NCBI RefSeq assembly: GCF_026627425.1 | Contig: NZ_JAPNLH010000005.1 | Location: 1-64,000, forward strand | Direction of reading: 5' to 3' | Length of the DNA stretch: 64,000 bases | Source of the DNA: Arthrobacter endolithicus | GTDB lineage: Bacteria > Actinomycetota > Actinomycetes > Actinomycetales > Micrococcaceae | Position numbers and translations under genes: made by a program | In this document: piece by piece, positions 1 through 64,000 of the stretch | Position numbering within the stretch: the first letter of the stretch is position 1 | How the letters are laid out: the number at the start of each line of letters is the position of its first letter | The notes under the pieces: generated by a model | What the model was told of the DNA's origin: nothing | Database searches by the model: none | What the model saw: only the letters and a program-made list of their open reading frames with translations

Positions 1-224
1 GAGTGGGACCGCCGGCAAACCCGACATCCCCAGATACCTGAAGGACCAGGCGTGCTCCGCCCCGACCCCCCCTGGTGTGATGCCAGTCACCTACCCGGCG
101 TCCCACTGCAAAACTACGCCACCTAATCCAGTAAGTCGAGTACTTTTAAAAATAAATACTTCTTTACTGGAGTTATTTTCAGTACAGCCAGTCGAGCCTC
201 TGACCTCCTGTAGTCGGCCTTGGT

Positions 225-720
225 ATGTCACGAACTGGGCGCCCGAAGATCGACTTGCCCCGACCGATGAGGAGCGCGGGCTGCCGGTCGGGTCGGCTCG
301 GCTCGGAGGGCGAAGTCGTCGCAGGCGTTGTCGATGGGCTCACGGATCTTGCTCGGCTGTAATGAGGGTTTGAATAACACGGCAGTTGCCGAATGTGTGG
401 GCTGCCTACGAACACCGTGGGCAACAGGCTGGCGAAATTCCTCCGAGATCGTCTCGACGGTCTGGTTGACGAACCGCGACCAGGGCGCCCACCGACCATG
501 ACGGCCGACCAGGTTGAAGACGTCGTGGTCGCGACTATAGAGTCAACGCCGAAGAACGGGATCGGTAATGGTCAATGATGGCCAAGCGTTCGGGCTTATC
601 CAAATCCACCATCGGGCGGATCTGCAGGAAGTTCGAGACGAAACAGCACCGGGAGGACGGGGTCAAGCTCTCCAATGATCCGCAACTCGTCGATAAGGTC
701 TGCAACGGGCCTGCGGACTG
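225..720 (+). pseudogene. Degenerate IS630-family transposase
   Basis: Decayed transposase. In successive frames one can read GRPKIDL near 230, then RLDGLVDEPRPGRPP at about 455-500 and KSTIGRI near 600, in the order expected of the helix-turn-helix and linker of actinobacterial IS630 transposases. The frame is broken by several stops (for example around 370-380 and 575), and the DDE catalytic core that should follow after about 720 is gone, because the text switches to tyrosine-recombinase-like sequence. The IS630 assignment rests on remembered family sequence; inverted repeats were not found by eye. Not functional. Confidence 0.7.
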
Positions 721-745
721 AGAGTGGCTGAACTCCTGGACCTAA

Positions 746-905
746 AATTGGACCGGCGTCACCCTCCAAGCCCTTATGAACCTGTTAGGTCACATCTCGG
801 TCGAGAAGAGCCTACGCAACACATCCCTCTTTAATTTCACCGTGCGCACCGAATACGAACGAGTACATCGCCGAAACGCGCCCGGACTCGGAGACGAACC
901 TGGCC
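746..905 (+). pseudogene. C-terminal remnant of a tyrosine recombinase
   Basis: One frame reads GVTLQALMNLLGHISVEKS followed by TVRTEYERVH. This resembles the C-terminal box of a transposon-type tyrosine recombinase, where the family usually shows GVSLQALMxLLGHVSAEMSLRY and then VRAEYERAL. The catalytic LLGH segment is recognisable, but the Tyr-containing stretch has become SLRNTSLFNF, so the nucleophile is apparently lost. Nothing upstream belongs to it; the preceding sequence is IS630-like. A small fragment fused by decay into its neighbours. Confidence 0.6.
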
Positions 906-1000
906 CTGAAAGTCCTCCGGCTGATCACACTGGTCACACCACACTGACCCGGCAACGATTAGCCGGTATGGCGAATTGCACCCGGTTATTAGCCGATTAA

Positions 1001-1174
1001 TGCTGGGACAATGACGCGGCAGAGAATTCCTTCTCACACCCGAAGACCGACTTCTACCACCACTTCAGCTTCGCCAACCCGCTTGAGGCCAGCACCGACG
1101 TCATGAACTACATCGAAGGCTGGTACTGCCGCCAACGACGGCCGTACCCAACCACCAAGCCCCCAACCCCGTAG
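1001..1174 (+). pseudogene. C-terminal remnant of an IS3-family transposase (OrfB)
   Basis: The frame encodes CWDNDAAENSF, then KTDFYHHFSF, and later YIEGWYCRQRR. This is the end of the rve/DDE domain of IS3-family OrfB proteins (family pattern CWDNAxAESFFxxLKxE with the catalytic Glu, then YIExxYNRRR). A TAA stop sits immediately upstream at 998-1000 in the same frame, and the N-terminal two thirds are missing. The remnant ends at TAG 1172. About 155 bases between it and the next gene show nothing recognisable. Confidence 0.75.
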
Positions 1175-1331
1175 CCGCTTAACGAAAAATCAACGACGAA
1201 ACTGTCTCGAGAACTTGAAGTGAGCAGTTTCGAAGCCCTCCGGCATCATGGTCACCAACGCGCAATTGCTGCGCGAGCTGATCATCATCCCTCGATGGTT
1301 CCTTCCTGAGGACCGGATGACCCGTCGGCCC

Positions 1332-2321
1332 CTATCCCGCCGTCTCGAACACAATCTCCGGCGCAGCGTCCGGTGTCATATCGGGGTGAGCTGCCCACCA
1401 CGCGGCACAGGCAGCACGCCAACTGTTAAGGTCGTTTTCACGGCCGCTGACGCTCACCGTCGATCCCGATACGCGAGCCACTGCGGCGTCACAGAAGTAG
1501 GCTCCGTCGTCGGCCGTGATCGCCGGGTACTCCTCGTAAAGTTCGCGCAGGGAACGGATCAAATAGTTCGGACGCTCTTCCACCCGCGCACCCAGCGCTG
1601 TTTGGACCGAGTCCACTCCCGTGAGGACGAGGACTGTGGCCATGCCCGCGCGATTTCCCCCCAGGATGTCGGTGTCCAGTCGGTCGCCGACGACGAGGGC
1701 GCGCACGACGCCGGAGTGGCGCGCAGCTGTCCGGAAGAGGGCTGCTTCTGGTTTTCCTGCGACCAGAGGCGACTTGCCGGTGGCAGCGGCAACCGCGGCC
1801 ACCAGTGACCCGTTGCCGGGAGCGAATCCCCGCTCCTGCGGAAGGGTCATGTCCATGTTAGTCGCTATCCAAGTGGCACCCGCTGTGATCGCGTAGGCGG
1901 CCTCCGCGAGATCCTTCCAGCCAAGGGAGGGGGAAAACCCCTGAATGACAGCGTCTGGCCGATCATCCGATGTGGGCACAACGACGAGTCCCTGCTCCCT
2001 GACGGAGTCCGCGAGGAACTTACCGCCGACGACGAGCACCGACGCGCCTGCGGCAACCTCGCCAGCCAGCAGCTCTGCACCGGCCAGCGCAGATCCGAAG
2101 ACTTGCTCAGCGGTGGCAGGTGCCCCTAATTCCCGCAGATGCGTGGCAACCTCCTCGGGTGAGCGTGACGCGTTGTTGGTCACGTATGCCAGGCTCTTAC
2201 CCTCTCCTGCGAGCTGATCTAGTGCTTCGACGGCGCCGTCGATCACCCGCGGTCCGGTATACACGACGCCGTCGAGGTCCGCGAGCAATCCGTCAAAGCC
2301 GTCAATTAGCCGTTTGGTCAT
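1332..2321 (-). CDS. HAD-IIA family hydrolase (NagD-like sugar-phosphate or 4-nitrophenylphosphatase type)
   Basis: A 329-residue cytosolic phosphatase of the HAD superfamily, class IIA. Motif I is DLDGVVYTG near residue 16 (Asp nucleophile and acid/base Asp), motif II is the Thr of YVTNNAS, the Lys is in GKPEAALF, and motif III is VVGDRLDTDILGG, which binds Mg2+. The order and a C2-type cap between motifs II and III fit NagD/phosphoglycolate phosphatase-like proteins. About 60 C-terminal residues extend past the core. It is the only intact gene in the first 4.8 kb, flanked by transposon debris. The substrate cannot be read from sequence. Confidence 0.9.
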   Translation of the reverse strand: MTKRLIDGFDGLLADLDGVVYTGPRVIDGAVEALDQLAGEGKSLAYVTNNASRSPEEVATHLRELGAPATAEQVFGSALAGAELLAGEVAAGASVLVVGGKFLADSVREQGLVVVPTSDDRPDAVIQGFSPSLGWKDLAEAAYAITAGATWIATNMDMTLPQERGFAPGNGSLVAAVAAATGKSPLVAGKPEAALFRTAARHSGVVRALVVGDRLDTDILGGNRAGMATVLVLTGVDSVQTALGARVEERPNYLIRSLRELYEEYPAITADDGAYFCDAAVARVSGSTVSVSGRENDLNSWRAACAAWWAAHPDMTPDAAPEIVFETAG

Positions 2322-2445
2322 CGATACCTCACCCTTGTTGGTTTTGCTGTTCGGCTTGCGCTCTCGTTTGGGGCCGTTCCCTCGTAAGAACCAGGAGGAT
2401 ACGACTCAACCCCTCCGCTGGTTTTTGCTGCTTCAGTGTGCCGGA

Positions 2446-2721
2446 TCAGTCGAATGATACGCCAGCGTCGACGACCCGAGCCGCGAGGCCCTCCTCGGCT
2501 GAAGCCACCTAGACTCGGGGGCCGGAGTTCTTCTTGTTATCGACCTCCCCGTCGACCTTCAGGAAGCCGTCGTAATACCTGAACACGTTGTCAACCATCG
2601 GACGGGCGAACGGATACAGGATGTCCGTGTGAATGTTGGTCTTGATGTCACCCTAAAACACCGCGTCAGCGATCTCCTAATCGGAAGAACCGGCGGTGTC
2701 ATTCCCTCGAAGCAACAAGTT
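2446..2721 (-). pseudogene. fba: Decayed C-terminal fragment of class II fructose-bisphosphate aldolase
   Basis: Reading the minus strand gives EIADAVF, stop, GDIKTNIHTDILY, PFARPMVDNVFRYYDG and FLKVDGEVDNKK, then SAEEGLAARVVDA. This follows the family C-terminus closely (EIADAVxYGVxKMNxDTDTQYAFTRP, then MFxNYDGVLKVDGEVGxKK). The conserved NxDTD active-site segment has become NIHTD. In-frame stops occur inside the homology and no N-terminal half is present; it abuts the IS30 copy. A glycolytic gene remnant among mobile debris suggests a duplicate dragged here by rearrangement. No intact fba lies in the window. Confidence 0.85.
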
Positions 2722-2742
2722 CGTTGAATAGAGGAGCTGCTG

Positions 2743-3760
2743 GTGGGGCGTAGGCCGTTACCGTTTTCGGATCGGGCGGACATCGCCGTAGGCAGCCTTG
2801 GTGGGCGAACGGATCGGCAGATCGCGGCTGATCTTGGTCGGGATCACACGATCATCTGGCGGGAACGCCGGCGGAATTCGACGAAGACCGGCGGTTACCG
2901 GCCGGTGAGTGCTGACTGCGCCGCGGAGCGGAAACGCCGACGCCCGCAAGCACGGAAAACTGGACACGGATCCGGTCCTCGGCGTACGGATGAAGGCGGA
3001 TCTGGCCAGGTCAAGGACACCGCTGCAGATTGCCGGTCGTTTGCGTTTGGAAGCCACAGACACCAGCGGTGAGACCATGACGAAATCACCCGAGGCCGAG
3101 GGGCGGACCGTCTCCCACGAGACGATCTACCGGCGGATTTATGCCCTGCCCAAGGGCGAGCTGGCGACCTCCGGAATCCTGCTCCGGTCCAAGAGAACTA
3201 GGAGTAAATCCCGCAGGCCCCTCGGTGAGCGGACAGGTGGGCGGATCATCGGGATGGTCAGCATTGATGACCGTCCCGAGGAAGCAGCTGATCGTCGTGT
3301 GCCTGGAGCGTGGGAAGGGGACCTGGTGGTCGGCAAGGGATGCAAAAGTGCTATCGCGACGCTGGTTGAGCGGCACAGTAGGTTCCTGATCATGTTGGGC
3401 CTGCCCGAGGGCAAGAAGGCTACCGGTCTGGCCGATGTCCTCATCGGTCAAGTGAATAACCTGCCGGCGCTGATGCGTGGTTCCTTGACCTGGGACCAGG
3501 GCACGGAGATGGCCCCTGACCTTCCCGTGTACTTCGCCCACCTCAACCCCCACTCACCGTGGGAGCGACCATCCAATGAAAACACCAACGGGCTCATCCG
3601 GGAGTACCTCCCCACAGGCATTGAACTCACCAGCCACCAGCCCTACCTAGACTCCATCGCCGATGAGCTCAACGACAGACCCCGCGCCGTCCTGGGATTC
3701 CTGACACCACGAGAAGTATTCACCAAACTACTCAACGACAATTTTGCTAAGACGGCTTGA
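2743..3760 (+). pseudogene. IS30-family transposase, frameshifted
   Basis: DDE transposase of the IS30 family. The N-terminal helix-turn-helix (GGRTDRQIAADLGRDHTII) begins at GTG 2743, behind the purine-rich GAGGAG at 2731. The frame must shift by one base at the AAAA run near 2957 to continue as KLDTDPVLGVRMKADLA, MVSIDDRPEEA, WEGDLVVGKG (first Asp), LTWDQGTEM (second Asp), WERPSNENTNGLIREYLP (Glu) and a normal C-terminus. The segment between DQGTEM and NPHSPW looks altered. Everything else is well preserved, so inactivation seems recent, unless the AAAA slip is used. Possible terminal repeats: TCGTTGAAT near 2722 and ATTCAACGT near 3786. Confidence 0.85.
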
Positions 3761-3786
3761 CACCGCCCAGTACAGACAAGGCCCCA

Positions 3787-3918
3787 TTCAACGTTGGCCA
3801 CAGCGTCTACCAGTGGCGCTTCAAGCACGTCGCCGCCACCGTCCACACGATCGGCCAGCACTTGCGGATCAACCGCGCAGACCTCGATGCTTGGCTCAGT
3901 GCTAGGGAGGAACACTGA
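3787..3918 (+). pseudogene. Excisionase-like helix-turn-helix fragment
   Basis: A 43-codon stretch starting without an initiation codon and ending at TGA 3916. It reads FNVGHSVYQWRFKHV and then LRINRADLDAWLSAREEH. The ending matches the MerR/excisionase-type DNA-binding domain (family: VYRWxxEGxLPxxRxGxxLRIxRxDLDAWL). It immediately precedes the tyrosine-recombinase remnant, the arrangement of a small integrative element (xis then int). Truncated at its 5' side by the IS30 copy. Confidence 0.6.
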
Positions 3919-3939
3919 TGCAACATGCACACCTGGGTC

Positions 3940-4540
3940 AAAGCATGGCAAAACAGTCCTGACCACGAAGGCCGCCCCCCGGGCCACCGACCTGCTCGAA
4001 GCCGTCGACGTCTTCTTGTCGACCGGTGCCAGGATTGGCCAAGTGATTGCCCTACGTTGGGAAGATGTGGATCTGGATACAGAGCACCCGTCCTTGACCA
4101 TCAGTGGAACCGTGCCCCGTTACAAAGGGTAGCCGCTGTTCCGGCAGGATTACACCAAGACAGCGGCCGGATACCGCACTGTGGCGCTCCCCCGCTTCGT
4201 CGTGGAGACCCTCAAACGCATGTGGGCCGAACGCCAACTTGGCCCGAGGACTTCCTGTTCCCCTCGGCTGCCGGGACGGTGCGCAGCCCCAACAACTTCC
4301 GCCGCCAAAGGAGTGACGCGAGGGAAGGCTCAGGCTACGAATGGGTCACTCCGCACGTTTTCCGCAAGACCGTGGCCACCATCATCGACCGGGAATACAG
4401 TTCCAAGGACGCCGCATGTTAAATGGGCCACTCCGGCAGCGCCATCACGGAGAAGCACTACATCGAAAAAAGCGGCCATGGCGCCGGACCTGACCAAGGC
4501 GCTGGAAAAGTTGCCACTGTTCGTCCACCCGCGGTGCCCC
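3940..4540 (+). pseudogene. Degenerate phage-type tyrosine recombinase (integrase)
   Basis: Pieces of one integrase catalytic domain are spread over two frames. They are LLEAVDVFLSTGARIGQVIALRWEDVDLD (first catalytic Arg), a TAG at 4130, FRQDYTKTAAGYRTVALPRFVVETLK, a shift near 4240, DFLFPSAAGTVRSPNN, WVTPHVFRKTVATIIDRE (the His-x-x-Arg box), a TAA at 4420, GHSGSAITEKHYIEK (the nucleophile Tyr), then a shift in an A-run before MAPDLTKALEKL. The catalytic residues R, H-R, H and Y are still legible, so the decay is by stops and indels. It lies 3' of the tRNA-Ala gene, as expected for an element integrated into that tRNA. Confidence 0.8.
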
Positions 4541-4659
4541 TCAGCATCACAGCACCGCCATCCATTCCTGGGCTCGGGCTCTAAAGATGGTGCCAGAAAG
4601 GGCTCTCCGCCCCGAAACCTCCATGACTACCTTTGCAGGGACCTGGGCCAAGGCGCCAA

Positions 4660-4698
4660 TTGCGCAGCAAGCTGCTGCGCAAGAATCGTTTTTGGTGC
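4660..4698 (+). terminator. Rho-independent-type hairpin after the integrase remnant
   Basis: TTGCGCAGCA at 4660-4669 and TGCTGCGCAA at 4673-4682 form perfect 10-bp arms around a 3-base centre, followed by GAATCGTTTTTGG on the plus strand. This is the expected shape for ending plus-strand transcription from the integrase remnant. The rest of 4541-4844 shows no coding signal. Confidence 0.6.
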
Positions 4699-4844
4699 CT
4701 CCAACGCCACGATTCCATGACCAAACGAATCCCAAAATCCAAGCGTGTCTTTTGCCCAAAGCGCGTCGTTCCGTGTGGTGAGGGCATTTTTACCCAAACA
4801 AAAGGCCCTCCAACCCGGCGTTTCCGCTGGTCAGAGAGCTTTCG

Positions 4845-4920
4845 TGGTGGAGCTAAGGAGATTCGAACTCCTGACCTCTTCGATGCGAACGAAGCGCGCT
4901 ACCAACTGCGCCATAGCCCC
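4845..4920 (-). tRNA. tRNA-Ala (anticodon CGC)
   Basis: The minus strand folds as a complete 76-nt tRNA including an encoded CCA: acceptor GGGGCTA paired with TAGCTCC, discriminator A and CCA at 4847-4845. The anticodon stem CTTCG/CGAAG encloses loop TTCGCAT (anticodon CGC, reading GCG alanine codons), and the T-arm carries GTTCGAATC. The integrase remnant lies just beyond its 3' end, consistent with use as an attachment site. No second copy of the tRNA 3' end was found nearby by eye. Confidence 0.95.
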
Positions 4921-5103
4921 GCGATGGCAACGCCATCGACTCACCTAGAATATCGCCCCTCCCCCGGACTTTCCAAACGCCGCTTCACGAGCAACCATCC
5001 ATGCGCCCCGCCACAGACAAAACCACGGTCCGCGGAGAAGATCACCCTACGCAGCGCTCGCCCCGCAACGGCCAGCCAAGGAGCTCCGCAACCGCCAGCC
5101 CCA

Positions 5104-5904
5104 TCAGTCCGCAAGGGACTCGAGCCATTGGCTAAAGGTAATGGTGCCGTACGTGTTCTCGGGCACCAGGTTGCCACCTTCACGGAGGAAGCGGCCCAGG
5201 CTACCGGGCAGCGGCAGCGGCGTGGTCATGCCCTTGCGGCCGGTGGCGGTTTTCCATTGCCCGACGAGCTGTCGCATGGTGAGGACTTCGGGGCCGCCAA
5301 TGATTCTGGTGCTGTGCAGCGCTGCACTGCCAACGCCTTCTTCCATGGCGGCGTCGACCAGCGCACCGGCTACGTCTGCGGTGGCGATCGGTTGGAAGGA
5401 GACGCCGCGGATGACGGGGACGAGCCCGTAGCGGGCCCCTGAGCTGAAGATGCCGGCGACGAGGTCGTGGAACTGGGTTGCCGCGATGACGGCGGTGGGC
5501 ACGGTGGCGCGCTGGTACTGCCGGGCGCGGGCGGCCTGGACTTTGTAGTAGCCGTAGTCGGCCTGCCCGGCGTTGGCGATGCTCAGCAGGACGGCCCGGC
5601 GGACGCCGGCTGTGGCGGCTGCACGGAGCAGCCGGCCGCTGGTGGCGGGGAGCACTTTGAGCGCTGCGCCGGATTTGGCATCCAGAGTTTCGATCAGCAG
5701 GTCGGCGCCGTCCAACGCTTCGGGGAGTCCCTGTCCGGAGGCGACGTCGGCGGTGATGTAGTCGGCGCCGGGGATGCGTTTGGGGCTCTCTGGCGCGGGG
5801 CGGCGACGGCTGATGGAGCGGACCTCTAAGCCGCGTCGAAGTGCCTCGGCCACCACCATGCGTCCGGCCGTTCCGGTTCCGCCCACCACCGCAATTGTTG
5901 CCAT
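5104..5904 (-). CDS. NAD(P)-binding SDR / NmrA-like family protein
   Basis: A 266-residue atypical short-chain dehydrogenase. The Rossmann dinucleotide motif GGTGTAG is at residues 8-14, followed by a basic patch after the second strand (SISRRRP), which favours NADP(H). ADYITADV and the domain order fit NAD(P)H-binding/NmrA-like proteins that resemble NAD-dependent epimerases. A canonical YxxxK is replaced by the region around DYGYYKVQAAR. Single gene between the tRNA and sepX. The substrate is unknown; related actinobacterial proteins are annotated as SDR oxidoreductases. Confidence 0.85.
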   Translation of the reverse strand: MATIAVVGGTGTAGRMVVAEALRRGLEVRSISRRRPAPESPKRIPGADYITADVASGQGLPEALDGADLLIETLDAKSGAALKVLPATSGRLLRAAATAGVRRAVLLSIANAGQADYGYYKVQAARARQYQRATVPTAVIAATQFHDLVAGIFSSGARYGLVPVIRGVSFQPIATADVAGALVDAAMEEGVGSAALHSTRIIGGPEVLTMRQLVGQWKTATGRKGMTTPLPLPGSLGRFLREGGNLVPENTYGTITFSQWLESLAD

Positions 5905-6017
5905 TTGAGCAGACTATCCGGCTCCGCCGGTCATGGGAACTCCGGGCAGGACAGATCTTCCGTTACACCGGGAAAACGCGGGCGCGGCGCTGGCAGGCGT
6001 GGCCGCGGCGGGGTCGG

Positions 6018-7184
6018 TCAGGCGCGGCGGCGCTGGAGGACGTCGTCGAGGTTGCTCAGGCCGTGCACGGGCTTGGTCTTATCCGGCACGACGGCGGCAA
6101 CGGTGCCTTCCGTGGAGGTGACGGACGGTGATGCACTTACCTGCACTGTGCCAGCTGAAACGGTGCTCGCTGCTGCGGCCGCCTCGGTGACCTTGATGGA
6201 GGCCTTTGCTGCGGCCTTTGGTGCGGCGGGGAGTTCCAGCGGGGCGGGCGCGGGGCGGTCCGCCCGCGGAGCCTGAACGTAGGCAGGCTTGGGAACTTCC
6301 ACCGGCTGCCAGGGCTCGGGCTCCGCGACCGTGCGGGTGTGCGCGACCTCGGCGTCGGCGGCGCCGCGGGCGGCAACCTCCAGGGCCGCACGGCGAAGCT
6401 CGGTGGCGGTCAGCGGTATCCTGGCCGTCGCTTCCTGGCTCTGCTTTGCGGCGTCGGCTGCATCAAAATCGGCGGAGTTGAAGACGGCGACGGCGGCACG
6501 GCCGACGACGGGCCGGCCTGCGGCAGGCGCGGTGCCACGGACCGGCGCGCTGCCGGCGCCGGTGCCACGGACCGGCGCGCTGGAGGAGCCCATAGCAGCG
6601 CGGAAGGCGGCCTCGACTTTACGTTTGCGGTCGCGGACGGCGAGGCTGCGGAGCAGCGCCAGGGACGCGACGAAGATGATTGCGGCTGCCGCGGGGATCA
6701 GCCCCGAGGCCAGGCCCAATAGTGCGAGTCCGCCGCCGATGACCAGAGTCAGCAGGGCAAGCATGCCCAGCAGTGCCAGGGCGGTGCGGCCGTAGCGGAT
6801 TTTCAACCGGGCCGGCCGGGACGCGAGGCGGGCCGTGCTGCCCCCGGTTTTGCCGCCGTCGTCCTGAGTGCCGGCACCAGACCTCACGCCGATGGACGTC
6901 ACAGCAGCGGACGTCACTGCAGTGGACGTCACGCCACCGTTACGGACGTCGTGAGTCTTCGTCGTGTTCATCTGTTTCTCCTGCGTCGGCTGAGTTTCCA
7001 TGGCCATGAAAACATCTGGGCGAGGGGCCGGAGCAGCGTCAATGACGAGCACCTCCGGGAACGCGGCCGGACTGTCCGCCAACAGAATCGGCTTTTGTCT
7101 GCGCAGCACGTACGGACCAACCCACAGCAGCCAAAGGGCAACAGCGACGAGCAGAATCACTGAGGTATTAAGGGGTGCGTCCAC
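6018..7184 (-). CDS. sepX: SepX/GlpR-type divisome membrane protein
   Basis: A 388-residue protein with an N-terminal membrane anchor (residues 7-25, then VLRRQK) and a central hydrophobic pair (about 130-180). The long disordered tail is Ala/Pro-rich and ends in the conserved-looking GLSNLDDVLQRRRA. This topology and its place beside rimJ and galU match SepX of Streptomyces and GlpR of Corynebacterium, a membrane partner in FtsZ-ring organisation. Assignment is by topology, ending and synteny. Start is GTG 7184 without a clear ribosome site; TAAAGT a few bases upstream could be a -10 for a leaderless mRNA. The tail contains the short repeat APVRGTGAGSAPVRGT. Confidence 0.65.
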   Translation of the reverse strand: MDAPLNTSVILLVAVALWLLWVGPYVLRRQKPILLADSPAAFPEVLVIDAAPAPRPDVFMAMETQPTQEKQMNTTKTHDVRNGGVTSTAVTSAAVTSIGVRSGAGTQDDGGKTGGSTARLASRPARLKIRYGRTALALLGMLALLTLVIGGGLALLGLASGLIPAAAAIIFVASLALLRSLAVRDRKRKVEAAFRAAMGSSSAPVRGTGAGSAPVRGTAPAAGRPVVGRAAVAVFNSADFDAADAAKQSQEATARIPLTATELRRAALEVAARGAADAEVAHTRTVAEPEPWQPVEVPKPAYVQAPRADRPAPAPLELPAAPKAAAKASIKVTEAAAAASTVSAGTVQVSASPSVTSTEGTVAAVVPDKTKPVHGLSNLDDVLQRRRA

Positions 7185-7304
7185 GGTTCAACTTTAAGGG
7201 GGATTCGTGCCGGACCGGGCATTAGCGGGGGCGTGTCGCGGGGCGCGCTGTCTTTCAGCGGTTTTTCGGGCCCCGGCCGTCCCACCTTTTGGGCCGACCG
7301 GCGC

Positions 7305-7937
7305 CTACGCCCCCGATGCCCCGCCGCGCTCGCGGAGCCAGCGCGGCAGCAGCCCGTCGGGAACTTCCTCGGCCGTGAGGGCGAAGCTGCGGTGGTCCGC
7401 CCATTGTCCGTTGATGTGCAGGTACCTCGGCCGAAGCCCCTCATCGCGGAAACCGAGTTTCTCCACCACCCGCAGGCTGGGACCGTTCTCGGGCCGGACG
7501 TTAATCTCCATCCGGTGCAGACCCAGGTTCCGGAAGCAGTGGTCAGTGGCCATCGCAACGGCTGTTGGGGCAATCCCGCGGCCGGCACGGTCCTGGTCCA
7601 CCCAGTATCCCAGCGTGGCCATCATCGCCGATCCCCAGGAAATCGAGGAGACGGTCAGCTGTCCGATCAGCTGCGGTGCCGCAAGCCCTGGTTGACGTTC
7701 CGCGATGATGAACGGCAGTGCCGTTGCGGCCCTGGCTTGCTCGTTCAGGGCACGGACCATCCCTGCGAAGGTGGGCAGGTTAACGCCGGGGGACGGGCTG
7801 CTGGCCTCCCACCGGGCCAGCCAGTCGAAGTTCCGCCGGCGCACCTCGCTCCAGACTTTCTTATCCCGGTGCCGCACCGGCCGCAGGATGATGTCGCCGC
7901 ACTCGAGCGTCACCGGCCAGCTGGTATCCCCCCGCAT
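7305..7937 (-). CDS. rimJ: GNAT acetyltransferase, RimJ type
   Basis: A 210-residue GNAT acetyltransferase of the RimJ/RimL group, predicted to acetylate a protein N-terminus (RimJ acts on ribosomal protein S5 in E. coli; the actinobacterial target is not settled). The acetyl-CoA region is visible as YWVDQDRAGRGIAPTA, followed by NLGLHRMEINVRPENGPSLRV, a typical RimJ ending (NxxSxRVxEKLGF). The start at ATG 7937 lies only four bases after the galU stop, so both are co-transcribed. In most actinobacteria a glp/moeA-like gene separates them; here there is no room for one. Confidence 0.88.
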   Translation of the reverse strand: MRGDTSWPVTLECGDIILRPVRHRDKKVWSEVRRRNFDWLARWEASSPSPGVNLPTFAGMVRALNEQARAATALPFIIAERQPGLAAPQLIGQLTVSSISWGSAMMATLGYWVDQDRAGRGIAPTAVAMATDHCFRNLGLHRMEINVRPENGPSLRVVEKLGFRDEGLRPRYLHINGQWADHRSFALTAEEVPDGLLPRWLRERGGASGA

Positions 7938-7941
7938 GGGC

Positions 7942-8844
7942 CTAGGCCGGCAGCTGCGCCGTGAATCCACCGAGCCACTGGCGCAGTTCGGGGCCCAGGT
8001 CGTCACGCTCGCACGCGAGCGTGACGACGGCCTTGAGGTAGCTGAGCTTGTCGCCGGTGTCATAACGGCGGCCGCGGAAGACAACGCCGTAGACTCCGCC
8101 GCCGTTGCCCTCGCGGCAGGCCAGGGTCTGCAGCGCATCGGTGAGCTGGATTTCCCCGCCCCGGCCCGGCGGCGTTTTTTCGAGGACCTCGAAGATGGCC
8201 GGATGCAGCACGTACCGGCCGATCATGGCCAGGTTGGAGGGTGCTTCCTCCGGGCTGGGCTTCTCCACCAGCCGGCGCACGCGGACGTAATCTTCGCCAT
8301 CGATCGCCTCCATGTCGGCGCAGCCGTAGGCGGAGATCTGCTCAGGCTCCACCTCAATCAGGGCAATGACGGAGCCGCCGGTTTTGGCCTGCACGTCCAT
8401 CATGGTGGTGAGCAGTTCGTCGCGCTCGTCAATTAAGTCATCCCCGAGCAGGACGGCGAACGGTTCGTTCCCGATGTGTGTCTTGGCGCGCAGCACGGCG
8501 TGGCCAAGCCCCTTCGGATCGCCCTGCCGGACGTAGTGGATCTCGCCGAGCTCGGTGGCGAGCTGCACGGCGGCGAGCCGGTCGTCGTCGCCCTTTGCCT
8601 TCAACGTGCGCTCGACGTCCGGCACCCGATCAAAATGGTCCTCCAGGGCGCGCTTGTTCCGCCCGGTAATCATCAGGACATCAATGAGCCCGGCACTGAC
8701 GGCTTCCTGGACGACATACTGGATGGCGGGCTTATCCACGACGGGAAGCATTTCCTTGGGCATGGCCTTGGTGGCCGGGAGGAATCGCGTGCCCAATCCG
8801 GCAACGGGAATTACGGCCTTGCGAACGCGGGGTGCAGAAGTCAT
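7942..8844 (-). CDS. galU: UTP-glucose-1-phosphate uridylyltransferase
   Basis: A 300-residue nucleotidyltransferase making UDP-glucose from UTP and glucose-1-phosphate for cell-wall polymers and glycolipids. The N-terminal nucleotide loop is VAGLGTRFLPATKAMPKE, followed by the substrate segment VDKPAIQYVVQEA, FAVLLGDDLID (Mg-binding Asp) and the VEKPSPEEAPSNLAMIGRY block, all diagnostic of GalU. Length is normal for the family. First gene of a minus-strand unit galU-rimJ-sepX, divergent from the folate gene. Confidence 0.96.
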   Translation of the reverse strand: MTSAPRVRKAVIPVAGLGTRFLPATKAMPKEMLPVVDKPAIQYVVQEAVSAGLIDVLMITGRNKRALEDHFDRVPDVERTLKAKGDDDRLAAVQLATELGEIHYVRQGDPKGLGHAVLRAKTHIGNEPFAVLLGDDLIDERDELLTTMMDVQAKTGGSVIALIEVEPEQISAYGCADMEAIDGEDYVRVRRLVEKPSPEEAPSNLAMIGRYVLHPAIFEVLEKTPPGRGGEIQLTDALQTLACREGNGGGVYGVVFRGRRYDTGDKLSYLKAVVTLACERDDLGPELRQWLGGFTAQLPA

Positions 8845-8914
8845 TGTCCTAGGCTACTTGAGGATAATGGGATTTGGTCACACCAGTTCGACAATGCGTG
8901 TAAAGGGGGAAATG

Positions 8915-9565
8915 ATGCCGGTGAAGACTGAACTGCGGGCGCTGCTTCGGGCGCAGCGGCAGGAAATGGGCGACGGCGGCAGATCCGACGCCGGCGACGG
9001 TTTCGTCGGGCAGGCCCTCCAGTGGGCGCAATCCCTCCGGCGGCCCATGGCGGCTCGGCCCGTGACCGGTTCCGCCGTGGAGATTTCCTCTCCTGCTCCC
9101 CTTTCGATTGGGGCGTACCTCTCCAGCGGCACAGAACCTCCAACGGCCGGCGTGGTCCGTGCTCTGACGGACGCCGGCTACCACGTGTATGTTCCGGTCT
9201 GCGAGGTGGGCTTCCTCCTTAGCTGGGTCCGCTGGCGGCCAGATATTCCCCTGCATCGCAGCGCCCTGGCACCTGTGGATGAACCCGTGGGGGAACGGCT
9301 ACCGGCAGCTTTCATGATGGAAGCAGCCGGAATTCTTCTGCCCGCCCTGGCAGTGGACGCGGATGGCATCCGGCTTGGTCACGGCGGCGGCTACTACGAC
9401 AGGTTCCTCGCGTTGCTGGGGCCAGCCGCGCAGCGTCCGCCAACCGTGGCAATGGTCTACGACCACGAGTTGCTGGCCGCAGGTGCGATCGGACGCGAGC
9501 CGTGGGATGCACCCGTTGACGGCGTCCTGACTCCCCGCCGCTACGCCGCAACTGCGGCAGGCTAA
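8915..9565 (+). CDS. 5-formyltetrahydrofolate cyclo-ligase
   Basis: A 216-residue enzyme converting 5-formyl-THF to 5,10-methenyl-THF with ATP in the cytosol. The diagnostic C-terminal block is GIRLGHGGGYYDRFLA, with DAPVDGVLTP closing the domain; the N-terminal basic segment KTELRALLRAQRQEM is also family-like. The start was set at ATG 8915 because AAAGGGGGA lies just upstream; ATG 8912 and GTG 8921 are possible. In the same orientation as the Ruc-like gene, as at the M. tuberculosis Rv0991c-Rv0992c-galU locus. Confidence 0.92.
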   Translation: MPVKTELRALLRAQRQEMGDGGRSDAGDGFVGQALQWAQSLRRPMAARPVTGSAVEISSPAPLSIGAYLSSGTEPPTAGVVRALTDAGYHVYVPVCEVGFLLSWVRWRPDIPLHRSALAPVDEPVGERLPAAFMMEAAGILLPALAVDADGIRLGHGGGYYDRFLALLGPAAQRPPTVAMVYDHELLAAGAIGREPWDAPVDGVLTPRRYAATAAG

Positions 9566-9579
9566 ACGCGAGGAAGTGT

Positions 9580-9611
9580 TAGAATTGGCACTCAGGGCCA
9601 TAGACTGCTAA
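9580..9611 (+). promoter_or_regulatory. Promoter -10 with CIRCE-like HrcA operator upstream of the ruc/fmdB gene
   Basis: TTGGCACTC (9585-9593), nine bases, then GACTGCTAA (9603-9611) match the CIRCE consensus TTAGCACTC-N9-GAGTGCTAA with one mismatch per arm and exact spacing. A good -10 hexamer TAGAAT (9580-9585) abuts it, so HrcA binding here would cover the transcription start. The ribosome site GAAGGAG and the GTG start of the next gene follow about 50 bases later. Confidence 0.7.
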
Positions 9612-9662
9612 CGTTTTCTGGTTTAGCGACGGCCCTGTCCCGTGTTTCGAGAAGGAGAATCA

Positions 9663-10067
9663 GTGCCAACCTACGCCTACGCTTGCAAGGACTGCGGCCA
9701 CAACTTCGACATCGTGCAGTCATTTACTGACAATTCCCTGTCGATCTGCCCCGAGTGCCAAGGTGCGCTGCGCAAGAAGTTCAATTCCGTGGGCGTCGTC
9801 TTCAAGGGACCAGGGTTCTACCGTACAGATTCCCGGGACAGCAAGGGTGGCGGCTTTCCGGCCACTGCCAAGAATGGTTCGGCCAAGGAAGGCAGCCGCC
9901 AGGACGGTTCCGGCAAGGACGGTTCCATCAAGGAACCCGCCAAGGAATCCGTCTCCGCAGGTTCTGCTGCCAAGGATTCTGCGGCAAAGGCTCCGGTCGG
10001 TGTCGGTGCATCGAGCGGTTCGGGAAGCTCCGGCGGCAATTCCGGCGGAAACTCGACCGCGTCATAG
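9663..10067 (+). CDS. ruc: FmdB-family zinc-ribbon protein, Ruc-type redox chaperone
   Basis: A 134-residue protein. An N-terminal zinc ribbon carries Cys pairs in YACKDCGHNF and ICPECQGAL (residues about 6-45), then KKFNSVGVVFKGPGFYRTD and a disordered Gly/Ser/Lys/Ala-rich tail. This is the layout of M. tuberculosis Rv0991c (Ruc), a heat-inducible HrcA-regulated chaperone activated by oxidation of its zinc cysteines. The neighbours (5-FTHF cyclo-ligase, galU) are the same. GTG 9663 was chosen because GAAGGAG at 9651 precedes it and the usual MPTYAYxC start follows. Confidence 0.85.
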   Translation: MPTYAYACKDCGHNFDIVQSFTDNSLSICPECQGALRKKFNSVGVVFKGPGFYRTDSRDSKGGGFPATAKNGSAKEGSRQDGSGKDGSIKEPAKESVSAGSAAKDSAAKAPVGVGASSGSGSSGGNSGGNSTAS

Positions 10068-10259
10068 GGCAAATCCCCGGTGACTGCCGCTGCCAGCTGA
10101 ATCATGTTGCGCTTCTCCGTCAGCCCCGGCCGGCCCCTTAACCCTCTGCGGCTGCCCCCCTCCCCCGGAACCGGCGCAGCCCCAGCGCCGCGGCTGCACC
10201 CCTCCCCCGCGTTCTACGCGTAACGGAGTAGGGTTAAACAGAGGCGAGGAGGCCCCCGG

Positions 10260-10844
10260 ATGCGCAAGCTCGTGACCCACGCAGTACTCGCCGTCGCTAT
10301 CTGCGGCGGACTGGCTGCCTGTGCGACAGGCACCGACACTGCAGGTCCGTCTCGTGCCGCACTCTCCCCCGGCGTCTCCTCTGCGGCAGCTCCCCCTACC
10401 GCGGCAGGATCGGGAGCAGCTGGCGGATCGGGAGCAGCTGCCCCGTCGCCGCCGTCTCCCCCTATCGCGGCAGCCCCGTCTACCGGCACCGGCCCGGGCG
10501 CGGGCAACGCAGTTTTGGCCATCACGGTTAGGCCGTCTGACAGCGATCCCGCCGTGCACTACACCTTAACCTGCACGAATGGCGTTTCCGCTCCCGGCAA
10601 CCAACTCCCCACCGCCGACGCAGCCTGTGTGTTGATTAAGAATGACCCCACGCTGCTGGACTCGGGTGCACGTAAATCGAACCAATCGTGCACGCAGCAG
10701 TACGGGGGCCCACAGCAGGCCACTGTTACCGGAATACTGGACCAAAAGTCCGTCAGCGCCTCATTCTCCCGCACTGACGGCTGCGCAATAGCGGCGTGGA
10801 ACGCGGCCAAGGATCTCTTCGGCGCAGCCGGGGGCCCAGCATGA
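10260..10844 (+). CDS. Putative lipoprotein with subtilisin-inhibitor-like (SSI) domain
   Basis: A 194-residue exported protein. The signal peptide ends in a lipobox-like LAACATG (Cys near residue 21), followed by about 60 residues of Ala/Gly/Pro/Ser linker. The C-terminal domain has four cysteines in YTLTC, ADAAC, QSCTQQYGGP and RTDGCAIAAW, spaced as in Streptomyces subtilisin inhibitors with their two disulfides. The position matching the inhibitor's reactive loop reads CTQQYGG, so P1-P1' would be Gln-Gln, unusual for this family. A ribosome site GAGGAGG lies just upstream. Translationally coupled (ATGA) to the next gene. The SSI assignment is by Cys pattern and the GGPQxAxVTG motif. Confidence 0.7.
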   Translation: MRKLVTHAVLAVAICGGLAACATGTDTAGPSRAALSPGVSSAAAPPTAAGSGAAGGSGAAAPSPPSPPIAAAPSTGTGPGAGNAVLAITVRPSDSDPAVHYTLTCTNGVSAPGNQLPTADAACVLIKNDPTLLDSGARKSNQSCTQQYGGPQQATVTGILDQKSVSASFSRTDGCAIAAWNAAKDLFGAAGGPA

Positions 10845-11224
10845 CCGTCGCTGCTGGGGAAAGCCTGATCGACCTCACCATCACACTAACTGAGTACCCC
10901 GGCGCTGGAGACCATATCCTGCGCTTCGTAGCGGACGGCGGGAGCCCCGGCCCGGCTTCGACCGTCCCGGATCCGGGCGCTGCCCTGACAGTCCTGGAAA
11001 TCCATGGTGAGGGCATCTTCTTCCCACGACCCGGGCCGCCGAGGCGCTGCACTCAGCAGTATGGCGGCCCGCAGGTGGCTATTGTTACCGGGCAGTTCAA
11101 GGGCCGGCGGGTCAATTGTCGCTTCCAGCTCACCGACGGGTGCGAGATTGCCCGATGGCGTGCGCTGGCGCCATTGCTCGGGACCGGTGCGGGGTCTGGG
11201 ACGGAGTCGAGGCTGCAGAATTAA
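10841..11224 (+). CDS. SSI-like domain protein, no signal peptide
   Basis: A 127-residue paralogue of the preceding protein's domain. It repeats CTQQYGGPQ, IVTGQFKGRRV and LTDGCEIARW, but the first two cysteines of the fold are absent, replaced by an unusual Cys in RVNCRF. It starts at ATG 10841, overlapping the upstream stop by four bases, and has no recognisable export signal. It may stay in the cytosol, pair with its neighbour, or be a decaying duplicate. The tandem arrangement and coupling suggest they are made together. Role unknown. Confidence 0.65.
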   Translation: MTVAAGESLIDLTITLTEYPGAGDHILRFVADGGSPGPASTVPDPGAALTVLEIHGEGIFFPRPGPPRRCTQQYGGPQVAIVTGQFKGRRVNCRFQLTDGCEIARWRALAPLLGTGAGSGTESRLQN

Positions 11225-11265
11225 CCTGCTGCCCAAATGCCGCGCAGGGGTTCCGCGCAGTGCGC

Positions 11266-11345
11266 GGATCATGTAGCGGCAGGGTCATGTAGTGGCCGGC
11301 TCACGTGGTGGCAAGATCCCGTAGGGGCACGATCACGTGGTGGCG
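11266..11345. repeat. Five degenerate 16-bp tandem repeats
   Basis: Five back-to-back 16-base units: GGATCATGTAGCGGCA, GGGTCATGTAGTGGCC, GGCTCACGTGGTGGCA, AGATCCCGTAGGGGCA and CGATCACGTGGTGGCG. They fill most of the 210-base gap upstream of the SAF-domain gene. There is no coding gene here. They could be an operator array or slippage-generated sequence. Confidence 0.75.
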
Positions 11346-11433
11346 CATCCTCCACAGGCTGGCTTTCCCACAGCTTCTACACAGACTGGGTTTTCGCGCC
11401 GAGAATCCGGTTCCGCGGCCGTAGGTTCGAGGC

Positions 11434-12192
11434 ATGAAGACTCTCGGCCAACAAACGGCACCAACGTATCAGGGACAATACCAGGGCGCTGCACTCCAAC
11501 CCACTTGGCGCCATCGGATTATGCGACTGGTTCGGCGGCGACGGCGCTTCATTGCCGCCCTGCTTCTCTGTGCGGCAACGGCCGTGGCTGTCCAGCAACT
11601 GGCCCCGGCACCCGTGGACACCGTCGTGATTGTCGTCGCCGCCAGGGATCTGGCCGGCGGGGCAATGCTCGGCGCTGCGGACCTGGCACTGCAACGGCTG
11701 CCCCAGGACGCGGTACCGGCAGCGGCATTCCGTTCTCAAGATTCAGTCGCCGGCCGGCAACTCTCCGGCCCGCTGCGAAAAGGGCAGGTTCTCACGGATG
11801 CTGCGCTTTTGGGTTCGGGATTGCTGATCGGAACTCCTACCGGCAGCCAGGCGGTGCCCATTCGGCTTGCCGACGCAGCCACCGTCGCTCTGATCAACCC
11901 CGGTCAGCTGGTCAACGTAGTCCTGAGCACCAGCACAGGGCTGGACCAGACCGCTGTCAACCAGGTGCTGGCCGAGGCCGTACCCGTGCTTTGGAAACCA
12001 CCCGTCACCGGACTGAGCCAGGATCTGCTGCCCGGCAAAGAAGCCGACGGACTGGTGGTCGTCGCGGCCACCGGTGATCAGGCCGTCAAGCTGGCCGGAG
12101 CGTCCGCTCGCGGCAAGCTCTTCCTGGTCCTGGTGACCCCGGCTGACCAATCGCGTGCCACTACCCCCAGTGCGGAGGGCGTTGGTCCTTGA
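11434..12192 (+). CDS. SAF-domain membrane protein (CpaB/RcpC-like)
   Basis: A 252-residue protein: basic N-terminus (RLVRRRRRF), one transmembrane helix (about 40-55), then an extracytoplasmic SAF domain (VVIVVAARDLAGGAMLGAADL) as in CpaB/RcpC proteins of Flp pilus assembly and antifreeze/SAF families. No other pilus genes are adjacent, so an orphan role at the membrane is as likely. Its 3' end overlaps the convergent helicase gene by 32 bases. Confidence 0.8.
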   Translation: MKTLGQQTAPTYQGQYQGAALQPTWRHRIMRLVRRRRRFIAALLLCAATAVAVQQLAPAPVDTVVIVVAARDLAGGAMLGAADLALQRLPQDAVPAAAFRSQDSVAGRQLSGPLRKGQVLTDAALLGSGLLIGTPTGSQAVPIRLADAATVALINPGQLVNVVLSTSTGLDQTAVNQVLAEAVPVLWKPPVTGLSQDLLPGKEADGLVVVAATGDQAVKLAGASARGKLFLVLVTPADQSRATTPSAEGVGP

Positions 12193-15100
12193 GCCAGTCG
12201 TCGTACCCCTCGTCCGTCTTATCTCCCCAGGCACGCGGGTCGTCCTTGGCTGCGACCGTGGCGAGCAGCGGTTCCGCATCCTCCGGGAGCGTTAGTTCTG
12301 TGGCGTCAGCGCGTGCAGCGGGTGCCGTCGTTGAGCCGACATCGTCCGCCAATGCCGGTCCCGTTTCTAGTCCAGCAGTTGCTCCCATGCCTGGTCCCGT
12401 TTCTATTTCAGCAGGTGTCCCCGTGGCAGTCCTCGTGTCCGTTCCCGCTTGCCCTCCCGTCTCCGGGTTTACGACGTCGGCGTTGCCGTCCGCTCCAGCG
12501 GCCATGGATGCCTGCGCCGGATCATTGCCCTCGGCAACGGCGGAAGGGCGACCGGCCGACCCCTCGACCTCCCCGGCCCACACTGTTCCCTCGGACTCCT
12601 GCTGCGTCTCCATCTCTGAGGACCTAGCTTCAGAAAACCCACCCTCCGAAGAGACTGCGTCTGAAGCCGCTAGGTCCAAAGACACGGCCGTTGCCTCTGT
12701 GCCCTTAGCCTGCGCCCCCTGTTGATCGACTTCCGCAGCGCCGGTACGCGATTCGTCCGGTCGGGGACCCCCTGACAATGGCCTGGCCGCCGTAGCGGGC
12801 CCCAACAAGGAGGAGAGCTCGCCTTCGTTCAGCGCCGGTGAAAGGCCCAGGTATCCGCCAATCCGGTCGGCACATAGAGAGGGGTCGGTAAAGACCTCAA
12901 TTGTCCACAGCGGCATGTAACGCCATCCGAGCCGTTCAAGCAGCTGCGGCCGGAGCCGGCTACGCTCTCTAACGCTCATCCCCTGGTACTTTGCCGTTCC
13001 ATCGGATTCCACGGCCACCGGGGTCGGGATTTCGTCATCCTGCTTGCCTAGGTTCTGCAACGGGTCCGATGCGGCCACCATGTCGAGGACGCCGTCGTAG
13101 TGATGCCAAACGCGTGCTCCCCGGGCCCGCAGCCGCTCCGCCAGATCGGCGACAAGCGGGTCTTCACCCAGCGACTGCTCGCTGGCAGCGGCCCGTGAGG
13201 CGGTCGTTCCCAGCCGGGAGTTTCCCGCCAGTTCGCGGTCCAGCAGCTCATAGAAATCGCGTGCCCCGTAGCTCAACCGGGCCTCGTCCAGATCCTCGGG
13301 GCGGAAACAGGTGATGATCTGCAGATGCTCCCTGGCGCGTGTCATGGCCAGCGCGAACTTCGAGCGCCCGTCAGAAGCCGACAACGGGCCGAAATTATGC
13401 AGCGCCCGCCCATGTGGCGTCCGTCCGTACCCAAGGGAAAAGATCACATGGTCACGGACCAGACCCGCTGCCCTGTTCACGGTGACCACCCGGAAGGATT
13501 CCGGGCTGGAGGCGAAGAACTCGGTCAGCAGCGGGTGGTTCGGCATTTGCATCCGGATGGCCTGGGCCACCCGGATTGCGTGCCGTTCGCTGGCCGTGAC
13601 GACCGCGAGGGAGGAACGCGGACGGACCCGGGCATGTTCAAAAACCAGATCGACAACACGGTTTACCTCGGCCACCACGGATTCAACGCCATCAATGCCG
13701 GTCCCGGGCAGACCCGTGCCGTCCGGCAGGTAGTCAACCACCAGTGATCTGTCCAGCCCGGTCACGGTGCGCCCGTCCGGCATTCTTTCGAGCTGGTCAT
13801 CGTAGAAGTCTTTACTCAGCTGGAGGACCAGCTCCTCATCCACCGCCCGATACGACACGCTCAGCCGGCGTCCCGGGAGGACCTTGGCCAGGGCACCGAA
13901 GATACTCTCCGGGCGTTGGGACTCTTCCTCGCCGCGTGCCACTTTTTCGACCGCGACGGAGAAGGCACGCGGAGCCGCCGTCTGCTCGTCACCGAAAGCG
14001 ATCACCTGCCGGGCACGTGCAATGGACGGCAGGGCCGCCTGCAGCGAAGTGGATTCCGCGTCGAGGATGACGACGGCGTCAAAGCGCTGCCCTGCCGGAA
14101 CCACAGCGGGGAGCATCAAGGGACTCGTTGCCCATACCGGCAGCAGGTTGGCCAGCAGGTCAGGGGTCTGCTTCGCGAGCCCCTCTAGGGTCACGCGCCC
14201 GTCCTTAAGTAGGTTCCGCAGCAGTTCGCCCTGACGGTTGCGGCCGGAGACGGTGGAGTTCCATTTCTGGGCCAGCCGCCACCGCAGCCGCGGGCTGCCG
14301 CTGTCGACGTGCGCCTGGTCGGCTAGACGGAACTCGGACTCCAAGCGGCGCAGGTTCTCGCCGTCGGACATGGCAAGATAATCATCGCCGCTGATCATGG
14401 CCTCCAGCGCCGACTGCCACCATGCCAGTTCCAGCTCGGTGCGCGTCTCGGCCGGTGCCACCTCACGGTCCGTCAGATCGTCCAGCAACTCGCCAAGTCC
14501 ATGTTCGCGCATGCTTTCCAGCAGCAGGGTGCGCTCCGGCAGGGTCTGCAGCGTTTCCTTATCATCCACCAGGGCCTGCAGGCGGACGATCAGCTCATCG
14601 ATGCCGGTGCTTTCCAGCCCACCGCCGGCGGCTGTCCGCTCCACTGCCAGGCCCAGCTGGTGCAGCAGGCCGCCAAGCCCGGTGTGCGTGGCGCGAAGTT
14701 CGGCAAGCCCGGACGGGACGGCCGGATGGCGTTCCGTCGTGGCGTAGTCCGCCCACACCGAGCGTTGTTCCTGCACCAGCACCAGGGAGGTGTGCAGATC
14801 CGAGATGTGCACCCCGGGGCGCACATATTCCTTCGCCACCCTCCGCAGTCGGGAACGCTGCATGGCGGGCATCTCCAGACTCCGCTCACGGCGCCAGCCG
14901 GAACTGGCGGTAGCCGAGATGAGGTCCGTGACGGGGCGGTCAAAGATATCCGGGGTGAATTTATCCAGGCTCTCCCGCACGGCCACCAACAGTTCCAGCT
15001 GTTCGCCCCACTCAACAAAGCTGTGGCCCTCGCGGATCTGAGAGAACTCGGCCATCTCGTTCATCTTGCGGGCAAACTCGGGCAGCTGAGTCAGCAGTCC

Positions 15101-16588
15101 GCTGGCCAAGGCATGGGCCTCTTCGGTTTCCTTGCGGGTCACCAGCCGGGCCCCGTGCCACGCACTGGTAGTGGCGGATTTACTGAAACTGCCCAGTTCC
15201 GCGGCGCGGCGCAGCCGTCCGGCCAGTTCGTCACGGTCCGCGATGTTGTCCAGGACGCTGCGCTTGAGCCGGACGGTGGTGGACGGCGCCGGATGGATCG
15301 AGGTCAGCTCAGCCAGTGACTGCATTGCCTGATAAGGGGAACAACCCCAGCGTTGGCGCACATTGTGCAGGGAGGCTACGTGGTCCATCAGGTGGTGGCG
15401 GTGCTCGGTCAGCGTCCGGTGCAGATCGGTCAACTTCGGCTCTGCGGCCTTTTCATTGCGCACAATCGCCCGGACCAGCGCGGATTTGAGGTGTTGCGGA
15501 CCGGTTTGCGCACTGAGCTGCAGCAGCAGATCCGCCAGACCCAGATCCGAGAACCGCTGCGCCAGTTCGTTCAGCGTGCCGCGGCGCTCCCCGATCACCA
15601 GCACGCTCTTGCCGTCAAAAACCAAAGCAGCTATGGCGTTAATGGCGGTCTGCGTCTGGCCGGTCCCCGGTGGGGCTGAGACGACCAGTGAATCACCAGC
15701 GCGGATCATATCGAGCACCTGCTGCTGGCGGGTATCGGCGTCGAGCACCAGCAGCTCGTCGTGCGGTTCGCGTGCGTCCAAGGCCGTGAATCTACCCGAT
15801 TCGCCCCGATCGTCCGCCTCATGCAGGGCGGAACGGACCGCGTCAGCGCCCTCATCACGGCTTGCGGAGCTCAGCGCGTCGACAAAGGGGTTCCCCGCGA
15901 GCAGCGCAGCGTCGTGCAGGTTTTCGGCGAGGTCGGCAAAGGTGGAGACCAGCAGGTGATGCTCGACGACGGCGCCCTTGATCGGCTGCACCAGGGCACG
16001 CAAGCGCTCCAAGACGGGAGCCGGATTAAAGCGCGCCGTGCTGTAGGCCAGCCTGGCCAAGGACTGCGGATCAAGCTCGATGCCGTGAACGTGGCGCAGG
16101 CTGCGCACCAGAGCAGGATTCAGTCGTGCCTGCTCCGTGAGTTGGAGTTCATAGTCGTCCTGCCCCGGCCGGGCGGTCATGACAATCGCGGTCAGCAGCA
16201 CCGGGGCGCAGACGTGGTGTGGTTCCACGGTGCTGCCCCCCGCGCCGTCGTTTCGTGTCGCGTTAGTCCAGCTGGCCGTCCCGGCCGCCAGATAGCCCAC
16301 ATCGATGCCGCGGTCAGAGCCCAGCTCAAAAATTTTCGCCCGCAGCGTTCCCGCAGTGCGGACGGCCACGGCGTACTGGCCAGCATCACGGACCAAGGTG
16401 GAAAGCCTGGTGCGCCGGCCTGTCAGCAGCTGCGCCAGGCCGGAGGGATGGGCATGCGTCAGGTCAATGCAGCCCTCGGGAGCCTTAGTGAAGCCCAGCA
16501 GCGTGTCGGGGCCGGAGTAGGAGCCCAGCCCGGCAAGCCATGTCCGGAGCTCGTTGGAGGTCTCGCCCTGGCTGACTTTTTCCGACAC
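12161..16588 (-). CDS. DUF4011-like / SF1 helicase-like / PD-(D/E)XK (MTES_1575) protein
   Basis: A protein of about 1475 residues. The N-terminal part resembles DUF4011 (HPSGLAQLLTGRRTRLSTL). An SF1 helicase-like core follows: a Walker A position near residue 300 reading APPGTGQTQTA (Gln for the essential Lys), a Walker B position near 840 reading VVILDAES (usual family DEAS), AFGDEQTAAP, VSYRAVDEEL and a C-terminal RecA part SKFALAMTRAREHLQ. A nuclease-like domain (VAVESDGTAKY, LLERLGWRYMPLW) lies near 1190, then about 200 low-complexity residues and DWLKDQRPPHWG. GTG 16588 was preferred over ATG 16729 because GAAGAAGG sits five bases upstream and the earlier part is repetitive. Function unknown; possibly nucleic-acid surveillance or defence. 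Confidence 0.8.
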   Translation of the reverse strand: MSEKVSQGETSNELRTWLAGLGSYSGPDTLLGFTKAPEGCIDLTHAHPSGLAQLLTGRRTRLSTLVRDAGQYAVAVRTAGTLRAKIFELGSDRGIDVGYLAAGTASWTNATRNDGAGGSTVEPHHVCAPVLLTAIVMTARPGQDDYELQLTEQARLNPALVRSLRHVHGIELDPQSLARLAYSTARFNPAPVLERLRALVQPIKGAVVEHHLLVSTFADLAENLHDAALLAGNPFVDALSSASRDEGADAVRSALHEADDRGESGRFTALDAREPHDELLVLDADTRQQQVLDMIRAGDSLVVSAPPGTGQTQTAINAIAALVFDGKSVLVIGERRGTLNELAQRFSDLGLADLLLQLSAQTGPQHLKSALVRAIVRNEKAAEPKLTDLHRTLTEHRHHLMDHVASLHNVRQRWGCSPYQAMQSLAELTSIHPAPSTTVRLKRSVLDNIADRDELAGRLRRAAELGSFSKSATTSAWHGARLVTRKETEEAHALASGLLTQLPEFARKMNEMAEFSQIREGHSFVEWGEQLELLVAVRESLDKFTPDIFDRPVTDLISATASSGWRRERSLEMPAMQRSRLRRVAKEYVRPGVHISDLHTSLVLVQEQRSVWADYATTERHPAVPSGLAELRATHTGLGGLLHQLGLAVERTAAGGGLESTGIDELIVRLQALVDDKETLQTLPERTLLLESMREHGLGELLDDLTDREVAPAETRTELELAWWQSALEAMISGDDYLAMSDGENLRRLESEFRLADQAHVDSGSPRLRWRLAQKWNSTVSGRNRQGELLRNLLKDGRVTLEGLAKQTPDLLANLLPVWATSPLMLPAVVPAGQRFDAVVILDAESTSLQAALPSIARARQVIAFGDEQTAAPRAFSVAVEKVARGEEESQRPESIFGALAKVLPGRRLSVSYRAVDEELVLQLSKDFYDDQLERMPDGRTVTGLDRSLVVDYLPDGTGLPGTGIDGVESVVAEVNRVVDLVFEHARVRPRSSLAVVTASERHAIRVAQAIRMQMPNHPLLTEFFASSPESFRVVTVNRAAGLVRDHVIFSLGYGRTPHGRALHNFGPLSASDGRSKFALAMTRAREHLQIITCFRPEDLDEARLSYGARDFYELLDRELAGNSRLGTTASRAAASEQSLGEDPLVADLAERLRARGARVWHHYDGVLDMVAASDPLQNLGKQDDEIPTPVAVESDGTAKYQGMSVRERSRLRPQLLERLGWRYMPLWTIEVFTDPSLCADRIGGYLGLSPALNEGELSSLLGPATAARPLSGGPRPDESRTGAAEVDQQGAQAKGTEATAVSLDLAASDAVSSEGGFSEARSSEMETQQESEGTVWAGEVEGSAGRPSAVAEGNDPAQASMAAGADGNADVVNPETGGQAGTDTRTATGTPAEIETGPGMGATAGLETGPALADDVGSTTAPAARADATELTLPEDAEPLLATVAAKDDPRAWGDKTDEGYDDWLKDQRPPHWG

Positions 16589-16609
16589 TAGTGCCTTCTT
16601 CTCTCTATT

Positions 16610-16705
16610 GGATCGCGCAGGGCTCGACCTCGCAGGGCTGGACCGCTCAGGGCTGGATCCATCGGTGTTTGATCTATCGGCGTTTGATCTATCGGCGTTA
16701 GAGCG
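16610..16705. repeat. 15-bp tandem repeats in the leader of the helicase-like gene
   Basis: On the plus strand, units such as AGGGCTGGACCGCTC, AGGGCTGGATCCATC, GGTGTTTGATCTATC and GGCGTTTGATCTATC follow one another for about six units. If translated from ATG 16729 they give a 5-residue repeat (RSNAD, RSNAD, RSNTD, GSSPE, RSSPA). The 15-bp period keeps the frame open, which explains why a longer reading frame exists there; the ribosome site argues that translation starts after them. Confidence 0.75.
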
Positions 16706-16786
16706 TGACGATCTGGACCATACGGGCATCTTTTGAGGCTATCCCTTGTTGTGCAGAAATCGCGGCAACGGCACACTGATCCGGCG

Positions 16787-18376
16787 CTATTCCCACTCGA
16801 TGGTTCCCGGCGGCTTGCTGGTGACGTCGAGCACGACGCGGTTAACGCCGTCGACCTCGTTCGTGATCCGGTTGGAGATGCGGGCCAGCAGGTCATACGG
16901 CAGTCTGGACCAGTCTGCCGTCATCGCATCTTCGCTGGAGACGGGCCGGAGCACAATAGGGTGTCCGTAGGTTCGGCCGTCGCCCTGTACCCCGACGCTG
17001 CGGACGTCCGCCAGCAGCACCACGGGCATCTGCCATACTTCATTGTCCAGCCCCGCCGCAGTCAGCTCGGCGCGGGCGATGGCATCGGCCTTTCGCAACA
17101 ACGCCAGTCTCTCGCGGGTGACGTCGCCGACAATCCGGATCCCCAGGCCGGGGCCGGGGAAGGGCTGGCGTCCCACGATCTCGGCCGGCAGGCCCAGTTG
17201 GGCGCCCACGGCGCGGACCTCGTCCTTGAACAGCGCACGCAGCGGCTCCACGAGCTCAAACTGCAGGTCTTCGGGGAGCCCGCCGACGTTGTGATGACTC
17301 TTAATGTTGGCTGCTCCCTCGCCTCCCCCGGACTCGACGACGTCCGGATAAAGGGTCCCCTGCACCAGGAACTTGATCGCTTCGCCGTCGGAACCGGCCT
17401 CGCTGATCAAGGCGCGCTCGGCTTCTTCAAAGGCGCGGATAAATTCGCGGCCGATGATCTTGCGCTTGGTTTCCGGGTCGGATACGCCGGCCAGGGCATC
17501 GAGGAAACGGTCAGTCTCTTTCGCAACATAGAGTTTGACACCGGTCGCGGCGACAAAATCCCGCTCCACCTGCTCGGCTTCACCCTCGCGCAGCAGACCG
17601 TGATCAACGAAGACACAGGTCAATTGATCTCCGACGGCGCGCTGGACCAGGGCCGCCGCGACGGCCGAATCCACTCCTCCGGACAAACCACAGATCACCC
17701 GGGCGCCGCCGATCTGGTCGCGGATCCGCTGGACCTGCTCCTCAACGATGTTTCCGGTGGTCCAATTGGGCTGCAGCTTGGCGCCGTAGAACAAGAAGTT
17801 CTCCAGCACCTGCTGGCCGAAGTCAGAATGCTTGACTTCCGGGTGCCACTGCACGCCAAAGAGTGATTTTGCTTCATTGGCGAAGGCTGCCACGGGTGCG
17901 CTGTCAGTGCTGGCCAGGACCTCGAAGCCCTCAGGTGCCTGCTGGACGCTGTCACCGTGGCTCATCCAGGCGTTCTGATGGTTCGGGGTGCCGGCCAAAA
18001 TGGACCGTCCGTCCCCCACCGTCGTGATATCCGTTGCCCCGTATTCACGCAGCCCGGTCTGTGCCACGGTCCCGCCCATCGCCGCGGCCATCGCCTGGAA
18101 TCCGTAGCAGATCCCCAATACCGGAATGCCGGTTTCGAAGAGGTCAGGACTGACGGACGGAGCGCCGTCAGCGTAGACGCTGGACGGACCGCCGGAAAGG
18201 ATGATGGCCGCCGGATTCTTCGCCAGCAACTGTTCGGTGCTCAGCGTGTGCGGCACCACCTCCGAGTACACGTTGGCCTCACGGACGCGACGGGCAATTA
18301 GCTGGGCATACTGGGCGCCGTAGTCGACGACGAGGACGGGCTGCTGCGTAGTCTGGGGTTCTGCGGGGGTAGTCAC
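16787..18376 (-). CDS. guaA: GMP synthase (glutamine-hydrolysing)
   Basis: A 529-residue enzyme converting XMP to GMP with glutamine and ATP. The glutamine amidotransferase domain is first (nucleophile Cys in [10 protein letters not shown]; catalytic His/Glu in GVQWHPEV). The ATP pyrophosphatase domain follows with P-loop [12 protein letters not shown], and a dimerisation domain ends in the typical KPPGTIEWE. Full length. Together with guaB and guaB3 further on, the window holds the whole IMP-to-GMP branch. Confidence 0.98.
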
Positions 18377-18513
18377 CCATCAATCTTAACCCAACGCTGT
18401 GCCTCACCCCGCCGGGCGTGCGGACCAGCACAATTCCCGGCGTTCTGTACTCTTCATCAAAACCACCTGCGGCACCGAGGACCGAATGCCGGGTTCGGCG
18501 AAAGTGACGGCGG

Positions 18514-18990
18514 TCAGTACCGCTTGGAAGCCGTCGGGAATGCGGCCAGCTCCGCCTCGACCTGCTTATGGATCCTGCCCTCCAGGAAGAATGACAGGAA
18601 CGGAATGACGCCACCTAAGGCGATCAGGATGAACTTGCCGAACGGCCAGCGCATCAGGGACCAGAGCCTGAAGTCCGCGATGAGGTAAACCACGTACATC
18701 CAGCCGTGCACAATCAGCACGGCGGTGGAGATGTTGAAGCCGCCGATCACGCTGAAGCCGTTGTCCTGCACCGCGGCGAAGCCGAAGCCGTGGCTGGCTC
18801 CCGTTGCTGCATCGGTTCCACCGGCCATGAGCACCGAGTGGAACCCGTAGCGCACCACCAGTTCGGTGGTCAGCAGGAGCAACATCGAACCGGTGAGGTA
18901 GGCCAACGCTTTATACAGCCCGAGGGCGGACCGGATCTGCGCGGCTGTCCCGCCGAAACGGCGTTTGGGTGCCTTGGATGGAGCGCTCAC
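18514..18990 (-). CDS. DUF3817 integral membrane protein
   Basis: A 158-residue membrane protein with about four hydrophobic segments (residues 30-50, 75-100, 100-115, 125-140), beginning with IRSALGLYKALAYLTGSMLLLL and containing HGWMYVVYLIADFRLW, the DUF3817 signature region. Overlaps the SURF1 gene by four bases (ATGA), so they are translationally coupled; DUF3817 commonly sits beside SURF1 or guaA in actinobacteria. No biochemical role is established to my knowledge. Confidence 0.85.
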   Translation of the reverse strand: MSAPSKAPKRRFGGTAAQIRSALGLYKALAYLTGSMLLLLTTELVVRYGFHSVLMAGGTDAATGASHGFGFAAVQDNGFSVIGGFNISTAVLIVHGWMYVVYLIADFRLWSLMRWPFGKFILIALGGVIPFLSFFLEGRIHKQVEAELAAFPTASKRY

Positions 18991-19880
18991 TGATGTACCT
19001 CACTGGATTGTTGGATGGAAGTTCCGCCTTCGTCTAAGATGCTGTTTTCCTCGCCGGCATGGTCGCCACCGTGATCCTCGCCGGCGTCGTCGTAATCGTC
19101 GTCGTCCTCGGGCTCCAGCGTGCGACGGTAGGCATCCGAGACCAGCCGCCACCACAGGAACACCGCGAAACCAGCGAAAACGACCCACTCGACGGCGTAG
19201 AAAATGTTGAGCCAATTAATCGGCGAGGCATCCGGCTGGGCGGTCACGGTGATGGCCTTGAGATCACCGGCCACTGCCTGCGCCCCCACTTCGTGTCCGG
19301 CCGCAAGCTCGCTATTGGAAATGACGAAGCCCGGGTAGCTGCTGACCTGCCAGACATTGATGAGTTGCGCGGTGGACAGGGCAGCCACCTGCCCGGCGGG
19401 GACGTTGGCCTTAGGGTCCGGCGCTTCGGACGGGATGAGCCGCCCGGCCAAAATGATAGGGCCCGACGGCGGCGTCTTGGCTTCTCCGGGAGCCTTGAGC
19501 CAGCCGCGGGCCACCGGAATCACGGTTTCGGCCGACGCACCGGCACCCTTGAGGACCGGGGCGCCGTCAACGATGAACGCGGTCACGACCCAGTAGCCGG
19601 TAGTGCCGTCCTGCAGCCGGTTTTGCACCACGACCTGCCGTGACGCATCAAAGTGACCTTGCGCCGTGACCAGCTGGTCGGCGGCGGCGGCATGCATCGG
19701 CACGCCCGGCTCCAGCACGGACAGCAGGGGCTTGGTGCTTTCAAGCACGACCGGCGGAGCGTCGGTGCGCTCGGTGGAACGGGAAAACTGCCACTGACTA
19801 AGCAGAACAAAAACCCCGGATACGGCGAGCGCGAGGATGAGCGCGGCGATCCAGCGGGGTTTCAGGGCGGTTTTCAACAC
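18987..19880 (-). CDS. SURF1-family protein (cytochrome c oxidase assembly)
   Basis: A 297-residue protein with the SURF1 topology: one transmembrane helix at 12-30, a large extracytoplasmic domain (GHFDASRQVVVQNRL, VVTAFIVDGAPVLK, VARGWLK) and a second helix at about 218-238 (NWLNIFYAVEWVVFAGF). It ends in an acidic cytoplasmic tail. SURF1 helps heme a insertion into cytochrome aa3 oxidase. The oxidase genes are not in this window. First gene of a SURF1-DUF3817 unit upstream of guaA. Confidence 0.9.
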   Translation of the reverse strand: MLKTALKPRWIAALILALAVSGVFVLLSQWQFSRSTERTDAPPVVLESTKPLLSVLEPGVPMHAAAADQLVTAQGHFDASRQVVVQNRLQDGTTGYWVVTAFIVDGAPVLKGAGASAETVIPVARGWLKAPGEAKTPPSGPIILAGRLIPSEAPDPKANVPAGQVAALSTAQLINVWQVSSYPGFVISNSELAAGHEVGAQAVAGDLKAITVTAQPDASPINWLNIFYAVEWVVFAGFAVFLWWRLVSDAYRRTLEPEDDDDYDDAGEDHGGDHAGEENSILDEGGTSIQQSSEVHQ

Positions 19881-19971
19881 CCCTTAAAGGTACTTCTTCC
19901 GCCTGTAGAAGTCCCAATGCCCGCCCCTGCACGCCACGGGCGGCCAAGGAGCCTGCGCGGACTGCAATCGG

Positions 19972-20001
19972 ATCAATCTGCGCAACATCAATTTGCGCAA
20001 C
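19972..20001. repeat. 15-bp tandem duplication in the SURF1/ABC exporter divergent gap
   Basis: ATCAATCTGCGCAAC (19972-19986) is followed directly by ATCAATTTGCGCAAC (19987-20001), one mismatch. The second unit contains the palindrome TTGCGCAA. Only these sites stand out in the 314 bases between the divergent SURF1 and ABC exporter starts; a paired operator is possible. Confidence 0.6.
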
Positions 20002-20194
20002 GTTGACCGCTCAATGCGCGCGGGATGGATGATGCGCGCTCTAAGGTCCGGACGCTGCGCAGATCGTAAAGTTCCCCGGGAATTCTTGGGATACGCTCGG
20101 CCCGGTCTGCCGAAGAGGTGAGTAAGGTCACGATTTGATCACGAAATTTACGGTCCCCGTGCCCGGCGTGAAACCCGGCCTAGGCTGGATCTTT

Positions 20195-21910
20195 GTGCGT
20201 ACATTCCCTTACCCCGTGTCGACTGGCCCGGATGTGCGCTCTCCGCTTCGTTACTTGTGGTGGCTGGCCCGCCAGCAAGGGGCCTCGCTGGCGGCCGGAA
20301 TGGTCTTCGGCTCCGTCTGGATGCTCAGCCAGGCGCTGGTTCCCCTGGTTTTGGGCAAGGCCTTGGACCAGGGCATTCTCGGTCGGGACTTTGCTGCGCT
20401 CCTGGCCTGGACGGGAGTGCTGCTGCTGCTGGCCGTGGTCCAGTCCGTCTTCGCCGTCCTCCGGCACCGGATCTCGGTCAGCAACTGGCTGCAGGCGGCG
20501 TTCCGGTCCATCCAATTGGTGGGCCACAAGATCACCTACAGCGGGGATGCCCTGCCGCGGAAATTCTCCACCGGAGAGGTGGTCTCCACCGCCGCCTCGG
20601 ACGCCACCCGGATCGGGCAGATCTACGACACCTTCGCAAGGCTCACCGGATCGGCTTTGTCCTACGTCGTGGTCACCGTCCTCGTGGCACAGGTGTCCTT
20701 GACCCTGGGGATCACCGTGCTGGTGGGAGTGCCGGCATGCTGCGCCATGCTGCTGTTCATCATCCGACCGCTGCAGAGCCGGCAGCGGGCACAGCGTGAG
20801 GAGTCCGGCAAAATGACCGCCGTGGGTGCGGACACCGTGGCGGGGCTGCGCGTACTGCGCGGGATCGGCGGGGAACACATCTTCGTGGGCCGCTACAAGA
20901 AACGGTCGCAGGCAACCCGGCAGACCGGCAACGATGTGGCCCGCTCGCTGGCCACCCTGGAAGCCACCCAGTTGCTGGTCACCGGCGGTTTTGCCGTGCT
21001 CTTCACTTGGCTGGGTGCCTCGCTGGCCGTCACGGGCCAGATCTCACCGGGGCAATTGGTCTCGTTGTATGGTTTCGCCGTTTTCCTGGTGACGCCGGTC
21101 CGTTCCGTGGCGCAGGCCGTTTCCTCCGCCATCCGCGCCGTGGTCGGCGCACGCAAGATCATCAACGTTCTGGGCACCGAATCGGCGGTGCGGACGCCGG
21201 CGGATCCGGAGCCCGCACCGCAGGCGGCCGCCTCCTTCTACGACACCGCGTCATCGGTGGAGATTGCACCATGCCGGCTGACCGCCGTCGTCTCCGGGAA
21301 TCCGGCCGATTCCGCGGCCCTGGCCGAGCGATTGGGCCGCTTCGATGATGATGCCCTCAGTACGACGCCTGTGCTGTGGGGTCAGACGGCGCTGCACCGC
21401 GTGGCGCTGGGACAGGTGCGCCGGCGGATCGTCTTCAGTGAGGCGGATCCGCAGTTGTTTACCGGCACCTTACGCGAGGGGCTGGATCCGCAGCAGACGC
21501 ACGACGACGACGACGTGCTGGCCGCGCTCGAAGCCGCCAGTGCGCTGGACATCCTGGCGGGTGTGGAGGAAGGACTGGACTACAAGGTCACCGAACGTGG
21601 ACGGTCCTTTTCCGGCGGCCAGCGCCAGCGTCTGGCGCTGGCCCGGGCGCTCTTGACCGAGGCGGAGACGCTGCTCCTGGTGGAGCCCACGAGCGCCGTC
21701 GACGCCCATACCGAGGCGCGGATCGCCGCCCGGCTGGCGGCGGCCCGCGGCGACGGACGCACCACCGTCGTGGTGACGGCCAGCCCGCTGATGCTCGGCG
21801 CCATGGACCACGTGGTGTTCCTGCACGACGGAATCTTAGCGGCGGCGGGCACGCACCGCGAACTGCTGGAAAACTCCGACTACCGGGACGTGGTGATCCG
21901 CGGTGAGTGA
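20195..21910 (+). CDS. ABC exporter half-transporter with degenerate ATP site (subunit 1)
   Basis: A half-transporter of about 571 residues: six-helix ABC exporter membrane domain (YLWWLARQQ onward), then a nucleotide-binding domain. The Walker A loop is missing (the position reads LTAVVSGNPADSAALAERL), the Walker B Asp-Glu is LLLVEPTSAVD, and the H-loop His is absent (VVVTASPLML), but the signature RSFSGGQRQRLALARALL is intact. It therefore probably contributes only its signature motif to ATP hydrolysis. GTG 20195 was chosen because the typical VRTFPYP start follows; TTG 20135 is an alternative. Overlaps subunit 2 by eight bases. Confidence 0.9.
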   Translation: MRTFPYPVSTGPDVRSPLRYLWWLARQQGASLAAGMVFGSVWMLSQALVPLVLGKALDQGILGRDFAALLAWTGVLLLLAVVQSVFAVLRHRISVSNWLQAAFRSIQLVGHKITYSGDALPRKFSTGEVVSTAASDATRIGQIYDTFARLTGSALSYVVVTVLVAQVSLTLGITVLVGVPACCAMLLFIIRPLQSRQRAQREESGKMTAVGADTVAGLRVLRGIGGEHIFVGRYKKRSQATRQTGNDVARSLATLEATQLLVTGGFAVLFTWLGASLAVTGQISPGQLVSLYGFAVFLVTPVRSVAQAVSSAIRAVVGARKIINVLGTESAVRTPADPEPAPQAAASFYDTASSVEIAPCRLTAVVSGNPADSAALAERLGRFDDDALSTTPVLWGQTALHRVALGQVRRRIVFSEADPQLFTGTLREGLDPQQTHDDDDVLAALEAASALDILAGVEEGLDYKVTERGRSFSGGQRQRLALARALLTEAETLLLVEPTSAVDAHTEARIAARLAAARGDGRTTVVVTASPLMLGAMDHVVFLHDGILAAAGTHRELLENSDYRDVVIRGE

Positions 21911-23741
21911 CACCGAGGCCGAACAACTCAATATCTCCACCTCCCCGGACTCGCCCGGAGCTGCAGCTGAAACCCGCACCGGAGCCGGCCCTGACGCGGT
22001 GCAGAACGGCCAGCTCCCGGTGTCCGATTCTCCGCAGGTCCGGGCGGAAACGCGGCGGCTGCTTTCGATGCACCGCGCTGCACTGATCAAGGTGGTGGCG
22101 CTGTTCGTGCTGGCCGCCGTCGCCGGCCTGGCGGGCCCCGTCTTGCTGAAACTGATTGTCGACGGCGTTGCCGCGGGGACCACTGTTGGCTATGTCAGCA
22201 GGCTCAGCCTGGTGATGGCCGGATTTGTGCTGCTGCAGGCCCTCCTGCAGCGGTTTGCGATGACAGCGTCCATGATCGCCGGGGAAAGGGTCTTCGCGCA
22301 GCTGCGCGAGGAGTTCATGGACCAGGTGACGGCCCTTCCGCTGTCCACGGTGGAAAAGGCCGGCACCGGGGACCTCGTTTCGCGCACCACTAATGATGTG
22401 GAGGCGGTCTCCTTCGCCGTCCGGTTTGCGGTTCCGCAAATCCTGGTTTCCGCCATTACCGTGGCGCTGACGGTGGCGGCCGCCGTCGCGGTCTCCCCTG
22501 TCACGGCGATTGCGCTGCTGGCGGGCGCTCCGCTGATGATTCCGGTAACGCGCTGGTACCTCAAGCGCTCGGCCGCCGGGTACCTGACGGAACGGGAAAG
22601 CTATTCCGTGGTCAATGGCTCCATCACGGAGACCATTGAGGGTGCCCGCACGGTGGATGCACTGAGCCTGGGCGCACTGCGCCGGCGGTCCATTGACAAT
22701 GCACTGCTGGGCAGTTTCCGGGCCGAACGCTATACGCTCTCGCTGCGCAGTGTCCTGTTTCCCGCCACGGAATTCGCCTTTTACCTCCCCGTGGCGGTGG
22801 TCCTGCTGTGGGGCGGCTGGCTGGCCACCGAAGGCGAGGTGACCCCGGGCATCGTTGCCGCCGTCGCCCTGTATGCCCTCCAGCTCATCGACCCGGTCAA
22901 CACCTTGATCATGTGGCTGGACGAACTCCAGGTCGGCGCCTCGTCGCTGGCACGCATCACCGGAATCCGCAATGTTCCCGCGGACCGGACGGCTTCCGGC
23001 GTGCTTCCGAAGGGTCAGGATATCCACGTTCAGGCCGCGCGCTACGCGTACCGGCCGGGGCACGATGTGCTGCACGGCGTGGATCTGCGCCTGGTGCGCG
23101 GCGAACGACTCGCCGTGGTGGGGCCCTCGGGGGCCGGAAAGTCAACGCTTGGCCGGCTGATTGCCGGTATTCATCCGCCCACCGGCGGATCGGTGCAGGT
23201 GGGCGGCGTTCCGCTGGTCGATCTGCCGCTGGAAGAACTGCGCCGCCAGGTGGCTCTGGTCACCCAGGAGCACCACGTCTTTGTGGGCAGCGTGGCGGAC
23301 AATGTGCGGCTGGGCAAAGCGGACGCCGACGGCACCGAGATTGAACGGGCGCTGGACGACGTCGGCGCGCTGAGTTGGGCGCGCGACCTCCCGGAGGGGC
23401 TGGAGACAGAGGTCGGATCCGGGGCGTATTCGCTGTCGCCTGCCCAGGCGCAGGAGCTCGCACTGGCCCGGCTGATTCTGGCCGACCCCCAAACCTTGGT
23501 GCTGGATGAGGCCACCTCGCTGATCGATCCGCAGGCGGCCCGGGACCTGGAACGATCGCTCAGCGCCGTCCTGAAGGGGCGCACAGTGGTGGCCATTGCG
23601 CATCGTCTGCACACTGCCCATGACGCGGACCGGGTGGCTGTGGTGGAGGGCGGCAGGATCATAGAACTAGGGCCGCATGAGGAACTGCTGGCGCTGGACG
23701 GATCCTACGCGTCGCTGTGGAATTCCTGGCACACGCAATAG
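21903..23741 (+). CDS. ABC exporter half-transporter with catalytic Walker motifs (subunit 2)
   Basis: A 612-residue partner of the preceding gene. After a 45-residue disordered N-terminus comes a six-helix membrane domain, then an NBD with Walker A GPSGAGKSTLGR, Q-loop VTQEHHVF, Walker B TLVLDEATS and H-loop AIAHRLHTA. Its signature is degenerate (YSLSPAQAQELALARL instead of LSGGQ). Combined with subunit 1, one composite ATP site is complete and the other is dead, as in asymmetric heterodimeric exporters. Cargo unknown; lipids, drugs or peptides are all possible. Confidence 0.93.
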   Translation: MSDTEAEQLNISTSPDSPGAAAETRTGAGPDAVQNGQLPVSDSPQVRAETRRLLSMHRAALIKVVALFVLAAVAGLAGPVLLKLIVDGVAAGTTVGYVSRLSLVMAGFVLLQALLQRFAMTASMIAGERVFAQLREEFMDQVTALPLSTVEKAGTGDLVSRTTNDVEAVSFAVRFAVPQILVSAITVALTVAAAVAVSPVTAIALLAGAPLMIPVTRWYLKRSAAGYLTERESYSVVNGSITETIEGARTVDALSLGALRRRSIDNALLGSFRAERYTLSLRSVLFPATEFAFYLPVAVVLLWGGWLATEGEVTPGIVAAVALYALQLIDPVNTLIMWLDELQVGASSLARITGIRNVPADRTASGVLPKGQDIHVQAARYAYRPGHDVLHGVDLRLVRGERLAVVGPSGAGKSTLGRLIAGIHPPTGGSVQVGGVPLVDLPLEELRRQVALVTQEHHVFVGSVADNVRLGKADADGTEIERALDDVGALSWARDLPEGLETEVGSGAYSLSPAQAQELALARLILADPQTLVLDEATSLIDPQAARDLERSLSAVLKGRTVVAIAHRLHTAHDADRVAVVEGGRIIELGPHEELLALDGSYASLWNSWHTQ

Positions 23742-23794
23742 GAGAAGGCCGGGCCGCGGAGCGCAAGTGCTCAGGGGCGCAGTGCCGCTGGTGA

Positions 23795-24286
23795 TCAGTG
23801 GTCGAAGAACACCAGGGTTGAATTGATCAGTTCGGCGATGACCTCTGCGTCATGGGCCCGGCGCAGCGACTCGCGGAAGTTCTCCTTGAACAGCGAGCGC
23901 GCCAAGGTGGCCAGCACCTCAAGATGTTCGGAAAAGGAACTGGCCGGTGTGGCGATCAGCAGCACCACCGTGGCCCGCCCGTCCACAGCACCAAAGTCCA
24001 GGCTGTAGCCGTGCCGGGTGACACCCACAGCAATCGATGTCTTGGTCACAAATTCGCTGCGCGCGTGCGGCATGCCGATGCCCCCAGGCAATCCGGTGGC
24101 CAGCTGGTGCTCGTGGGCATTGACCTGGGCCAGGAAACCCGCCAGATCGCTGATCCGTCCGGCTTGGAACATCCGTTCCGCCAGCTGCGCCGCAGCGTCC
24201 TCCTTGGAATCTGCCTCCATTTCCAGGAGGACGAGCTCTGGCGTCGTCAGTACTGCGTCGTATCGTTCCAGCGAGCCCTCTGTCAT
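23795..24286 (-). CDS. PTS EIIA domain protein (fructose/mannitol EIIA-2 type)
   Basis: A 163-residue stand-alone PTS EIIA-2 domain. The phosphorylated His lies in GIGMPHARSEFV, preceded by HQLATGLPGG, and followed by VVLLIATPASSFSEHL. No EIIB, EIIC, HPr or EI lies nearby; the neighbour on the same strand is glpD. It may serve an EIIBC encoded elsewhere, or work as a regulatory EIIA like PtsN. About 84 bases and a direct repeat separate it from glpD. Confidence 0.88.
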   Translation of the reverse strand: MTEGSLERYDAVLTTPELVLLEMEADSKEDAAAQLAERMFQAGRISDLAGFLAQVNAHEHQLATGLPGGIGMPHARSEFVTKTSIAVGVTRHGYSLDFGAVDGRATVVLLIATPASSFSEHLEVLATLARSLFKENFRESLRRAHDAEVIAELINSTLVFFDH

Positions 24287-24309
24287 ATCTGCCTCTCGGG
24301 CACTTTGTT

Positions 24310-24357
24310 CACCGCGTCTGCATGCACTGTGTGCACCGCGTCTGCATGCACTGCGTG
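24310..24357. repeat. Two tandem copies of a 24-bp repeat between glpD and EIIA
   Basis: The units CACCGCGTCTGCATGCACTG plus TGTG (24310-24333) and the same plus CGTG (24334-24357) differ at one base. Each contains TGCATGCA, a palindrome. They fill most of the gap between the glpD stop and the EIIA start. Could be an operator pair or simple slippage. Confidence 0.75.
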
Positions 24358-24370
24358 CACTTGCGCTGCG

Positions 24371-26110
24371 TTACGGCTGCCGTGTGCCAGTCTCCACACT
24401 CAGCCGGGCCGCGTCCGCGGACGCATCGTCGGGCTGCTGCTGGCTCAGACGCTCAGCTTTCACGCGCGCCACATAGTTTTTGATTTCGTTCTCCTGCTGT
24501 TCGCCGCTCCAGTCCAGGATTCCACTCATCAGTTTAGCGACAACCGGGGCCGCCGCCACGCCCCGATCCCACGATTCGATGGAGATCCGGGTCCGCCGCG
24601 TCAAGACATCCGTCACATGCAGCGCACCCTCGTGCGTGGTCGCGTACACCACCTCGGCCTGAAGATAATCGTCGGCACCAGGAAGCGCCTGGCCAAGCCC
24701 GGCGTCGTCGGCTATCAGTTTTAGGACGTCCGCCGCCATTGAGCCGTAGCGGTTGAGCAGATGCTCCACCCGTGCGACGTGCACGCCCGTTTCCTCCGCC
24801 GTTCGGTTGCGCCGGTTCCAGGCAGCCTTGAACCCCTCCGCACCGAGCAGGGGAATGGTGGCCGTAACGCTGGCCGGGACCTTTTCATCCAGCGTGCGGG
24901 TTGCTTCATCCACCGCATCCTTGGCCATCACCCGGTAGGTAGTCCATTTACCTCCGGCTACCACCACCATGCCGGGAACCGGGTGTGAGACCACGTGTTC
25001 ACGAGAAAGTTTCGCGGTGGAATCACTCTCCCCCGCCAGCAACGGGCGCAGCCCTGCATACACGCCCTCCACATCTTCCCGGGTCAGCGGCCGCTTGAGC
25101 ACCTTGTTGACGTGCTCGAGCAGATAATCGATGTCCCGGGCGGAGGCAGCCGGATGGGCTTTATCCAACTGCCAGTCGGTGTCGGTAGTGCCGATAATCC
25201 AGTGCCGCCCCCAAGGGATCACGAAGAGCACGGATTTCTCGGTCTGCAGGATCAGCCCCACTGTGGACTGGAACCGGTCCCGCGGCACCACCAGATGGAT
25301 GCCCTTGGACGCGCGGACCTTCAACTGCCCGCGGTCGGTCACCATTCCCTGGGTGTCATCCGTCCAGACGCCCGTGGCGTTCACGACCTGCTTGGCGCGG
25401 ATATCGAACTCGCTGCCGTCCTGGTTATTCCGGACCCTCGCCCCCACCACGCGCTCACCCTCACGGAGGAAGTCCACCACGCTGACCTGGTTGACCGCGT
25501 GTGCTCCGTAGCTCGCGGCGGTACGGATCATATTAGCCACATAGCGTGCGTCGTCCACCTGGCCGTCGTAGTAGCGGATGGAGCCGATCATCGCATCGTC
25601 TTTAAGGCTGGGAGCCGCCCGCAGGGTGGCCTTCTTGCTCAAATGCTTATGCATCGGCACGCCCCGGCTGTTACCGGATGTCAGGCCCAGAGTGTCGTAG
25701 AGCAGGATGCCTGCCCCGACGTAGGGGCGTTCGATGAACCTTTTGGTCAACGGATACAGGAAGGGAACCGGACGGGCCAGATGCGGGGCAATGCGCTGCA
25801 GCAGCAGCCCGCGTTCCTTCAGTGCCTCGGTGACCAGTGCGAATTCCAGCATCGGCAGGTACCGCAGGCCGCCGTGGATCAACTTGGAGGAGCGCGACGA
25901 CGTTCCCGCGGCCCAGTCGTTGGCCTCCACGATGCCGACCTTCAGTCCCCTGGTCACCGCATCGAGGGCGGAACCGACGCCGACGACGCCACCACCGACC
26001 ACCAAAATGTCCAGTTCAGCGCCGGGATCGGAGGTTGCCCTGAGCTCCGCCAGCGCGGCCTCGCGTGCCTGCGGACCAAGCTCACCGGTGGGACGTGCTG
26101 AAACAGACAT
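24371..26110 (-). CDS. glpD: Glycerol-3-phosphate dehydrogenase (FAD, quinone-linked)
   Basis: A 579-residue flavoprotein oxidising glycerol-3-phosphate to dihydroxyacetone phosphate and passing electrons to quinones at the membrane. The FAD Rossmann motif is VVGGGVVGVGSALDA near residue 38; SSRSSKLIHGGLRYL is the GlpD signature; FVIPWGRHWIIGTTDTDW and VVAGGKWTTYRVMA are typical of the C-terminal half. The start was set at ATG 26110, with GGAGG five to six bases upstream; the longer upstream frame lacks support. Confidence 0.96.
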   Translation of the reverse strand: MSVSARPTGELGPQAREAALAELRATSDPGAELDILVVGGGVVGVGSALDAVTRGLKVGIVEANDWAAGTSSRSSKLIHGGLRYLPMLEFALVTEALKERGLLLQRIAPHLARPVPFLYPLTKRFIERPYVGAGILLYDTLGLTSGNSRGVPMHKHLSKKATLRAAPSLKDDAMIGSIRYYDGQVDDARYVANMIRTAASYGAHAVNQVSVVDFLREGERVVGARVRNNQDGSEFDIRAKQVVNATGVWTDDTQGMVTDRGQLKVRASKGIHLVVPRDRFQSTVGLILQTEKSVLFVIPWGRHWIIGTTDTDWQLDKAHPAASARDIDYLLEHVNKVLKRPLTREDVEGVYAGLRPLLAGESDSTAKLSREHVVSHPVPGMVVVAGGKWTTYRVMAKDAVDEATRTLDEKVPASVTATIPLLGAEGFKAAWNRRNRTAEETGVHVARVEHLLNRYGSMAADVLKLIADDAGLGQALPGADDYLQAEVVYATTHEGALHVTDVLTRRTRISIESWDRGVAAAPVVAKLMSGILDWSGEQQENEIKNYVARVKAERLSQQQPDDASADAARLSVETGTRQP

Positions 26111-26238
26111 GCGGACCTCCTGAAGACGCAAGAAAGCTGGTGCTTTCACCCTACGTCTTGGAGCGCCGGAAAGGCAGTGCAGGTGATGCGCCCGGGACGC
26201 GGTGCGCTCCTTCGGCGCGGTTGCCTTGGCCTCGGTCC

Positions 26239-27363
26239 TTAGGGCGAGACCACGACCTCGACGCGCTGGAATTCCTTTAGATCCGAATACCCGGTGGTGG
26301 CCATCGAACGGCGCAGCGCCCCGATCAGGTTCGCCGTGCCGTTGGCCTGGTGCGCCGGCCCGAACAGCACCTCGTTCAAGGGCCCGACGCTGTCCAGGCG
26401 GACCCTGTCCCCGCGCGGCAGTTCCGGGTGGTGCGCCTCGGCGCCCCAATGCCAGCCCTGTCCCGGTGCCTCATCCGCGCGGGCCAATGCCGCGCCGAGC
26501 ATCACGGCGTCCGCGCCCATCGCAATCGCCTTGACGATGTCGCCGCTCGAGCCCATGCCGCCGTCGGCAATGACGTGCACGTACCGGCCGCCGGACTCAT
26601 CCATATAGTCCCGGCGCGCGCTGGCAACGTCGGAGATGGCACTGGCCATTGGTGCCCGGATGCCTAGGGCGCGGCGCGTGGTAGTGGATGCGCCGCCGCC
26701 AAACCCCACCAGGACGCCGGCCGCGCCTGTTCGCATCAGGTGCAGCGCGGGAGTGTAGCCGGCCGCGCCGCCCACAATAACGGGAACATCGAGTTCGTAA
26801 ATGAATTGCTTGAGGTTCAGCGGCGCCGCGGTCTTGGAGACGTGCTCGGCGGAGACCGTTGTTCCCCGGATGACGAAGATATCTACGCCCGCGGCCACCA
26901 CTGTTTCGTAAAATTCCTGCGTGCGCTGCGGCGTCAGCGCCCCGGCCACCGTCACGCCTGCCGCGCGGATCTCGGCCAGGCGGGAGGTAATCAGTTCAGG
27001 CCGGACCGGGGCAACGTAGAGCTCCTGCAGGCGCCGGGTGGCCGCCGGATTCGTGGCGGTGGATTCCAGCTCAGCGATCTCGTCGAGCACTAGCTGCGGA
27101 TCTTCATACCGTGTCCACAGACCCTCCAGGTCAAGGACGCCCAGGCCCCCCAAGCGTCCCAGGGCAATGGCTGTTGCCGGCGACATCACCGAATCCATTG
27201 GAGCACCGATGACCGGCGTTTCAAACTGGTAGGCATCAATCTGCCATTTCACCGAGACATCTTTCGGGTCTCGGGTCCGCCGGGACGGAATTATCGCGAT
27301 GTCATCCAGGGAGTAGGCGCTGCGCCCACGCTTGCCGCGGCCAATCTCAATCTCGTAAGTCAC
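26239..27363 (-). CDS. guaB3: GuaB3-type IMP dehydrogenase family protein
   Basis: A 374-residue TIM-barrel protein of the IMPDH family without CBS domains. VIGAPMDSVMSP and HVIADGGMGSSGDIVKAIAMGAD match the phosphate-binding parts. The catalytic loop differs from GuaB: where GuaB has GPGSICTTR, this reads VGFGGGASTTTRRALG, so the nucleophilic Cys is absent, as I recall for actinobacterial GuaB3. Role uncertain, perhaps regulatory or GMP reductase-like. Downstream of guaB on the same strand. Confidence 0.93.
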   Translation of the reverse strand: MTYEIEIGRGKRGRSAYSLDDIAIIPSRRTRDPKDVSVKWQIDAYQFETPVIGAPMDSVMSPATAIALGRLGGLGVLDLEGLWTRYEDPQLVLDEIAELESTATNPAATRRLQELYVAPVRPELITSRLAEIRAAGVTVAGALTPQRTQEFYETVVAAGVDIFVIRGTTVSAEHVSKTAAPLNLKQFIYELDVPVIVGGAAGYTPALHLMRTGAAGVLVGFGGGASTTTRRALGIRAPMASAISDVASARRDYMDESGGRYVHVIADGGMGSSGDIVKAIAMGADAVMLGAALARADEAPGQGWHWGAEAHHPELPRGDRVRLDSVGPLNEVLFGPAHQANGTANLIGALRRSMATTGYSDLKEFQRVEVVVSP

Positions 27364-27408
27364 TGCTCAAGGTTAGCGCAGGTGCGCATCCTGCCCCGCG
27401 CACCAGGA

Positions 27409-27449
27409 ATAGACATCGGCACCAACGCGGAGCAGGTGCCGATGTCTAT
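27409..27449. terminator. Perfect 15-bp inverted repeat between guaB and guaB3
   Basis: ATAGACATCGGCACC (27409-27423) pairs perfectly with GGTGCCGATGTCTAT (27435-27449) around an 11-base loop. There is no T-run on either side, so it is either a factor-assisted terminator/processing site or a dispersed palindromic element. It lies in the leader region of guaB3. Confidence 0.6.
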
Positions 27450-27488
27450 ACGTGGTGCGCTGTTGCCGAAACGGGGAGGTGTGGGAGC

Positions 27489-27672
27489 GAGGGAGCGGCT
27501 GGGTGGGCCCACGACCGCGAGGGCCCCGCACCGAGGAACGAGGTGTGGGAGCGGCCGGGTGGGCCCACGGCCGCGAGGGCCCCGCACCGAGGAACGAGGT
27601 GTGGGAGCGGCTGGGTGGGCCCACGGCCGCGAGGGCCCCGCACCGAGGAACGAGGTGTGGGAGCGGCCGGGG
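27489..27672. repeat. 56-bp tandem repeat, three copies plus a partial fourth
   Basis: Units begin near 27489, 27545 and 27601 with the common core GTGGGAGCGG, then TGGGCCCACG and CCGCGAGGGCCCCGCACC. A partial fourth unit starts at 27657 and runs to the guaB stop codon. Copies differ at only a few positions, so the array is recent. Each unit contains the palindromes GTGGGCCCAC and GGGGCCCT-like sequence, able to form hairpins in the guaB-guaB3 transcript. High GC keeps several frames open; these are not genes. Confidence 0.9.
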
Positions 27673-27673
27673 A

Positions 27674-29197
<1,524 letters not shown>

Positions 29198-29229
29198 TCA
29201 GCGGTGGCGCAAGGTGGGGGTCTATCCAT

Positions 29230-29267
29230 TCTAAAACGAAAGCCGGCCCAGCCCTATTCTGGGCCGG
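29230..29267 (-). terminator. Rho-independent terminator after the acyltransferase pair
   Basis: On the minus strand CCGGCCCAG, seven bases, CTGGGCCGG (29267-29243) is followed by CTTTCGTTTTAG. It separates the acyltransferase transcript from guaB, which starts 40 bases further on. Confidence 0.8.
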
Positions 29268-29299
29268 ATGCCAGCGCCGGTTCCGCACCGGTCAGCGGC

Positions 29300-31405
29300 C
29301 TACCCCCACCCGGTGACGGCGAGCAGCCGCTGCTCAAACATCGGCGCCATGGATTGCGTATACGTCTTGGTCAGGTGGTTGTCATCCTTGTAGACATACA
29401 CGTTCCCTACCACGGCCGGGCAGACGCCGTTGGCACAAATGTAATCGCTCATATCCATCAGGAACAGGCCCGGCAGCTTTCCCTGCAGATCATCCAGCGG
29501 GGAACTGGCGGCCAGGCTTTCGGACAGCGGTGGATTGCACGCCGGCGCGGTGGCCCCCTTCTTAGCCGCACAGTCCGCCATGTTGATAGTGAACCGCGGG
29601 TTGTCCCTGATCCCCACCACCTGGATCCCGGACTCCGAGAAACCCCGGATCCCGTCCAAATAGCCGGGAACCTCCGTCTCGTAGGGGCTGTCCTCCAGCG
29701 TCAGGGACGCCACGGTAAAGACAGCATCCGGATGCAGAGCCATCACATAGTCGCGGTCCTGAGCATTGAATTCGTTGCAGTCCTCCGCGCGGGTGGCCGA
29801 ATCCGCCCCGTACCGGCACCCGTCCTTGATCATCATGACGATCTGCCAGTTGTGCGCCGCGGCCAGGGCGTCCCAGTCCGGCAGCCACTGCTGGGAATGG
29901 GAGTCCCCCAGCACCACGATGGTTTTGGCCGGTGTTCCCACCGGTTTGTTGGCGTGGCAGATCTGCGCCAGCAGCGGTGCGGCCGGGGCCAGCCGGCCGG
30001 TGCAGTCGCCGTCGATGGTGGCGAATTCATTTTTCAATTGCGCTGGCGCGGGGATGGCCTTGGCGCTGGGCGAGGGTATCCCGGCAAATCCCGGTTCCAG
30101 CGCCGCCGCGCCGGGGTTATCCGCCGCGGGCTGGGCCGCCACCGCCGCGTCATAGGCATTTATGTTGTTCTGCCACAGCGCCGCCGGAGCAGCCAGCAGC
30201 GCGCCGCAGGCAACCAGAACTGCGGCGGCGCGCCAGACGTGGTGCTCCGGCCACTTCCAGCGGCGCAGCGGCGTTTCGACGAATTTCGTGGTCAGGAACG
30301 CCAGCGCAATGGACGCAGCGACGATGGCCACGCCCTGCCACACATTGACCGCCGGCCGGTCGATCACCACCAGCACAAGGACCAACAGCGGCCAATGCCA
30401 CAGATACAGCGCATAGGAGACGTTACCCATGGCGACCAGCGGCTTGGCCGAGAGAATCCGGTCCACACCCAGCCTGCTGCCGGTCTGCCCGGCGATGATA
30501 ATGAATGCCGCGGATACCGTCGGCCAGAGCGCAATGTACCCGGGAAACTGCTGGTCGACGGTGAGAACGAGGCCGCAGCTGATCATGGCCGCGATGCCGA
30601 TCCAGCCCAGCAGCACCCGGACGGCGCGGGGAAATTTCACGTACGGCAGCGCCAGGGCCAGCAGCGAGCCGAGCGCGAATTCCCAGAGCCTGGCCCTGGT
30701 GTCAAAGTAGGTGTAAGCCTGGTTTTCGGCGGTATGACGGACGGAGAAGGACAGCGAGAAGGCGAAGATCACAGAGAAGATCACAGCCAGCACAGAACGG
30801 TAGGTCAGCCAGCTTCCGAGCTGCGGCAGCCTTGTCTGCAGAGTGGACTGGCGCCCGATGCCCCTGATGACCCGCAGCAGCAGGGCGGCCGCAGCGAAGA
30901 TCAGCGGCCACAGGATAAAGACCTGCCCCTGGATGGACAACGACCAGAAGTGCTGCAGCGGACTGGCACCGGAATGGTCAATGGCGTAGTAGTCCACCGC
31001 ATTGTCCGCCAGTACCCAATTCTGGAAGTACAGCAGCGAGGCCCAGGCCTGCTGCAGGATGTCCGGCCAGCGCCGCGGCGGCAGGAAGGCCCACGTGCCG
31101 ATCAGCACCGCAAGCAGAACGATGACGGCGGCAGGCAGCAGCCGCTTGAAGAGGTGCAGCCAGTGCCGGATCAGCCGCAGAGGCGCTCCGCGCTCTACCT
31201 TGCGGGTGAATTGCAGCGTCATCAGGAAGGCGGAAATGAGCAAGAAGACATCCACCCCACCGGAGACCCGGCCCAGCCAAATGTGGTAGGTCACTACCAT
31301 CAGCACGGCCAGCGCCCGCAGGCCCTGTACCTCCGGGCGAAAGCCCTTCTTCTGTTGCGTGGACGCCTTCTGTTGCGTAGGCACCTTCTGTTGGGCGGGC
31401 ACCAT
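29300..31405 (-). CDS. OafA/YrhL-type acyltransferase with C-terminal SGNH domain
   Basis: A 701-residue membrane protein. The acyltransferase-3 domain (GFRPEVQGLRALAVLMVV with the usual GLRAxAVxxVV start, then GGVDVFLLISAFLM and about ten helices) is followed by an external SGNH-hydrolase-like domain. That domain has nucleophile block VVLGDSHSQQWLP and catalytic pair in KDDNHLTKTY. Such proteins O-acylate cell-surface sugars. The N-terminus has repeats of TQQKA/PTQQK. The start overlaps the stop of the paralogue upstream by one base (TAATG), indicating translational coupling. Confidence 0.9.
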   Translation of the reverse strand: MVPAQQKVPTQQKASTQQKKGFRPEVQGLRALAVLMVVTYHIWLGRVSGGVDVFLLISAFLMTLQFTRKVERGAPLRLIRHWLHLFKRLLPAAVIVLLAVLIGTWAFLPPRRWPDILQQAWASLLYFQNWVLADNAVDYYAIDHSGASPLQHFWSLSIQGQVFILWPLIFAAAALLLRVIRGIGRQSTLQTRLPQLGSWLTYRSVLAVIFSVIFAFSLSFSVRHTAENQAYTYFDTRARLWEFALGSLLALALPYVKFPRAVRVLLGWIGIAAMISCGLVLTVDQQFPGYIALWPTVSAAFIIIAGQTGSRLGVDRILSAKPLVAMGNVSYALYLWHWPLLVLVLVVIDRPAVNVWQGVAIVAASIALAFLTTKFVETPLRRWKWPEHHVWRAAAVLVACGALLAAPAALWQNNINAYDAAVAAQPAADNPGAAALEPGFAGIPSPSAKAIPAPAQLKNEFATIDGDCTGRLAPAAPLLAQICHANKPVGTPAKTIVVLGDSHSQQWLPDWDALAAAHNWQIVMMIKDGCRYGADSATRAEDCNEFNAQDRDYVMALHPDAVFTVASLTLEDSPYETEVPGYLDGIRGFSESGIQVVGIRDNPRFTINMADCAAKKGATAPACNPPLSESLAASSPLDDLQGKLPGLFLMDMSDYICANGVCPAVVGNVYVYKDDNHLTKTYTQSMAPMFEQRLLAVTGWG

Positions 31406-33498
31406 TACTTTCCCTCCTCCCAGCCGGTGGCCGCGATGAAGGCCTGCTCCACCACTGGCGTGAGAGTCGACAGATAGGTCCTGGTGACATGATTACTGTC
31501 CTTGTAAACCAGCACATTGCCGATCACGGCCGGGCAGCTGTCCTCCGGGCAGAAATAGGGGGTGAAATCCAGGAAACTCACACCCGGCAGGCCCTCCTGA
31601 AGCGCATCCGTGGGGGAAACCGCGGAGAAACTTTGGTCCTTCGCTGTGGCGCAGATGGAATAGTCCTTGAGGTTCTTCGCCACACAATCCGGTCCGGATC
31701 CCAGCGGGGTCTGGTCGAAGCGGGGCGTGTCCCGGATGGCAACAACGGGAATACCGGCGGCGGTGACCTTGGAGATAATCCCCGCCCAGGATGGGTCCAG
31801 GTACTCGCTGGTGCTCAAACTATGCGCGGCCCGGGTACTGGTGGTGACCACAGCATCGGGTCTAAGCTCCAGCGCCGAGTCGAGCGCACCACGCACGTAA
31901 TCGGCACAGCCGGGGGAAATATCCGCATCGGTTCCGTCGGTGACAGGACAGAATCCGCCAGTAAAAGCGACCACCCGCCAGTTGTTTTTCTTCGCCATCT
32001 CCAGCAGCGGCGTGCTCCACATCAGCGCATGCGAGCTGCCGACCACCGCGATGGTCTTTGCCGGGTTAGCGTCGTTGCCATTGTCGCAGCGCGTCCGGGA
32101 CTCATCGGATTTGTCGATGACGGTGCAGCCACCGTCCCAGACGGGCCACTGGTCCGCAATGTCCGTCAGCGCCGGAACCAGCGGCGCTGTCTTCGCGCTG
32201 GCTGCGGGCGAGTAGCCGGCAAACAGGGCCGCCGCGCCCGGGTTTTCCGGGGTGGAACCGGCGCCCGCCTTCATGCTGACCTTATCAAGATGAAGTTGCA
32301 GGCCACCGAGCGGAACCGCAACCAAGGCCAGTGATACTGCCATGACCACGCCGGCGCGCAGCTTGCTGGATTCGGCCCACTTCCAGTCCCGGATCGGCTT
32401 TTCCACGAAACGCGTAGTGAGGATGGACAGCACAATGGCGCTCACTATCACCACGGTGCCCGAGAACCAGCCGGCCTTCTCCTGGCCAGAAACACCGAGG
32501 TAGATGACCAGCAGCGGCCAGTGCCACAGATACAGCGCATAGGAATTCCCGCCCATGAAGACCAGCGGCCGGGAACTGAGGAGCCGGTCCGCGCCGATCG
32601 GACTCTCGGTCTTACCGGCAATGATGATCAGGGCGGCGGCAACGGTGGGCCACAGCGCAATATAGCCGGGAAATTGCTGGTCAACTTCGAGAACGATGCC
32701 GCAACTGATCATGGCGACAATGCCAATCCAGCCCAAGAGTACCCGCAGAATCCGCGGAAAATTCAGATAGGGCAGCGCCAAAGCCAGGAGTGATCCCAAC
32801 GCGAATTCCCAGAGCCGGGTGCGGGTATCAAAATATGCGACAGCCTGGTTACTGCCGGTCTCCTGGATCGAAAAAACCAGGGACGCCAGGAAGACTAAAC
32901 CGAAGACGTAGGTGAGCAGGACGCGGTACCGTAGCCGGAATACCTTGGCCAGCAGCGCTGCGGCGGCAAAAATCAGCGGCCACAGAATAAAGACCTGACC
33001 CTGGATGGACAACGACCAGAAATGCTGCAGCGGGCTGGCCACACTGTGGTCAGCGGCATAGTAATCCACCGAATTGGACGCCAGCGCCCAGTTTTCGAAA
33101 TAGAGCATTGATGCCCAGATTTCGGAAAAAATCTCTTTCCACCGCGTCTGCGGCAACCACAGGTAGGTCGCCGCGAGCACCGCCAGCAGAACGACGACGA
33201 CGGCGGGCAGCAGCCGCTTGAACAGGTGCAGCCAGTGTTTAAGCAAGTCCAGCGGTGCCCCACGCTCCACTTTTCCGACAAACTGGCGCGTCATCAAAAA
33301 AGCGGATACCAGCAGGAAAATGTCCACTCCGCCGGACACCCGGCCAAGCCACACGTGATAGACCACCACCATGAGCACGGCCAAGGAACGCAGGCCCTGG
33401 ACCTCCGGCAGGAATTTCCGGTTTCGGGGTCCCCAGTCACCGCGCCGTCCCGCCGTGGAGCGCCGTCCGGCAGGCTTTGCCAAAATACTGCTTGTCAC
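31405..33498 (-). CDS. OafA/YrhL-type acyltransferase with SGNH-like domain (paralogue, altered GDSH)
   Basis: A 697-residue paralogue of the next gene, sharing long identical stretches (for example HFWSLSIQGQVFILWPLIFA). The acyltransferase part is intact (FLPEVQGLRSLAVLMVVVYH). In the SGNH-like part the nucleophile block reads VVGSSHALMW, with Ser for the Asp of GDSH, while the dyad region KDSNHVTRTY remains. The first of two coupled genes, with a GTG start. A recent tandem duplication in which the second domain has drifted; it may acylate a different hydroxyl or have lost esterase-like activity. Confidence 0.9.
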   Translation of the reverse strand: MTSSILAKPAGRRSTAGRRGDWGPRNRKFLPEVQGLRSLAVLMVVVYHVWLGRVSGGVDIFLLVSAFLMTRQFVGKVERGAPLDLLKHWLHLFKRLLPAVVVVLLAVLAATYLWLPQTRWKEIFSEIWASMLYFENWALASNSVDYYAADHSVASPLQHFWSLSIQGQVFILWPLIFAAAALLAKVFRLRYRVLLTYVFGLVFLASLVFSIQETGSNQAVAYFDTRTRLWEFALGSLLALALPYLNFPRILRVLLGWIGIVAMISCGIVLEVDQQFPGYIALWPTVAAALIIIAGKTESPIGADRLLSSRPLVFMGGNSYALYLWHWPLLVIYLGVSGQEKAGWFSGTVVIVSAIVLSILTTRFVEKPIRDWKWAESSKLRAGVVMAVSLALVAVPLGGLQLHLDKVSMKAGAGSTPENPGAAALFAGYSPAASAKTAPLVPALTDIADQWPVWDGGCTVIDKSDESRTRCDNGNDANPAKTIAVVGSSHALMWSTPLLEMAKKNNWRVVAFTGGFCPVTDGTDADISPGCADYVRGALDSALELRPDAVVTTSTRAAHSLSTSEYLDPSWAGIISKVTAAGIPVVAIRDTPRFDQTPLGSGPDCVAKNLKDYSICATAKDQSFSAVSPTDALQEGLPGVSFLDFTPYFCPEDSCPAVIGNVLVYKDSNHVTRTYLSTLTPVVEQAFIAATGWEEGK

Positions 33499-33593
33499 GC
33501 TTGCTAATCACCTAACACTTGCCAAAAGTCCCTACCATGTTACCGGAATGTAATCTTGAATTAATCGGGCAACGAGAAGCACAGGGAGCGTAC

Positions 33594-34580
33594 ATGACAC
33601 TGCTGATCCGAGCCGTGGTTCCGTCGCGTTTAACGACGAGGGTCGTGGAGGCCGCTGAAAGTATGCCCGGCACCGCCGGTGTCGTTGTCTTTGACCACGC
33701 ATCCGTCCTCCCGGCCGGGGACGTGGTGGAGATTCTGTGCGTGCGTGAATCCGTCGATAAGCTGCTGGAGAGCCTTGAGGGGATGGACGTCGCCAAAGTT
33801 GGTTCCGTCAGCGTCAGCGAACCTGCCTTGGTTCTTGCGGACAAAGTAAATGAGGCCGAACGTGCTACCCCGGGTGAAGGCGCCGACGCGATCATCTGGG
33901 ACGAGGTGGAAGCCCACACGGGTGAGGATTCCAAATTGAGCTGGAGCTTTCTGGCCTTCCTGGTAATAGCCCTGCAATTGGCCGGTATAGGCATTGTGAC
34001 CAATTCCACGATCGCTATTGTCGGCGCGATGGTCGTTGGACCGGAATTTGGCCCACTTGCGGGCATCGCCCTGGGACTAGTGAACCGCCGCTGGGTGCTG
34101 GCCAAGAGATCGGCAATTGCACTAGGCGTCGGCTTCCCGGTCGCAATGGTCGTCACGGCGTTTGCGGCTTGGCTGTCCGTCCCGCTGGGCTTGTTGGATC
34201 GGACCTTCCTGCAGCACGGCAGCCCAGCCACGGACTTCATTTACCACCCGGGGCCGTACTCGCTGATCGTAGCCATGCTGGCCGGAGCCGCCGGGATGCT
34301 GTCCCTGATAGGGCAAAAGTCCGCTGTCCTAGTGGGCGTCTTCATTTCAGTGACCACAGTCCCGGCCGCCGGCTATGTCGCCGTCGCCCTGGCGCTGGGG
34401 GAACCGGTAAAGGCCGCCGGTTCGGCGTTGCAACTGGTTCTGAACCTCGCCGGCATCATCATCTCCGCTGTCGCCGTATTGGTGTTTTACCACCTGGTCA
34501 CGTCCAAGGGGCACCCGGGACAAGCCACGCCGGCTGCCCGCCGGCGCCGCGCCGCCGCCCGCCGCTACCGCGGACGCTGA
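33594..34580 (+). CDS. DUF389 integral membrane protein
   Basis: A 328-residue protein: an N-terminal cytosolic alpha/beta domain (about 1-110; VVPSRLTTRVVEAAESM) and about six transmembrane helices carrying the DUF389 signature TNSTIAIVGAMVVGPEFGPLAGIALGL. The tail is Ala/Arg-rich and basic. Start ATG 33594 with AGGGAG five bases upstream. Biochemical function is not established. Confidence 0.9.
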   Translation: MTLLIRAVVPSRLTTRVVEAAESMPGTAGVVVFDHASVLPAGDVVEILCVRESVDKLLESLEGMDVAKVGSVSVSEPALVLADKVNEAERATPGEGADAIIWDEVEAHTGEDSKLSWSFLAFLVIALQLAGIGIVTNSTIAIVGAMVVGPEFGPLAGIALGLVNRRWVLAKRSAIALGVGFPVAMVVTAFAAWLSVPLGLLDRTFLQHGSPATDFIYHPGPYSLIVAMLAGAAGMLSLIGQKSAVLVGVFISVTTVPAAGYVAVALALGEPVKAAGSALQLVLNLAGIIISAVAVLVFYHLVTSKGHPGQATPAARRRRAAARRYRGR

Positions 34581-34608
34581 GGCGTCGAAACCGGCCACCG
34601 AAAACGGA

Positions 34609-34639
34609 ACTACCCCGCAGAAAGTCCCTGCGGGGTAGT
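34609..34639. terminator. Bidirectional terminator hairpin between DUF389 gene and groEL
   Basis: ACTACCCCGCAG (34609-34620), seven bases, CTGCGGGGTAGT (34628-34639): perfect 12-bp arms between two convergent genes. Weak T content afterwards (CCTGTC on plus, TCCGTTTTCGG on minus), so it suits the groEL side better. Confidence 0.75.
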
Positions 34640-34677
34640 CCTGTCAACGCTCCCGCAAACGCCGGGAGCTGGATTTC

Positions 34678-36303
<1,626 letters not shown>

Positions 36304-36315
36304 TCAAGGCGAAAA

Positions 36316-36355
36316 CCCCGCACCCTTGACTCCAGTAGGGAGCGGCGGTGCGGGG
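36316..36355 (-). terminator. Intercistronic hairpin with T-run between groES and groEL
   Basis: On the minus strand CCCCGCACC, 22 bases, GGTGCGGGG is followed by TTTTCGCC (arms 36355-36347 and 36324-36316). In a groES-groEL transcript this would act as an attenuator or RNA-processing/stability point, lowering groEL relative to groES. The loop is longer than in standard terminators. Confidence 0.65.
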
Positions 36356-36445
36356 ATCCGTCAAAGCGAATTGTGCTTCGTAGAAGCCAGTGAGCTGTTG
36401 GTCAGCTAACCGACTGCTTCACAACAGAGTTATTTTGACTACGAG

Positions 36446-36742
36446 TTACTTCACAACAATGGCGAGAACGTCGCGGGCGGAGAGAACCAGGAGTTCTTCG
36501 CCGCCGGTCTTGACTTCGGTTCCACCGTACTTGGAGTAGATGACGACGTCGCCGACGGCAACATCGATCGGAACGCGGTTGCCGTTGTCATCAACGCGGC
36601 CGGGGCCGACTGCAACAACTTCGCCTTCCTGGGGCTTTTCCTTGGCGGTGTCCGGGATAACCAGACCCGAAGCAGTGGTCTGCTCCGCTTCCAGCTGGCG
36701 GACGACAATACGATCCTCAAGAGGCTTAATAGAGACCGACAC
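36446..36742 (-). CDS. groES: Co-chaperonin GroES
   Basis: A 98-residue lid of the GroEL chamber. [20 protein letters not shown] start, mobile-loop region [20 protein letters not shown] and [18 protein letters not shown] match the family over its full length. GTG 36742 was chosen because AAGGAGAGG lies eight bases upstream and the homology begins there; longer upstream frames are untranslated leader. Followed after about 160 bases by groEL. Confidence 0.97.
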
Positions 36743-36861
36743 TCGGACCTCTCCTTCACATGAGTAAAATCTGCGGATTATTGCAATGCGTGCGTCACTG
36801 TTGGTATTGCCGACCGTCGTCGCGGTGCCGGTGGCAAAACCGTGGGCGCTCTCATTTTCAA

Positions 36862-36888
36862 TTAGCACCCTACGGGTGAGAGTGCTAA
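36862..36888. promoter_or_regulatory. CIRCE operator (HrcA), proximal to groES
   Basis: TTAGCACCC, nine bases, GAGTGCTAA: a single mismatch to TTAGCACTC-N9-GAGTGCTAA. It starts just downstream of the -10 of the groES promoter, so it overlaps the predicted transcription start. Confidence 0.9.
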
Positions 36889-36893
36889 CTCAG

Positions 36894-36923
36894 ACTCTAT
36901 GGTTTGGGCTGGCACTCGGTCAA
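36894..36923 (-). promoter_or_regulatory. groES-groEL promoter (SigA type)
   Basis: Minus strand: -35 TTGACC (36923-36918), 18-base spacer, -10 TAGAGT (36899-36894). It lies between two CIRCE operators: the distal one overlaps the -35 and the proximal one the start site, so HrcA could block both polymerase contacts. Confidence 0.75.
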
Positions 36924-36935
36924 GGCGAGTGCCAG
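36909..36935. promoter_or_regulatory. Second CIRCE operator (HrcA), distal
   Basis: CTGGCACTC, nine bases, GAGTGCCAG: perfect 9-bp arms and the exact CIRCE spacing, with two changes per arm from the classical consensus. It overlaps the -35 of the groES promoter and stands 61 bases before the start of the divergent ABC transporter gene, which it might also influence. Confidence 0.85.
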
Positions 36936-36995
36936 TTCAAAGGCATCCGTCCGGCGGAATTGCCGACTGCCCCACGTGGGTGCAAGCTTGGAGCC

Positions 36996-37871
36996 ATGAC
37001 AATCGATGTGCCTGCGGTGCAGGTCCGGGGGCTGACAAAGTCCTACGGCGCGGCCCTCGCCGTGGACGGCATCAGTTTTGAGATCCACGACGGCGAAACG
37101 TTTGCCCTGCTCGGCCCCAACGGTGCCGGAAAAAGCACCACCATTGAAATTCTGGAGGGCTACCGGAACCGCAGCGGCGGGGACGTCACGGTGCTCGGCG
37201 TCGACCCGCAGCACGGCGGCCTGGATTGGAAGGCCCAGCTGGGGATCGTGCTGCAGTCCAGCGGGGAAAGCGGCAACGTGAGCGTGCACGAACAGCTCAC
37301 CCACTTTGCCGGGTACTACCCCAACCCCCGCAAGGTCAGCGACGTCCTCGATGCCGTGGGACTGACGGATAAGGCGAAGACCCGGATCAGCAGGCTTTCC
37401 GGTGGTCAGCGCCGCCGTGTGGACGTCGCCCTGGGCATCATCGGCCGGCCCAGGCTGCTGTTTTTAGACGAGCCCACCACGGGCTTCGACCCGGCGGCCC
37501 GCCGGCAGTTTTGGGCCCTGATCAACCAGCTCAAGAACGAGGGCACCACCATTTTGCTCACCACCCACTACCTTGACGAGGCCGCAACGCTGGCCGACCG
37601 TGCCGGTGTGATCGTCGGTGGCAGGCTGGTGGACATAGGCACCATTGACCAAATAGGCGGGGCCGCAGCCAAGGTTCCGCTGGTGCGATGGCAACGGGAC
37701 GGCGTCGAGCATGCGCAGCGGACCAGCGAGCCGGCCGCCCTCGCGGCGCTGCTGTATGCCCAGGCCGGTGGAGAGGTGGACGGCCTGCAAATCACCCGGC
37801 CTTCGCTGGAGGACATTTACCTGGATCTGGTGGGCAACCCTGCTGCTGCCGCGGTCGAGGAGACGATATGA
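36996..37871 (+). CDS. ABC-2 exporter ATP-binding protein
   Basis: A 291-residue ATPase of the drug/DRI type. Walker A GPNGAGKSTTIEIL (about 44), Q-loop VLQSSGE, signature RLSGGQRRRVDVALG, Walker B LLFLDEPTTGFD and H-loop LLTTHYLDEA are all intact, and a C-terminal extension of about 70 residues follows. ATG 36996 is the first start in homology; the earlier frame crosses the CIRCE operators. Overlaps the permease gene by four bases. Confidence 0.95.
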   Translation: MTIDVPAVQVRGLTKSYGAALAVDGISFEIHDGETFALLGPNGAGKSTTIEILEGYRNRSGGDVTVLGVDPQHGGLDWKAQLGIVLQSSGESGNVSVHEQLTHFAGYYPNPRKVSDVLDAVGLTDKAKTRISRLSGGQRRRVDVALGIIGRPRLLFLDEPTTGFDPAARRQFWALINQLKNEGTTILLTTHYLDEAATLADRAGVIVGGRLVDIGTIDQIGGAAAKVPLVRWQRDGVEHAQRTSEPAALAALLYAQAGGEVDGLQITRPSLEDIYLDLVGNPAAAAVEETI

Positions 37872-38680
37872 ATACTGTGACTTTGGGCGCCTCGCGGATT
37901 GGCTACGAGTTGAGGGTGTATTTCCGCCAGGGTGATTCGGTGTTCTTCACCTTCCTATTCCCGATCGTGATGCTGTCCATCTTTGCCGTTGCCTTCAGCA
38001 CCAGCGGCAACATTGGCTCGGCCCCGGACGGCAGCGGCGGCATCTCCTTTGCCGCGTTTTACGTCCCCGGCATGGTAGCCGCCGGCATGCTGCTCAGCGG
38101 CGTACAGAACCTTGGTGTAGACATTGCGGGTGAAAAGGGCGACGGCACGCTCAAGCGTCTGGGCGGTACTCCGCTGCCCGTGTTTTCCTACTTCATGGGC
38201 AAGATCGGCATGGTGCTGGTGAGCTCGGTCCTGCAGGTAGCACTGTTGCTGCTGGTCGCACGGTTCGCCTTCAATGTCGCGCTGCCCACGGAACCGGGCA
38301 AATGGCTGACGTTTGCCTGGGTGTTCCTCTTTGGCGTGATCACCAGCTGTGTTTTGGGCATTGCCCTGTCCGCGCTCCCGCGCACGGGGAAGTCCGCGAC
38401 GGCCGTAGTGATCCCCATTGTGCTGCTGCTGCAGTTCATCTCCGGCGTGTACCTGAACTTCGCGCAGCTTCCCGGGTGGCTGCAGAACGTGGCCGCCGTC
38501 TTTCCGCTGAAGTGGATGGCGCAGGGCATGCGAAGCGTGTTCCTGCCTGAATCCTTTGAAGCGATAGAGCCCGGCGGTGCCTGGAACCTGGGGTCCGTGG
38601 CGCTGGTCATGGGGCTGTGGCTGGTGGTGGGCCTGATCCTGTGCCGCCTCACGTTCCGCTGGATCCGCAAGGACAGTTAG
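37868..38680 (+). CDS. ABC-2 exporter permease
   Basis: A 270-residue protein with six predicted helices, the first after a short amphipathic N-terminus (YELRVYFRQGDSVFFTFLFPIVML). EKGDGTLKRLGGTPLP is the conserved cytoplasmic loop of ABC-2 permeases, and LLLQFISGVYLNFAQLPGW a typical late segment. Partner of the upstream ATPase (ATGA overlap). Substrate unknown. Confidence 0.93.
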   Translation: MNTVTLGASRIGYELRVYFRQGDSVFFTFLFPIVMLSIFAVAFSTSGNIGSAPDGSGGISFAAFYVPGMVAAGMLLSGVQNLGVDIAGEKGDGTLKRLGGTPLPVFSYFMGKIGMVLVSSVLQVALLLLVARFAFNVALPTEPGKWLTFAWVFLFGVITSCVLGIALSALPRTGKSATAVVIPIVLLLQFISGVYLNFAQLPGWLQNVAAVFPLKWMAQGMRSVFLPESFEAIEPGGAWNLGSVALVMGLWLVVGLILCRLTFRWIRKDS

Positions 38681-38744
38681 CCATCGGGCGCGACGGCGGG
38701 CGACGGCGGGCGGCTGGCGACGGCGGGCGGCTAGGCTTGTCTTC

Positions 38745-39980
38745 ATGGCCCAGGAACAGATTGCCCCCCTTCTCACCGCCGAGGGCTGGGAGCTGCTGAA
38801 CTCCCTGGGTCCGTACTCCGAGAAGGATGCCCTGGCGCTCAACTCCGCACTCCGCAAGGCCGGCCACTCCCCCGAGTTGGTCTCCGCGGCGCTGACCCAG
38901 TCCAGGCTGCGGACTAAGGCAGAGGCCAAATTTGGCGAATTCGCCCGCCAGATGATCTTCACGCAAACCGGGCTGGAACAGGCCACCAGACTCAATGTGG
39001 CCGCCCGGCACGCGGAACGCTTCGCCGGTGCCGGCATTAGCCACGTTGCGGATTTGGGCTGCGGGATCGGCGCCGATTCGCTGGCACTGTCCAGCATGGA
39101 CATCCAGGTCACCGCCATTGAGCTCGATGAAACCACGGCGGCCTGCGCCACCTTGAATCTGATGCCCTTCCCGTCCGCCGCAGTTCGTCAGGAGGATGCC
39201 ACCACGGTGGACCTGACCGGCGTCGACGGCGTATGGCTTGACCCGGCGCGCCGGACCACCAGCACATCCGGTACCACCCGGTTGTTCGATCCGGAGGCCT
39301 TTTCCCCGCCGCTGTCCTTCGTGGAAACGCTGGCCGCGCGCGGCCTGGCCGTCGGAGTAAAAATGGGGCCTGGCATTCCGCACGAGTCCCTCCCCGCCGG
39401 CTGCGAGGCGCAGTGGGTTTCCGTCGACGGCGATGTTGTCGAAGCGACGCTGTGGTTCAACGCACTGGCGAGGCCGGCCGTGAGCCGCGCCGCGCTGATC
39501 ATCGGGCCGCGGGGATCCGCCGAACTGACCAGCCCGGTGCCCTACGATCCGGCCCGGCAGGACGTTCAGACCGGCCCGGCTGAGGGTTTTCTCTATGAGC
39601 CGGACGGCGCCGTCATCCGCGCCGGGCTTGTCGCGGATCTGGCGCGGTCCCTGGGCGGCCACCTGCTCGACCCCCACATTGCCTATATTTGTGCCGCAGA
39701 ACTGCTGGACACGCCCTTTGCCACGGTTTACCGGGTGCTGGAGGTCAAGCCGTATAACGTCAAGGCCCTCAAGGCATGGGTGCGGGCCAACCGGATCGGT
39801 GTGCTGGAGATCAAGAAGCGCGGCATGTCCGTCACACCGGAGGAGCTCCGGCGGCAGCTGCTGACGGGCTCAGGAAAGGGCCCCAACAAGGCCACGCTGG
39901 TGCTGACGCGGATCGGCGAAGACCGGGTCGCCGTCGTCGTCGAGCCCGTCAGCCGTCCGGCATTGCCTCTCGCCCTCTGA
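38745..39980 (+). CDS. Class I SAM-dependent methyltransferase with THUMP-like domain
   Basis: A 411-residue cytosolic protein. The SAM-binding motif I VADLGCGIGADSLAL is near residue 103, the acidic motif AIELDETTAACA follows, then VWLDPARRT in place of the NPP-type motif. The C-terminal 90 residues (VKPYNVKALKAWVR, GVLEIKKRGMSVTPEELR) match THUMP-like domains, suggesting an RNA substrate. Preceded by a short GGCGGGCGAC-rich repeat at 38688-38733. Confidence 0.85.
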   Translation: MAQEQIAPLLTAEGWELLNSLGPYSEKDALALNSALRKAGHSPELVSAALTQSRLRTKAEAKFGEFARQMIFTQTGLEQATRLNVAARHAERFAGAGISHVADLGCGIGADSLALSSMDIQVTAIELDETTAACATLNLMPFPSAAVRQEDATTVDLTGVDGVWLDPARRTTSTSGTTRLFDPEAFSPPLSFVETLAARGLAVGVKMGPGIPHESLPAGCEAQWVSVDGDVVEATLWFNALARPAVSRAALIIGPRGSAELTSPVPYDPARQDVQTGPAEGFLYEPDGAVIRAGLVADLARSLGGHLLDPHIAYICAAELLDTPFATVYRVLEVKPYNVKALKAWVRANRIGVLEIKKRGMSVTPEELRRQLLTGSGKGPNKATLVLTRIGEDRVAVVVEPVSRPALPLAL

Positions 39981-40012
39981 CGCATGCTCCGGACGGACGG
40001 AGCCTTAAACGC

Positions 40013-40062
40013 CGCATTCCCCGGCCGTCTCAGTTTTGCTGCTGAGACGGCCGGGGAATGCG
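40013..40062. terminator. Bidirectional terminator, perfect 21-bp hairpin
   Basis: Arms 40013-40033 and 40042-40062 (core CCCCGGCCGTCTCAG and its complement) enclose TTTTGCTG. It lies between a plus-strand and a minus-strand gene that converge. No T-run follows, as is common for actinobacterial terminators. Confidence 0.85.
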
Positions 40063-40081
40063 TTGTGCGTGGCGCCTGGTG

Positions 40082-40771
40082 CTACTTGGTGTTCACCGTG
40101 ATGGTGGCTACGCCGACGAGCATTCCTTCCTTCACAGCATCCGTCTTGAAGGTCTTGTTCAGCAGGCCGGCGGCAACATCGGAGATCTCCACCTTGGTCC
40201 CCTGCAGGATGGCTGTGTCACCCTCGGTCTTCAACGGCATCAGGGTTGAGCCGTCCAGATTGAAGATGTAGGCCTGCTTCACGGCGACGGTGCCGTTGAC
40301 GGCGACATCTCCGTAGAGCTTGGAGGTGCCCGGGTCGATTGTGAAGTTGGTCAGGTCAACCTTGGTGTCCCCGGCCGTCAGGGAGAATCCGGATCCGGCG
40401 TGGTTGATCAGACCCTGAACGAAGGGACGGTACGACGACGCGGGATCGTAGTAGTCGACCTTGCCGCTGGTGATCGGGAAGACCAGTGAGCCGTCGGTCA
40501 ATTTCGCGGTGCCGATGACGCCCGGGGTGAGCTTGAGCGTCTCCAGCGCCTTGGCGAAGGACGCGTCGAGCTTCACTGCGGTGGTGGTCCCCGTCAGTGC
40601 CGGAATGGAGGCCAGCGGCTTAGGCGTCGAGGCCATCGCCGAGGAGCTCGAGGAGGCGGCCGTGGTGGTGGTGGAACCCGCAGACGCGGTGCTGCTGCAG
40701 GCTGCCAAGGAGAACAGGAGTGCACCGGATGCTGCAACGGCGCCGACGGTAGTGAAGATTGATTTGCGCAT
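40082..40771 (-). CDS. Putative lipoprotein of unknown function
   Basis: A 229-residue exported protein: signal peptide with lipobox FSLAACSS (Cys about residue 25), then a Thr/Ser/Ala-rich linker and a compact domain with SGKVDYYDPASSYRPFVQGL and FTIDPGTSKLYGDV. This pattern loosely recalls HtaA-like surface beta domains, but I do not recognise a family with confidence. Single gene with a hairpin terminator beyond its stop. Confidence 0.75.
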   Translation of the reverse strand: MRKSIFTTVGAVAASGALLFSLAACSSTASAGSTTTTAASSSSSAMASTPKPLASIPALTGTTTAVKLDASFAKALETLKLTPGVIGTAKLTDGSLVFPITSGKVDYYDPASSYRPFVQGLINHAGSGFSLTAGDTKVDLTNFTIDPGTSKLYGDVAVNGTVAVKQAYIFNLDGSTLMPLKTEGDTAILQGTKVEISDVAAGLLNKTFKTDAVKEGMLVGVATITVNTK

Positions 40772-40932
40772 GATAAGTAATCCCTAATCTGTGGATATGG
40801 TTTCCGCAACCGGCCTGTTGTTCACAGCTGCTTGCCTGTCAGAGGTACTTCGCCGCTGTCGGTGATGCGGATGGGTGGGGCTGTAACCGTTACCGTCCCG
40901 TGACCTTCGAAGGGCCCTCTGCGCTTCCTCCA

Positions 40933-41553
40933 CTACACGACCGTGAAACCATCCGGAAGTCGCCGGCGTCCGGTCAGGGCGGTGAGAATGGAAACACCGT
41001 CGCCGCGGTCTACGGCAATCCGTGCGGCCAGGCCCGTAACCTCCAGCAGCACCTGCGCCGGCATAGTCACTGCCACCTTGGCAGCGGCTGCGGTATCGAG
41101 GCTGTGGACGGCCAGTTCGAACGTGCGGGTCGGTAGATAGTTGCGCAGATACATACCTCCAGCGATCGTTTCAATCAGCGCGTCGCCCGAATTCTCCAGG
41201 GCATGCAGAGATTCTTCAACGAGGACCATAATGGCTGCTGCGGGGTCCGCTCCCAGCTGCCGGCCGGCCTGCCGCCCCCGCTCCGCTACAGCATCCGGGC
41301 TGGAAGATTGGGTTGCCCGCCCAACCAGTGCGAAATACCCTTCCGGACTCGTGACCGCCTCACTTGTGGCGGGCTGGCGCAGGTAGGCCGTCACAGTGCT
41401 CAGCGCTCTGCCGGCATGCCCCACGAGTGCGCGCAGGTCCCACACCCCAAGTCCGGCGTTCGCCCAGCCATCTTCGGGAATCCGGGCGACCAGATCTGCA
41501 AAGCAGAAAGCGGCGCTCCGATACGTTGACGTTACCGGCTCCAAGGGGTCCAT
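40933..41553 (-). CDS. Mycothiol-dependent maleylpyruvate isomerase-type protein
   Basis: A 206-residue DinB/MDMPI-like four-helix protein. The N-terminal block GVWDLRALVGHAGRALSTVTAYL carries the His that usually coordinates the metal, and NYLPTRTFELAVHSLDTAAA fits the family's EL.VH.WD.A motif with Ser-Leu-Asp at the end. Family members are mycothiol-dependent isomerases or transferases. Actual substrate unknown. Divergent from the GT2 gene. Confidence 0.8.
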   Translation of the reverse strand: MDPLEPVTSTYRSAAFCFADLVARIPEDGWANAGLGVWDLRALVGHAGRALSTVTAYLRQPATSEAVTSPEGYFALVGRATQSSSPDAVAERGRQAGRQLGADPAAAIMVLVEESLHALENSGDALIETIAGGMYLRNYLPTRTFELAVHSLDTAAAAKVAVTMPAQVLLEVTGLAARIAVDRGDGVSILTALTGRRRLPDGFTVV

Positions 41554-41653
41554 GACTTAATAGTGCACGACCGTAGCCGCCGCCCGCCCTTGGAAGGCGA
41601 TTGACCTCTTGCATCGGTGCGCCCCGGTCCCGGAAAGCCCATAAGGTTCAATA

Positions 41654-42379
41654 GTGACTGACCCCGAAAACGGCGTACGCGTCGATGTTGTCTTTCCGTG
41701 CCTGGATGAGCGCGGCGCCCTGCCCTGGGTTTTGTCCCGGCTGCCGCCCGGATATCGGGCCATCGTGGTGGATAACGGTTCCACCGACGGATCTGCCGCC
41801 GTCGCGGCCGCACTAGGCGCGAGCGTTGTCAGGGAGCCCGTCCGCGGGTTCGGATCCGCAGCGCACGCCGGGCTCCTCGCCGCCACGGCCGACTATGTGG
41901 CGTTCTGCGACTGCGACGGATCGATGGACCCGGCAGCACTCCCCCAATTGCTGGCCCCGGTGCTGGCCGGAACGGCCGATTTGGTGCTGGGCCGCCGCCG
42001 ACCGGAACGCCGGTCGTGGCCTGTGCATGCCCGGTTCGCCAATCTTGTGCTCGCCTGGCAGCTTCGCCGGCTGACCGGAGAACGGGTGAGCGATCTTGGC
42101 CCGATGCGCGTGGGCCGCCGGGCGGAGCTGCTGTCCCTGGAGCTATTGGACCGGCGCAGCGGTTATCCGTTGGAGATGTTCCTCAAGGCCAGCCAACGGC
42201 ACTGGCGGATCCGCGAACTGCCCATCATCTATTCACCCCGAACGGGCAGATCCAAGGTTACCGGGACGCTGCGTGGAACGGTGACCGCGGTCAGGGACAT
42301 GTCCGCGCAGCTCAAGGCCGCCCGGAGCCTGGCCGCAGCAGCACCCGTCCAAAGCCCCCGCGGCGCCGAAGAAAAGTAG
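41654..42379 (+). CDS. Family 2 glycosyltransferase
   Basis: A 241-residue GT-A fold enzyme. VDVVFPCLDERGALPWVL and AIVVDNGSTDGSA are the N-terminal nucleotide-sugar block; DYVAFCDCDGSMDP holds the DxD metal site; SGYPLEMFLKA and SPRTGRSKVTGTLRGT are typical of the dolichol-phosphate/ubiquinone-linked GT2 group. GTG 41654 start. The stop overlaps the next start by one base (TAGTG), opening a co-transcribed trio. Confidence 0.92.
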   Translation: MTDPENGVRVDVVFPCLDERGALPWVLSRLPPGYRAIVVDNGSTDGSAAVAAALGASVVREPVRGFGSAAHAGLLAATADYVAFCDCDGSMDPAALPQLLAPVLAGTADLVLGRRRPERRSWPVHARFANLVLAWQLRRLTGERVSDLGPMRVGRRAELLSLELLDRRSGYPLEMFLKASQRHWRIRELPIIYSPRTGRSKVTGTLRGTVTAVRDMSAQLKAARSLAAAAPVQSPRGAEEK

Positions 42380-43086
42380 TGATAACCGAAACTAATGTGA
42401 CCGTCGCGGTCATCGCCAAGGAATGCGTGCCCGGCCGGGTCAAGACCCGCTTGTGCCCGCCGTTGACGCCCGTGCAGGCAGCCGCCATTGCCCAGGCAAG
42501 CCTGAGCCAGACCCTTGCGTTCGTCCGGAGCCTCCCCGTGGCCGATCGACTCTTGGTACTGGACGGGACTGCCCGCCCCCAGGACGCGGCCGGATTCCGG
42601 CTCCTCCCGCAGGAAACCGGCGGCCTGGATGAGCGGCTGGCTGCGATCTGCGCGGTAGTTCCGGGACCACTTTTGATCCTGGGCATGGATACTCCGCAGC
42701 TGGAGCTGCAGCACGTGCGGGAGTTACTGGACGATTGGACTACTCCGGCGCCGGTCCATGATGCGTGGCTGGGGTGGGCGTCCGATGGCGGTTTCTGGGG
42801 TTTGGCCATGCACACACCGCGCGGCGACCTGATCCGCGGCGTCCCGATGTCAACGGACCAGACCGGGGCACAGCAGCTGGCCCGGTTGACCGGGGCCGGT
42901 CTGCGGGTGGGCCAGTTGCCCATGCTCGACGACGTCGATACCGTTGCTGACGCCGCACACGTTGCGGCGATGGTGCCGAGGACCACTTTTGCTGCCGCCG
43001 TGGCCGCCGCGTTTGCTGCCGCACCTGACGCTTTTGCTGCACCGCTGGCAGCTTCGCCGGCTGACGCCGTCGGGAGCCACCGATGA
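42379..43086 (+). CDS. DUF2064 / TIGR04282-type glycosyltransferase-like protein
   Basis: A 235-residue GT-A-like protein. VAVIAKECVPGRVKTRLCPPLTP is the DUF2064 start, LLILGMDTPQL the MDTP motif that replaces DxD, and SDGGFWGLAM the third block. GTG 42379 was chosen at the stop/start overlap with the GT2 gene; the open frame upstream is a shadow. The Ala-rich tail (FAAAVAAAFAAAPDAF) is variable. Coupled to the methyltransferase by ATGA. Confidence 0.88.
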   Translation: MITETNVTVAVIAKECVPGRVKTRLCPPLTPVQAAAIAQASLSQTLAFVRSLPVADRLLVLDGTARPQDAAGFRLLPQETGGLDERLAAICAVVPGPLLILGMDTPQLELQHVRELLDDWTTPAPVHDAWLGWASDGGFWGLAMHTPRGDLIRGVPMSTDQTGAQQLARLTGAGLRVGQLPMLDDVDTVADAAHVAAMVPRTTFAAAVAAAFAAAPDAFAAPLAASPADAVGSHR

Positions 43087-43853
43087 CTCAGGCCATTTTC
43101 ATGCCTGCTCCTGCAGCAGGCGCGCAGCCTCTGTCGTCACTGCCGCCGAGGGTCCCGGGCACGGCGCTTTTTGGGCAGGGCTCGTCCGAACCCTACGCCC
43201 GGGCGCTTGGCCGGAAACAAGGATCCCTGACCTTGCGGCCGGTGTCTGCGGACTACGGCTTGGCACCGGTCACCTTCACGGTCGACAGCTGGTGTGCTCC
43301 TGCCACCATATTGGAACGGTCGCTGGTGGCCGGTCTAAGCGGTCCCCTGCTGGACATCGGCTGCGGCCCGGGGCGGCTGCTGGCTGCCGCTGCTTCCTTC
43401 GGAATCACCGCGATGGGCCTGGATACCAGCACTCAGGCGGTGCAACAGGCCCTCGATCGAGGCACTCGCGCCGTGCGGCAGTCGGTCTTCGAGACCGTCT
43501 CGCACACAGGCCGGTGGCGCTCCGCCGTCCTGCTGGATGGAAATATCGGCATCGACGGCAGCGTGAGCGCCCTGCTGCGCCGCAGCCGCGAACTCCTGAG
43601 CCCGGACGGAACGCTGCTGGTGGAAGTGGATCCGGACGACGACGTCGATGCCGCATTCCAGGCGGTGCTGGAGGACGACGACGGTAAAGTCAGCGAGCCA
43701 TTCCGCTGGGCCCGTGCGGGACGAACGGCCCTGGCCGCTAGGGCTGGCGCCAGCGGGTGGGAACTGTCCGCAACCCGGCGGGCTCAGGGTCGGGTGTTTT
43801 GCTGGCTGAATCCCGCTCGAGCGAACCGCCCGGCACGCCGTTCCAGCAGGTAG
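43083..43853 (+). CDS. Class I SAM-dependent methyltransferase
   Basis: A 256-residue protein. Motif I LLDIGCGPGRLLAAAA (near residue 97), motif II MGLDTSTQAV and LLDGNIGIDGS are SAM-fold features. About 70 N-terminal residues precede the fold. Third gene of the GT2-DUF2064 unit, so it may methylate the same glycan or lipid. Its 3' end overlaps the convergent membrane gene by 70 bases. Confidence 0.87.
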   Translation: MTQAIFMPAPAAGAQPLSSLPPRVPGTALFGQGSSEPYARALGRKQGSLTLRPVSADYGLAPVTFTVDSWCAPATILERSLVAGLSGPLLDIGCGPGRLLAAAASFGITAMGLDTSTQAVQQALDRGTRAVRQSVFETVSHTGRWRSAVLLDGNIGIDGSVSALLRRSRELLSPDGTLLVEVDPDDDVDAAFQAVLEDDDGKVSEPFRWARAGRTALAARAGASGWELSATRRAQGRVFCWLNPARANRPARRSSR

Positions 43854-44311
43854 ATTACCGCGGCAGCACCCAGCGCCAGCGCCAGCCAAAGCCAGGCCAG
43901 ATGCGCCAGATAATCCATTTCCAGCACACTGGTGTTCCGCGCGACCGATTGTGCCCGGACCAGGATGCCGGTCAGCAGGCTTAGCATGGCGCCGACCATG
44001 AGCGCACCTCGCAGCACGGCCGCCGATGCACTACCCAATCCAAAGGTGAACCTGTTCAAACCGGCCCCAGCCAAACTGGTTAGTGGGACCAGAATCCCAT
44101 CATGGAGCACAACCCCGCAGGCCAGCCAGAACAGTAACCCCAGCAGCTGCGCCGGACCAAGCTGTGTGGGCAGACCCAGTAGCCCGTAGCCGGCGATGCC
44201 GGCGCCCAACAGCCCCACAACGAAGCGGGCCGCGCGAACGCCCGTTCCGAACTTTGGCTCAGCCGCCGTTGGCGAGGATTCCGGCGTTGAATGCTGTATG
44301 GGCGTTGTCAC
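43784..44311 (-). CDS. Hypothetical four-helix membrane protein
   Basis: A 175-residue protein with four predicted helices (VVGLLGAGIAGYGLL; LLGLLFWLACGVVLH; GALMVGAMLSLLTGIL; LWLALALGAAAVIYLL). No family recognised. GTG 44311 overlaps the TGA of the molybdo-oxidoreductase (GTGA), so it is co-translated and may be an auxiliary membrane subunit of that enzyme. Confidence 0.75.
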   Translation of the reverse strand: MTTPIQHSTPESSPTAAEPKFGTGVRAARFVVGLLGAGIAGYGLLGLPTQLGPAQLLGLLFWLACGVVLHDGILVPLTSLAGAGLNRFTFGLGSASAAVLRGALMVGAMLSLLTGILVRAQSVARNTSVLEMDYLAHLAWLWLALALGAAAVIYLLERRAGRFARAGFSQQNTRP

Positions 44312-45537
44312 AATATCTCCAGACTCTGCAGCCATTTGGTCTGCAGCACCCCGGGTCGGCCCGGGGCAATAATCCGCGCCGGATACCCATGGTCCAGATC
44401 CAGGACCTCCCCATTGAGCTCCAGCGCCACGAGGGTCTTCTCATCCGCGGTATAGACGGCGGGCATGGTCATTAGTCGGTAGGCCCCCTCGGGTTCCAAA
44501 CTGGTCACCAGCAGATCCGATTCCGGCACCGCACCCATCGCCTGGACCAGGTCCCGGATCCGCACGCCCCGCCACCTTGCGCTCTGGCTCCACCCTTCAA
44601 CACAGGCAATCGGCAGTTGGTGTTCGGTCTGCGGCAGGGCCGCGAGCTCACTGAGGGTCAGGCTGCGGCTTTTACCACGGTAGCTGACCTTCAACGTCCA
44701 GCCCGGGTTCTGCGCCAAGGGGCCGACCTTCGCATCGGCCGCGGTCCGGTTTACCGGCACGGACGCAGGCCCAGTACCCATTTTCCGCGGGGCGAAAAAA
44801 TTAACCGGGGACAGCCAGGCAAAGGATTGGCCGGCTGTGCCCAGCACCACCGTCCCTGTGGTCACCCCGACTGCCGCCAGGAAGCCGCGCCGGGACCATC
44901 GTCGTGAAACAGCCCCAGCTGTCCCGCGGCCGGAGCGCATTTGTTGCTGCCCTCCCGGGTCCGGTGCCGTCAGTTCCGCGGCTGCCGGCACCGTCGTCGT
45001 CGATTCTGGGTTGGCAGGCTCACGCGCACGGCGCCAGTTCGCGGCGATGAGCGGCAATTTGACTGCGATGTGCAGCAGCAGTGACCCCCACACCACCCAG
45101 GACAACCAGTAATGCGTCTCGCGGAAGGGGAAGGGCCACGGGTACCACTTGTACGTATTAATCAGCCCGGTCAGTACCTGCAGCAGGGACGCGGAGACAA
45201 ACAAAGCAATGGATCCCCGCTCCACCGCGTGCACCACAGACCGCACGGGAGGCCAGCTGAGCAGTTCGGGGTAGACGGACCATAGCTTGGCGAATAATAG
45301 CGGGATGGACGCGATCCCGGAGGTGATGTGCACGCCCTGGGTCAGCTGGTAAATCCAGACCGGTCGGGTGGGGAAAAACATCCAGCCCGGCGGGTTCTGC
45401 AGCCCGTGACTAAACAGGCCGGTGGCAAAGCAGACCGTGAAAGTGAGCCCCAGCCACCTGCCCAGCACCACCGAAAGCCTGGTACTGCGCACCGGCGAGG
45501 CAAATTTTGCCGCGAGCGCGTCGGTCAACCTGTTCAT
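44308..45537 (-). CDS. Molybdopterin-dependent oxidoreductase fused to a cytochrome b-type membrane domain
   Basis: A 409-residue protein. The N-terminal 170 residues form about four helices with paired His (SHGLQ, GVHITSG, ETHYWLSWVVW, LLHIAVKL), like a cytochrome b561/YedZ module. A linker holds SRRWSRRGFLAAVGV, a Tat-like twin-Arg motif in the middle of the protein (near residue 212). A sulfite-oxidase-fold domain follows with the molybdenum-binding Cys in IACVEGWSQSARWRG. It resembles YedY plus YedZ in one chain, probably facing outside. Confidence 0.88.
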   Translation of the reverse strand: MNRLTDALAAKFASPVRSTRLSVVLGRWLGLTFTVCFATGLFSHGLQNPPGWMFFPTRPVWIYQLTQGVHITSGIASIPLLFAKLWSVYPELLSWPPVRSVVHAVERGSIALFVSASLLQVLTGLINTYKWYPWPFPFRETHYWLSWVVWGSLLLHIAVKLPLIAANWRRAREPANPESTTTVPAAAELTAPDPGGQQQMRSGRGTAGAVSRRWSRRGFLAAVGVTTGTVVLGTAGQSFAWLSPVNFFAPRKMGTGPASVPVNRTAADAKVGPLAQNPGWTLKVSYRGKSRSLTLSELAALPQTEHQLPIACVEGWSQSARWRGVRIRDLVQAMGAVPESDLLVTSLEPEGAYRLMTMPAVYTADEKTLVALELNGEVLDLDHGYPARIIAPGRPGVLQTKWLQSLEIL

Positions 45538-45656
45538 ACGGGGTCACACTACCGATCAATGGAAATACCAGGAGAAAGAGAAGTCTTTTCGTAGGGCCAA
45601 CGCCCGAGGTAGCGGTTTGGTGCCCCGAGCCCCCCGCGATAAGGCAGGATCGAAGG

Positions 45657-47204
45657 GTGGACCTCCAAGAGACTAGCGCCTCAGACACGAGCGCCCAACC
45701 CGTGAGCACCGGCTCCTCTGTTAATGCCGCCCCCCGAGGGATGGGAACAGGAACAGCGGCAGGAACGCCGCCCGGGTGGACGCGGGCGCTGCTCCTGACC
45801 CTATTGCTGTTAGTGCTCTTGGCCGCGGCGCTTTACTCGACGGTGCGTCCGCAGCCGCCGTTTCCGCTGGCTGTACTGGCCGGCACCCTCCTTTGCTGGC
45901 TGCTCCTGGCTGGGGCTGTCTGTGCTTTGCGGCGTGCCCGGCCGGCCAGAATCAGCACGGTCGTGATAGCCGGAGCGCTGCTCCTCGGTGTGGCCGCGAT
46001 CAGCTCTCCGCCTTCCACCAGCAATGACTCGGCCCGCTACGCGTGGGACGGCATCGTGCAAAAGGCCGGCGTTTCCCCGTATACCCATGTGCCGCTCGAT
46101 GATGCGCTCGTCGGGCTCCGCCCCGGATGGTTGTTTGCGCCCGGAAACGGCACTGCGGACGGCGGGACCCGTTGCTCCCCCGATCTGTTCGCTACCGCCC
46201 CGGTAGCCACCCGGGGGGAGCCTTCCGGACAGCCGCTGTGCACCACGATCAACCGGCCGAACGTTCCAACAATTTATCCCCCGACGGCGGAACTGTATTT
46301 CCTGGGCGTCCGGCTGACCGTCCCGGACGGCGTGGGCTATGCGGCATTCCAGCTCGCCGGTCTGCTGGTGAGCCTGGCGGTCACGCTGATGTTGCTGCTG
46401 GCACTTCCTCGTTTGGGCCTGCCGCGGTATTTGGCCGCCGTCTGGGCCTGGAGCCCGTTGGTGCTCATTGAAGGCGTGAACAATGCCCACGTCGATCTGC
46501 TCGGGGGCGCCCTGCTGTTGGCCGCGGGGCTGCTCTTGACGGCGGGAAAGGCAGGAAAACCGCTGCGGTCCGGTTTCATGTTCGGTGCGGCCGTGGCCAC
46601 CAAGCTCATTCCGGCGATGGCCGCACCCGCCCTCCTCTTCCGAAGACCCGTCAGGTTCATCTGTGCGGCGCTGGCCACGTTTGCTCTGCTGTATACCCCC
46701 TATCTGCTGACCGCCGGGTGGGGCGTCATTGGCTACCTCCCCGGCTACCTCAAGGAGGAGGGGTACAGCGATCAGGTCGGCATCCGCTTTGCCTTGGCCC
46801 AGTTCATCTCCGGCGGCCCATGGCCGATGTTACTCAGTGCCGCGGCGCTGCTGCTGCTGGCATTGACCGTGCTGCGCAAGACGACCGTGCACAACATCTG
46901 GGAGCAGCAGACCCTCATGATCGGCTTGACCCTGCTGATCGTCAGCCCGAACTACCCCTGGTATGCGCTGCTGCTGCTGCCCGCCGTGGTGCTGAGCCGG
47001 TACTGGGAGTACATCGGGGTCATGGTCGCGCTCAATATCGTCTACCTGCTGCCCGGGGATCCGGTGTTCAGCGGCCGCGTCAACCGCGCCAGCCTTGCCG
47101 CTGCGGCCCTGGCCATCGCCGTGGGAGCCTGGCACCGCCGTCGGGCGTTCCACTTGGCGTCCGCCGCGGACGGACTGCGCGCGGCATCCGGGATGGCAGG
47201 ATAG
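45657..47204 (+). CDS. GT87-type polyprenyl-phosphate mannosyltransferase
   Basis: A membrane glycosyltransferase (GT-C fold) of about 515 residues with ten or more helices. SNDSARYAWDGIVQKAGVSP and NRPNVPTIYPPTAEL match the external loops of DUF2029/GT87 mannosyltransferases used in lipomannan-type synthesis. The start is uncertain: GTG 45657, GTG 45702 and ATG 45738 are possible; residues before the first helix are disordered. Five bases before mtnP, so co-transcribed. Confidence 0.85.
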   Translation: MDLQETSASDTSAQPVSTGSSVNAAPRGMGTGTAAGTPPGWTRALLLTLLLLVLLAAALYSTVRPQPPFPLAVLAGTLLCWLLLAGAVCALRRARPARISTVVIAGALLLGVAAISSPPSTSNDSARYAWDGIVQKAGVSPYTHVPLDDALVGLRPGWLFAPGNGTADGGTRCSPDLFATAPVATRGEPSGQPLCTTINRPNVPTIYPPTAELYFLGVRLTVPDGVGYAAFQLAGLLVSLAVTLMLLLALPRLGLPRYLAAVWAWSPLVLIEGVNNAHVDLLGGALLLAAGLLLTAGKAGKPLRSGFMFGAAVATKLIPAMAAPALLFRRPVRFICAALATFALLYTPYLLTAGWGVIGYLPGYLKEEGYSDQVGIRFALAQFISGGPWPMLLSAAALLLLALTVLRKTTVHNIWEQQTLMIGLTLLIVSPNYPWYALLLLPAVVLSRYWEYIGVMVALNIVYLLPGDPVFSGRVNRASLAAAALAIAVGAWHRRRAFHLASAADGLRAASGMAG

Positions 47205-47209
47205 AAGCC

Positions 47210-48109
47210 ATGACAGAATACGACGGCGGCAGTAACCTCGCGCGGATCGGCATCATCGGGGGCTCGGGGACACAGCACCTGCCCGGATCCCAGGTGCTGG
47301 ACGTCCTCACTCCCGAAACCCCCTACGGTCCCACCTCCGGCCCGGTCTCGCTGGCCCGGGTGGGCGGTCAAACCGTTGCCTTTCTGGCCCGGCACGGTGC
47401 CGGACATTCCCTGCCGCCGCAGCAGATTAATTACCGAGCCAACCTTTGGGCCTTGAAGAGCCTCGGAGTGGAAGGCATTATTTCCTCCTCCGCGGTCGGC
47501 GGACTTCGGCCAGGTTACGCTCCGGAAACGTTTGTCCTTACCGACCAATTGATCGACCGCACCACCGGACGAATCGACACCTACTTCGACGGCTCCCTAC
47601 CGACCGGAGTGCGGCACCTGCCCGCGACGGAACCGTTCTGCGGTGTCCTGCGCCGGCATTTGCGGCAAGCGGTCACGGCACGCGGCCTGCCCTTTCAGGC
47701 GGAGGGCACCGTGGTTGTCATCAACGGGCCAAGATTTTCCACTCGGGCGGAATCCGCCTGGTACGTCTCCGGAGGCGCGGACATCATCAGCATGACGCAG
47801 TATCCAGAGCCGGTGCTCGCCGCCGAACTGAATATGGGCTTTGCCAACCTCGCCTACGTCACCGACTCGGACACCGGTCACGACGGCTCGGCACCGGTTA
47901 CCGCCGAGGCCGTCTTCGGCCGGCTCAAGACCGCCCAGCCGCATATTCTCGCAGTCCTGGAAGCCGCTGTCAGCACCCTCGACGAATGCTACCGCGCTCC
48001 GCAGCTGATGGATCCTGAGGCCGTCCGGATCATCATGGACCAGCCCGTGTCCGGGCCCTCCGCTCACGCGGCGCCCGGCTCAGAACCCGCCCCGGCGGCA
48101 GGCCGATGA
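47210..48109 (+). CDS. mtnP: S-methyl-5'-thioadenosine phosphorylase
   Basis: A 299-residue purine phosphorylase splitting methylthioadenosine. IGIIGGSGTQHLPG is the N-terminal phosphate loop; ARHGAGHSLPPQQINYRANLW and GPRFSTRAESAWYV are signature blocks; the purine-site Asp lies in VTDSDTGHD. The N- and C-terminal 30 residues are variable. It stands between a mannosyltransferase and an epimerase; the ATGA overlap with the epimerase shows coupling. Confidence 0.92.
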   Translation: MTEYDGGSNLARIGIIGGSGTQHLPGSQVLDVLTPETPYGPTSGPVSLARVGGQTVAFLARHGAGHSLPPQQINYRANLWALKSLGVEGIISSSAVGGLRPGYAPETFVLTDQLIDRTTGRIDTYFDGSLPTGVRHLPATEPFCGVLRRHLRQAVTARGLPFQAEGTVVVINGPRFSTRAESAWYVSGGADIISMTQYPEPVLAAELNMGFANLAYVTDSDTGHDGSAPVTAEAVFGRLKTAQPHILAVLEAAVSTLDECYRAPQLMDPEAVRIIMDQPVSGPSAHAAPGSEPAPAAGR

Positions 48110-49167
48110 GGGTCCTGGTCACCGGAGGTGCGGGGTTTATTGGCACGGCGGTCGTCGAGGCAGCACTGTCGAAGGGCTGGGAAGTGCGGGTGCTCGACTC
48201 CCTGGACCCACAGGTCCACCCGCGGCCGCCCCGTCTGGATCCACGGATTGAGCTGGTCGTCGGAAACACCGGGGACCCCGCCGTGGTTCGTACAGCCTTG
48301 GACGGGATCGACGCCGTCTGCCATCACAGCGCAAAAGTGGGGCTGGGCGTGAACTTCGCCGACGCACCGGACTACGTCTGGAACAATGACTTTGCCACGG
48401 CGGTCCTGCTGGCCGCCATGGAGCAGGCCGGCATCGGCCAACTGGTGCTGGCCTCATCGATGGTCGTGTACGGCGAGGGGGCGTACCGGGACCCCGTCAC
48501 CGGGAAACCAGTCCACCCGGGGCCGCGCAGCGTGGAAGACCTGGAAGCGGGCATGTTCGACCCGCGGAACCCCGATACCGATGAACCACTGGTTCCCGCC
48601 CTGGTGACCGAGTCCTCGGCATTGGATCCGCGCAACGTCTACGCCGCCTCCAAGGTCAGCCAGGAGAATCTGGCTTCGGCATGGGCCCGTGCAACCGGTG
48701 CAGAAGCTATAGCGCTGCGCTATCACAACGTCTACGGTCCGCTGATGCCCAAGAACACCCCGTACGCCGGCGTCGCCTCAATCTTCCGGTCCGCCATTGC
48801 CCGAGGCGAGGCCCCGCGGGTCTTTGAAGACGGAAATCAAAGGCGCAGCTTTATCCATGTCAGTGACATCGCCACCGCTAATATCCACGCTCTGGAAGCA
48901 CTGCACAGCGGTTATGGGCGCAGCTTCGGTGCATACAACGTCGGGGCCGACGAACCACAGACCATCGGGGACGTCGCCCGCGCCCTCAGCACTTTCAGTA
49001 ACGCGCTCGCACCGATTGTGACAGGGCAGTTCCGGCTCGGCGACGTCCGGCACATCACCGCCAGCTCGGAGCTAATCAAGAAGGAGCTTCAATGGCGTCC
49101 GCTCGTCGGATTCGACGAGGGAATGCGGGAATTCGCCCTGGCACCCTTGCGCGGCGACGAGGACTAA
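48106..49167 (+). CDS. NAD-dependent sugar-nucleotide epimerase/dehydratase
   Basis: A 353-residue extended SDR. The Rossmann motif is TGGAGFIGTAVVEAA; the catalytic Ser is in LASSMVVYGEG and the YxxxK is YAASKVSQE; RSFIHVSDIATANIHALEAL is the usual C-terminal substrate block. It resembles UDP-glucose 4-epimerase and dTDP-L-rhamnose 4-epimerase; the insert RSVEDLEAGMFDPRNPDTDEP is characteristic of this subgroup. A decayed copy of its 3' end lies at 56.7-57.0 kb. Confidence 0.92.
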   Translation: MRVLVTGGAGFIGTAVVEAALSKGWEVRVLDSLDPQVHPRPPRLDPRIELVVGNTGDPAVVRTALDGIDAVCHHSAKVGLGVNFADAPDYVWNNDFATAVLLAAMEQAGIGQLVLASSMVVYGEGAYRDPVTGKPVHPGPRSVEDLEAGMFDPRNPDTDEPLVPALVTESSALDPRNVYAASKVSQENLASAWARATGAEAIALRYHNVYGPLMPKNTPYAGVASIFRSAIARGEAPRVFEDGNQRRSFIHVSDIATANIHALEALHSGYGRSFGAYNVGADEPQTIGDVARALSTFSNALAPIVTGQFRLGDVRHITASSELIKKELQWRPLVGFDEGMREFALAPLRGDED

Positions 49168-49182
49168 AACGACCGGATCTCC

Positions 49183-49600
49183 ATGCGGCGCAAGCGGCCT
49201 TGGTCGATCACCGCACTCGGTGGTCGGCCACGCAAGCCCTTCGAGCGCGTGGAGACCAGCCACCGGTCAGCGCGGGAAAACTCCGGTCCGGCCCTGAAAT
49301 TGCCGCGTGGCGCGCCGAGTTGCGGAACAAGGCCCAGAGTTGCGGCCTCATTGACCCGCGTCTGCGTGCCGACGGCGCCGTGATCGTGCACCCATCGGAC
49401 GCCGGATATCGACTGACGAGCCGGTTCGCCGCAGAGGCCGCCGGTGTGGTTGGGACTTATGTGCATGTGCTCACCGACGATGTTCCCGCCGCCGGTGCAG
49501 GCGCCCCGACTGTGACCGCTGCCGAACTACTGGCCAGCCTCTTGCGAACATTGGGGAATCGCGGAACATGCGGAAACCGAAGCAGTCCGACACCGGTACG
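49183..49600 (+). pseudogene. Small frameshifted gene of unknown function
   Basis: Two frames together read as one protein: MRRKRPWSITALGGRPRKPF from ATG 49183, then after a one-base shift near 49265-49320, EIAAWRAELRNKAQSC, GLIDPRLRADGAVIVHPSD and AAGVVGTYVHVLTDDVPAAG. The sequence has normal amino-acid composition across the join and is followed by a terminator, so it was probably a real gene. No family recognised. Sequencing error is an alternative to decay. Confidence 0.45.
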
Positions 49601-49619
49601 ACCCATTCCGGGGCCCCAT

Positions 49620-49649
49620 GTGTGCAGATTGTGCACACCCTCTTTTTTT
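49620..49649 (+). terminator. Rho-independent terminator
   Basis: GTGTGCA, five bases, TGCACAC then CCTC and a run of seven T. It ends the plus-strand transcript from the epimerase or small gene. The rest of the gap to 49898 holds no gene that I can support. Confidence 0.75.
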
Positions 49650-49898
49650 GCCTTTTCCGGTTGGTCTGTTCGTTCTTTGCACTACTCAGTCTGACTGATG
49701 GGCACGCCTCCGATCTGGTTGATGGTGTTCCGCCGACCGAAAAGTAAGCACGGGTCGCAGACTTCCCAGCTGTGATGACGCTCCGATGATCCATAGTGCC
49801 GGAAAACTCTTCGACGGCGCGGACCTGACCGAAATTCCCAAGGCATAGGACGCTTGGTCACGCTCTCCGGTCGTCGTAATGATCGGTTGGCAGACATT

Positions 49899-50582
49899 CT
49901 AGGGACTTTCTCGAAGACTGTATCTACGTTCCGGCCGTCCGGCTTTACCGTATTCGAGCCGGACCGCCATCTGCCCGTCGTCAGCGAAGTACTCCAGGTA
50001 GCGCCGTACACTGACCCGTGACAGCCCGATGCTGTCGGCACACTCCGATGCGGACATTTCGCCGCCTCCTTCTAGTGACCCAATCACCAGACGGGCAGTT
50101 TCCACGCTCAGTCCTTTCGGCAACGGGGAGACCTTCTCGCCGACAGGGTTGCCGACAAAGCCGAAGATTTTGTCGACGTCGTCCTGAACCGATTCCTCGA
50201 CCCGGTTCAAGCGCTGGTGGCGCTCCTTGAAACGCCCCAACTGGGTCACCAAATCGCTGTATTCGAACGGCTTGATCAGGTAATGGGCCGCCCCGCCCTC
50301 CACGGCTGCGCGGACGCTGTTGGCCTCCCGTGCGGCCGTGATGACGATAACCCCGACCGGGACGCGGGAAGCCCGAAGTTCATGGAGCAGATCCAGACCG
50401 TTGGAGTCCGGAAGGTGGACATCCAGCAGGATGAGATCGGGATGGTTCTCTTCCACCGCGCGGCGCGCCTCCGCGCCGGTCTGGGCATGGCCGACGACGC
50501 GGAAACCGGCGGTTTGGTTAACGAATTTTCCGTGGATCCGGGCAACCATGAAATCGTCTTCGACTATGAGGACACGGATCAT
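49899..50582 (-). CDS. Response regulator, CitB/DpiA type
   Basis: A 227-residue two-component regulator. The receiver domain has acid pocket LIVEDDFMV, phospho-acceptor Asp in LILLDVHLPDSNG, the Thr/Ser of VIVITAA and Lys in YLIKPFEYSD. The C-terminal helix-turn-helix (MSASECADSIGLSRVSVRRYLEYF) matches the DpiA/CitB/DcuR group, which senses carboxylates. Overlaps the kinase gene by four bases. Divergent from tctC, its likely target. Confidence 0.93.
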   Translation of the reverse strand: MIRVLIVEDDFMVARIHGKFVNQTAGFRVVGHAQTGAEARRAVEENHPDLILLDVHLPDSNGLDLLHELRASRVPVGVIVITAAREANSVRAAVEGGAAHYLIKPFEYSDLVTQLGRFKERHQRLNRVEESVQDDVDKIFGFVGNPVGEKVSPLPKGLSVETARLVIGSLEGGGEMSASECADSIGLSRVSVRRYLEYFADDGQMAVRLEYGKAGRPERRYSLRESP

Positions 50583-52186
50583 CGAACCGGCGCCGGGTAG
50601 GGAAGAGTTGCTTCGAAAACCGCGCCGTCAAGATTATGAACGCCCACTGAGCCCTGCCTTCTGGCACACACCAGCCGCACCAGGGCAAGGCCTATGCCGC
50701 GCCCGGACGCCGGGACCGGCTTCGTGGTGAAGCCACGGTTGAAGATGCGGTGCTCAAGGTCCTCAGGGACGCCCGGACCCGGATCGCTGACTCTGATGGT
50801 GATCATTGAATCATTGTCGCCCAGATCAACCAGGACAATCACGCCGGAGAGCCCGGCGGTCGCGTCCACCGCATTATCAATGAAGTTGCCAAGCACCGTG
50901 ATGGTATCGGCAGCCAGCGACGGCTCGAGCGGGCCAAGGGCGGAACTTTCGGACAGCCGCAGCTCGATGCCCGATTCAGCAGCCAGGCTGGTTTTGGCCA
51001 CCAGCAGGGCGGACACGGCCGCATCCTCAATCCGGCTGGAAATGTCGTCGTTGATCTCCGCCCGTCGGCGGGTCAGCGTTCCAATAAAGGACCGCACCTC
51101 CTCAAACTCACCGAGCTGTACCAGACCCGAGACGGTGTGCAGCTGGTTGAAAAACTCATGGGTTTGGGCCCTCATGGTTTCGGTAATGCTCTGATTGGCG
51201 GCCAACCGGCTTTCCAGTTCAGCCATTTCCGTCCGGTCGCGCAGCGTCGTCACCGTTCCTATCGGTCTCCCCCGGCTCCCAACCACCCGCCGGTTTAGAA
51301 CCAACAGGCGTGATCCTGTGACGGCCGCCGTTTCTTCGCCGTCGGAAGTATCCAGCAGCAGCTCCTTGACTTCCGCGCTCAGCGGCAGTTCGTCGACCCG
51401 CTCTCCGGCCACATTCGATGGCAGGCCCAGAAGCTCGATCGCTGTCTTGTTGAGCAGGGTGACCCTGCCGTCGATGCCAACGCCAATCACCCCCTCTCGA
51501 ATGCTGTAGAGCAAGGCTTCGCGGTTGTCCGCCAGGTCCGCGATTTCGCGCGGCTCCAGCCCCCGGGTGCGCCGCCGGATAAGGCGCGATAACAGCCACG
51601 AGCCCAGCACTCCCAGCACCGCCCCCATTCCGAGGAAGATCATCAGATCCGGAACGGCCGCCGCCAGCGAACCTCCCAGCGGCGGGTAATCTTCCGCCAC
51701 CACCACAACGCCGCTGACGGTTCCGTCCGCCTGCAGGATAGGTACCCGCGCCCCAATGGTCCGCCGCCCACTCAGGGTAAGGTTGCCCGTCCATGACCTG
51801 CCCAAGGGCGCCCGGCTTTGTGCCAGGTCCAGTCTGTCACCGACAGCCTGCGGATCGGAGGAGGCCAGAACCTTACCGGAAGAATCGGTCACCGCCGCGA
51901 TCGAAGCCCCCGACAGTGTCCGGGCCTTTTCGACGTCAGGAGCCAGCACGACATCTGCCTCGGGCGCGGCGATGTCATCCCTAATCAGCGGCGTCGAGGC
52001 CATGTTCTCCGCGATCGCGAGCATCCGCTGGCCCTGGATCTGGACAAACTCTGCCCGGGATTGGCTGACCGAGACGGTGGTGACCGCCAGCAACACTGCC
52101 GTGATCACAGCCAATTGAAGCACCAGAAACTGGCCCGATAATGTCAGATGGCTGGGGCGACGCTTTCGTGACCACAAAGACCACAA
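50579..52186 (-). CDS. Sensor histidine kinase, CitA/DpiB/DcuS type
   Basis: A 535-residue membrane kinase. A first helix (about 20-40), an extracytoplasmic PAS-like sensor (about 45-175), a second helix (180-200), a cytosolic PAS domain (LLYSIREGVIGVGIDGRVTLLN), the Spo0B-like phosphorylation helix QTHEFFNQLHTVSGL with the His, and an ATPase domain with NFIDNAVDA, DPGPGVP and GRGIGLALVR follow in order. This architecture senses di- or tricarboxylates. Forms an operon with the response regulator. Confidence 0.94.
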   Translation of the reverse strand: MWSLWSRKRRPSHLTLSGQFLVLQLAVITAVLLAVTTVSVSQSRAEFVQIQGQRMLAIAENMASTPLIRDDIAAPEADVVLAPDVEKARTLSGASIAAVTDSSGKVLASSDPQAVGDRLDLAQSRAPLGRSWTGNLTLSGRRTIGARVPILQADGTVSGVVVVAEDYPPLGGSLAAAVPDLMIFLGMGAVLGVLGSWLLSRLIRRRTRGLEPREIADLADNREALLYSIREGVIGVGIDGRVTLLNKTAIELLGLPSNVAGERVDELPLSAEVKELLLDTSDGEETAAVTGSRLLVLNRRVVGSRGRPIGTVTTLRDRTEMAELESRLAANQSITETMRAQTHEFFNQLHTVSGLVQLGEFEEVRSFIGTLTRRRAEINDDISSRIEDAAVSALLVAKTSLAAESGIELRLSESSALGPLEPSLAADTITVLGNFIDNAVDATAGLSGVIVLVDLGDNDSMITIRVSDPGPGVPEDLEHRIFNRGFTTKPVPASGRGIGLALVRLVCARRQGSVGVHNLDGAVFEATLPYPAPVR

Positions 52187-52304
52187 CCTCCATTGATTTC
52201 GTATTAGTGACTTTGACCGGGACGTGGGTCACGCTTTGATGGTAACCACGTCACATCGCGTGAAATGCACCACCAGGACCGGCGGCATAGAAGGGAGGAG
52301 CACG

Positions 52305-53270
52305 ATGAGATTGTCCGGATGGATGAAGGCCTCGCTCCTGCTCCTTGTGCTGGCGCTGACCGGATGCGGCTTACCGGGGCCCTCCATGACGGACATCCGC
52401 ATGATGGTCCCCAACAGCCCCGGCGGCGGCTACGACATTACCGCACGCATTGCCGCCCGGACGATGGAAGACTCCGGCGCCACCGGACATATGGAGATCT
52501 TCAACGTCACAGGAGCTGGCGGAAGCGTGGCGTTGGCAAGGCTGATCAATGAATCCGGCAACCCGGACCTGATGATGATGATGGGCCTGGGTGTGGTCGG
52601 CTCCGGATACGCGAACGGGTCCAAGGACAACGTCTCCGACGCCACGGCCTTGGCCGAACTGATCGAAGAACAGGAAGCCATCCTGGTCAGGTCTGATTCA
52701 CCCTACAAATCCATCGGCGACCTGCTGCAGGCGTGGAAATCCACCCCCTCATCGGTGACGGTGGGCGGCGGATCCGCACCCGGCGGTCCGGACCAGCTCT
52801 TTCCGATGGAACTTGCCCGCGTCATCGGCGTCCCCACCAACGAAGTCCATTACAGTGCTTACGCCGGAGGCGGCGAACTCCTCCCGGCGCTGCTGAACCG
52901 AAAAGTCAGCTTTGGAACGTCCGGGCTGGCCGAATACCGGGACCAGATCGCCTCGGGCCAGTTACGGATCCTGGCCGTTTCAGGCCGCGAACGGCATGCG
53001 TCCATCACTGCACCGACGCTGCGTGAATCCGGAATCAACCTGGTGTTCACGAACTGGCGCGGCGTGCTCGCCCCGCCGGGCATCACGCCCTCCGACCGGC
53101 AGCGCCTGCTTCAGGCGCTGGACCGGCTCCACGAGTCCCCGGCGTGGAAACAGGCTTTGCTGGACAACGGCTGGGACGACGCCTACAAAACCGGGGACAC
53201 GTTCTCCGCGTTCCTCAAGGAACAGGACGCCACCGTGGCGGCCACGTTGAAGGAACTCGGCATCCCTTAG
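52305..53270 (+). CDS. tctC: Tripartite tricarboxylate transporter substrate-binding protein (TctC)
   Basis: A 321-residue lipoprotein: signal peptide with lipobox LALTGCG, then a Bug/TctC fold (MVPNSPGGGYDITARIAARTM, TVGGGSAPGGPDQL, WRGVLAPPGITP). It should capture a carboxylate outside the cell and deliver it to TctAB. Neither tctA nor tctB follows; the next gene is gluA 75 bases on. Ribosome site GGGAGGAG before ATG 52305. Probably controlled by the divergent two-component system. Confidence 0.93.
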   Translation: MRLSGWMKASLLLLVLALTGCGLPGPSMTDIRMMVPNSPGGGYDITARIAARTMEDSGATGHMEIFNVTGAGGSVALARLINESGNPDLMMMMGLGVVGSGYANGSKDNVSDATALAELIEEQEAILVRSDSPYKSIGDLLQAWKSTPSSVTVGGGSAPGGPDQLFPMELARVIGVPTNEVHYSAYAGGGELLPALLNRKVSFGTSGLAEYRDQIASGQLRILAVSGRERHASITAPTLRESGINLVFTNWRGVLAPPGITPSDRQRLLQALDRLHESPAWKQALLDNGWDDAYKTGDTFSAFLKEQDATVAATLKELGIP

Positions 53271-53344
53271 CCCAGCCCCTCCCCGCAGCACACTGCAGAT
53301 AATCCGCCAGGTCAATGACCGCACCGCCCGACAGGAATTCCCCC

Positions 53345-54121
53345 ATGCCCGAAACCACGCCCAAAACCACGCCCAAGCCGACCCACTCCCGTGACGTCGT
53401 CGTCGAATTCCGTGACGTCCACAAGTACTTCGGCGACCTGCACGCCCTCCGCGACATTAACCTGACGGTCGGGCGAGGGGAGGTTGTCGTTGTCCTTGGA
53501 CCCTCGGGCTCCGGAAAATCCACCTTGTGCCGCTGCATCAACCGGTTGGAAACCATCGATGCCGGCGAGATCCTGGTCGACGGCGCCGCCCAACCGGCCG
53601 AGGGGAAGGAACTGTACAAGTTCCGTACCGAAGTGGGCATGGTTTTCCAGTCCTTCAACCTGTTCGCCAACCGCACGATCCTAGACAACGTCACCTTGGC
53701 GCCGCGGAAGATTTTGGGCCAGCCCAAAGCGCAGGCCGAGGCGCGCGCGCTGGAACTGCTGGACGCCGTCGGAATCGGGGCGAAGGCGGGCTCCTTCCCC
53801 GCCCAACTCTCCGGCGGCCAATCCCAGCGGGCAGCCATCGCGCGCGCCCTGGCCATGGATCCAAAAGTCATCCTCTTCGATGAGCCAACGTCCGCCCTTG
53901 ACCCCGAATCAACGCAGGAAGTGCTTGCCACCATGCGCCAGCTGGCGCAAGGCGGCACCACCATGCTCGTCGTGACCCACGAAATGTCCTTCGCCCGCTC
54001 CTGCGCGGACCGGATCATTTTCATGGCCGACGGCGCGATCGTCGAAACCGCCGATCCTGAAAACTTTTTCACCTCGCCTGAAACCGATCGGGCCCGAAGC
54101 TTCCTCTCCTCCGTCAACTAA
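53345..54121 (+). CDS. gluA: Glutamate ABC transporter ATP-binding protein
   Basis: An amino-acid importer ATPase of about 258 residues. Walker A GPSGSGKSTLCRC, Q-loop VFQSFNLFA, signature QLSGGQSQRAAIARAL, Walker B VILFDEPTSALD and H-loop VVTHEMSF are intact. ATG 53345 was preferred because AGGA lies about nine bases upstream; ATG 53315 is possible. First gene of gluABCD as in Corynebacterium. Confidence 0.95.
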   Translation: MPETTPKTTPKPTHSRDVVVEFRDVHKYFGDLHALRDINLTVGRGEVVVVLGPSGSGKSTLCRCINRLETIDAGEILVDGAAQPAEGKELYKFRTEVGMVFQSFNLFANRTILDNVTLAPRKILGQPKAQAEARALELLDAVGIGAKAGSFPAQLSGGQSQRAAIARALAMDPKVILFDEPTSALDPESTQEVLATMRQLAQGGTTMLVVTHEMSFARSCADRIIFMADGAIVETADPENFFTSPETDRARSFLSSVN

Positions 54122-54189
54122 CAGCAGCACCCGTCCGGGCATCGCTGCCCGGACCCAACAATTCCGACCCAAACAAAAGGAAAAAAATT

Positions 54190-55056
54190 ATGAAGAATCT
54201 CCGATTCCTTGCACCCGTTGCGCTCGCGGCCACCCTGGTCCTGGCGACGACCGCCTGTGGCAGCCCCGAGGCGGCCGCCCCCAGCTCACCGACCCAGACC
54301 TTCCCGGCCGACAGCACGATGAGCAAAATCCAGCAGCGCGGCAAGATCATCGTCGGCGTCAAGTTCGACCAGCCGATGTTCGGTGTGAAGAACCCCGTGA
54401 CCGGCCAGATGGAGGGCCTGGACATCGAACTGGCCAAGCTGCTGGCCAAGGACCTCACCGGGAGCGAAGACAACATCCAGTACATTGAGGCCATCACGGC
54501 CAACCGGGAAGCCTTCATTCAGCAAAACAAGGTCGACGCCGTCGTCGCCTCCTACGCAGTCACGGATGAACGCAAGAAGGCCGTTGCCTTCGAGGGCCCG
54601 TACCTCGAAAGCGGCGTCTCCACGATGGTGCGCAAGGACGACACCAGCATCACCAAAGCCGATGACCTGAACGGCAAGCCTGTCTGCACAGCCACCGGTG
54701 CCCGTGCTGCCCAGCTGCTGCCCACCATCGCCCCCAAGGCCACGCTTACCCTCTTCGGTACCTACAGCGAGTGCGCCCAGGCACTCAAACAGAAGCGCGT
54801 TGACGCCGTCGTCACCAACGAGTCGCTGCTCTTCGGCCTGATGGACCAAAATAAGGACGAATTCAAGATCGTCGGCGACTACCTCGCTTCGGAGGAATAC
54901 GCGATCGGCTCGGCCAAGGACGACACCGCCTGGCACGATTACCTGGACACGTTCCTGAAGAAGATCGAAGACAACGGCGACTGGAAGAAGGCCTACGACA
55001 AGACCATCGGCGCGGTCCGGCCGGGCGACGTCGCCGCCCCGAAGATCACTCTGTAG
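54190..55056 (+). CDS. gluB: Glutamate-binding lipoprotein
   Basis: A 288-residue solute-binding protein. The lipobox is ATTACGS, then IIVGVKFDQPMFGVKNP, GLDIELAKLLAKDL, ITANREAFIQQNKVDAVVASY and VDAVVTNESLLFG form the two-lobed periplasmic-binding fold typical of Glu/Gln/Asp ABC systems. A ribosome site AAAAGGAAAAAAA precedes the ATG. Second gene of the operon. Confidence 0.95.
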   Translation: MKNLRFLAPVALAATLVLATTACGSPEAAAPSSPTQTFPADSTMSKIQQRGKIIVGVKFDQPMFGVKNPVTGQMEGLDIELAKLLAKDLTGSEDNIQYIEAITANREAFIQQNKVDAVVASYAVTDERKKAVAFEGPYLESGVSTMVRKDDTSITKADDLNGKPVCTATGARAAQLLPTIAPKATLTLFGTYSECAQALKQKRVDAVVTNESLLFGLMDQNKDEFKIVGDYLASEEYAIGSAKDDTAWHDYLDTFLKKIEDNGDWKKAYDKTIGAVRPGDVAAPKITL

Positions 55057-55065
55057 GGAAAGTCG

Positions 55066-55710
55066 ATGCCCATCTTGTCCGGCTATGCAGCCGACTTCAG
55101 CCAGGGTGTCCTTGTCACCCTTGAACTGAGTGTCCTCGGGTGGGTGGGGGCCTTGCTGCTCGGAACAATCCTGACCGCCTTGCGGGTCAGCCCGATCCGC
55201 ACGCTTCGGGCCGTGTCCGCGGCGTACGTGACGGTGTTCCGCAACATTCCCATCCCGGTCCAAATGATTCTGTTCGTGTTCGGCCTCCCCGTCCTGGGTA
55301 TCCAGTACTCATTGTTCGCTTCCGCGGCGATCGTCCTGGTCCTGTACACCGCTCCGTTCGTCAGCGAGACCCTCCGCGCGGGGCTCAATACCGTGGCGTC
55401 CGGGGAGCTGGAGGCGCTGCGGGCCCTGGGCTTTGCCCCGGGACCCTCCATGGTGCACATCATCCTTCCGCAGGCCTTCGGCACTGTGGTCAAGCCATTG
55501 GGAAATGTGCTGATCACCATGATCAAGAACACCTCGGTGGCGGCCCTAGTCGGCGTTGCCGACCTGACCTTCACCAGCAATAAGGCCTCCGTCGACCAGG
55601 CTCAACCGTTCATTATTTTCGGCGGCGCGGCAGTGGCCTACCTGGTGATTGGGCTGGTCGTCAGCCGCCTTGTTGCCTCCCTTGACCGAAAGGCGGCGTT
55701 TAGCCGATGA
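55066..55710 (+). CDS. gluC: Glutamate ABC transporter permease
   Basis: A 214-residue His/Glu/Gln-type permease with about five helices. The EAA loop reads ELEALRALGFAPGPSMVHIILPQAF, the docking site for GluA; TVFRNIPIPVQMILFVFGLP is the family N-terminal motif. Overlaps the next permease by four bases. Confidence 0.93.
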   Translation: MPILSGYAADFSQGVLVTLELSVLGWVGALLLGTILTALRVSPIRTLRAVSAAYVTVFRNIPIPVQMILFVFGLPVLGIQYSLFASAAIVLVLYTAPFVSETLRAGLNTVASGELEALRALGFAPGPSMVHIILPQAFGTVVKPLGNVLITMIKNTSVAALVGVADLTFTSNKASVDQAQPFIIFGGAAVAYLVIGLVVSRLVASLDRKAAFSR

Positions 55711-56570
55711 CGACCGTGACACTGTTCGACAAGCCGGGGCCGCGGGCGCGCAAGCGCCACGCCGTCATGGAGGTTCTCTCCCTGGCGGTGCTGGGAGCGG
55801 CGGGATTCGGGGTCTACCGGGTGCTGGATTCGCACGGCGAATTCGGCGCGGCAGCGTGGCAGCCGTTCACGCAATGGGGACTGTGGAAACTGCTGGCAGA
55901 GGGCTTGGGCAACAACCTCCGCGCCGCCGGCGTCGGCATGGTCCTCTCCCTTGCCTTCGGCGCGCTCCTGGCCGTCGGCTTGCTCGCCCGGCGAAAAGCC
56001 ATCCGCGTTCCTTGCCGGATCATCGCCGACGTCTTCGCCAGCGTGCCGCTGCTTCTGCTGCTCTACTTCACCTCGCTGGTGCTCCCCTCCTACGGCCTGA
56101 AACTCTCCGACTTCTGGTTCTTGGTCATTGCCCTGACCCTCTACAGCAGCGCCGTCATCGGTGACCTGCTCCGTTCGGGCATCCTGGCGATCCCGAATGG
56201 CCAGACCGAGGCTGCCCAGGCTCTCGGATTCTCCGGACTTCGGACCATGCAACTAGTGCTGCTCCCGCAGGCCCTGCGGTCGATGAGTCCGGCCCTGATC
56301 AGCCAGATGGTGATTCTCTTCAAGGGAACAGCGCTGGCCTACGTCCTCGGCGGGTATCTGGAACTGCTCCGCAGCGCAACCGTCATCGGCACCTACTACA
56401 GCCGTTCCCTCCTCCAAGCGCAGATTGTTGCCGCCGTGGTTTTCATGATCATCAACATCGCCCTCGGAGCCGTCGCCGTGGCGATCGAACGACGCGAACG
56501 ACGCCGTCAAGGGACCCTGCCATCCCCGGACCAGGTCCCTGAAGTCATGGCCGAAGTTCCCGCGGGATAA
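55707..56570 (+). CDS. gluD: Glutamate ABC transporter permease
   Basis: A 287-residue second permease. The EAA loop is QTEAAQALGFSGLRTMQLVLLPQAL; LVLPSYGLKLSDFWFLVIALTLYSSAVIGDLLRSGI forms the core helices. Last gene of the operon, ending about 50 bases before a hairpin. Confidence 0.93.
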   Translation: MTTVTLFDKPGPRARKRHAVMEVLSLAVLGAAGFGVYRVLDSHGEFGAAAWQPFTQWGLWKLLAEGLGNNLRAAGVGMVLSLAFGALLAVGLLARRKAIRVPCRIIADVFASVPLLLLLYFTSLVLPSYGLKLSDFWFLVIALTLYSSAVIGDLLRSGILAIPNGQTEAAQALGFSGLRTMQLVLLPQALRSMSPALISQMVILFKGTALAYVLGGYLELLRSATVIGTYYSRSLLQAQIVAAVVFMIINIALGAVAVAIERRERRRQGTLPSPDQVPEVMAEVPAG

Positions 56571-56619
56571 AAAGCCCCCGGCCGGATCCCGTCCTTCAAC
56601 CACGGTACAGGGCGACTGG

Positions 56620-56645
56620 CCGAGGGGTATATTGAAACCCCTCGG
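56620..56645. terminator. Hairpin after the glu operon
   Basis: CCGAGGGGT, eight bases, ACCCCTCGG (56620-56628 and 56637-56645) with no T-run. Located 50 bases beyond gluD, it is the likely end of the glu transcript. Between it and 56734 I see nothing recognisable. Confidence 0.65.
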
Positions 56646-56734
56646 CTCCCGCCTGCCACGAGCATGGGTCTTCTGTTAACCAGTCAGGGGACCATCCGAT
56701 GCGCCTTGCGGAAAGACCCGCGACAGCTTGTGCA

Positions 56735-57013
56735 TCGAAGCTTCCGTGTCGTCGACGGACAACGAGGTCCACGGGGACGGGATTCAGCGCGGTAAGTTTG
56801 CACCGCCCATCAACTCGGCAGCGCCCTGGGGCTCGCTATTCTCGTCACAGCGTCCACAACCGCCGCCACCGACAACAACCCACGGCGGCGACTCCCGGCC
56901 CATGACCGCCAGCTCGGGGCTGATCAAGACGGACCCGCGCTGACGGCGGCTCTGGACCTCTATGCAGGGATGCGGTAATTCGCACTGGTGCCCCTGCGCG
57001 GCGAGCAGGAATA
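56735..57013 (+). pseudogene. Decayed copy of the 3' end of the epimerase gene
   Basis: From about 56885 to the TAG at 57011 the DNA aligns base by base with the last 130 bases of the intact epimerase (49036-49167). Shared blocks include CATGACCGCCAGCTCGG versus CACATCACCGCCAGCTCGG, CTGATCAAG versus CTAATCAAG, and TGCGGTAATTCGC versus TGCGGGAATTCGC. The same ending (CCCCTGCGCGGCGA) precedes the stop. Similarity fades upstream towards 56735. Indels and a TGA break the frame. It sits directly before the aroE-type gene. Confidence 0.8.
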
Positions 57014-57031
57014 GTGCGGCGCAGGCGGGAC

Positions 57032-57856
57032 CTAGGCGCGGGAAAATTCCGACGCGGCGCGGACTTGCTCCGGGCTGGGGCGCACGCCGGTGTACAGCAC
57101 GAACTGCTCCTCCGCCTGGATCGCGATGACCTCGGCGCCGGTAATGACGCGTTTGCCGGCGCTGCGGGCGGCGCTGATGAGGGGTGTTTCGGACGGCAGG
57201 GCGACGACGTCGAACACCACCTGCGCGGCGGTCACCGCGGCGTCGTCGAACGACTGCACCTTTTCGTCATCGCCGGCTATGCTCCCCCTCATGCCAAGAG
57301 GGATGACGTTGATGATGAGATCCGCCGTCGCGCTTCCCACCTCCGGCTGCCAGCCAAACCCGTAAAGGTCAGCCAGCGCCCGGCCGGTTGTTTCATTGCG
57401 GGCCACGATTGTGACCGCGGTGAAGCCAGCGTCACGCAGCGCCGCTGCCACGGCCTTCGCCATGCCGCCTGAGCCGCGCAGCAGCACGGAGTAATCTGCG
57501 GGTACGGCGTGGTCCCGGAGCAGACGCGCAATGGCAAGGTAATCCGTGTTGTACGCCGTCAGGACGCCGTCGTCGTTCACAATCGTGTTCACGGATGAAA
57601 TGGCAGCCGCAGACGGGTCCATCCGGTCCACCAGTGCAATGACGTCCTCTTTGTACGGCATTGAGATGGCCGCACCGCGGATCGGTAAGCCCCTGATTCC
57701 GGCCACCGCAGCCGCAATATCCGTCGGGGCGAAGGCCTTGTACACGAAATTCAGGCCCAGCTGGTCATAGAGATAGTTGTGGAACCGGGTCCCGATGTTA
57801 CTGGGCCGCGCTGCCAGGGATATGCACAGGGTCATGTCTTTATTGAGAATGGGCAT
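57032..57856 (-). CDS. aroE: Shikimate 5-dehydrogenase-like protein
   Basis: A 274-residue NADP-dependent dehydrogenase fold. The substrate domain has RGAAISMPYKEDVIALVD (catalytic Lys; the usual motif is NVTxPHK, so this belongs to a divergent subgroup) and SVNTIVNDDG, then YNTDYLAI with the catalytic Asp. The NADP domain shows LLRGSGGMAKAVAAALRDAG. ATG 57856 was chosen, with GGGGAG about ten bases upstream. May act in shikimate synthesis or on quinate-like substrates. Confidence 0.88.
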   Translation of the reverse strand: MPILNKDMTLCISLAARPSNIGTRFHNYLYDQLGLNFVYKAFAPTDIAAAVAGIRGLPIRGAAISMPYKEDVIALVDRMDPSAAAISSVNTIVNDDGVLTAYNTDYLAIARLLRDHAVPADYSVLLRGSGGMAKAVAAALRDAGFTAVTIVARNETTGRALADLYGFGWQPEVGSATADLIINVIPLGMRGSIAGDDEKVQSFDDAAVTAAQVVFDVVALPSETPLISAARSAGKRVITGAEVIAIQAEEQFVLYTGVRPSPEQVRAASEFSRA

Positions 57857-58015
57857 GCTCCTATTCTCCCCTCTGCCGACGGGCGGGGAAATGGCGTGTG
57901 TTGGGAAAGAATGAGGGGCGCGACCGATGGCATTGAGCGTCGGGGTGGGCGTCATTTCCCGGATCACGGTTCGATTAGAATGGAGTCCACCAATTCACCG
58001 ATGTCAGGAACGCGT

Positions 58016-59170
58016 TTGAAGATCGATTTCGCCTCATCGGCACAGTCCACCTTGGGCGTGGAGTGGGAACTGGCGCTGGTGGATTCCGGAACCGGCGAGC
58101 TGGTTCCGGTCGCCGACAAGGTGCTGGCCGCCGTCGGCCGAGCCCACCCCGAGCTGCAGGCGGACGAGGAACATCCGCACATTAAACAAGAGCTGCTGCT
58201 GAACACCGTCGAGCTCGTTACCGGTGTCTGCCAGAGTGTTGCCGAGGCCAAAGCCGATCTGGCCCGGACTCTGAAAACCCTGCGCGAGGCGACCGACCCG
58301 ATGGGCGTTGAGCTGCTCTGTTCCGGCTCACACCCGTTCAGCCAGACCAGCCGGCAGGCCGTCACCGACAAGGAACGCTATGCCAAGCTGATCGACCGCA
58401 CCCAGTGGTGGGGCAGCCAGATGGTCATTTACGGGGTACACGTCCACGTGGGGCTGGACAGCGTCAAGAAGGCCATGCCGGTGCTCGACGGCCTGGTGAA
58501 TTATATTCCGCACTTCCAGGCGCTCTCCGCGTCCTCGCCCTTCTGGAACGGTGAGGATACCGGTTACGCCTCCCAGCGCGCGCTGATGTTCCAGCAGCTG
58601 CCCACGGCCGGGCTGCCGTTCCAGTTTTCCAGCTGGTCCGAGTACGAGGCCTATGTGCAGGACATGTTCACCACCGGCGTGATCGATGCGATCAACGAAA
58701 TCCGCTGGGACATCCGCCCGGTGCCGGGACTTGGCACCATTGAAATGCGCGTTTGTGACGGCCTTTCCACCCTTGAGGAGGTGGGCGCCATTGCCGCGCT
58801 CACGCAGTGCCTGGTGGATGACTTTTCCCGCACTCTCGACGACGGCGGCAGCATCCCGACGATGCCGCCGTGGCATGTGCAGGAAAATAAATGGCGGGCT
58901 GCCCGCTATGGCCTGGACGCCATCATCATCCTGGACGCCGCCGGCAACGAACGCCTGGTCACCGAGGACACGCTGGAACTGCTGAACAAGCTGGAGCCGG
59001 TGGCCCGTCGCCTGCATTGTGCCGATGAGCTGGCCGACGTGGAAAAAATCATCCGCCGGGGCGCCGGATACCAACGGCAGCGGGCGGTTGCCAAAGCTCA
59101 CGACGGCGACCTGCACGCCGTCGTGGACGATCTGATCCAGCGGATGCGAACCGGCCCCGCCGACAGCTGA
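58016..59170 (+). CDS. Glutamate-cysteine ligase family protein (YbdK-type carboxylate-amine ligase)
   Basis: An ATP-dependent ligase of about 384 residues. LGVEWELALVD is the N-terminal block; EEHPHIKQELLLNTVELVTG and YGVHVHVGLDSVKKAM match GCS2/YbdK proteins; WDIRPVPGLGTIEMRVCDG is the C-terminal signature. TTG 58016 is favoured: AGGA lies six bases upstream and the family usually starts (M)KIDF; ATG 57980 and 58001 are alternatives. Mycothiol producers do not need glutathione, so the true product is unclear; weak gamma-glutamylcysteine synthesis is known for the family. Confidence 0.88.
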   Translation: MKIDFASSAQSTLGVEWELALVDSGTGELVPVADKVLAAVGRAHPELQADEEHPHIKQELLLNTVELVTGVCQSVAEAKADLARTLKTLREATDPMGVELLCSGSHPFSQTSRQAVTDKERYAKLIDRTQWWGSQMVIYGVHVHVGLDSVKKAMPVLDGLVNYIPHFQALSASSPFWNGEDTGYASQRALMFQQLPTAGLPFQFSSWSEYEAYVQDMFTTGVIDAINEIRWDIRPVPGLGTIEMRVCDGLSTLEEVGAIAALTQCLVDDFSRTLDDGGSIPTMPPWHVQENKWRAARYGLDAIIILDAAGNERLVTEDTLELLNKLEPVARRLHCADELADVEKIIRRGAGYQRQRAVAKAHDGDLHAVVDDLIQRMRTGPADS

Positions 59171-59200
59171 GACCGCCGCACGCCCCGACACCCGGCCCGT

Positions 59201-59273
59201 GCCTCAGGTGAGTGGGTACTTCTGCCCCTAAACCGGGTGGTTTATGGGGCAGAAGTACCCACTCACCTGAGGC
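59201..59273. repeat. 28-bp perfect hairpin overlapping the tsaD stop codon
   Basis: Arms 59201-59228 and 59246-59273 are perfect complements (28 bp). The inner part continues as TAAACC/GGTTTA past a single-base bulge, closing on a GGGT loop, giving about 34 bp of pairing. It separates two convergent genes and includes the last codons and stop of tsaD. No T-run. Probably a bidirectional terminator or a mobile palindromic element. Confidence 0.85.
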
Positions 59274-60402
59274 TGATGCTGCTCACCGGCATCGACGAAT
59301 CCGGGGCGAAGGCGATACCGCTGGGCAGGATACCGCGCATTACCAGCTGCGCACCGAGGGCGGCCACCATGGCGCCGTTGTCGGTGCACAGTGAGAGCCG
59401 CGGCACCAGCAGGCGGATTCCGACGGCGCGGGTTCGCTGATCGGCAAGTTCACGCAATCTGGAATTGGCTGCCACTCCGCCGCCCAGGAGCAGGGTGGTA
59501 ATGCCGTTTTCCCGGCAGGCCAGCACCGCTTTGGCGGTAATGACGTCCAGCACCGCCTCCTGGAAGCTGGCGGCGATATCCGCGACGGGCGGCTGCTGCC
59601 CTTGGGCTTCGAAGAGCTCAACGCAGCGGGCCACGGCGGTCTTGAGGCCGGAGAACGAGAAGTCGTAGCGGTGGGGTCCCGGTTCAGCCGGCGTCCCCAT
59701 GTACTTCGGTACCGTGAGCCCGCGGGGAAATTTGATCGCACGGGGGTTCCCGGTCTTGGCCAGGGCGTCGATCGCTGGGCCGCCGGGATAGTTCAGCCCC
59801 AGCAGCCGCGCCACCTTGTCGAAGGCCTCCCCCGCGGCATCATCGATGGTGGATCCGAGCATTTCAACGTCCTCGGCGATGCTGCCTACGCGCAGGATCT
59901 CCGTGTGGCCACCCGAGACCAGCAGGGCGCCGATGTTCGCCAACCGGCCCAGCCCGCCGCCGTCGCCCACTTCCTGCGGCCCACCGCCGTCGTCCTCCCC
60001 CACTGAAACCGCACCGAGCGATTCGTCCAGCAGCGCCGCCCCTACATGGGCGACCAGGTGATTAATGGCGTAGAGCGGCTTACCGGCAGCAACGGCGAGC
60101 GCCTTCGCCGCACACACACCGACCATCAGGGCGCCGGCCAGTCCGGGGCCGCTGGTCACGGCGATCGCGTCGATCTCCGCCAGGCTGACGCCCGCCGCGT
60201 CGAGCGCTGCCCGCAGCGTGGGGACCATGGCGTCCAAGTGCGCACGGGAGGCGATTTCCGGAATCACCCCGCCAAAGCGGATGTGTTCTTCCATCGAGGA
60301 GGACACCACGTTGGCCAGCAGCTGCGTTCCACGGACGATTCCGACGCCTGTTTCGTCGCAGGAGGATTCGATGCCCAGAATCAGGGGTTCTGTCCGGTTC
60401 AT
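59263..60402 (-). CDS. tsaD: tRNA N6-threonylcarbamoyladenosine synthase catalytic subunit
   Basis: A 379-residue Kae1/TsaD protein that transfers threonylcarbamoyl to A37 of ANN-decoding tRNAs. [15 protein letters not shown] is the canonical start; [12 protein letters not shown] carries the metal-binding His pair; [29 protein letters not shown] and [15 protein letters not shown] are ASKHA nucleotide blocks. It is longer than E. coli TsaD because of an acidic Gly-rich insert ([17 protein letters not shown]) after the His motif. Last gene of the alr-tsaE-tsaB-rimI-tsaD set. Confidence 0.97.
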
Positions 60403-60869
60403 GCTGTTACCTCCTCGGTTGACGTGAGCCTTAGCCGCATAATCAGGGCGTCCGTCCCATCGCGGTAGTAGCGTGCGCGCACGTGGATCTGTTCGAAGCC
60501 GAAGCGCAGGTACAGTTGCTGTGCCCGCGGATTATCGGCGCGCACCTCCAGCAGGACGTCGTCAGCAGCACGGGTGGCAGCCTCCGCCAGCAGGGCCCGC
60601 AGCAGCGCGGTGCCGATCCCCTGCCCCTCGCACTCCGGGAGCACGGCGATGGTCTGCACATCCGCGAGGGGCAGCACACACATCAGCCCCGCATAGCCGA
60701 CAATCCGGTCGTCCTGCTCGGCCACCAGATAGCTGCGGGTCTGCGGCTGGGAGAGCTCATCCACAAACATTTGCCGCGGCCAGTAGTCCACCGGGAAAAG
60801 GGCGGTCTCCAGCTCCGCGACGGTGTCAATGTCCGCCGGCGTCATCGGCCGCAGCTGGGCGCCGGTCAC
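60399..60869 (-). CDS. rimI: Ribosomal-protein-alanine acetyltransferase RimI
   Basis: A 156-residue GNAT enzyme acetylating the N-terminus of ribosomal protein S18 in E. coli. The acetyl-CoA loop is [19 protein letters not shown], followed by [19 protein letters not shown], the RimI ending. Overlaps both neighbours by four bases, so it is tightly coupled to tsaB and tsaD, the usual actinobacterial order. Confidence 0.94.
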
Positions 60870-61576
60870 AGCGCGCGCTTCCGCGGCCCAGGGACCTTGG
60901 CATCTGATTCGCGCAGATACAGCGGGGCGCTTGGCAGCAGCCTGTCACCACAGACCAGCAGTGCGGCGGCACGCAGTCCCAGCGCCGCGGCGGTCGGCTG
61001 GGCATCGGCAAAGGCATCCGGCACGGTGCAGCCGCGGGCCAGCAGCTCGTCCCGGTACAGGCCGGCGCCGGCGCCGAACACTGGCAGAGCAGGCAGTTCC
61101 GCGGCGGGTCCAACGTGCGGGCCCTCCAGCAGCGTGGCGCCCGGGGAATACCGCGCCCAGTACACTTCCTTGCGCCTGGCGTCCGTGGCAATAAGGAATT
61201 CCCCACCCATCAGATTCCGGTCCCGGGAGGCTGCGCCGCAGACGTCCCACGCCAGCGCGTCAAGGCTCATCACGCCGTGCAACGGAACCTCCCAGACGAA
61301 ACTAAGCATCCGGGCCGCGGCGATACCGGAGCGCAGCCCGGTGAAGGGACCGGGCCCCACACCGACAACGATGGCGTCGAGCGCCGGTCCCTCGACCGCT
61401 GCGTCACCAAACAGGGATTCGATGCCCGGCACCAGCACCTCGGCGTGACTGCGGGTGTCCTCAGTCGCAAAGCTTCCGACGACGGCGGCACTTGCCTTCG
61501 CGCCGTAGCTGGCCGGCACCGTTCGTATCAGGGCGGCGCTGGCGATGGCGGAAGTATCGATGGAAAGAATCAGCAC
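60866..61576 (-). CDS. tsaB: t6A complex dimerisation subunit TsaB
   Basis: A 236-residue ASKHA protein that scaffolds TsaD. ILSIDTSAIASAAL is the N-terminal phosphate-1 block; VVGVGPGPFTGLRSGIAAARML is the TsaB signature. No catalytic role of its own. Ten bases downstream of tsaE. Confidence 0.94.
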   Translation of the reverse strand: MLILSIDTSAIASAALIRTVPASYGAKASAAVVGSFATEDTRSHAEVLVPGIESLFGDAAVEGPALDAIVVGVGPGPFTGLRSGIAAARMLSFVWEVPLHGVMSLDALAWDVCGAASRDRNLMGGEFLIATDARRKEVYWARYSPGATLLEGPHVGPAAELPALPVFGAGAGLYRDELLARGCTVPDAFADAQPTAAALGLRAAALLVCGDRLLPSAPLYLRESDAKVPGPRKRAL

Positions 61577-61585
61577 TAATCCAAC

Positions 61586-62143
61586 CTAGTCCATCGGTTC
61601 CGTGTCGGAGCTGGCCGGATCTGCGGCGCACGGAAGGCCGGACAGATCCACGCCGCCCCAGCGTGGGCCAACCGCGGTGACGCGCAGCAGCCGGGCTTCG
61701 GCGCCGTCTTCCAACCCTGCGTGAGCCGCCCCCACCGCACGTACCAGCTCTACCTCCAGGCGGCTTTCCGCCAGATGCTCCGCCAACCCGGCGCCCCACT
61801 CCACCACCGTGACAGCCGAATCGAGAGTGTTCTCCAGGTCTATGTCGTCCACTTCACCACTTGATCCCAGCCGGTAGGCGTCGACGTGGACCAGATCGGG
61901 TCCCCCCGGCCGGGGACCATCGGGCAGGTTCGGGTGGATCCGCACCAGCACGAACGTTGGCGAGATAATGCCGCTGCGCACTCCCAATCCCCGGCCCAGC
62001 CCCTGGGTGAAAGTTGTCTTTCCGGCGCCAAGCCCACCACTGAGGATGAGCAGATCCCCGGCCTGCAACATGCCGCCCAGCCGCTCGGCGATAACCTGCG
62101 TTTCTTCCGCGGCAGCGGTCTGGAACTCCCATCCTGCGGTCAT
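61586..62143 (-). CDS. tsaE: t6A complex ATPase subunit TsaE
   Basis: A 185-residue P-loop protein: Walker A SGGLGAGKTTFTQGLGRGL, then ISPTFVLVRIH and the HVDAYRLGSSGEVDDIDLE block. ATG 62143 was chosen because the homology (ETQVIAERLGGML) begins shortly after; the longer upstream frame is not family-like. Starts about 140 bases after alr. Confidence 0.93.
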   Translation of the reverse strand: MTAGWEFQTAAAEETQVIAERLGGMLQAGDLLILSGGLGAGKTTFTQGLGRGLGVRSGIISPTFVLVRIHPNLPDGPRPGGPDLVHVDAYRLGSSGEVDDIDLENTLDSAVTVVEWGAGLAEHLAESRLEVELVRAVGAAHAGLEDGAEARLLRVTAVGPRWGGVDLSGLPCAADPASSDTEPMD

Positions 62144-62285
62144 GGCACGGGCACGCCCGAAAGGCGGACTAAAACCAATATCCGCTGGACCAAGTGGCGC
62201 GCAGCTGGGAACTCCGGGAAAGCACGGACGCGCCCTGCGCACCCAAAAGCTCCAACTCTGCGCACACTGATGCGCACCCTCGGGT

Positions 62286-63455
62286 TCACTCTGCGGGCCC
62301 TTCGTTGAGGTAGACCCGCGGTACGCGCGGACCAACCCGGGTCACGATTTCATAGTTAATCGTGCCCGCAGCGGCAGCCCACTGCTCCGCGGTGGGGCCA
62401 CCGTCGTCGCCCGTTCCGAACAGTTCCGCCTCCGCACCCAACACCGGTGGTCCACCCACAACCGCCGCCTCGGCCCCCAGATCCACCACCATCTGGTCCA
62501 TCGCGATCCGGCCGACCACCGGGTAGGTCGTGCCGTTGATCCGCACCGGGCCACCGGTGGCAATGCGGGGAACACCATCGCCGTAGCCCAGCGGAATCAG
62601 GGCCAGCGTGCTGGGACCTTCTGTGACGTAGTTCAGTCCGTAGGAGACGCCCTGGCCGGCCGGCACGTCCTTACGGGAGGCCACCAGTGCCTTGAGCGTC
62701 ATTGCCGGCCGCAGCCCAAGCTGGGCCGAGGTCTGGTTTTCAAACGGGGAGAGCCCGTAGATACCCAGCCCGGCCCGGGCCAGATCGAAGTGCGCATCCG
62801 GACGGGAAAGAATCGCCGGGGTATTGGCCACGTGCCTGACCTCGAGGTCGGCGCCGGCGTCCTCGGCCACGGCTACGGCTTCACGGAACCGCTGCAGCTG
62901 CTCATCGTTTTCCGGACGCTCGGGTTCATCGGCAACGGCAAAATGACTGAAGACGCCGACTACACGCAACAGTCCCTGGTCCTGGTAGTCCATCGCTTCC
63001 GAGACCACGGCATCCCAAAGCGCCGCGGTGCTCCCGTTCCGGCCCAGGCCGGTGTCTATCTTCAAATGGACCCGGGCCGGCCGCTGACGTTCACGTGCCG
63101 CGGCAACAATATACTCCAGTTCCCAGCCCGAGCAGCCGATGTCGATTCCCGCCTCCAATGCGCCGGAAAAATCGCTGGAGGGCGTATGCAGCCACGCCAG
63201 GACCGGGACGCCGATTCCGGCCCGCCGCAACGCGAGAGCCTCGGAAATATGCGCCACACCCAACCAGTGCGCGCCCGCTTCCACAGCGGCCTTCGCCACC
63301 GGAATCATGCCATGGCCGTAGGCATTGGCTTTGACCACGGCCATCAACCTGGCCGGTGAGATGACGGCGGAGAGTTGGCGGACATTGTGCCGGATGGCGT
63401 CGAGATCGATCTCGGCCCGGCGTTCAGGAAGAACATGCTGCTCGGATAAAGTCAC
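62286..63455 (-). CDS. alr: Alanine racemase
   Basis: A 389-residue PLP enzyme making D-alanine for peptidoglycan. AEIDLDAIRHNVRQL start; MAVVKANAYGHGMIPVA holds the PLP Lys; HLKIDTGLGRNG and the catalytic Tyr region GVSYGLNYV follow; MDQMVVDLG is the C-terminal signature. First gene of the t6A unit; divergent from mshA. Confidence 0.97.
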   Translation of the reverse strand: MTLSEQHVLPERRAEIDLDAIRHNVRQLSAVISPARLMAVVKANAYGHGMIPVAKAAVEAGAHWLGVAHISEALALRRAGIGVPVLAWLHTPSSDFSGALEAGIDIGCSGWELEYIVAAARERQRPARVHLKIDTGLGRNGSTAALWDAVVSEAMDYQDQGLLRVVGVFSHFAVADEPERPENDEQLQRFREAVAVAEDAGADLEVRHVANTPAILSRPDAHFDLARAGLGIYGLSPFENQTSAQLGLRPAMTLKALVASRKDVPAGQGVSYGLNYVTEGPSTLALIPLGYGDGVPRIATGGPVRINGTTYPVVGRIAMDQMVVDLGAEAAVVGGPPVLGAEAELFGTGDDGGPTAEQWAAAAGTINYEIVTRVGPRVPRVYLNEGPAE

Positions 63456-63589
63456 CTACCCATTTTAGGCCTTCTCGCCCGGCCGGACTTTTACGGGAGT
63501 GGAAGTCCGCGTGGAACATTGCACCTGGGTAATGGGAGAATTTGAATGGCACGGCCGTCGTGGCGGCGCCGTGGGACGAAGGAGAGCAG

Positions 63590-64000
63590 TTGCATAACAC
63601 CCGGCGCGTCGCAATGCTTTCGCTGCACACCTCACCGCTGGAACAACCCGGGAGCGGGGACGCGGGCGGGATGAACGTCTATGTACGCCAGCTCGCGCTG
63701 GAGTTGGCTGCAGCCGGCGTCGAGGTTGAAATCTTCACCCGCAGCACCGCCAGCACGGAGCCAGCAACGACGCAGATGGCTGCCGGCGTCCTGGTGCGGC
63801 ATGTGCGGGCCGGCCCAGTGGGCCCCGTTGCCAAAGAGGAACTACCTCAGCTCATCGCGGATCTTACGGCCGCCATTACGGCCGCCGGCCCAACGGGGAA
63901 CGGCTTTGAGGCCGGGTACTTCGACCTGCTGCACTCGCATTACTGGGTGTCCGGTATGACGGGGCTGGCGCTGGCCCGGGAATGGAAGCTGCCGCTGGTC
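63590..64000 (+). CDS. mshA: MshA-type glycosyltransferase (mycothiol synthesis), 3' end outside window
   Basis: The first 137 codons of a GT4 enzyme that joins UDP-GlcNAc to inositol-3-phosphate in mycothiol synthesis. VAMLSLHTSPLEQPGSGDAG, then GMNVYVRQLALELAAAGVEV and DLLHSHYWVSGMTGLALA are the typical N-terminal blocks. TTG 63590 was chosen: AAGGAG stands five bases upstream and the family homology starts within eight residues. Truncated by the window edge. Confidence 0.9.
   Translation, partial: MHNTRRVAMLSLHTSPLEQPGSGDAGGMNVYVRQLALELAAAGVEVEIFTRSTASTEPATTQMAAGVLVRHVRAGPVGPVAKEELPQLIADLTAAITAAGPTGNGFEAGYFDLLHSHYWVSGMTGLALAREWKLPLV

Follow-up and report, generated by a model that had tools for sequence, protein, structure and literature searches.

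The 64,000-nucleotide stretch analysed here (the window; contig NZ_JAPNLH010000005.1 of Arthrobacter endolithicus) carries a giant helicase-nuclease-like gene between guaA and a convergent SAF/CpaB-like gene, with the following features:

11434..12192, plus strand: SAF/CpaB-like gene, convergent with the helicase-nuclease-like gene and sharing 32 bases with its 3' end; belongs to the conserved neighbourhood
12161..16588, minus strand: helicase-nuclease-like gene, 1475 aa from GTG; a single ORF, recognized in family profile scans
15779..16564, minus strand: N-terminal DUF4011-like region, residues 56-317 (sub-threshold Pfam DUF4011; conserved columns)
15647..15673, minus strand: former Walker A, PPGTGQTQT, with Gln358 for Lys
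14132..15337, minus strand: long helical insertion separating two RecA-like halves in the structure model, residues ~465-866
14054..14065, minus strand: former Walker B, L889-D890-A-E, with Leu replacing Asp and Asp replacing Glu
13328..13345, minus strand: motif VI, MTRARE, with Arg1131
12839..13234, minus strand: MTES_1575-like PD-(D/E)XK-type nuclease domain, residues 1166-1297
12275..12838, minus strand: low-complexity, fast-evolving linker (dN/dS 0.36-0.55)
12164..12274, minus strand: C-terminal tip, ...DDPRAWGD..DDWLKDQRPPHWG, conserved, and in many relatives encoded on its own by a small gene
16787..18376, minus strand: guaA (GMP synthase), lying upstream in the same orientation

The first-pass annotation described a giant ORF beginning at GTG 16588, with Gln in Walker A, the letters DAES and a TRARE motif, all of which are present in the sequence. 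An alternative ATG at 16729 would extend the frame to 1522 aa (12161-16729), and residue numbers here are counted from that ATG; the GTG nevertheless appears to be the better start, because a ribosome-binding-like site, AGAGAAGAAGG, sits immediately 5' of it. The protein runs from the DUF4011-like region, which includes a conserved DLTHAHPSGLAQLLAGR block and has a section modelled with pLDDT 80-92, through a UPF1-like SF1 helicase, the MTES_1575-like nuclease and the linker, for which Pfam gave no match, to the C-terminal tip. Its scores fall below the gathering values for DUF4011 (PF13195; 13.6 bits vs. 22.2) and MTES_1575 (PF18741; 28.5 vs. 38.2) and below the cut-off for AAA_11 (14.4 vs. 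27). We nonetheless regard these sub-threshold matches as genuine; the syntenic canonical orthologues L098 and L110 pass for both DUF4011 (29.3 and 29.0 bits) and MTES_1575 (71.2 and 75.7 bits).

The structure model is poor overall (mean pLDDT 59.8, pTM 0.38), and a second one is weak too, while the predicted helical insertion has pLDDT mostly 75-90 across model residues 180-450 and lower beyond. The best fold matches are UPF1-like SF1B helicases (IGHMBP2/SMUBP-2, UPF1, Aquarius, Dna2), IGHMBP2 also being a weak sequence match across RecA1 (E 0.0085); with so weak a model, the fold comparison gave Z 13.4 and rmsd 21.4 over 267 aligned residues for IGHMBP2, and Z 14.2 and rmsd 22.0 over 270 for the best row. 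Unlike these helicases, the window protein is without the catalytic residues, has an insertion of ~400 residues and carries DUF4011-like and nuclease domains. With Foldseek and VIA-align the N-terminal domain matched nothing convincingly, an absence that we do not take as a sign of a new fold.

The order of domains points to kinship with Hhe-like antiphage proteins, as had been proposed from the sequence, and the Pfam, PADLOC and NCBIfam matches bear this out. Hhe itself presumably has the same arrangement of DUF4011-like region, SF1 helicase and MTES_1575-type nuclease. The window protein scores 173.3 bits with the NCBIfam Hhe model (NF042953), far below its 2000-bit equivalog cut-off, and 123.9 bits with the PADLOC Hhe profile; it differs from Hhe in its lost motor motifs, its length (~1475 aa vs. 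a 1797-position model) and its fixed core locus. The best library match is the PADLOC candidate PDC-S37 (349.5 bits, in two stretches, the best covering 730-1334 of 1550, the output giving no cut-off), for which the canonical L098 and L110 reach 804 and 820 bits; ProA (NF058533) gives 322.5 bits against a 1500-bit equivalog cut-off. Both matches are strongest in the C-terminal half, and the catalytic motifs are replaced in the window protein.

Of particular concern is the fate of the motor. Where an active SF1 helicase has Walker A Lys, Walker B Asp-Glu and motif III Gln, the window protein has Gln358, Leu889-Asp890 and Thr917. Across the window family (f1; 77 distinct proteins from 18 named contigs and further genomes, representing all 32 genera, with identical sequences removed and L016 a fragment), Walker A Lys is absent from every one and Gln stands in its place in 60, while in-register alignment places Leu at the Walker B Asp in 74 and Asp at the Glu in 74; all 12 canonical comparison proteins (11 long relatives and L070) retain Lys, Asp and Glu. 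The letters DAES, originally read as an altered DEAS, are indeed there, but that reading fails: between the anchors FD and R-A-x-QV, canonical L110 and the window protein are of equal length and ungapped, which rules out a scrambled DEAS, and the Asp and Glu of the 12 comparison proteins fall exactly in columns 889 and 890. The Mg-binding Asp would thus correspond to Leu889 and the catalytic Glu to Asp890, with 'AES' sitting at the former 'ASQ'.

From these replaced motifs, ATPase activity has probably been lost, in agreement with the initial suggestion of a possibly ATPase-dead protein. It could be argued that Gln358 and Asp890 still support nucleotide binding or slow hydrolysis, since the remaining P-loop is kept (GTG-Q-TQT; 67 of 77 have Thr359) and the catalytic position still carries a carboxylate (Asp in 74, Glu in 3). 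We consider this quite improbable: Lys, Mg-binding Asp and motif III Gln are all replaced, and the P-loop is gone entirely in several families, the alignment being uncertain wherever it is missing (in L105 the Lys column is empty). As described in the available part of a study of Deinococcus PriA, even the milder change of Lys to Arg accompanies lost ATP hydrolysis (PMC4504706).

The eroded motifs are a property of the lineage. The orthologue alignment proposed at the outset gives 0 of 77 with Lys, which argues for a real subfamily and against private decay. Canonical GKS/DEAS orthologues, initially named as the sign of a decaying copy, do exist, but in other lineages: among 47 proteins chosen from 90 matching non-f1 genomes, about one per genus and spanning 19 other families, 5 keep the Walker A Lys. 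All 5 belong to f5 or f17, the only two families in the order where canonical orthologues were seen (L098 and L162 in f5, L110 and L125 in f17). Three of these four named orthologues are shown at the same locus, and the f5 fragment L156 reads GTGATQT, without Lys, unlike the rest of f5. In a tree of 98 proteins, less five omitted as fragments (L156, L105, L107, L109 and L152), one clade with support of 1.00 contains exclusively Lys-less sequences; the short family, L070 and L143 likewise form a clade with support of 1.00.

Nor does the gene evolve as a relic. Across 12 pairs (L098/L162 canonical, L147/L149 from outside the order) dN/dS lies at 0.045-0.348, values with dS >1 being unreliable; the folded parts give 0.02-0.14 against 0.36-0.55 in the linker, and the nuclease domain is the slowest-evolving part (0.022-0.023), a pattern that points to purifying selection. 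That we are looking at a former defence gene in decay is thus very improbable and is rejected on the shared motifs and dN/dS. Motifs do erode stepwise between families, canonical orthologues exist, and within the window family one genome (G038) carries the gene in two pieces and another (G075) has a weak match only; yet frames of at least 1245 aa stay open in one representative of each of the 32 genera, and Gln358 is common to 60 of the 77 proteins.

The nuclease-like motif, as first noted, is kept in the window protein (D1216, E1241 and D1243). Elsewhere its loss is scattered, E1241 being retained in 45 of 77 window-family proteins and 13 of the 47 from other families, so no single catalytic activity appears to account for the gene's conservation. 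That conservation is extensive: 149 of 149 genomes match at the family level (148 at E <= 2.3e-201; 32 of 32 genera) and 97 of 99 in 20 families at the order level, where 7 of the 99 come from the window's own family and weak matches (e.g. G176, 1e-14) may include paralogues. In the class 24 of 98 genomes match, 6 of them from the order and 7 others full-length. A 0.8-Mb genome (G198, locus L126) retains an open 1205-aa frame.

The surroundings are also conserved. The neighbour guaA accompanies the gene in 81 of 86 window-family loci and in 0 of 40 from other families. At least one shared marker gene is present in 31 of those 40 (at least two in 22, MscL in 20; 16 of 19 families), whereas none of the 8 loci from long canonical relatives of Hhe/PDC-S37 type has any. 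This contrast is partly built in, the markers having been selected after recurrence in these loci, and the pieces compared were 5.8-12.5 kb long, a contig end truncating some of them. The gene belongs to the near-universal core of the order and mostly occupies a single locus. The available part of a Bifidobacterium breve essentiality paper (PMC5514069) mentions no helicase, and that of a paper on actinobacterial signature proteins (PMC4255298) mentions neither mscL nor this gene.

Anti-phage systems typically show a patchy island or hotspot distribution, very different from that of a gene carried by 148 of 149 genomes in the family and 97 of 99 in the order, with 31 of 40 loci sharing its neighbourhood. 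The idea of a defence factor is for that reason not supported; since nearly all sampled members of the order keep the gene, mostly in one place, it is probably a housekeeping gene rather than a decaying or ordinary phage-defence gene. A constitutive, core-encoded defence role, in which the dead motor detects nucleic acid that is foreign or unusual (from phage or plasmid) and the retained nuclease cuts it, is compatible with such a distribution and would fit the kinship to PDC-S37, Hhe and ProA and the intact, slowly evolving nuclease domain here. According to the accessible portion of PMC10250203, moreover, all P. aeruginosa isolates have a core DUF4011 gene bounding defence hotspot cDHS1 on its right side. 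We nevertheless think it unlikely, given that the gene is near-universal over 20 families and mostly at one locus, survives in a 0.8-Mb genome and is under purifying selection, and that most other-family proteins have lost the nuclease residues. Ten window neighbours also gave no PADLOC match apart from two ABC transporters (20135-23741) that weakly match the ATPase parts of mad3/mad8 (26-72 bits).

A further possibility is that the dead helicase and nuclease fold scan single strands for sequence or structure within a larger repair machine, much as a RecC-like subunit. RecC itself is not known to have helicase or nuclease activity. Its helicase-like domains and the reading of Chi in the RecC tunnel, as set out in the available part of PMC7644769, offer a parallel, and here too both folds are retained while their active sites erode, with motif IV R961 kept in 76 and motif VI R1131 in 70 of the 77 proteins. 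This also seems rather doubtful, because no repair gene is found among the scanned neighbours and the organism's own genome already has two adjacent pairs of PDDEXK_1 proteins (frames of 890-1212 aa, in an AddAB/AdnAB-type layout; the family is present in 28 of 29 order genomes), which weakens the notion of a missing subunit. If the motor is indeed dead, the protein would still resemble RecC of RecBCD and the Deinococcus pseudohelicase PriA in placing an inactive helicase fold in a housekeeping DNA role, although no sequence kinship to either is shown and no partner motor is identified.

The C-terminal tip (consensus WGD..DxWLxEQRPPHW) sets aside the description of this as a single-gene system, for in many relatives it is a second small gene, usually overlapping or abutting the big one. 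Among the 86 cases examined the tip is fused in 23, separate in 49, not found in 10 and at a contig end in 4, by a text pattern that missed some: a profile detects it near the end of the gene in L099 (G153). Of the 53 order genomes whose tip match reaches E <= 1e-3, 47 carry it no more than 2.5 kb from the big gene; in f4 it is weak at the expected place (E 0.006-0.02), and no tip was matched in the 0.8-Mb genome or in G245 and G283, class outsiders possessing the big gene. It is not a motif common to many proteins, as in its own genome the target alone matches well (3.2e-13; next 0.05); a DNA-pattern search found two matches, neither with the remaining motif, the pattern being too narrow even for the target, which ends in TAG. 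Four examples of the small PPHW protein match nothing in Pfam or NCBIfam. The small gene appears to have an independent existence, since 35 of 40 class genomes outside the order, selected by a tip match at E <= 0.01, lack a full-length big-gene match, and tandem adjacency by itself could favour fusion. Translational coupling of the two is suggestive only, because the start codon closest to the big gene's stop was chosen for separate ORFs; in four class outsiders (c38), L117 and L160 the small ORF starts 88-635 bases past that stop, and no start was found in L112.

These observations are compatible with, and to our minds about evenly balanced for and against, the following history, within which the window gene would be the Micrococcaceae version of a core gene belonging to the order of Arthrobacter and its relatives. 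An ancestral helicase-nuclease of Hhe / PDC-S37 / ProA type, kin of antiphage proteins, would have been fixed beside mscL, the SAF/CpaB-like gene, an FmdB-type gene, 5-FTHF cyclo-ligase and a GalU-type gene and inherited vertically thereafter. Its motor would have lost ATP binding and hydrolysis in most sampled families as Lys, Mg-binding Asp, catalytic Glu and motif III Gln were replaced, and in many the nuclease residues as well, the protein staying long and under purifying selection. Such a domesticated, ATPase-dead protein would most likely serve as a nucleic-acid-binding scaffold, with the UPF1-like core holding on to DNA or RNA but not translocating along it, the nuclease fold acting as a clamp or cutter (in this genus it may still cut), and the small acidic PPHW peptide, separate or fused via the flexible linker, docking it to a partner. 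More tentatively, we can picture an important housekeeping machine throughout the Actinomycetales, a RecC-like reader of DNA or RNA that the PPHW protein, translationally coupled or fused, recruits to a core process.

A protein of ~1200-1700 residues kept across an order, mostly at one locus and with no function found, is a real gap, and antiphage family names could mislabel such core genes. If our reading is true, a defence-type helicase-nuclease became a housekeeping scaffold through the loss of its motor, and the order would hold a natural series of canonical, ATPase-dead, and ATPase- and nuclease-dead forms in which to probe the role of a dead fold.

The gene under study can be read from two starts, and residue numbers are counted throughout from the upstream ATG (16729):

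12161-16729, minus strand: open reading frame from the ATG, 1522 aa
12161-16588, minus strand: open reading frame from the GTG at 16588, 1475 aa, with AGAGAAGAAGG just upstream of the GTG

The GTG is the likelier start, in agreement with the first-pass annotation. The stretch 5' of it (16589-16729) is an open frame rich in repeats (NADRSNADRSN...), partly common to the related locus L001; since dN/dS is about 0.17 across the first 55 codons there, translation may begin at the ATG. Pfam matches to the protein (MTES_1575 nuclease, AAA_11/AAA_12 and DUF4011) all lie below cut-off, as do the NCBIfam scores of 322.5 for ProA, where the cut-off is 1500, and 173.3 for Hhe, where it is 2000; the PADLOC scores are 349.5 bits for PDC-S37 and 123.9 bits for Hhe. 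A profile built from the window protein and 17 orthologues has weak matches, located in RecA1, to IGHMBP2 and other UPF1-like helicases (E 0.0085 and worse), and the best fold likenesses of the structure model, itself of low confidence (pLDDT 59.8), are Aquarius, IGHMBP2 and UPF1.

The first-pass annotation had described a Gln in place of the Walker A Lys and DAES at Walker B, and the sequence bears out both: Walker A reads PPGTGQTQT, and Walker B reads FDAVVILDAES vs. FDVVIFDEASQ in canonical orthologues, those with intact motor motifs (GKS, DEAS). The distance to the following anchor is the same in both; the Walker B register is therefore corrected, the substitutions being Asp to Leu889 and Glu to Asp890. 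In f1, the family of the window, which we infer from its Arthrobacter and Paenarthrobacter orthologues to be the Micrococcaceae, 77 distinct proteins were compared: the Lys position is occupied by Q in 60, R in 4, A and G in 3 each, L and E in 2 each, and P, V and D in 1 each; position 889 is Leu in 74 and Ile in 3, and position 890 is Asp in 74 and Glu in 3. The nuclease triplet D1216/E1241/D1243 is intact in 44 of the 77, with E1241 frequently replaced by V, S or I. Five of 47 proteins from 19 other families have the Lys (L098 and L162 of f5; L110, L125 and L157 of f17); in the f5 fragment L156 the P-loop reads GTGATQT, without the Lys, and in many other-family proteins the P-loop is gone and TDD stands in the place of ESDG. 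Lys, Asp and Glu are present in all 12 comparison relatives, namely 11 long Hhe/PDC-S37-like proteins and the 1253-aa L070. The latter (G070:C34) is a second short copy in an f1 genome, canonical in GKS/DEAS and found alongside the core gene.

The gene is matched in 149/149 f1 genomes from 32/32 genera, 148 of them at E <= 2.3e-201; G075 has a match of only 5.4e-4, and in G038 the gene is in two pieces. Across the order sampled, presumably Actinomycetales in the GTDB sense, 97 of 99 genomes match (the misses, G201 and G214, are 62% and 92% complete), and the 0.8-Mb genome G198 retains an open 1205-aa copy. At class level 24 of 98 genomes match, of which 6 belong to the order and 7 others are full-length.

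In f1 the set of 86 loci, in which some species appear twice, has guaA before the gene in 81; four of the five exceptions come from genus g3 and one is a contig end. None of 40 other-family loci has guaA beside it. The shared-neighbourhood markers are mscL, SAF/CpaB, penicillin amidase, 5-FTHF cyclo-ligase, an acetyltransferase (which we take to be RimJ-type), an FmdB-type zinc ribbon, a Na/H exchanger, a GalU-type transferase and one further group, presumably MTA phosphorylase. At least one occurs in 31 of the 40 other-family loci (16 of 19 families), two or more in 22 and MscL in 20, the canonical copies L098, L110 and L125 included; five f1 representatives have two to four apiece. Loci of the long canonical relatives have none (0/8), a contrast partly built in because the markers were chosen for recurring in these loci. 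Our reading is that the eroded copies are orthologues of the canonical ones at a single position, and that the long relatives are separate genes. In the window the SAF/CpaB-like gene (11434-12192) and the target (12161-16588) overlap convergently by 32 bases. An Arthrobacter-type guaA and the target gene share a contig in L008 (labelled Sporosarcina beigongshangi) and in L002 (labelled as an Acidobacteria MAG), assemblies that are probably contaminated or mislabelled.

A FastTree phylogeny of 93 proteins over 936 columns (five fragments of 98 omitted) places the short family, L070 and the class outsider L143 in a single clade (support 1.00). Families f5 and f17 form one clade (1.00), with L119 the sole member without Lys, and the other families with class outsiders c25 and c38 form another (1.00) in which no protein has it. 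By eye, Lys was lost at least two times, or three counting L156, a number left uncertain because the deeper nodes are weak (0.67, 0.00). Nei-Gojobori dN/dS spans 0.045-0.348 among 12 pairs. The comparison of the window gene with L001 gives 0.174 for the whole gene, made up of 0.069-0.119 for the helicase parts, 0.023 for the nuclease, 0.55 for the linker and 0.109 for the C-terminal tip.

That tip, the last 37 residues of the window protein, holds a block conserved order-wide (DDxxxWGD..DxWLxEQRPPHW). In many relatives the big protein is shorter and the block lies in a separate small downstream ORF, whose start in most cases coincides with the stop of the big gene or is close to it. Among 86 cases it is fused in 23, separate in 49, not found in 10 and cut off by a contig end in 4; in 20 of the 49 the chosen start overlaps the stop as xTGA, and fused tips are known from six families (f1, f9, f13, f15, f17 and f18). 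Of 79 order genomes, the block profile matches 73 when E <= 1 is allowed and 53 when E <= 1e-3 is required. In 47 of these 53 the tip lies <=2.5 kb from the big gene; in the remaining six it is on another contig (four), 4.9 kb off (one) or in a genome without a big-gene match (one). The f4 genomes match weakly (E 0.006-0.02) yet at the expected position; G198 has no match to the profile. At class level the profile is matched by 46 of 96 genomes (E <= 0.01), and 35 of the 40 among these that lie outside the order have no full-length big-gene match; in 5 of 20 examined loci from genomes without a full-length big gene the small gene is beside or near mscL. Because it is found in such genomes its range is the broader, and it is probably the older gene, later coupled and sometimes fused to the big one. 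Four examples have no Pfam or NCBIfam match. Small actinobacterial proteins of about 42-120 aa (L145, L147, L149, L182-L201) end in PPHW/PPHH and carry a DDTDxGWG-like block; such proteins occur in many class genomes, some adjoining mscL, also without the big gene.

The first-pass annotation had proposed a possible surveillance or defence factor, which is partly supported. A real ATPase-eroded subfamily stands, and a clear defence system does not; this is a core gene of the order, frequently accompanied by a second, small one. Of ten window neighbours, only two ABC transporters have PADLOC matches, in their ATPase parts. Elsewhere in the same genome, large PDDEXK_1 proteins are encoded as two adjacent pairs (G000:C11:201131-205386 and C6:51308-55398), in an AddAB/AdnAB-like layout. 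The helicase fold of RecC is inactive. Searches of open-access full text gave no description of the gene among the matches listed. A dead helicase fold in a core role has a precedent in Deinococcus PriA (PMC4504706), a helicase fold in a core role has one in RecC (PMC7644769), and in P. aeruginosa a core DUF4011 gene flanks a defence hotspot (PMC10250203).

The sequence evidence fits a vertically inherited housekeeping protein in which folds and surfaces were kept and the motor was lost; the nuclease may have remained active in the window's lineage. As the mechanism we prefer, the protein would be a scaffold gripping nucleic acid, its flexible PPHW arm serving as a contact for a partner.
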